This document shows positions 1 through 21,048 of a stretch of DNA of 21,048 nucleotides, piece by piece; within the stretch, counting starts at the first letter, position 1, and every line of letters begins with the position of its first letter. Origin of the DNA: a virus; the IMG/VR virus record IMGVR_UViG_3300030107_004723, positions 648-21,695 of that record; one strand, given 5' to 3'. Both the position numbers and the translations under genes were made by a program. Below the pieces are notes generated by a model. That model made no database searches and was not told the DNA's origin. It saw only the letters and a program-made list of their open reading frames with translations.

Positions 1-1669
1 CTAGTTCTTCTTTTCTATAATAAATAGTCACGGAAACAGAATTATCAGACCACTCGGTTTGTAGTTTTTTCACTAGCTCTAACTGTTCTAAAGCCTTCAT
101 GTCTTTTGAGACCACTGTGTTCTCTGGAAACTTACATGGAAACTCTACCACTACAGTATTGGTATCGTCTGAACCATCAAAGTTTCTTTGGAACTCGACC
201 TTATACCCATTTTGTTTACATACTTGTACTAAGGCACTATCGGAAGCCATACGTATTCTTCTTATATGGTAATGACTATACCCTGGATGCGCCCCTGGAG
301 TTACACCTGACAACAAACTTAGTGTGCCAGAAGGTTTGACTGTTGTTAATTTAATACTTGGTGGAAAGCCTTTTTCTTTTGAGTAATGAACATCAAACTC
401 TCTTAGTTCTTTATATGTTTCTTCTAACCAAGATTGTTGTTCTTCCGTAGCCATACAGTAACCTGTGATGCCTATACCCATTCTCATATTCTTATTTACT
501 ATTTCTTCCGTTTCTTTTGCATGACACGGTAAAGCCAACGAATGTTTATTAATTCTATATAAATAAATAGCTACCTCTATCAACTCTTCTTGTGACTCGA
601 TATTTGGTAAATGAATCTCTGCTAGACAACATGTTTCAAACGGTGCCAAGCTTTGTTCAGCGCATGGATTATATCCTGCAACGTCTGGGTCAGGATAGTT
701 TGTATCTCCTGTCCGTCCAATCTCTCTAGATAGTTTAAGATTGATGAGACCGTATGGTTCACCATTTCCATTATATCCTTCCCAAAACTGTTCGGGTAAA
801 AGTGTGATATCGTTGCATACAACACTATTGTTAGACATAGCCCTCCAGTTAGGTATGCCAAGATCCCAACGCTTCGCCTCAAGGTATTGAATATCATCAT
901 AGTCCCCTATTGCTATTTGTGCGCTCCTACGCACGTTTCCTGCTACTACAATGTAGCCTATTATGTTCATTATGTCAAGACAATCTATTGGTCTTGCTTT
1001 TTTTCCTGCTCTTGAGTTGAGTAGTTTACTAATCTCTCTAATTCCCCAACATAATTCTTCAGGTCCTGAAGCAACTCCCCCAAAACCCTTGATTGGAGTT
1101 CCCTTACCTCTGACACAGATGGTGGAATAAGTAAATCCTTCCCCTGTGATAAAATGAGATTCGAGAGTCTTTCTAAGGAGTTTGACCCAGCCCTCTCTTG
1201 AATCTGGCACAATAAAGTCTGCATCATTTGTATCTTTCCTAACAATTCTAACTTTTCTCTTAAGCTTAGGCAATTCATAAACGTATTCCCTCTGGATGTT
1301 ATATCCTACTCCTGACCCTAACATGAGAGCATCCATAGCCCATGTGAAAGGTCTTATTGGTTCATTAACTACAGTAAAGGCGCAATTCTGTAAAGACATT
1401 AAACCTAGTCGATCAATAGTCTTAGTCCCTAACTGCCACATAAATCTACCTGCTACCGACCCCTTAAGACCAAGAAGTATTTCTTTTAATCTCTTTTCTT
1501 CTTGTGGACTAAAGCCAACCTTAAGTTGTTTGTCACTAGCTTTTACTATACGGTCTACAGTGTTTTCAAACTCTTCCGTTTTTGAATTAGCATTATTTTC
1601 ATTCAGTCGTCTTGCATAAGTTCTTTTATAAGTTACATAACCCAACGGTCCCCACGGTGTTTCTACCAT
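1..1669 (-). CDS. nrdJ: Class II (adenosylcobalamin-dependent) ribonucleoside-triphosphate reductase, 3' end cut by window edge
   Basis: Reduces ribonucleotides to deoxyribonucleotides for phage DNA synthesis, using a B12-derived radical and no oxygen. Reading the minus strand from ATG at 1669 gives 556 codons without a stop up to the window edge. An early LQNCAFTVV segment carries the first cysteine, then [12 protein letters not shown] follows. The active-site motif N334-P-C336-A-E338 matches the N-x-C-x-E signature of the glycyl/thiyl radical reductases. A further Cys-Cys pair follows in [12 protein letters not shown]. The stretch [11 protein letters not shown] and the later HIRRIRM resemble the monomeric Lactobacillus-type RTPR rather than class I NrdA. 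Family proteins are about 700-740 residues, so roughly 150-180 residues lie beyond the edge. Its ATG overlaps the thyX stop by 7 bases, which suggests coupled translation. The family call is firm; B12 dependence is inferred from the motif pattern. Confidence 0.9.
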
Positions 1670-2328
1670 TCTAACGCTCCTGATATAATTGGTAACTCTT
1701 CCTTAAAAATCTTTTTTATTTCTCTAGCTATATCCCTATGTTCTTTTTGAGTTTCTACTCCTGTCCTTAATTCTAAGTAGTGAATCCAAGACCTTATGTT
1801 TCCTGTCATATAGATTTTGGTTTTTGAACTCATAGGTAATAAAAACCTAGCTTGTTCTTTTGCAATACCTTTGTCTAAAGCATCCAGGTATAAAGATGCG
1901 GTTAAAGATTGAACTCGGTTTTGAGCTACGTCAAACCAATGTCTGTCCTCAATACTCATATCATCAATTGAGTTTTGTCTATTCTTCTTATCTTGTCTCC
2001 TAGCTTCGTAGGTAACAAAATCGGGAACTGCTGCATACCTTTGAGAAAATTCTTGAAACGTAAAACTTCGATGTCTCAAAATTTGTGCGCTTATTGCCCT
2101 AGAAGTATTTATCTCTACGGTTAGATAAGCTGTCTCAAAGATAGACCAATGCTTATGTTTAATACAATACCTCAAAAGATTGGAAATGCTAGGGTTATCC
2201 TGTTGGTTAGAACTAACCCTAGCACAATAAGCTACTAGTTTTTCAGAGTCGGGTGTAATGCTTATAAGCTTTACTGGTTTTTGCACTTTCGGTACGTCAT
2301 CATTTTCTACAGAAAATCTTTTACCCAA
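1663..2328 (-). CDS. thyX: Flavin-dependent thymidylate synthase ThyX
   Basis: Methylates dUMP to dTMP with methylenetetrahydrofolate, FAD and NADPH. The 221-residue length is normal for the family. The ThyX signature RHRX7S is present as R85-H-R87 with S95 ([11 protein letters not shown]), preceded by HWSIFE (H60 to E65). The later block [18 protein letters not shown] and then [10 protein letters not shown] fits the family C-terminal half. The start is TTG at 2328, preceded by GGAG at a 6-base distance; no ATG occurs early in the frame. It sits in a nucleotide-supply run with the MazG-like protein upstream and the ribonucleotide reductase directly downstream, overlapping the latter by 7 bases. 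It could serve a host using either thyA or thyX, so it does not identify the host. Confidence 0.96.
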
Positions 2329-2337
2329 TGTTATCTC

Positions 2338-2613
2338 CTAATCATAAAAGTTTGGTTTTTCATCCTCATCAATTTCTGGTCCAAGTATCTTATCAACTTT
2401 TTCTTTTGTCAATCCTATTTCCGTATTTACATAGTCTAATAAAGTGTTCTTAGTGTCAATAGCTGAATCATATTGACTTCTAATACTTCCTTTAATTAAA
2501 GCCTGGTCTCGGTATAACTCTTTGAGTCGTCGATAATGTAATTTTAATGCACCAATACTACACTCTTGTTCTTTCTTGTAGTATTTTAACCAATTCTCGT
2601 AATTCGCATTCAT
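2338..2613 (-). CDS. Hypothetical charged helical protein
   Basis: Family not recognised. The 91-residue product is highly charged and predicted mostly helical by eye, with a Tyr/Lys-rich first third and an acidic end (GPEIDEDEKPNFYD). No catalytic motif, signal peptide or membrane segment is visible. The ATG at 2613 follows GGAGG with 5 bases between. Its upstream neighbour, a 57-residue membrane protein, ends at the immediately preceding base. Its own stop contributes to the ribosome-binding site of thyX. Position alone suggests it is co-expressed with the nucleotide-metabolism genes; no function can be assigned. Confidence 0.75.
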   Translation of the reverse strand: MNANYENWLKYYKKEQECSIGALKLHYRRLKELYRDQALIKGSIRSQYDSAIDTKNTLLDYVNTEIGLTKEKVDKILGPEIDEDEKPNFYD

Positions 2614-2787
2614 TTAATCCTCCAGTAATGACCACCATGTTAGTAAGGTTAAGGTGGCTAGTAAAAATCGTAACACCCATACTTCCTCTGTGGAAGGTGG
2701 TGGGTTTGTTACTTCGGTATTTGCTATTGCTGCCAAATTTTGTATTTGCTCAAGAGCAGTTTGGCGGTAGTTTGCTAGTGATTGCAT
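2614..2787 (-). CDS. Small single-pass membrane protein
   Basis: A 57-residue gene on the minus strand. The ATG at 2787 is preceded by AAGGGA, and the TAA at 2614-2616 abuts the ATG of the next gene. The N-terminal 30 residues are a polar helix (MQSLANYRQT...) followed by a PPP turn. Residues about 37-53 form one hydrophobic segment (VWVLRFLLATLTLLTWW) with a short acidic tail, SLLED. It overlaps the end of the MazG-like gene by 38 bases in another frame. The layout (short soluble head, one membrane helix, short tail) is seen in many phage envelope peptides, including some lysis and exclusion proteins, but nothing identifies which. Coding status rests on tight start/stop fit and the coherent membrane segment. 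Confidence 0.6.
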   Translation of the reverse strand: MQSLANYRQTALEQIQNLAAIANTEVTNPPPSTEEVWVLRFLLATLTLLTWWSLLED

Positions 2788-3088
2788 ATCGTTCCCTTAG
2801 TTTATTTCTATTCTTAAACATGATGTCCTCTGGTTTTACATTTAGTTCATTACATACTGCAAAAACATAATATAGAACGTCCCCTAATTCATCCTCTAAT
2901 CTTTTTTGTGGAAAAGCCCTACCGTCTTGGTAAAATCTCCACTTCTTAAACTCATCCAATAGTTCACCTGCCTCTGCACTTAAACCTATAACTGCATGAG
3001 CTAAGTCATCTTTTTGAAAGTGAGCATATGGTCCACCTGCTTTTTTCCAAGTTGACTTCATTGACTCCATAAATTCTTCATTATCCAT
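2750..3088 (-). CDS. MazG-like nucleotide pyrophosphohydrolase
   Basis: Likely hydrolyses nucleoside triphosphates (or a ppGpp-type or damaged nucleotide) to the monophosphate plus pyrophosphate, with Mg2+. From the ATG at 3088 it has 112 residues, typical of the single-domain all-alpha MazG/dCTPase group. Metal-binding residues are visible as SAEAGELLDEF (ExxE) and then LEDELGDVLYY (ExxD), with the usual spacing of about 25 residues. The ATG follows GGAG by 6 bases. A longer reading from TTG at 3100 is possible but would place the start over that ribosome site. It overlaps the helicase end by 8 bases. With ThyX, the reductase and a UDG-like protein nearby, a nucleotide-pool or dUTP-cleaning role is a reasonable inference; substrate is unknown. 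Confidence 0.88.
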   Translation of the reverse strand: MDNEEFMESMKSTWKKAGGPYAHFQKDDLAHAVIGLSAEAGELLDEFKKWRFYQDGRAFPQKRLEDELGDVLYYVFAVCNELNVKPEDIMFKNRNKLRERYAITSKLPPNCS

Positions 3089-4376
3089 TTTTATCTCCAA
3101 AAAACTTTACTCTTCTTATTCTTTTTCCATTTATCTGAGGAAATGTTATTTTAAAAATACTTGAAAATCTTTCTTGTAATCTTGTTAGTTCACTTCGAGA
3201 TAAAGCTTTAAACTCTTTTTCTCTAAAAGCATCTTGTACTATAGATAAGTCTATAATCTGTCCCTTCTTCTCTACAGCATAATCCTCTAAAAACCACTCT
3301 TGAGCATCGGACAATGTAGATAACTTTATATCCTCAAGTCTTTGAGACCTGTGAACCTTAAGCATTTCTGCTTGGTCTACTTCATAATGGTATAAGTATT
3401 TAGCAAACTCTTCTATATTTTTTAAATCACAAAGTTGTTCTATTTCTTTTACTGTAAACTTAGAGTCAAGTCTATTGTTAGTTAATTCAACAACCGAAAA
3501 TCTCCTATCGTTTTCTGGAATGTAAAGAGAGTCTAAATTATTTGAAGCTATATAAATAGATGCGTGGTTATCATCTAGCTTAGCATCTTTTCCTTTACCT
3601 TCTATTTCTATTTTATCATTAACTAAATCTTTAAACTTATTCATGTGATTAGTCTTTTTGATATTGATTTCATCACAAAACACTAATCTTTTATTTCTTA
3701 TTTGAGCATTAAAATCTTTTGATATTAATTTATTATCTGTTTTAGTAAAGTTATTTAAACCTACTAACCCTAGCATAATGTTTCCTAGAACTCCTTTACC
3801 AATACCAGGTGCGCCTATAGCAGCTAAGACACAAAAGTTTCTGTTTTGAATTGCATTGGCTAACCACTTTATCATGTAATTATATTCTGATTTTTTTTCA
3901 TCAGATAGGTGAGCAAAAAATCTATGAAACAATTCTGGTATTTCATCTAACTTCTCAACTTCTTTGTATTGACCAAACTCATCTACCATCCAAGTAGGAG
4001 GTTCGTAGGTATTGAAATAACTTATAAGGTCATCACCTTCATAAATTCTATGTCTCCTAAAAGGGTCATAGATAAATTTACAGGGTCTTATGGTTAAGTC
4101 TTTTATTGCATCTTTATCTAAGAAGTGTTTGAACTGCGCTCTTTCAATCGGTTCAATAGCAGGATGAAATGGGTCATCCATGTAAACTACCGTTCCTTTT
4201 TCAATCATGTTGGTAAATAAATTAGACCTCATAATCTTTTGAGCTAAACGAAATTCAGCATCGGTTTTCTCCTCAACAATTTTATCTATAACCGTTTCTT
4301 TAGTTTCTGGAAACTTTTCTTTAAGTTTGATGCTTATCTCATCTTTGGGTAAACCCGATCTTACTAATTTTGTCAT
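3081..4376 (-). CDS. SF3-type replicative helicase (DUF5906 / D5-like phage helicase)
   Basis: An AAA+-like helicase expected to unwind the phage origin or replication fork. Numbering from ATG 4376 (431 residues), Walker A is at about 188-195 (GAPGIGKG). Walker B is at about 232-236 (VFCDE), a sensor Asn at 279-280 (IASNN) and an arginine-finger-like NDRRF at about 289-293. The upstream segment with FIYDPFRRHRIY and FNTYEPPTW is typical of the phage DUF5906 helicases that pair with primase-polymerases. Starts at TTG 4409 and ATG 4397 exist in frame. ATG 4376 is preferred because AAGGA lies 5 bases before it and the upstream stop is only 1 base away. It lies downstream of the primase and HAD genes in one operon. 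Confidence 0.9.
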   Translation of the reverse strand: MTKLVRSGLPKDEISIKLKEKFPETKETVIDKIVEEKTDAEFRLAQKIMRSNLFTNMIEKGTVVYMDDPFHPAIEPIERAQFKHFLDKDAIKDLTIRPCKFIYDPFRRHRIYEGDDLISYFNTYEPPTWMVDEFGQYKEVEKLDEIPELFHRFFAHLSDEKKSEYNYMIKWLANAIQNRNFCVLAAIGAPGIGKGVLGNIMLGLVGLNNFTKTDNKLISKDFNAQIRNKRLVFCDEINIKKTNHMNKFKDLVNDKIEIEGKGKDAKLDDNHASIYIASNNLDSLYIPENDRRFSVVELTNNRLDSKFTVKEIEQLCDLKNIEEFAKYLYHYEVDQAEMLKVHRSQRLEDIKLSTLSDAQEWFLEDYAVEKKGQIIDLSIVQDAFREKEFKALSRSELTRLQERFSSIFKITFPQINGKRIRRVKFFGDKNG

Positions 4377-4377
4377 T

Positions 4378-4776
4378 TCATTCCTTATCGCTTGCATATG
4401 CTTCCCCAAACTTAAAATGTCTGTGTGAACCTAGTGGGTTTTTTAAATCATCATAGTAACAAAAAGGTTTACTCATTATTCCTGCTACGTAATTCTCAAG
4501 CTTCAAAGCCCTGACCACCGATTGCGCCCAATGAACCCCACCCTTTGACCATACTATAACATCTATACCACGACTTCCATGCCTTTTCAACTCTTCTAGG
4601 TTTCCTTTGTTTATCACCATATGGCTTAAATGTCCATCACAATTTATACAAACCGTGTCACCTTTTAGTTTTTCGTCCCACATTACAAGGGTATCATCAA
4701 CGTCAAAGAATACGGTAGGTTTAGAAAAGACTTTAGGTTTCTTTTCTCTTATCGTTTCCATTATGCTGTTAGCCAT
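4378..4776 (-). CDS. HAD-superfamily phosphatase
   Basis: A 132-residue haloacid-dehalogenase-fold hydrolase. Motif I is FFDVDDTLV with nucleophile D25 and acid/base D27. Motif II is VWSKGG with S77, motif III is K103 in MSKPF, and the motif IV acids are D109/D110 in CYYDDLKNP. The cap region is small. Comparable phage proteins include 5'(3')-deoxyribonucleotidases and the 3'-phosphatase half of polynucleotide kinase; the sequence does not separate these. The stretch VCINCDGHLSH has two Cys and two His that could form a small metal site (inference). The ATG overlaps the primase stop (TAATG), and its TGA is one base from the helicase ATG, so it is embedded in the replication operon. Confidence 0.85.
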   Translation of the reverse strand: MANSIMETIREKKPKVFSKPTVFFDVDDTLVMWDEKLKGDTVCINCDGHLSHMVINKGNLEELKRHGSRGIDVIVWSKGGVHWAQSVVRALKLENYVAGIMSKPFCYYDDLKNPLGSHRHFKFGEAYASDKE

Positions 4777-5741
4777 TAATCTGACTCCTGAAATATTCTT
4801 CTTATGTTTCTCTTAACATTTTCTATCTTTTCTCTTGAGTAACCTATTTGGTTTAGGTAATCAAAAGTATGTTTATCCAATATGCTTATCATTAGGTCGG
4901 GGTTTTTGGTAACTTCTCTCTTTGCCCAATAAGCTATGTTTCTAAGTCTAGGGTAATTTCCCTCTGGTCCACCCCACTCCTCTGGGTACTTAATCCAATT
5001 TCTTAAACCCTTAGGGCATACAGCCCAAAACTGTTTATCATTGTTTGCAAAGTTAGCAACATCAATAAAATTTGTTTCTGGGGCTTTAACCAAGGGACAT
5101 TTTTCTAGTATTTTATTTAGCGTAGCCATTGAACATTTTTTACCCATAAACTCAATTCGTTGTAGATGCCCTTGTCTCATGTAATTTGGAAACCTTGTGA
5201 ACCTTGAAGGGTTCTTGGTTGCTTCATCCAATACCCCTTCCTTAAGGCTAACTATTTTTCCGGCGTATTCGGCGTTTATTAGAGCCGCTAGGCGTTTCCA
5301 TACTTGTTTGTACTGTTCTATACCTTCCTCTGTGTGAGGCTGCCCTAGGTTGTCCTCAAGGCTTAGTATGGCGTGATAACTTTTGTTACCACTGAAAACT
5401 ATAGCAGTCCAGGGAATACCAGACCTAAACAATAATTCTAGTTGATCGTCTAGTGGTATTCCGTCTATCTCAAACATTAGATTTTTAAGGCTACTACAAT
5501 TGATATCAGCTCTACGTGCTACATTAACGTCGTATTTACCTTCATTATTATGCCAACCAAAATCTATTGAGGGATGAATAGGGTTTATGGTATAAAGTGG
5601 AAACGCATACTTTGATGCCCTTTCTACAATGTTTCCCATAAGTTCAGGTTTAGTCTCGAAGGCATCACCTGCTACTATCCAATCATTACCACTGAAAAGA
5701 GTCCAAAAAAATTTGTCTATACTCGTTTTTTCAGGAAGCAT
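4776..5741 (-). CDS. Archaeo-eukaryotic-type primase / PrimPol-like protein
   Basis: Probably makes primers, and perhaps DNA, at the phage fork. In this 321-residue protein three AEP motifs appear in order. Motif I is MFEIDG with E91 and D93 (ExD in place of the common DxD). Motif II is SGNKSYH with S117, K120 and H123. Motif III region is NPSRFTRFPN with R183. The C-terminal third (PRLRNIAYWAKRE... to NVKRNIRRIF) is helical and resembles the PriCT-type tail that links primases to helicases. The ATG at 5741 overlaps the upstream gene by 11 bases. The SF3 helicase two genes downstream supports the call, since PrimPol plus SF3/DUF5906 pairs occur in phages such as NrS-1. Polymerase activity is not shown by sequence. 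Confidence 0.85.
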   Translation of the reverse strand: MLPEKTSIDKFFWTLFSGNDWIVAGDAFETKPELMGNIVERASKYAFPLYTINPIHPSIDFGWHNNEGKYDVNVARRADINCSSLKNLMFEIDGIPLDDQLELLFRSGIPWTAIVFSGNKSYHAILSLEDNLGQPHTEEGIEQYKQVWKRLAALINAEYAGKIVSLKEGVLDEATKNPSRFTRFPNYMRQGHLQRIEFMGKKCSMATLNKILEKCPLVKAPETNFIDVANFANNDKQFWAVCPKGLRNWIKYPEEWGGPEGNYPRLRNIAYWAKREVTKNPDLMISILDKHTFDYLNQIGYSREKIENVKRNIRRIFQESD

Positions 5742-6093
5742 TATTAACCCCTATATAATCTTTGCATTGTTTTAGAAACTTATCTACATTTTTTTTATCG
5801 TTTAGTAAATAGTTTTTTCCCGATGGATGCGGTATTTTTAAGTGGGGAATGTTCTCCTTAGTCAAAGCCTTAGACGCTTCATTCCCTAGGGCAATTACTA
5901 CGTCAAATGAGGACCATGTTCTTTCTTCATTAGTTTCTATAAACCTAGCGTAGTTAAACAAACAAATACTATTGATACTGAGATTCATTCTGTAAATCCA
6001 GTCAAGCAAGGTCTTGTATGATCTTGTTCCTACGAACGCTACGTTTTTGTCGGTATTCTTTTTAGATGGTTTATCGCCTATAAAGTAAATCAT
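5731..6093 (-). CDS. Uracil-DNA glycosylase superfamily-like protein
   Basis: A 120-residue protein with the outline of the UDG fold. It begins with a beta strand running into a motif-A-like G6-D-K-P-S10 (compare GxxPG/S), then VGTRSYKTLLDWI. A central strand ends in ALGNEASKAL and a motif-B-like H89-P-S-G-K-N94 (compare HPSxxN). It is shorter than typical family 4/5 enzymes (about 190-220), has no Fe-S cysteine set, and the catalytic Asp/Asn is not obvious. It may therefore be a DNA-binding or inactive family member. It is the first gene after a strong promoter-like site, with AAGGGG before the ATG at 6093, and it overlaps the primase start. A role in uracil handling during replication is inference. 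Confidence 0.7.
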   Translation of the reverse strand: MIYFIGDKPSKKNTDKNVAFVGTRSYKTLLDWIYRMNLSINSICLFNYARFIETNEERTWSSFDVVIALGNEASKALTKENIPHLKIPHPSGKNYLLNDKKNVDKFLKQCKDYIGVNNAS

Positions 6094-6144
6094 TTTAGCC
6101 CCTTTGAGTACGTACCAACGTACCCGATTTTTTTTCTATACTGT

Positions 6145-6173
6145 ATAATACTATATAATATTATACTTATCAA
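6145..6173 (-). promoter_or_regulatory. Sigma70-type promoter for the replication operon
   Basis: On the minus strand TTGATA (6168-6173) is followed after exactly 17 bases by TATTAT (6145-6150). Each box matches the consensus at five of six positions. Transcription would start near 6137 and run into the UDG-like gene at 6093. The site lies in the only sizeable gap of the replication region. Confidence 0.7.
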
Positions 6174-6179
6174 GTATAA
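6161..6179. promoter_or_regulatory. Palindromic operator candidate over the -35 box
   Basis: TTATACTT (6161-6168) and AAGTATAA (6172-6179) form a perfect 8-bp inverted repeat with a 3-base centre. It covers the -35 box of the promoter above, the classic position for a dimeric repressor. The Fis-type HTH protein at 6386-6703 or a host factor could bind it (inference). Confidence 0.5.
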
Positions 6180-6213
6180 GTGTATTTTTTACTGGTACAC
6201 CTGGTACAGGACC

Positions 6214-6381
6214 TTATAAATCACTTAACCCCGACCTTATTAACTCCCTTTCTGCCGCCTCTCTGAAGAACTCGATGTCCTCCTGTGCCTTCTCAAGCTC
6301 CGACCTTAAGCTTTGCATTAACATGTCCATTGTCTCTACTTTTTCCTCTAAAGCCTTGATTCTGCGTTCAGATTCACTCAT
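6214..6381 (-). CDS. Small coiled-coil protein
   Basis: A 55-residue protein from the ATG at 6381, preceded by AAAGGA with 7 bases between. An in-frame ATG at 6414 lacks a ribosome site. It is almost entirely one amphipathic, highly charged helix with heptad-like spacing (RRIKALEEKVETMDMLMQ, then LRSELEKAQEDIEFF). That suggests self-association or a partner helix. It has no family match that I recognise. It ends at the edge of the 6.1-kb control region, so it is the last gene of the upstream early group. Confidence 0.7.
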   Translation of the reverse strand: MSESERRIKALEEKVETMDMLMQSLRSELEKAQEDIEFFREAAERELIRSGLSDL

Positions 6382-6385
6382 TTTT

Positions 6386-6703
6386 TTATCCTTTGAAGCG
6401 TTTTTTCTTATCATTATCTAGTCTTTTACCTACTGCTAATTTGGTCTCTCCACCCACGGTTTGGTATTCAAAACAGTCTCTCAATTGCCTTCTTGGTTCG
6501 GTAATTGTGAACCACCTTTCTACCCAACGTACCCGAAAACGCTTTAGATAACTAAACAAAGTAACTTGAGTTATGTTTAAAATCAACCCTGCTTTTACTT
6601 TATTACCCTTCGTATGTAACAGGGTCTTAGCTATGCAATGCGCCTTAAAGTCATCAAGGGGAACAACGTCCTCAATGCTCTGTGGGTTCATTATCTTGTC
6701 CAT
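6386..6703 (-). CDS. Fis-type helix-turn-helix DNA-binding protein
   Basis: A 105-residue protein whose residues about 16-56 match the HTH_8 (Fis / NtrC C-terminal) pattern. A helix ending in IAKTLLHTKGNKVKAG is followed by ILNITQVTLFSYLKRF, with the hallmark 'GN-x-x-x-A' and 'T-L-x-x-x-L-K' elements. The remaining half is basic and aromatic (RWVERWF, then a Lys/Arg-rich tail DNDKKKRFKG), consistent with nucleic-acid contact. The ATG at 6703 follows GGAGG by 5 bases; a GTG 12 bases earlier would overlap that site. It overlaps the upstream gene by 32 bases. It is a candidate controller of the operator just downstream at 6.1-6.2 kb, but that link is inference. No activation (AAA+) domain is present. 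Confidence 0.75.
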   Translation of the reverse strand: MDKIMNPQSIEDVVPLDDFKAHCIAKTLLHTKGNKVKAGLILNITQVTLFSYLKRFRVRWVERWFTITEPRRQLRDCFEYQTVGGETKLAVGKRLDNDKKKRFKG

Positions 6704-6905
6704 TAATACCTCCACTCAATACTTTTGGTTTATTCAGGCTGTTAAGCCTATCGTTCTCTTCTCGTAACTCTCCAATAGTGTCGATCATTTGCTCAAAGAC
6801 CATATCCTCAAAACCTGTGGCGCTCTCACTTGCCGTTACAGCTTTTTTGTATCTCTTTAAGAAATAAACTAAGGTGTCTAAAATTTTGCTTTGTTGTCTA
6901 GTCAT
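6672..6905 (-). CDS. Hypothetical helical protein
   Basis: A 77-residue product, not recognised. It has a basic N-terminal helix (TRQQSKILDTLVYFLKRYKK), a middle acidic segment, then a coiled-coil-like IGELREENDRLNSL and a polar tail. No enzyme motif, signal peptide or membrane helix is seen. The ATG at 6905 lies inside the end of the upstream gene (8-base overlap), and its own end overlaps the HTH gene by 32 bases, so the three are likely translated together. Confidence 0.7.
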   Translation of the reverse strand: MTRQQSKILDTLVYFLKRYKKAVTASESATGFEDMVFEQMIDTIGELREENDRLNSLNKPKVLSGGINGQDNEPTEH

Positions 6906-7182
6906 AACAATCCTTCCAGTCTGTGGGTTCTATTCTACCATGATAGGCTTCCTCAAAAAGGTTATCGCCTCTCTCTTGTATCTCACGGTCCATAAAATCT
7001 GTCAATCTTTTCTGCATATGTAAATTAATTAATACTTCATTCCAATCTTTTTTATCTTTATTCCATACCGCTATGCCTTGAATCCTCCACTCGTCTTGAG
7101 CATAAAAATCAACCATGATTGAAAAATCTTTTCCTTCAAAAGTAAACCTGACTTCCTCATCTTCGAATGTTGGTTCTTCCAC
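6898..7182 (-). CDS. Hypothetical acidic protein
   Basis: A 94-residue protein, not recognised. The first half looks like a beta-rich sheet with alternating hydrophobics (VRFTFEGKDFSIMVDFYAQD, then WRIQGIAVWNKD); the second half is an acidic helix. The start is GTG at 7182 after GGAGGG with 4-5 bases between. The preceding 41-residue gene's TAA directly abuts this GTG. Many small phage inhibitors of host enzymes look like this, but nothing here shows a target. Confidence 0.7.
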   Translation of the reverse strand: MEEPTFEDEEVRFTFEGKDFSIMVDFYAQDEWRIQGIAVWNKDKKDWNEVLINLHMQKRLTDFMDREIQERGDNLFEEAYHGRIEPTDWKDCYD

Positions 7183-7308
7183 TTAGCCCTCCAGAAATTC
7201 TATTGCTTCCTTTAATCTCTTAATCTCATTATGCCAATCATCGTCATAAATTTCAAGAGTTTTTATAACATCGGTAATTTTTTCAATTGCTTCCTCTCTC
7301 TTTAACAT
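7183..7308 (-). CDS. Small helical protein (41 residues)
   Basis: ATG at 7308 to TAA at 7183-7185. An AAGGGG leader stands 6 bases before the ATG, the same leader as in five other genes of this strand. The product is one charged helix pair (MLKREEAIEKITDVIKTLEI, a YDDDWH turn, then NEIKRLKEAIEFLEG). Its stop abuts the GTG of the next gene, and its start overlaps the lipoprotein gene by 26 bases. Function unknown. The ribosome site and end-to-end fit support it being real. Confidence 0.6.
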   Translation of the reverse strand: MLKREEAIEKITDVIKTLEIYDDDWHNEIKRLKEAIEFLEG

Positions 7309-7588
7309 CTTTATCCCCTTCAATAAAATCTATGTAACCTCTCCAATGCTCTTTACAATATGCCTTTATATCCTTAGCCTTCCAAGCGTGTTCTTTCTGC
7401 TTCATTAAAGTACAGGCTGCTATCGCCTTCTCTTTTGTCTCGTCACTAAAAGCCGGAGACCTTCCAACCGTCTGATTAAAGTCCACCTTGCTATTAAGTT
7501 TACAACTAGAAAGGAATGTCATCAGCAGTAAAATCAGCATCGGGGTTAACATAATTTTCAAACCTATCATCGTCTGTAATATTTTCAT
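7283..7588 (-). CDS. Probable phage lipoprotein
   Basis: A 101-residue product with a type II signal peptide. The N-region ends at K11, a hydrophobic run IMLTPMLILLLMTFL follows, and the lipobox is L-S-S-C29. Processing would leave a 73-residue lipoprotein attached at C29, with two further Cys in the mature part (AACTLMKQ and AYCKEHW). The first ATG (7588) has GGAGG about 9 bases upstream; internal ATGs at residues 7 and 13 also keep the lipobox. The gene starts 83 bases inside the preceding gene in another frame. Small early phage lipoproteins can block superinfection (for example the T5 Llp type). That role here is inference from type and position only. Confidence 0.7.
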   Translation of the reverse strand: MKILQTMIGLKIMLTPMLILLLMTFLSSCKLNSKVDFNQTVGRSPAFSDETKEKAIAACTLMKQKEHAWKAKDIKAYCKEHWRGYIDFIEGDKDVKERGSN

Positions 7589-7691
7589 CCTCTAGTTCCT
7601 CCTGTCTTTTCATTTCTTCTTCTATCCATCTTTCATGTCTAAGGGTTAATAAGTCCCCATAGTCCTCTAATAGTCTTAATACTTTACTCAT
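7506..7691 (-). CDS. Hypothetical small acidic protein
   Basis: A 61-residue protein, not recognised. The N-terminal half is an amphipathic charged helix (MSKVLRLLEDYGDLLTLRHE). The C-terminal half is strongly acidic and probably disordered (DENITDDDRFENYVNPDADF). The acidic tail is coded by the same bases, in a shifted frame, that code the lipoprotein's signal peptide. The ATG at 7691 follows AAGGGG by about 8 bases and overlaps the preceding gene's stop (ATGA). Its composition resembles DNA-mimic or inhibitor peptides, but that is only an impression. Confidence 0.6.
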   Translation of the reverse strand: MSKVLRLLEDYGDLLTLRHERWIEEEMKRQEELEDENITDDDRFENYVNPDADFTADDIPF

Positions 7692-8020
7692 TTCTTATTC
7701 CCCTTTGGTTTGACCGTAGTAATTGAAACAATCGCCTTAGGTGTTGCCAGTACAGCATCTTTTTGAGGCGTGTTATCTCTGTATAATAGCACGATCATTC
7801 CATGTTGTCTACATAATAATTGGAAGTTCTTAAAATGGATTGTAGTTGTACAAGTTAAATGGTCCGAAGCCGTTCCGACCGTGTTTATTGTACTGGCATT
7901 AATATTCGTAGGCATAAACCAGGATTTAGTCGCCTTCGGGGTCTTGATCGATACCATCACGGTCGATGCCATTGAGGTCATGCTCATTGTTAATGCTGCT
8001 ATTGCTAATAATTTTTTCAT
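7688..8020 (-). CDS. Secreted small protein with Sec signal peptide
   Basis: A 110-residue protein with a textbook Sec signal peptide. MKKLL is followed by a hydrophobic core (AIAALTMSMTSM) and a likely cleavage after M-A-S at about residue 19. The mature part (about 91 residues) is Thr- and Val-rich and beta-like. It has two Cys (C57 in LTCTT and C70 in LLCRQH) that could form a disulfide in the periplasm or outside the cell. The tail is basic (VKPKGNKK). GGAG stands about 8 bases before the ATG at 8020. No family recognised. The neighbouring lipoprotein suggests a small group of envelope-directed early genes. Confidence 0.75.
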   Translation of the reverse strand: MKKLLAIAALTMSMTSMASTVMVSIKTPKATKSWFMPTNINASTINTVGTASDHLTCTTTIHFKNFQLLCRQHGMIVLLYRDNTPQKDAVLATPKAIVSITTVKPKGNKK

Positions 8021-8083
8021 CGTCTTTACTCCTTACGTAAGTGAAATCTAATAATTTCTTTATAAAAAATCCAGGACAAACCA

Positions 8084-8563
8084 TTATCGGTTTCTCCAAA
8101 AAGTGTTTTGCTCTGCACCTTTTCGGGTCTTATAGGCTTTGACAAGCATTGGTTGTTGTGTCTTGTAGCGTCTAAACGTCCCAAACTTCGCACCCTCTGA
8201 TATCCTTTGGAGTATCTTATCTCTCTTAACCTCATCGGTTATAATATCCTTCATGGTTTCAAGGGAAGAAGTAAAAAACTCCGAGTTCTTATCGTTACTG
8301 TAAAAACCTTCCGGTAACTCCATAGCTCTTTCTTTTTTTCTTTTCATAAACTCGCCATGAGACTTTATAGCTTCCTTCATTGACTCGTTTAAATGACTTT
8401 TATCGTCACTCATAGCTCTCTCTTTTTTGGTCTTAGTGAATAAATTAGAAACACTATTTTCTGCGTGTTCTCTCATTGATTGACTCAATAGCTCTGATAG
8501 CTCTGGTTTTTCTTCGACGTTAATCTCACCGTTTTTCATTGTTACTACATTAAACTTAATCAT
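8084..8563 (-). CDS. Hypothetical protein with internal repeat
   Basis: A 159-residue protein, not recognised. It is rich in charged helices and contains a degenerate internal duplication of about 30 residues. Segments at 28-51 and 60-81 each run from a QSM/ESM + R/K-E element to an identical KKERAM (46-51 and 76-81). The C-terminal part is basic (RRYKTQQ..., KTRKGAEQN). It is the first gene after a promoter-like site at 8590-8618, and the ATG at 8563 has the AAGGGGACAAAATG leader also used at 10212. The repeat looks like two copies of a helical binding unit; the partner is unknown. Confidence 0.75.
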   Translation of the reverse strand: MIKFNVVTMKNGEINVEEKPELSELLSQSMREHAENSVSNLFTKTKKERAMSDDKSHLNESMKEAIKSHGEFMKRKKERAMELPEGFYSNDKNSEFFTSSLETMKDIITDEVKRDKILQRISEGAKFGTFRRYKTQQPMLVKAYKTRKGAEQNTFWRNR

Positions 8564-8589
8564 TTTGTCCCCTTTGTTTTGTTAATACT

Positions 8590-8618
8590 ATACTACACGA
8601 AAAAGCCTTGTAGGTCAA
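8590..8618 (-). promoter_or_regulatory. Early promoter upstream of the 8563 gene
   Basis: TTGACC (8613-8618) and TAGTAT (8590-8595) on the minus strand are separated by 17 bases. A 6-bp inverted repeat TAGGTC-AA-GACCTA (8611-8624) overlaps the -35 box and may be an operator. The first gene downstream starts at 8563 with an AAGGGG leader. Confidence 0.6.
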
Positions 8619-8634
8619 GACCTATATAATATTT

Positions 8635-8841
8635 TCACGCTTTGACCTTAACCATCTTAAATTCTGCCGTAGGGTTATGCTCTCTCAAGTCCATCAAGAC
8701 CTCATAAGCCCAATAATGGTTTAACAATGAGGCATGTATTAAGTTAATAACAGGCTTATTATTTTGAAGGTCCATCGGTCTAAACTTTTTCATTCCTTTA
8801 GCCTTAACATAAATATTATATAACTCATCTTTTAAAATCAT
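8635..8841 (-). CDS. Hypothetical small protein
   Basis: A 68-residue protein, not recognised. It appears helical, with a conserved-looking core of aromatic and Asn/His residues (INLIHASLLNHYWAYEVLMD) and a basic end (EFKMVKVKA). No membrane or signal segment. The ATG at 8841 overlaps the previous gene's TGA (ATGA), and GGAGG lies 9 bases upstream. It ends just before the 8590-8618 promoter, so it closes one transcription unit. Confidence 0.7.
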   Translation of the reverse strand: MILKDELYNIYVKAKGMKKFRPMDLQNNKPVINLIHASLLNHYWAYEVLMDLREHNPTAEFKMVKVKA

Positions 8842-9050
8842 ATTGGTCTGCCTCCTCTACAGTCTTGAACGGTCCTAATCAAAATAGAACCATCCGGTTG
8901 TTTAAGTAATAATATAAGGCTATAACACCCATTTTTAAGTTTTACTCCACCATCATCAAAGTCTAATTCTTTTGTCTCGCCTACTTTTGACATGGCTATA
9001 AACAAAAAGGTTAAAAGCAAAACGTCTTTGAATAATTTTATAATCACCAT
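8838..9050 (-). CDS. Small exported protein with N-terminal signal segment
   Basis: A 70-residue protein that starts with a basic N-region (K5, K8) and a hydrophobic core (DVLLLTFLFIAM). A polar, acidic mature part follows. Two Cys (C42 and C64) could form a disulfide if exported. A predicted cleavage site is unclear, so it may remain membrane-anchored. GGAG lies only 3 bases before the ATG at 9050 but 6 bases before GTG at 9047, so the real start may be the GTG. It shares the small-exported-protein theme with the genes at 7283 and 7688. Confidence 0.65.
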   Translation of the reverse strand: MVIIKLFKDVLLLTFLFIAMSKVGETKELDFDDGGVKLKNGCYSLILLLKQPDGSILIRTVQDCRGGRPI

Positions 9051-9087
9051 TGACTCCTTTGCCTTCCCTGGCTTATTGACTGAGATT

Positions 9088-9483
9088 TTACTTCATTATT
9101 TGCTGATATTGACCATAAGTAAAAGATTCATTCCAACTCTCTACCGTATAAGGTTTATAGGGTTCCTCAATGAACCTTCCTACAACAAAGCTTCCATTGT
9201 TTGGATGGGCAGTGAAGTAGACCATATCAGTCTCAAACTCAAAAGGTAACTCTCTACCCCTAACATACCAAACAAAGTCTTTTTGAAAAACCTTAAACCC
9301 AAAACGCTCTAAAAAATCATTCATACAATTCTTAGTGTGATTAGTTTTCCAACCACCATTATTCAATCTTATCCTAGTTGAACCGTCCTCAAGGTGCTCC
9401 GCTATAACAATAACAGTGTCGTAAAGCTTATAATACTCTTTGTTGCCTATATTCCAAACACTAAGACCTTTTCTTTGTCGCAT
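9088..9483 (-). CDS. Hypothetical protein
   Basis: A 131-residue protein, not recognised. From the ATG at 9483 the N-terminus is basic (MRQRKG). It is followed by beta-strand-like segments (YDTVIVIAEHLEDGSTRIRL), a His/Asn/Cys patch (GGWKTNHTKNCMNDF) and an aromatic C-terminal half (DFVWYVRGR, then SFVVGRFIEEPYKPY). GGGGG stands 5-7 bases before this ATG; a TTG 12 bases earlier would overlap that site. It overlaps the upstream 42-residue gene by 23 bases. No function is suggested by context. Confidence 0.7.
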   Translation of the reverse strand: MRQRKGLSVWNIGNKEYYKLYDTVIVIAEHLEDGSTRIRLNNGGWKTNHTKNCMNDFLERFGFKVFQKDFVWYVRGRELPFEFETDMVYFTAHPNNGSFVVGRFIEEPYKPYTVESWNESFTYGQYQQIMK

Positions 9484-9592
9484 CTTTGCCCCCAAACGCT
9501 TTATTGATTAACTTAATTCTTTTATCTCTCTTAATCTTATCCTGAGAGACCGTAGGTTTTATGATCTTATACGCCCAAAAATTTTTCATCAT
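9461..9592 (-). CDS. Small basic protein (42-43 residues)
   Basis: An ATGATG start (9592 or 9589) is followed by 41 more codons to TAG at 9461. GGAGG lies 4 and 7 bases before the two ATGs, so the second (9589) is slightly better placed. The product is very basic: aromatic N-terminus MKNFWAYKIIKP, then DKIKRDKRIKLINKAFGG. It could bind nucleic acid (inference). The start overlaps the stop of the upstream 43-residue gene, and the end overlaps the next gene by 23 bases. Confidence 0.6.
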   Translation of the reverse strand: MMKNFWAYKIIKPTVSQDKIKRDKRIKLINKAFGGKDATKKRS

Positions 9593-9720
9593 GCAGCCTC
9601 CAATACAGGTAAAAGGTGTTTATAAGGAAACTCTGAATAGACCCATGTAGTGCCAGTCTCAACCTCTACAGGTAAAGGAAGTTGAATCACGTTGTCTAGT
9701 TGTATTGTTTTTGTTTCCAT
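9589..9720 (-). CDS. Small protein (43 residues)
   Basis: First gene after the promoter-like site at 9740-9768. AAGGGG stands 7 bases before the ATG at 9720, and the TGA at 9589 overlaps the next gene's ATG. The product (METKTIQLDNVIQLPLPVEV and on) is a beta-like acidic peptide with a central TTWVYSEF and hydrophobic end HLLPVLEAA. No family recognised; supported by its leader and its fit between promoter and next gene. Confidence 0.6.
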   Translation of the reverse strand: METKTIQLDNVIQLPLPVEVETGTTWVYSEFPYKHLLPVLEAA

Positions 9721-9739
9721 TTTGAATCCCCTTATAAAC

Positions 9740-9768
9740 ATATTAACAGAAAAACCTTCCTTGGTCAA
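9740..9768 (-). promoter_or_regulatory. Early promoter upstream of the 9720 gene
   Basis: TTGACC (9763-9768) and TAATAT (9740-9745) on the minus strand are separated by 17 bases. The arrangement mirrors the promoter at 8590-8618 (same TTGACC, T-run within the spacer). It starts the 9720, 9592 and 9483 genes. Confidence 0.6.
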
Positions 9769-9774
9769 GCGTTT

Positions 9775-10212
9775 TTATGCAATATTTCTATTATCGCAAA
9801 TATAATAGTTATTCCCATCTTTAGTATAAGAATTGCATTGAGTTGCTATGCCCTTAGTTGTAGCGATAAATTTTCCTAACTTCTCACTCTTAGGCAACTC
9901 ATTTAGTGAAGCGTCAAAAGCCTTGACCATAAACCTCAATTCAGCATTCCTATCAGAGTCAACAAAAAGTATAGAATGTTGCTCATAAATATGCGCTAAC
10001 TGCTCAACTGTTGCAAGGTCAAACACCTGATTGATAACAGGCACTAAGATTGATAACTCCGACTCGCCTCTGTAAACACCCTCAACTACTTTATAACTAA
10101 GACCAAAGGTCTCAAGGTGCCTTAAAACCTTCTTATGATTCTCAAGGTTATCAGCCTTAGAGAGTCTTGATTGAAATACTGAAAATATAACAAAAGCATC
10201 TTTTTTCTTCAT
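9775..10212 (-). CDS. Hypothetical protein, first early gene
   Basis: A 145-residue protein from the ATG at 10212, preceded by AAGGGG with 5 bases between. A longer in-frame reading from TTG 10260 would run through the promoter and is rejected. The N-terminal half has the outline 'strand, Asn/His helix, strand, glycine turn' (FVIFSVFQ, DNLENHKKVLRHLETFGLSY, VVEGVYRGESE) followed by VPV and EQLAHIYEQHSILFVD. This faintly resembles the DUF3293 family, but I would not assign it. Three Cys near the end are spaced too far apart to call a metal site. As the first gene leftwards from the divergent control region it is probably expressed at once on infection; a host-takeover role is inference. Confidence 0.7.
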   Translation of the reverse strand: MKKKDAFVIFSVFQSRLSKADNLENHKKVLRHLETFGLSYKVVEGVYRGESELSILVPVINQVFDLATVEQLAHIYEQHSILFVDSDRNAELRFMVKAFDASLNELPKSEKLGKFIATTKGIATQCNSYTKDGNNYYICDNRNIA

Positions 10213-10240
10213 TTTGTCCCCTTGGTTATTGGTTAATAAG

Positions 10241-10269
10241 AGTATAACACGATAAGGCAAAACCTACAA
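10241..10269 (-). promoter_or_regulatory. Leftward early promoter at the divergent junction
   Basis: On the minus strand TATACT (10241-10246, five of six matches) lies 17 bases from a weak TTGTAG (10264-10269). CGTGT directly before the -10 box is also found at the 8590 promoter. The weak -35 suggests that an activator helps. It reads into the gene at 10212. Confidence 0.55.
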
Positions 10270-10275
10270 GACTTT

Positions 10276-10287
10276 TTATTATAATAA
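10276..10287 (+). promoter_or_regulatory. Palindromic -10-like box for the rightward block
   Basis: TTATTATAATAA is a 12-bp perfect palindrome containing a consensus TATAAT on the plus strand at 10280-10285. No -35 box is seen at 17 bases. Transcription from it would begin near 10292, leaving about 10 bases before the ATG at 10302, with no ribosome site. Confidence 0.4.
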
Positions 10288-10301
10288 GTGTACAAATAGT
10301 T

Positions 10302-10775
10302 ATGAGCAAAAAAGAGCAAAAAAAGCCCTCATTTAAAGAGCTACAAAGAGCATGGTATAAAATACTAGACGAGTCAGGTTTCGACGATATCGAACGATCT
10401 GGAAAGAATAGACAAAGGTTTTTCGACGAGTATAGTGGAATACTAAAGAGACCGACCAGTGTTATAAGGGCAAAATATGATTTATTTACTGAAAAATACT
10501 ATAATATAGCAAGTTTTTTAAGCTATAACGCTACTTTTTTACCTAAAATAGACCGTAAAGTACTAGAATTGCATGGAAAAGGCTTTACAACTCAACGTGT
10601 TTCCGACTACTTACGAGAAAACTTCGAATACCCACTAAACAAAAAGGGTCGATCCGGCAAACCATACAGTGTTTTTTTCGTACACACCAAACTTAAGTAT
10701 TTGAAATTACTAATATTAATTTACGCACGGACAGACTGTCTAGAAACTGTTAAGATATCTTGGCAATCTATGTAG
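10302..10775 (+). CDS. Hypothetical basic protein, possible HTH regulator
   Basis: A 157-residue, Lys/Arg-rich protein that is the first gene of the rightward block. Residues about 83-107 (KIDRKVLELHGKGFTTQRVSDY as the core) have the 'helix, G-x-G turn, helix' look of resolvase-type HTH segments. They are followed by a basic loop, KKGRSGK. The N-terminal 60 residues are charged helices. No catalytic serine or nuclease motif is visible. No ribosome-binding site precedes the ATG, so it may be translated leaderless from the TATAAT at 10280. Its position before the late promoter suits a late-gene regulator; a small-terminase role is also possible. Both are inference. Confidence 0.6.
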   Translation: MSKKEQKKPSFKELQRAWYKILDESGFDDIERSGKNRQRFFDEYSGILKRPTSVIRAKYDLFTEKYYNIASFLSYNATFLPKIDRKVLELHGKGFTTQRVSDYLRENFEYPLNKKGRSGKPYSVFFVHTKLKYLKLLILIYARTDCLETVKISWQSM

Positions 10776-10792
10776 CAAATGTTAAGATATCT
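10748..10792 (+). repeat. Tandem 13-bp direct repeat upstream of the late promoter
   Basis: TGTTAAGATATCT occurs at 10748-10760 and again at 10780-10792, a period of 32 bases or about three helical turns. Each copy holds the palindrome AGATATCT. The second copy ends 25 bases before the -35 box at 10818. This is the layout of two same-face binding sites for an activator or repressor of the late genes. Confidence 0.55.
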
Positions 10793-10817
10793 GGACATGG
10801 GGGGGTTAAAAAAAGGC

Positions 10818-10846
10818 TTGACATTTACAAATCCGCCGCCTAGACT
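10818..10846 (+). promoter_or_regulatory. Late-operon promoter
   Basis: A perfect TTGACA (10818-10823) is followed after 17 bases by TAGACT (10841-10846, four of six matches). It lies in the gap between 10775 and 10878 and reads into the packaging and capsid genes. A run of seven G and one of seven A just upstream are also visible. Confidence 0.65.
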
Positions 10847-10877
10847 GAATAATAAAACACCGCTTTCTGGAGCAAAC

Positions 10878-11255
10878 ATGACGCAAGACAAAACAGAGCC
10901 ACGGCGCATAATACTGCCACCCAAGAAGAAGAAAGTGACCTTAGAGACTAGCTCAATCATTCCTGCTACCGAGCTTCTTCTCCATGACGCTAAGGCTATC
11001 ATTGGAGCTGAGTTAGCTCACTATCGCTCAAAAGCCGTAAGGGGGGTAACTCTAGACCCTAAGGAGGCTCGTATAGTCCAAGGCTACCTGGAGTCCCTAG
11101 TTAAGATTCAGAGAGAAGAGAGAGAAATTTCAGAGGCTCAAGATTTGTCTGCCCTGTCAGATTCAGAATTGATGCGCCTAGCCAAACGGGTCTTAGACAA
11201 TAATAATAATAAGACAATAGATAAGAACGAAAGGAGTGATAATGAACGCAAATGA
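10878..11255 (+). CDS. Possible small terminase / DNA-packaging protein
   Basis: A 125-residue protein from the ATG at 10878, preceded by GGAG with 5 bases between; earlier in-frame codons overlap the promoter. A basic, Pro-rich N-terminus (RRIILPPKKKK) leads into helices. The core DPKEARIVQGYLESLVKIQR followed by LSDSELMRLAKRVL resembles proteins encoded just upstream of the packaging genes in several phages. The tail is Asn- and Lys-rich and looks disordered. No recognisable HTH is present, so small terminase is a guess from place and size. It overlaps the next gene by 14 bases. Confidence 0.5.
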   Translation: MTQDKTEPRRIILPPKKKKVTLETSSIIPATELLLHDAKAIIGAELAHYRSKAVRGVTLDPKEARIVQGYLESLVKIQREEREISEAQDLSALSDSELMRLAKRVLDNNNNKTIDKNERSDNERK

Positions 11256-11457
11256 AATTTATGTAGCAAAAGCCAATGATTTGTATGCCGCCCTAGGACA
11301 TGCAATGGTCCAGAAAAAACAACTCGAAGAACAAATAGAAGACCTTGAGCTTCAACTCAAAGGACTTATAATCCACAACCCCTTATTGCAAAAAATAGAA
11401 CAAGACACCCTAGCTTCCCTAAGTAAGGACAAGGAAGAAGAAGATGGAGAACTGTAG
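11242..11457 (+). CDS. Small coiled-coil protein
   Basis: A 71-residue helical protein. AAAGGAG stands 5 bases before the ATG at 11242; the upstream GTG at 11236 overlaps this site. The middle contains a clear heptad stretch (KKQLEEQIEDLELQLKGL), and the end is acidic (KDKEEEDGEL). It overlaps both neighbours by 14 bases. It is probably a structural or packaging accessory, but it is not assigned to any family. Confidence 0.7.
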   Translation: MNANEIYVAKANDLYAALGHAMVQKKQLEEQIEDLELQLKGLIIHNPLLQKIEQDTLASLSKDKEEEDGEL

Positions 11458-11899
11458 ACTAAGACCTCTAGTAGATGAGGACCACGCATTTCTGTTTAAC
11501 AGTTTTCTGAAGTCCTATAGGTTCAGTCCGTTTGCAGAAAAAATTACAAACACTATTTATTTTGAGGACCATCATAAACTTATAGAACGAATTATAGACA
11601 ATTCAAAAGTTCTTGTAGCTTGTAACCCCTCTGACCCTTCTCAACTTTATGGCTACATACTAGCAGGGGAGGAAGAAGGAGTCCTTGTAATCCACTTTCT
11701 ATATGTTAAGCATACCTTCAGAAATATGGGGATTGGGAAAACTCTTTTAGACGCAGTAGGTCATTCGAGTGATAACGCAGCAGTTTACACTCACCATACC
11801 CGAATGGCAGATCGGTTAGCCTCTAAATATAATTTAGTTTACCATCCGTATTTATTATTTGACCTTCCTAACCTAGAGGTTCCATGTGAGCAGGACTAA
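11444..11899 (+). CDS. GNAT-family N-acetyltransferase-like protein
   Basis: A 151-residue protein with the GNAT layout. Beta strands include GVLVIHFLYVKHTF. The acetyl-CoA pyrophosphate loop is R93-N-M-G-I-G98-K (the R/Q-x-x-G-x-G/A motif A), followed by helix TLLDAV. The C-terminal strand region is YNLVYHPYLLFDL. The ATG at 11444 has AAGGAAG upstream. A GNAT protein beside the packaging genes is common in phages. Its target is unknown and could be a virion protein, host protein or small molecule. The C-terminal Tyr usually acting as general acid cannot be assigned safely. Confidence 0.75.
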   Translation: MENCRLRPLVDEDHAFLFNSFLKSYRFSPFAEKITNTIYFEDHHKLIERIIDNSKVLVACNPSDPSQLYGYILAGEEEGVLVIHFLYVKHTFRNMGIGKTLLDAVGHSSDNAAVYTHHTRMADRLASKYNLVYHPYLLFDLPNLEVPCEQD

Positions 11900-12449
11900 A
11901 GATGTAGATAAAGAAAAGTTAAGACTCGACTACCTCTTTGAGCAGGGGGTTAATTTTGTCGATCGAGTTATTCAGATTAACGAAGAAATAGATGACCATA
12001 GTTTTTCTTTCATAGATGCTGCCCTTAGTGAATTAGAAAGAGCTAGTAAAAAAACTATAACTATAAGAATAAACTCTCCAGGTGGTTCAGTCTACGATGC
12101 TCTAGCTATGATAGGGCGGTTAAACTCTTCAAGCTGTAGAATAGTCACAGAATCTTACGGTCACGTTATGAGTGCTGCGACCTTATTACTAGCAGCAGGT
12201 CGTAAACGTAGAATGTCTAAATACTGTGTGTTTATGGCACACCAAATGTCTTACTACATAGGAGGGTCTCATGCTGAAACGAAAGAAGAAGTAGATCAAG
12301 TTGAAAAACAGGAACGCCAATGGTGTTCTTGGATGGCAGAGTTGAGTAACAAGGATGCAGAATTTTGGTACGATAGGACCTACAAGAAAAACTTTTACTT
12401 GACTCCAGATGAATGCTTAGAGTATGGAGTTATAGATGAAATCTTTTAA
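11886..12449 (+). CDS. ClpP-type serine protease, probable head maturation protease
   Basis: A 187-residue member of the ClpP/crotonase-fold proteases. The oxyanion loop is INSPGGSVYDAL (PGG at 65-67). The nucleophile is S96 in YGHVMSAATLLLAAG, and the base is H119 in VFMAHQMS. The C-terminal YLTPDECLEYGVIDEIF matches the ClpP end. Aligning that end by eye, the position of the third triad residue (Asp in ClpP) appears to be Lys168 or Asn169, so a dyad is possible. The start is GTG at 11886, with AGAGG 6 bases upstream, overlapping the GNAT gene by 14 bases. It likely trims scaffold and capsid proteins during head assembly, judged from the portal, scaffold and capsid genes downstream. Confidence 0.85.
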   Translation: MSRTKDVDKEKLRLDYLFEQGVNFVDRVIQINEEIDDHSFSFIDAALSELERASKKTITIRINSPGGSVYDALAMIGRLNSSSCRIVTESYGHVMSAATLLLAAGRKRRMSKYCVFMAHQMSYYIGGSHAETKEEVDQVEKQERQWCSWMAELSNKDAEFWYDRTYKKNFYLTPDECLEYGVIDEIF

Positions 12450-12726
12450 AAACCGTAGTCATGAAGTAGCTTGCAATATGATGGAAATTAGTATAGAATT
12501 AATAGATGAAGTGTTCAAAAAAGTAGACCGTATAGCCAAACGTAATTCTCACAGAGAACGCAATGGTTTAAAGCTGATAGACTCAGGACATTTTAGATGG
12601 GACATAAGACAATTAAAATTACAAACAAAGGACAAGCTGGAGTCAATTCAGGCTCTATTAGAACAATACGGCGACGACACCAAGTTGATCGCAAGAAAAC
12701 CTGAATCGGAGGAGACCGAAGAATGA
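12436..12726 (+). CDS. Hypothetical helical protein
   Basis: A 96-residue protein, not recognised. It is mainly helical with mixed charge (EISIELIDEVFKKVDRIAKR, then a DIRQLKLQTKDKLESIQALL segment) and an acidic end (ESEETEE). GGAG stands 6 bases before the ATG at 12436, inside the end of the first ClpP-like gene, and its stop overlaps the ATG of the second. Being sandwiched between two ClpP-like proteases, it may be an adaptor or partner of one of them; that is inference from place only. Confidence 0.65.
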   Translation: MKSFKNRSHEVACNMMEISIELIDEVFKKVDRIAKRNSHRERNGLKLIDSGHFRWDIRQLKLQTKDKLESIQALLEQYGDDTKLIARKPESEETEE

Positions 12727-13370
12727 AAAAACTATTGACCTTAGCTATTTTGGGGGGGCTATTTTTAGGCACCTTCTTATCAATCGAAAGAAAAGAAGTC
12801 TTAGAGAATAAGTATGATGTTTCTATTGGAGCCATTAATGGTTACAGTATAGACCCTACTCTAAAAGATTTTAAAACCGCAGCAAAAGTAAATGGAAAAG
12901 ACAAAGTAGTTGATATGGTTATTAACTCAGGTGGAGGTTCAGTTCACATCGGGTTAGAGATAATCGAAGAAATGAAATACATGAAAAGCTTAGGTTATAA
13001 GTTTAATTGTTTTGTTCGTAATGCCTATTCTATGGGGTTTATAATTTTGCAATATTGTGACCATAGGATAGGGAGTTCTAATTCAACCTATATGCACCAC
13101 CTGGTACAGGTAGGTTACGGCAGACCTAAAAGAACTGAAAATAATAAGAAATTATTTAAAGCACTTGACTTTTTTGATAATCTAGTGTTAAACGAAATAT
13201 CAAAAAGAATGGGTGTAGACCCCAAAGAGTTTTTTGAGATTTATAAAGATGACAAATGGTGGGATGCCAAAGAAGCTTTAAAGTCTAACATCATAGATGA
13301 GATAAAACCATTTAGTTTAGTTGTAAAAAAAGTAAAATATAAATTTGTACCATTTTGGAGGAGATACTAA
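12723..13370 (+). CDS. Membrane-targeted ClpP/SppA-like serine protease
   Basis: A 215-residue second protease of the ClpP fold. The N-terminus is a signal or anchor segment: MKKLL, then hydrophobic TLAILGGLFLGTFL to about residue 20. The core shows INSGGGSVHIGLEI (GGG at 70-72), nucleophile S103 in NAYSMGF and H125/H126 in YMHHLVQ. A possible third residue is D177 in KDDKWWDAKEAL, followed by NIIDEI. No AxA site follows the hydrophobic core, so it may stay anchored, facing the periplasm or exterior. It ends in a basic patch (KVKYKFVPFWRRY). GGAG is about 9 bases before the ATG. SppA-like signal-peptide peptidase is the nearest known idea. Confidence 0.8.
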   Translation: MKKLLTLAILGGLFLGTFLSIERKEVLENKYDVSIGAINGYSIDPTLKDFKTAAKVNGKDKVVDMVINSGGGSVHIGLEIIEEMKYMKSLGYKFNCFVRNAYSMGFIILQYCDHRIGSSNSTYMHHLVQVGYGRPKRTENNKKLFKALDFFDNLVLNEISKRMGVDPKEFFEIYKDDKWWDAKEALKSNIIDEIKPFSLVVKKVKYKFVPFWRRY

Positions 13371-13687
13371 TGAAATACGACACAGAGGCAATAGACGCAA
13401 TCAGGTGTTACCAATCGGTAATGTTTGATAAACGTCAAGAAACTTATTTTGCTACTCGGCAAATAAATGAAAAACTAGCTCTTGAGATAGAGATACTGGA
13501 AAAGATAAACATGATTTCAATTAAAAATGATAGAGATCACGTTCTTGTTCCACTTACTAACATCTCAGCAGTTTACCTTAAATCACCTATAAAGAAAGAG
13601 CAAGATGAAAAAGCTAAGGCAGAAAGAGCTAAGATGGATACCCCTAGAGAGATAGTAAAACCTAGAAAAGCTATTGGCAGGAGATAG
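13370..13687 (+). CDS. Hypothetical protein
   Basis: A 105-residue protein, not recognised. The ATG at 13370 overlaps the previous TAA (TAATG) and is preceded by GGAGGAG with 6 bases between; a TTG at 13355 lies inside that site and is rejected. A helical N-terminal half (YDTEAIDAIRCYQSVMFDKR) is followed by a small beta segment with DHVLVPLTNISAVYL and a Lys/Arg/Glu-rich tail. The middle resembles generic phage DNA-packaging accessory proteins in length, but no family is called. Confidence 0.65.
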   Translation: MKYDTEAIDAIRCYQSVMFDKRQETYFATRQINEKLALEIEILEKINMISIKNDRDHVLVPLTNISAVYLKSPIKKEQDEKAKAERAKMDTPREIVKPRKAIGRR

Positions 13688-13689
13688 GC

Positions 13690-14577
13690 ATGAGTGGTAA
13701 AAAAGCGAAAAGAGAAAGAAAAGAAGCAAAAGAATCTCAGAAGAATGAATCAAAAAAAGAACGACTAGAACGGTTAGCTAAAAACACAGATTTTAAATTA
13801 CTAAAACCGTTTGGTCCTTCATTTGGTTTATTCCATGTTCCCTCTGAAGTAACAGAGCTTTTAATAAAAGCATCTGATGAAATTCTTGAAGATAGAAATA
13901 GAATAGACTGGGGTGGAAACCTTGTAGGTCAAATAGCCGAGGAGCCTTGGATTTCTAACGAAAAACTAGAAGAGATAGGAGTCCTAGGATACCTGGAGGG
14001 TATGTTATACAACTACGTTTGGAATGGATTACTAAATGACGGACATGAGCTAGAAGCTTTAGAGTGTAAATTAGATCACGCATGGATTGTGAGTCAATAT
14101 GAAAATGAATACAACCCTATTCACTTCCATACTTACTGTGATCTTTCTTCTGTAATTTGGTTAAAAGCCCCTCCATTTGATCATAGGTCTAAGGAAGGAG
14201 ATTTACCAGAGTACAAGTATTCTAGAGATGGGATGATTGAGTTTGTTTATAAAACAGCTTGTCCCACTGGTTTAGAAAAAGGTTCGTTGTCTTTTAGTCC
14301 TGAACCAGGGAAGATGGCTATTTTTCCATCTAACCTACTGCATACGGTTTACCCTTTTCAAGGACCAGGAGAACGACGATCTATAGCTTTTAACTCTCAC
14401 TGGCAAGCTAGACTTAAGGGTGGAAAAGTATTTGATAAGTCTTTTAGGATGCAAGCAGACCAAAAGAATGAAGAATACCAAAAAACATTAAAGTCAAAAG
14501 GCGAGGAATCAGGATTTGCAAAACGTAAACAGGGAAGCCTTGATAGCGGAGCTTCAAAAGAGGAAAACAAAGTCTGA
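13690..14577 (+). CDS. 2-oxoglutarate/Fe(II)-dependent oxygenase
   Basis: A 295-residue protein of the 2OG-Fe(II) dioxygenase superfamily, closest by eye to the 2OG-FeII_Oxy_5 group. Metal-ligand candidates are H145 and H147 (NPIHFHTYCDLSSVIWL), possibly D151, and distal H218 (SNLLHTVYPF). R230 in GERRSIAFN fits 2-oxoglutarate binding. The double-stranded beta-helix spacing (about 70 residues between the His groups) is normal. Residues 1-33 are an extra Lys/Glu-rich basic helix not typical of the fold. The ATG at 13690 follows the previous stop at once. The end overlaps the terminase by 62 bases. Substrate unknown; prolyl or asparaginyl hydroxylation of a protein or a nucleobase change are both possible. 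Confidence 0.85.
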   Translation: MSGKKAKRERKEAKESQKNESKKERLERLAKNTDFKLLKPFGPSFGLFHVPSEVTELLIKASDEILEDRNRIDWGGNLVGQIAEEPWISNEKLEEIGVLGYLEGMLYNYVWNGLLNDGHELEALECKLDHAWIVSQYENEYNPIHFHTYCDLSSVIWLKAPPFDHRSKEGDLPEYKYSRDGMIEFVYKTACPTGLEKGSLSFSPEPGKMAIFPSNLLHTVYPFQGPGERRSIAFNSHWQARLKGGKVFDKSFRMQADQKNEEYQKTLKSKGEESGFAKRKQGSLDSGASKEENKV

Positions 14578-15997
14578 GAAACCTAAGTTTATCTTTAGAG
14601 ATTTTTGTTTTGAGAAACAGGTTGACTTTTTTCGTGGCTCAGGTTCCAGGTTTAGAAACGCTGTATGTTCTCGTAGAGCAGGTAAAACAGTCGGTATAGC
14701 TGCTGATATGATAGACACTGCTCTTAAAAGTGAAGAAGTCAATCTGCTTTATATTACTATAACTCAACAACAAGCCAGAGCTATTATCTGGTCTGATTTA
14801 GTTAAAATTATAGAAGAATATGAATTAGAATGCAAAATGGATAATGTTAGGTTAACTATAGCGTTTCCTAACAAGTCTAAAATTTACATAGCAGGAGCCA
14901 AAGATAGGACAGAAATAGAAAAGTTTAGAGGATGGAAGTTAATGAAGTGCTACATAGATGAGTGTCAATCATTTAGGTCTTATTTAAAAGAGTTAATAAA
15001 TGACATCATCATTCCAGCACTCAGAGATAAACGTGGTCAGTTATACTTAACAGGAACTCCAGGTCCAGTTAAAGCTGGAATATTTTTTGAGTATTCTCAA
15101 TCAAAAAACTGGAAAGCACACCATTGGACTGCATTTGATAATCCTTATATGCACTCTCCTCCTAAGCTTAACTTAGAAGAAATACTAATGGAAGAAAGAG
15201 TTATAAGAGGGATTGATGAATCAGACCCATCTTATATAAGAGAAACATTTGGAAAATGGGTAGAGGATAAAGATGCGCTCGTATTTAAGTTCAGTAAAGC
15301 AAAAAACATCTTTAGTAAACTCCCTACTGAAGGGGAGTGGAACTATATTATTGGTATTGATATTGGCTACAATGACAGTGATGCTATCGCTGTTATCGGC
15401 TATAATACGTACCATAAAAAAGTCTACTTGGTGGACGAACATGTCAAAAACAAACAAAATATCAGTCAATTAGTGGCTGCAATTAATGAATATAAGGACT
15501 TATATAATCCTATCAGGATGGTCATGGATGCAGGAGCTTTAGGTAAAAAGATTATGGAGGAGCTTCGAATGAGGCATGGTCTTAGTATCGAGGCTGCTGA
15601 CAAGACCCGAAAGGTAGAATTTATAGAGCTGTTAAACGATGATTTACGAACTGAAAAATTTAAAGCCTTCAAGAGTTCTCTATTTGAAGAGGATTGCATG
15701 TTGGTCCAATGGGACAAAGACTCGAAAATTCGTAATCCAGAAAGACCAAAAATTTCAGACACTTATCACTCTGACATCTGTGACGCTGTACTGTATGCTT
15801 GGAGGGAATGCCGACATTATCTATCTGAAAAGCCAGAAAAAAAGATAAAAGAGGGTACAGATGCCTATATGAAGGAGTTGGAAATGAAAGAAGCTTTAGA
15901 GTGTGAAGAAAGGAAGAGAGACCCATATTCCTATGAATTAAGTAAGTTATATGATGATGATATAAAAGAATTAGACAATATAATAGATGAACAATAG
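14516..15997 (+). CDS. terL: Large terminase subunit (ATPase and nuclease)
   Basis: The DNA-packaging motor and headful/end-cutting nuclease, 493 residues. Walker A is S52-R-R-A-G-K-T58 and Walker B is YIDE (D148, E149) in KCYIDECQSF, with coupling motif TGTP at 179-182. The RNase H-like nuclease domain shows D282 (IGIDIGYNDSD), D338 (VMDAG) and D420/D423 (HSDICDAVLYAW). The start is TTG at 14516 with GAGGA 8 bases upstream, 62 bases inside the oxygenase gene. No ATG occurs before the Walker A motif, so TTG or a later TTG is needed. The acidic C-terminal end probably contacts the portal. The portal follows one small gene downstream. Confidence 0.95.
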   Translation: MQNVNREALIAELQKRKTKSEKPKFIFRDFCFEKQVDFFRGSGSRFRNAVCSRRAGKTVGIAADMIDTALKSEEVNLLYITITQQQARAIIWSDLVKIIEEYELECKMDNVRLTIAFPNKSKIYIAGAKDRTEIEKFRGWKLMKCYIDECQSFRSYLKELINDIIIPALRDKRGQLYLTGTPGPVKAGIFFEYSQSKNWKAHHWTAFDNPYMHSPPKLNLEEILMEERVIRGIDESDPSYIRETFGKWVEDKDALVFKFSKAKNIFSKLPTEGEWNYIIGIDIGYNDSDAIAVIGYNTYHKKVYLVDEHVKNKQNISQLVAAINEYKDLYNPIRMVMDAGALGKKIMEELRMRHGLSIEAADKTRKVEFIELLNDDLRTEKFKAFKSSLFEEDCMLVQWDKDSKIRNPERPKISDTYHSDICDAVLYAWRECRHYLSEKPEKKIKEGTDAYMKELEMKEALECEERKRDPYSYELSKLYDDDIKELDNIIDEQ

Positions 15998-16006
15998 GAG
16001 ACAGCT

Positions 16007-16237
16007 ATGTTAGAAAACCTAGAAGATGTGAAGCTGTTTATAGAATGGTGTAAAGAGCATAAAGTAAAATCATTTAAAATTGAAGGTGTTCAATTTGAAT
16101 TATCAGAGTTAGCGTTTGTAGAAAATATAAACGACTATACAGAAAAACTACAGACTGTAGCAGACGAATCAAAATTTGAAGAAGAACAACAAAGAAAAGA
16201 AGACGATGAACTTATGTTTTGGTCTTCAAACATCTAG
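16007..16237 (+). CDS. Hypothetical small acidic protein between terminase and portal
   Basis: A 76-residue protein. An N-terminal helix (MLENLEDVKLFIEWCKEHKV) leads into a strand-like KSFKIEGVQFELSELAFVE, then an acidic, Gln-rich tail (KFEEEQQRKEDDELMF). AGGAG stands 5 bases before the ATG at 16007. Small acidic proteins often lie between the large terminase and portal genes in phages, though none is defined well enough to name this one. Probably an accessory of the head or packaging complex. Confidence 0.75.
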   Translation: MLENLEDVKLFIEWCKEHKVKSFKIEGVQFELSELAFVENINDYTEKLQTVADESKFEEEQQRKEDDELMFWSSNI

Positions 16238-16246
16238 GAGTAAGCC

Positions 16247-18196
16247 TTGCATTCTGAAATAAACGGAAGTCGATGGTGGTTGGCAAATAAAAATAATTTA
16301 TATCAAGAGTTATTTGCCTACGTTTCCGCCCTAGACAATCGCCAACAATATAGAGAATCTGACAATATTAGGTATGCTAGATTATACGGTAACTATGAAC
16401 AAATAGGTCTTGGAGCCTTTAATTACAGTAGAATTGAGTCCTCATACAACGTAACAAATAGAGTTACTCTAAATGTTATACAATCTCTTATAGATACAGT
16501 AGTTTCAAAAATAACTAAAAATAAACCTAGAGCCACATTTCTGACTTCAGGAGGTGATTTTAGTCTACAACGTAAAGCGAAAAAATTAACAAAATTTGTA
16601 GAAGGTGTTTGGTCTTATGTAGATTTTTACCAAACAGCGGCTATGGCATTTCAAGATGCTTGTATTTTCGGTACAGGTTGTATTAAGATTTACATAGAAG
16701 AAGGAGAGATAAAATCAGAAAGAGTTATAATTGACGAAATAAAAATAGATGATATTGAGTCTTATTATGGAAAACCTCGTCAAATGCATCAAGTTAAGTA
16801 TATTGAAAAGTCTGTTCTTAAAGCAATGTTTCCAGATTTTGAACTACAAATAGATTCAGCTTCTTATCCAGACGCTCAAAGTTATGGTCAATCTGCTACA
16901 GCTAAAGACATGATTAAAGTTATAGAGTCTTGGCATTTAAAATCTGGTCCAAACTCTGATGATGGTAAGCACACTATTTGTATCTCTAGTGCAACATTAT
17001 TTGAAGAAAAGTATGACAAAGAATATTATCCTTTTGTATTTTTTAGATGGGGTGAAAGACCTGTTGGTTTCTTTGGTCAAGGTCTATGCGAACAACTACA
17101 AGGTATTCAATTAGAGATTAATAAAATTTTAAGAACAATACAAGTCTCAATGCACTTGGTATCTGTACCAAAACTACTAGTAGAGGCAAGTTCAAAGATA
17201 GTATCTTCTCATTTAAATAACAGAATTGGTGGAGTTATTAAGTATGCAGGAACTCCTCCTCAATATGCTCCTCTAGGTGGAATACCTGCTGAATTATTTG
17301 CTCACTTAGATCGTCTATATCAAAGAGCTTATGAAATATCAGGTGTGTCTCAGTTAGCAGCTCAATCATTAAAACCTGCTGGGTTAGATTCGGGTAAAGC
17401 CTTAAGAGAGTTTAACGATATTGAAACTGAAAGATTTATGTCAGTAGGTAAAAGGTATGAAAAATGTTTTATAGAAGCTGCTGAAATAATGATAGACATG
17501 GCTAAAGATTTATATGAATCTGAAGGTGATTATAAAGTTAAAGCTAAAGATGGTAAGTTTGTAGAAACTATAAGCTGGAAAGACGTAAACATGGATGCAG
17601 ACAAGTACATGATGGAAATTTTTCCAACGTCTGCCCTGTCTAATACTCCAGCGGCTAGATTAGCCGATGTTCAAGACCTTTTATCGGCTGGTTTTATAAG
17701 TAAAGAAGAAGGTCTTAAGCTTTTAGATTTTCCAGATTTAGAAGCATCTATAAATCTTTTAAATGCAGATTCTACTAATTTAGATAAAATACTAGAAACT
17801 ATGATGGACAGAGGTGAATATTTTCCACCTGAACCATATCAAAATTTAGAAAATGCAATTCGTAAAACCCAGCAAGCTTATTTAATGTTTAAAGTACAAG
17901 GTGCTCCAGAAGATCGTCTTGAACTACTGCGTCAATACATGGAAGATGCTCAAAATTTATTAATGAGAGCACAAGAAAAAGCTCCTAGTCCAGAAGAAAT
18001 GACTAGAGAATTAGCTGAAATGGGAGCAGCTACAGCAGCAGCTCAGGTAGCTGAAAACATAACCGATGAAGAAAACCTCTTAACTAGAGGAGCTATAGAT
18101 TTATCAGAAGCAGAAAATGAAAATGTTCAAGAAGAAGTTCCAGAAGAAGAAATAGTAGAGGAACAAGTTACTGAAGAAGTAGTAGAAGAAGAGTAA
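16247..18196 (+). CDS. Portal protein
   Basis: The dodecameric DNA gate at the capsid vertex, 649 residues. The N-terminus has the usual helical start (NRVTLNVIQSLIDTVVSKI), followed by KNKPRATFLT and the clip/wing region (FQDACIFGTGCIKIYIEEGE). The stem and crown helices follow, with an LRTIQVSMHL segment and GVSQLAAQSL. The C-terminus is strongly acidic (residues after about 610, with repeated EE pairs) and is probably a flexible tail. The start is TTG at 16247 with AGGAG 6 bases upstream. The gene order terminase, small protein, portal, scaffold, capsid supports the call. Size fits the larger portals; exact subfamily is not stated. Confidence 0.9.
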   Translation: MHSEINGSRWWLANKNNLYQELFAYVSALDNRQQYRESDNIRYARLYGNYEQIGLGAFNYSRIESSYNVTNRVTLNVIQSLIDTVVSKITKNKPRATFLTSGGDFSLQRKAKKLTKFVEGVWSYVDFYQTAAMAFQDACIFGTGCIKIYIEEGEIKSERVIIDEIKIDDIESYYGKPRQMHQVKYIEKSVLKAMFPDFELQIDSASYPDAQSYGQSATAKDMIKVIESWHLKSGPNSDDGKHTICISSATLFEEKYDKEYYPFVFFRWGERPVGFFGQGLCEQLQGIQLEINKILRTIQVSMHLVSVPKLLVEASSKIVSSHLNNRIGGVIKYAGTPPQYAPLGGIPAELFAHLDRLYQRAYEISGVSQLAAQSLKPAGLDSGKALREFNDIETERFMSVGKRYEKCFIEAAEIMIDMAKDLYESEGDYKVKAKDGKFVETISWKDVNMDADKYMMEIFPTSALSNTPAARLADVQDLLSAGFISKEEGLKLLDFPDLEASINLLNADSTNLDKILETMMDRGEYFPPEPYQNLENAIRKTQQAYLMFKVQGAPEDRLELLRQYMEDAQNLLMRAQEKAPSPEEMTRELAEMGAATAAAQVAENITDEENLLTRGAIDLSEAENENVQEEVPEEEIVEEQVTEEVVEEE

Positions 18197-18261
18197 TATA
18201 ATAGGAAAACAATTATAGATCACATTGATCGGGCAATGCCCTTTAAGCTAAAGGAGTTAAA

Positions 18262-19089
18262 ATGGAAGAAAACAGTCACGGACACATGAATGATGTAGTC
18301 GTAAATCAAGAGGCAGCTGAGCCTCAAGTAGAGAGTAATGAATTTAAAGACTTAGAGCCATCTCAAGATTCTGAGTTTGATAGAAAATTCGCTGCGCTCA
18401 GTAGAAAAGAAAAAGCCTTAAGAGATAGAGAGCTTGAGTTAGAAAAAAAATATGGAAATAAAGAAAAAGAAATTCCATTGGAAAGAAGAATTAGGTCTAA
18501 TCCCCTAAAAGCTCTAGAAGAACTTGGTTTAGATTATGATAAACTAACTGAACTAGCTCTTAATGATGGCAGATTAACTCCAGACATGCAAATGAAGTTA
18601 ATGCGAGAAGAACTGGAGAATGATTATAAAGAGAAATTTAATAATCTAGAACAAAGACTTAACGCTAAAGAAAAAATGGAAGAAGAAGCTAAGTACGATG
18701 CAGTTAAACAAGGATTTGTTGGCGAAATTAATTCTTTCATAAGTGAAAACAAAAATGACTTTGAATACGTGGCTCATAATAACGCAACCGATGTAGTTTA
18801 TGATGTAATTGAAGAACACTACAATGAGACAGGTAGGATATTGGATATAAAAGAGGCTGTACAAGCCGTTGAGAGCTATTTAGAAGAAGAAGCCGAGAAA
18901 CTACTTAATCTTGGTAAAGTGAAAAATCGTCTTACCTCTATGAGGGACGAGTACGAGCAACCACAAAGACAATCGCAAACAACATTGTCAAACGCCCATT
19001 CTGCTCAGGGTAATGAAAGAGTAGCAAGAAAGTTAACTGATGAAGAATCAAAAAGCGCAATGGCAAAAATGTTACAATGGGACGAATAA
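18262..19089 (+). CDS. Capsid scaffolding protein
   Basis: A 275-residue, acidic, strongly helical protein with no enzyme motif. It has a coiled-coil segment from about 38 to 70 (FAALSRKEKALRDRELELEK) and a second from about 113 to 145. A middle conserved-looking DYDKLTELALNDGRL is followed by a disordered Gln/Ser/Asn region near 232-253 and a short C-terminal helix (AMAKMLQWDE). The last helix is the kind that binds the capsid inner face. AAGGAG precedes the ATG at 18262. It sits between portal and major capsid, the standard scaffold place. Cleavage by the ClpP-type protease is plausible but not shown. Confidence 0.88.
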   Translation: MEENSHGHMNDVVVNQEAAEPQVESNEFKDLEPSQDSEFDRKFAALSRKEKALRDRELELEKKYGNKEKEIPLERRIRSNPLKALEELGLDYDKLTELALNDGRLTPDMQMKLMREELENDYKEKFNNLEQRLNAKEKMEEEAKYDAVKQGFVGEINSFISENKNDFEYVAHNNATDVVYDVIEEHYNETGRILDIKEAVQAVESYLEEEAEKLLNLGKVKNRLTSMRDEYEQPQRQSQTTLSNAHSAQGNERVARKLTDEESKSAMAKMLQWDE

Positions 19090-19115
19090 TTTACTAAACT
19101 TAAAGGAGTTTTAAA

Positions 19116-20297
19116 ATGGCTTTAAATATGACAACTTTTGCTGCGGCTCTAAAGCAGCATTACACAGACGAAAAAATCGAAAACATGGTTTATAAGGATA
19201 ATCCATTCCTAGCTATGATTTCAAAATACGAAGACTTTGGTGGAGAAAACCTTAAGCTTCCTGTAAAATACGGGATTCCAATGGGTCGATCTGCTACTTT
19301 TGCTGATGCAGTTTCTAACAAAACAGCTTCTCAGCTTAAGGCATTTTTACTAACTAGAAAAGCTGACTATGCTATCGCTTCAATTGCTAACGAAACTATC
19401 GAAGCTTCAAAAGGTAATGCAAACGCATTTATCGAAGCTGCTACTTTCGAAATTGATGGAGCTATCGAAGCTGCTACTCGTTCTTTGGCTGTTAGCCTTT
19501 ATGGAGACGGTTCAGGTTCAATTGGTGTTGTTGGTGCTCTAGCTACTACTACTGCTTCAAATGATACTGTTACTCTAGCTACCATTCAAGACATTACTAA
19601 CTTTGAAGTTGGTATGCAGTTAAACTTTGGTACAGCTACAGCTAACAAGAAAATTGACAGTATAAACAGAGACACAGGTGTTTTTATTCTTGACGCTGCT
19701 TCAGGTGCTACAACTACTGAAGCTATCTATGTTGATGGGGATAAGGACAACATGCTAACAGGTCTTGGAGGATGGCTTCCATCTTCTGCTCCTGGGTCTA
19801 CTGACTCTTTCTTTGGTGTTAACCGATCTTCAGATTCTACCAGACTTGGTGGTATAAGATTTGACGGTTCATCACTTCCTCTTGAAGAAGCTCTTATCGG
19901 TGCTGCTGCTAGAGTTGCTAGAGAAGGTGGAAAGCCTGATGTTTGTTTTATCAATTACAACAACTTTGGTGATTTAGAGAAAGCTCTAGGTTCTAAAGTT
20001 TCTTATGTTGACGTTAAAGTTAACCCTGAGATTGGTTTTAGAGGGATTTTAATTCATGGTCCTAGAGGTCCTATTAAAGTTGTTCCTGATCAAAACTGTC
20101 CTAACGGTGTTGCTTATATGCTTCAAATGGATGTTTGGAAACTTTACTCTCTTGGTAAAGCTCCTAAGATTCTTGACTCTGATGGACTTAAGTTCCTAAG
20201 AGAGTCTACAGCTGATGCTGTTGAAGCTAGAATTGGATACTACGCTCAGTTAGGGTGTCGTGCTCCTGGTTTCAACGTAAGGGTTGCATTATCATAA
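19116..20297 (+). CDS. Major capsid protein, HK97-type
   Basis: Forms the icosahedral shell, 393 residues. The N-terminal arm region (LKQHYTDEKIENMVYKDNPF) and GGENLKLPVKYG fit the HK97-type E-loop start. An apparent beta-rich insertion spans about 140-205, with the VTLATIQDITNFEVGMQLNF pattern seen in many phage capsid proteins. The P-domain/A-domain segments GGKPDVCFINYNNF and a C-terminal VEARIGYYAQLGCRAPG follow. AAGGAG lies 7-8 bases before the ATG at 19116. Codons are strongly biased (GCT, GTT, CTT), as expected for the most abundant product. A terminator follows the stop. No long N-terminal delta-domain is visible, since a separate scaffold exists. Confidence 0.93.
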   Translation: MALNMTTFAAALKQHYTDEKIENMVYKDNPFLAMISKYEDFGGENLKLPVKYGIPMGRSATFADAVSNKTASQLKAFLLTRKADYAIASIANETIEASKGNANAFIEAATFEIDGAIEAATRSLAVSLYGDGSGSIGVVGALATTTASNDTVTLATIQDITNFEVGMQLNFGTATANKKIDSINRDTGVFILDAASGATTTEAIYVDGDKDNMLTGLGGWLPSSAPGSTDSFFGVNRSSDSTRLGGIRFDGSSLPLEEALIGAAARVAREGGKPDVCFINYNNFGDLEKALGSKVSYVDVKVNPEIGFRGILIHGPRGPIKVVPDQNCPNGVAYMLQMDVWKLYSLGKAPKILDSDGLKFLRESTADAVEARIGYYAQLGCRAPGFNVRVALS

Positions 20298-20308
20298 TTT
20301 AATTACTA

Positions 20309-20337
20309 GGGAAGCCTTTCGGGGCTTCTCTTTTTTT
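20309..20337 (+). terminator. Rho-independent terminator after the capsid gene
   Basis: GGGAAGCC (20309-20316) pairs with GGCTTCTC (20323-20330; one G-U pair) around a 6-base loop, TTTCGG. Seven T follow (20331-20337). It lies 12 bases after the capsid stop and would end or lower transcription past the capsid gene. Confidence 0.9.
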
Positions 20338-20382
20338 GTCACGCTGCGTGTTGTATGACACTCAGATTAAAGGAGAAATAAA

Positions 20383-20805
20383 ATGGCTAATAGAAATTTT
20401 AACAGAGTACAAGCTTTAGATAAAGAGGTTAAGTTTTTATTCTTAACTGCTACAATTGGTTCAGGTGGAGACCCCACATTAGATACTAGTAAAAGTGTTG
20501 GTATCAAGTCTATCAGTGACACCGCTGTAGGAGAGTATGATATTACTTTAGGAACTCCAGGTGGGTCTGCTGATAAGTATCCTTCTCTACTGTTTGTTCA
20601 GTGTTTTCTTACTGACTCTGCTGCTATATCAACTGGTGGAGGAGTAAGTTTTCAAATAGAAGCTGAAACTGTATCTAGTGATGGAGTAATTAAACTTTTT
20701 GCTCTAGATAAAGACGGTGCTATAGCTGAAATTAGAAGTGGTGATGTTCTTCAAGTAATGATCGTTGTTAAAAACTCTAACCAACCTGGTGTAGGCGTTA
20801 GCTAA
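20383..20805 (+). CDS. Probable capsid-associated structural protein
   Basis: A 140-residue protein with a polar N-terminus (MANRNFNRVQALDKEVKFLF) and a beta-rich, Gly/Ser/Thr-rich body (TATIGSGGDP, VGEYDITLGTPGGS). It ends in IRSGDVLQVMIVVKNSN. I recognise the opening 'MANRNFNR...AL.KEVK' as frequent in proteins coded beside phage capsid genes. A decoration, head-fibre or minor head role is likely but not proven. AAAGGAG stands 7 bases before the ATG at 20383. A terminator separates it from the capsid gene, so its expression level can differ. Confidence 0.65.
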   Translation: MANRNFNRVQALDKEVKFLFLTATIGSGGDPTLDTSKSVGIKSISDTAVGEYDITLGTPGGSADKYPSLLFVQCFLTDSAAISTGGGVSFQIEAETVSSDGVIKLFALDKDGAIAEIRSGDVLQVMIVVKNSNQPGVGVS

Positions 20806-20815
20806 GGAGTTTATC

Positions 20816-21048
20816 ATGATTATGATGGGTCCTAAGAAAGAAAAAGGCGGTATGGTTTCAATCATCATAGAGAAGATGAAAGACCACTACGGCAACGGAA
20901 AGGAATCTAACGAGGATTACGTAGAAGGTAAGCACGACGAAGAAAAAGATCATGAAGTCTATGAACATTATAGAGAAGAAGTAGATGGTATCTTTAAAGG
21001 TCTTGAAGAAAAAGACAAAGAACTACTAGCTGAATCTTTAAAAATGTT
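20816..21048 (+). CDS. Hypothetical acidic protein, 3' end cut by window edge
   Basis: Open from the ATG at 20816 (AAGGAG 6 bases upstream) for 77 codons to the window end, with no stop. It starts MIMMGPKKEKGGMVSIIIEK and continues as a charged, helical, acidic segment with a HDEEKDHEVYEHYREEVDG region, then a Lys/Glu-rich helix. The GPKKEKGGM opening is of a kind seen in small proteins next to phage head genes. It follows the preceding stop by 10 bases, so the two are probably co-translated. Length and function cannot be given. Confidence 0.7.
   Translation, partial: MIMMGPKKEKGGMVSIIIEKMKDHYGNGKESNEDYVEGKHDEEKDHEVYEHYREEVDGIFKGLEEKDKELLAESLKM

Follow-up and report, generated by a model that had tools for sequence, protein, structure and literature searches.

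A tandem pair of ClpP-type proteases in an uncultivated phage lineage, the second predicted to be membrane-anchored

Why would a phage encode two ClpP-type proteases in tandem, the second of which starts with a hydrophobic helix? This question is raised by a locus in a 21.7-kb uncultivated virus record (IMG/VR record IMGVR_UViG_3300030107_004723), of which a stretch of 21,048 nucleotides, hereafter the window, was analyzed. A preliminary description of this DNA had predicted two tandem ClpP-fold proteases, the second of them carrying a signal or anchor helix. Both ORFs were recovered in place, and both proteins score above the Pfam CLP_protease cut-off. The two proteases are named P1 and P3 here, and the protein encoded between them is named P2. 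The features of the locus are as follows.

11886–12449, + strand: P1, a 187-aa ClpP-fold protease with no signal or anchor (PF00574 E 3.6e-25; phrog_94 E 1.6e-29)
12171–12173, + strand: P1 S96, aligned with the ClpP Ser
12240–12242, + strand: P1 H119, aligned with the ClpP His
12436–12726, + strand: P2, a 96-aa protein whose gene overlaps P1 at its 5' end and P3 at its 3' end
12708–12714, + strand: P3 ribosome-binding site GGAGGAG, read from the sequence
12723–13370, + strand: P3, a 215-aa ClpP-fold protease predicted to be membrane-anchored (PF00574 E 2.8e-12)
12726–12779, + strand: P3 N-terminal hydrophobic helix, residues 2–19, a predicted signal anchor or signal peptide (hydropathy, charge and model)
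13029–13031, + strand: P3 S103, putative nucleophile (NAYSMGF), invariant in alignments
13098–13100, + strand: P3 H126, putative catalytic His (YMHHL), invariant in alignments and in the ClpP His column
13251–13253, + strand: P3 D177, acidic residue invariant in alignments, possible third catalytic residue

Gene order and relatives of the protease locus

Relatives were gathered by searching IMG/VR contigs with three queries, P3, P1 and TerL. The same gene order was found in dozens of contigs, in which three small genes and a GNAT gene are followed by P1, P2, P3, a small gene, a 2OG-Fe(II) oxygenase gene, TerL, another small gene, and genes encoding the portal, a scaffold candidate and the major capsid protein (MCP). 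P1 and P3 were found together in 37 related contigs, some of them near-identical, and also in the sister phage L112 (52.7-kb contig, TerL 67% identical). Identity to the window copy is 73–98% among the P1 matches, and that of P3 goes down to 43–46% in the relatives. L112 keeps P1 together with a strongly diverged P3 (24% identity), which aligns to the window P3 from residue 1 with an E value of 2e-9, compared with only 0.002 to P1. Near the protease operon, L112 also encodes an SLT transglycosylase whose N-terminus includes a hydrophobic stretch and which is likely an exported lysin (1492–1992, minus strand).

In L111 (TerL 69% identical, 11.8-kb contig), neither protease was found in the 5.6 kb upstream of TerL, indicating that the P1-P3 pair is not universal at the TerL-upstream locus in the wider lineage; the pair may be dispensable. 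The GNAT gene of L111 is followed by a gene for a 139-aa protein (4137–4556) with a HELAH (HExxH) motif, which looks SprT-like by eye and has no Pfam match. The closest cultured relatives share only 25–28% amino acid identity in TerL and 25% in MCP. A scan of genome contigs for bacterial or prophage homologues of P3 returned ordinary host ClpP only.

P2 had been suggested to be an adaptor between the two proteases, a suggestion that did not survive comparison. No convincing family match for P2 was found in Pfam, PHROG or NCBIfam profile searches, and P2 is exchanged for other genes while P1 and P3 persist. For example, P2 is replaced by a FabF-like beta-ketoacyl synthase (Pfam E 6.8e-40) in L043, and by a small ORF and a PQ-loop membrane protein in L112. 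An obligate adaptor was thus rejected. In L042, L044 and L045, the P1-P3 gap is equal in size to the FabF-bearing gap of L043, the only one of these that was scanned. The L043 gene (4641–5915) encodes a full-length beta-ketoacyl-ACP synthase with both Pfam domains, which puts a fatty-acid synthesis gene of the phage next to that of the putative anchored protease. The PQ-loop protein between P1 and P3 in L112 (5441–5716) is SemiSWEET-like.

Fold, active site and similarity to head proteases

P1 matches the Pfam CLP_protease profile with 89.3 bits (cut-off 20.2). Its gene starts with GTG, at the position of an ATG in the relatives, and the most hydrophobic stretch within residues 1–40 reaches a KD17 of 0.22. 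P3, whose family is distantly homologous to that of P1, scores 47.3 bits against the same Pfam profile, and stays below the cut-off for Peptidase_S49 (13.5 bits, cut-off 24.9) and SppA_dom (18.7 bits, cut-off 155). Fold prediction agrees with the profile search. In the AlphaFold2 model built from a 32-sequence alignment (pLDDT 89.6), a single helix at residues 2–19 leads directly into a ClpP domain, whose best PDB match by Foldseek is Neisseria meningitidis ClpP (E 7.5e-14), with further matches to viral ClpPs, mostly from phages. This alignment held P1-type and host ClpP rows, which bias the model towards ClpP; an earlier and weaker model (pLDDT 73), built without them from 14 close sequences, had SppA as its best match.

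The preliminary description had named S96 and H119 in P1, and S103, H125 or H126, and D177 in P3, as marks of the fold. The numbering is exact, and two of the P3 assignments need correction. In an alignment with the host ClpP L063, S103 and H126 fall into the catalytic Ser and His columns, making H126 and not H125 the putative catalytic His; S103 and H126 do not vary among 19 P3 sequences. P3 has I173 in the column of the canonical ClpP Asp, and the invariant D177 lies four residues later, off this column. An acid-x-aromatic motif like that around D177 is also present near the C-terminus of other phage ClpPs, suggesting that D177 may serve as the catalytic acid. Since the canonical Asp is missing, P3 activity is not assured. 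The P3 core is under strong purifying selection (dN/dS 0.05–0.12). The Ser-His pair appears to be of the ClpP type, and the invariant His argues against an SppA Ser-Lys dyad. The most fitting description of P3 is an S14 (ClpP) domain anchored in the manner of SppA.

P1 had been taken for a head maturation protease. ClpP-like phage head maturation proteases (phrog_94, NF045542) are the best phage-profile match of both P1 and P3, phrog_94 being the best PHROG of each, and the two genes lie just upstream of those for TerL, portal, scaffold candidate and MCP. Both products could then be assembly proteases, P1 trimming the scaffold or capsid, and P3 acting as a membrane-docked second prohead protease or being packaged and ejected, with its hydrophobic N-terminus used for assembly at the membrane or for penetrating it. 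We regard this as unlikely. The scores against the NCBIfam head-protease model NF045542 are 82 bits for P1 and 45 bits for P3, both below the curated cut-off of 120. The P1 gene is located upstream of TerL and not between the portal and MCP genes, unlike the portal-ClpP-capsid order of other phages; between portal and MCP there is a separate scaffold candidate. In profile searches, the portal protein hits P22/SU10 types and the MCP hits SU10_MCP, and capsid maturation in P22 runs without a protease. In addition, the signal-peptide-like N-terminus of the L112 P3 suits export better than assembly. The assignment of P1 was therefore not upheld: its likeness to head maturation proteases is one of profile, and with a score below the cut-off, a position upstream of TerL and a P22/SU10-like capsid set, it is at most a candidate head protease.

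The hydrophobic N-terminus of P3

The window P3 starts with M-K-K, has three positive charges in front of its helix, and reaches a KD17 of 2.11 over residues 2–19. A hydrophobic stretch near the start (KD17 1.89–2.68) and a positive front (+2 to +4) were found in all 33 distinct complete P3 N-termini, including that of L112, which bears out the signal or anchor helix of the preliminary description. No second stretch is equally hydrophobic in the two P3 proteins checked. A relative with a helix-less P3 was looked for. Where a tblastn match began only at residue 4, 17 or 20, the locus was read again, and the helix was present at every one whose contig includes the N-terminus. In nine ClpPs of other phages (named phages and contigs), KD17 does not exceed 0.99, and there is no hydrophobic N-terminus. 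Because the helix is kept throughout despite identities of about 43%, and the nine other phage ClpPs are without it, its conservation, as judged from these sequences, is not chance.

The sequence of the helix varies freely between relatives (MKKLLTLAILGGLFLGTFLS vs MQGKLKFLLNIFIVCLMWYIPFK). In clade B, the dN/dS of the anchor is about 0.78 (from few sites), compared with 0.12 for the core, as expected if only hydrophobicity matters. The assignment as an export signal or anchor is based on hydropathy, charge and the -3/-1 rule. In the window lineage, the residues after the helix offer no good signal peptidase I site (F at -3), which makes an uncleaved anchor the better reading there. No lipobox was seen in P3. 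The N-terminus of the L112 P3, MSKLLLGLLLAATAITAATSA-QK, has a classic signal-peptide layout.

Charge bias, the one indicator of topology used here, suggests an N-in orientation with the protease domain outside the cytoplasm. The domain would instead be cytoplasmic if P3 were a regulatory or inactive subunit holding P1 against the cytoplasmic side of the membrane in a mixed ring, as in ClpP1/ClpP2. The constant co-occurrence of P1 and P3, the distant homology of their families and the absence of the canonical Asp from P3 would all suit such a ring. However, an N flank of +2 to +4 is predicted, by positive-inside bias, to place the domain outside, S103 and H126 are invariant in P3, and the start of the L112 P3 is signal-peptide-like. 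A mixed ring is in our view very unlikely.

Proposed role and comparison with known systems

P3 has a ClpP fold, a Ser-His pair, a conserved hydrophobic N-terminus and constant co-occurrence with P1, all of them results of computation. With somewhat better than even confidence, we favor a reading in which P3 is an S14 (ClpP-type) serine peptidase targeted by the phage to the cytoplasmic membrane of its host, its peptidase domain lying on the outer, periplasm-facing side, with P1 as a cytoplasmic partner encoded in the same operon and peptide clearance in the envelope as the likeliest job. The N-terminal signal anchor would hold P3 in the membrane, and is probably cleaved off in L112. N-termini in a ClpP ring sit at the pore face, so that seven anchors would set the pore of a P3 ring against the membrane. 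Late in infection, P3 might destroy peptides or membrane-associated fragments of proteins in the host envelope, independently of ATP and in an SppA-like manner. This is the weakest step of the proposal. Such destruction would make it easier for the phage to export the proteins it secretes, to take over the envelope or to lyse the host. We infer that P3 is active, forms oligomers and is expressed late; a putative envelope role, whether in peptide clearance, processing or help in lysis, is plausible. More tentatively, and with well under even confidence, P1 and P3 may make up a two-compartment proteolysis module of the phage, with P1 in the cytoplasm and P3 exported and anchored, the latter taking apart envelope proteins or peptides in aid of export or lysis. 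Within the scope of this search, no other phage lineage is known to send an S14-type protease into the host envelope.

Among the proteins scanned in L066–L068 (G001 and G003 contigs), no recognized lysin was found near P3. These scans covered only part of the small ORFs, so a lysis role is not arguable from a missing endolysin. An 85-aa one-helix protein in L066 (8002–8259) is weakly XhlA/holin-like (phrog_689 E 0.007) and represents a holin candidate. The phage seems to export several proteins, as judged from their predicted N-termini. Two genes on the minus strand of the window encode a putative lipoprotein with an LSSC lipobox-like motif (7283–7588) and a putative signal-peptide protein (7688–8020), both with counterparts in G001. 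The structural gene regions of L068 (9178–12120) and L069 (7104–9932, minus strand) each encode a large protein (940–980 aa) with a signal-peptide-like start (VLRAILIFVLLGSTAMA and MRKILKTLIGGLSLLLISNIGSVAMA, respectively). These starts are odd for virion proteins, and the two proteins are possible substrates or partners of P3.

P3 could also act as an envelope shield, destroying antimicrobial peptides that reach the cell or proteins injected by competing phages (superinfection exclusion). Bacillus subtilis SppA, which forms octamers, confers resistance to lantibiotic peptides (PMC7568657), and a peptidase anchored on the outer side would be in a good position for a similar task. The neighbors of P3, however, are packaging and assembly genes and not early or immunity genes, and a shield appears quite unlikely.

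If the favored role of P3 in envelope peptide clearance is true, an anchored S14 domain kept by a phage family under strong selection would show how a Clp protease may function by itself in a membrane setting, and the protease would represent a new phage tool for the host envelope. Labels of head maturation protease given to phage proteins by fold only may mask other functions. In the openly accessible literature, no paper was found that joins phage, ClpP-like protease, transmembrane and signal peptide peptidase.

ClpP rings are cytoplasmic (or organellar) enzymes paired with ATP-driven unfoldases. P3 shares with ClpP (S14, e.g., that of N. meningitidis) the fold, a PF00574 match above the cut-off, and the Ser and His columns. 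It differs in having an N-terminal membrane anchor where ClpP has the axial-loop region, in having I173 in the canonical Asp column, and in its predicted location outside the cytoplasm, because of which an AAA+ unfoldase partner is not expected. Among phage proteins, the sampled head maturation proteases are encoded between portal and capsid genes and are without a hydrophobic N-terminus, unlike P3. Extra ClpPs that are encoded away from the capsid genes and are weakly P3-like occur in Mycobacterium phage Dumbo (gp101) and in jumbo phages such as Escherichia phage A4, but these have no N-terminal hydrophobic helix. The jumbo-phage ClpPs show a patchy spread and are believed to act against the host (PMC7824862).

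Escherichia coli SppA is held in the membrane by one N-terminal TM segment, its catalytic domain is periplasmic, and it uses a Ser-Lys dyad (PMC9360617). P3 shares with SppA (S49) the Clp-like fold, one N-terminal membrane segment and a domain predicted to be outside, whereas it has Ser-His instead of Ser-Lys, and the S49 and SppA profiles score below their cut-offs. The term SppA-like, used in the preliminary description, thus fits P3 in its predicted anchoring but not in its catalytic residues.
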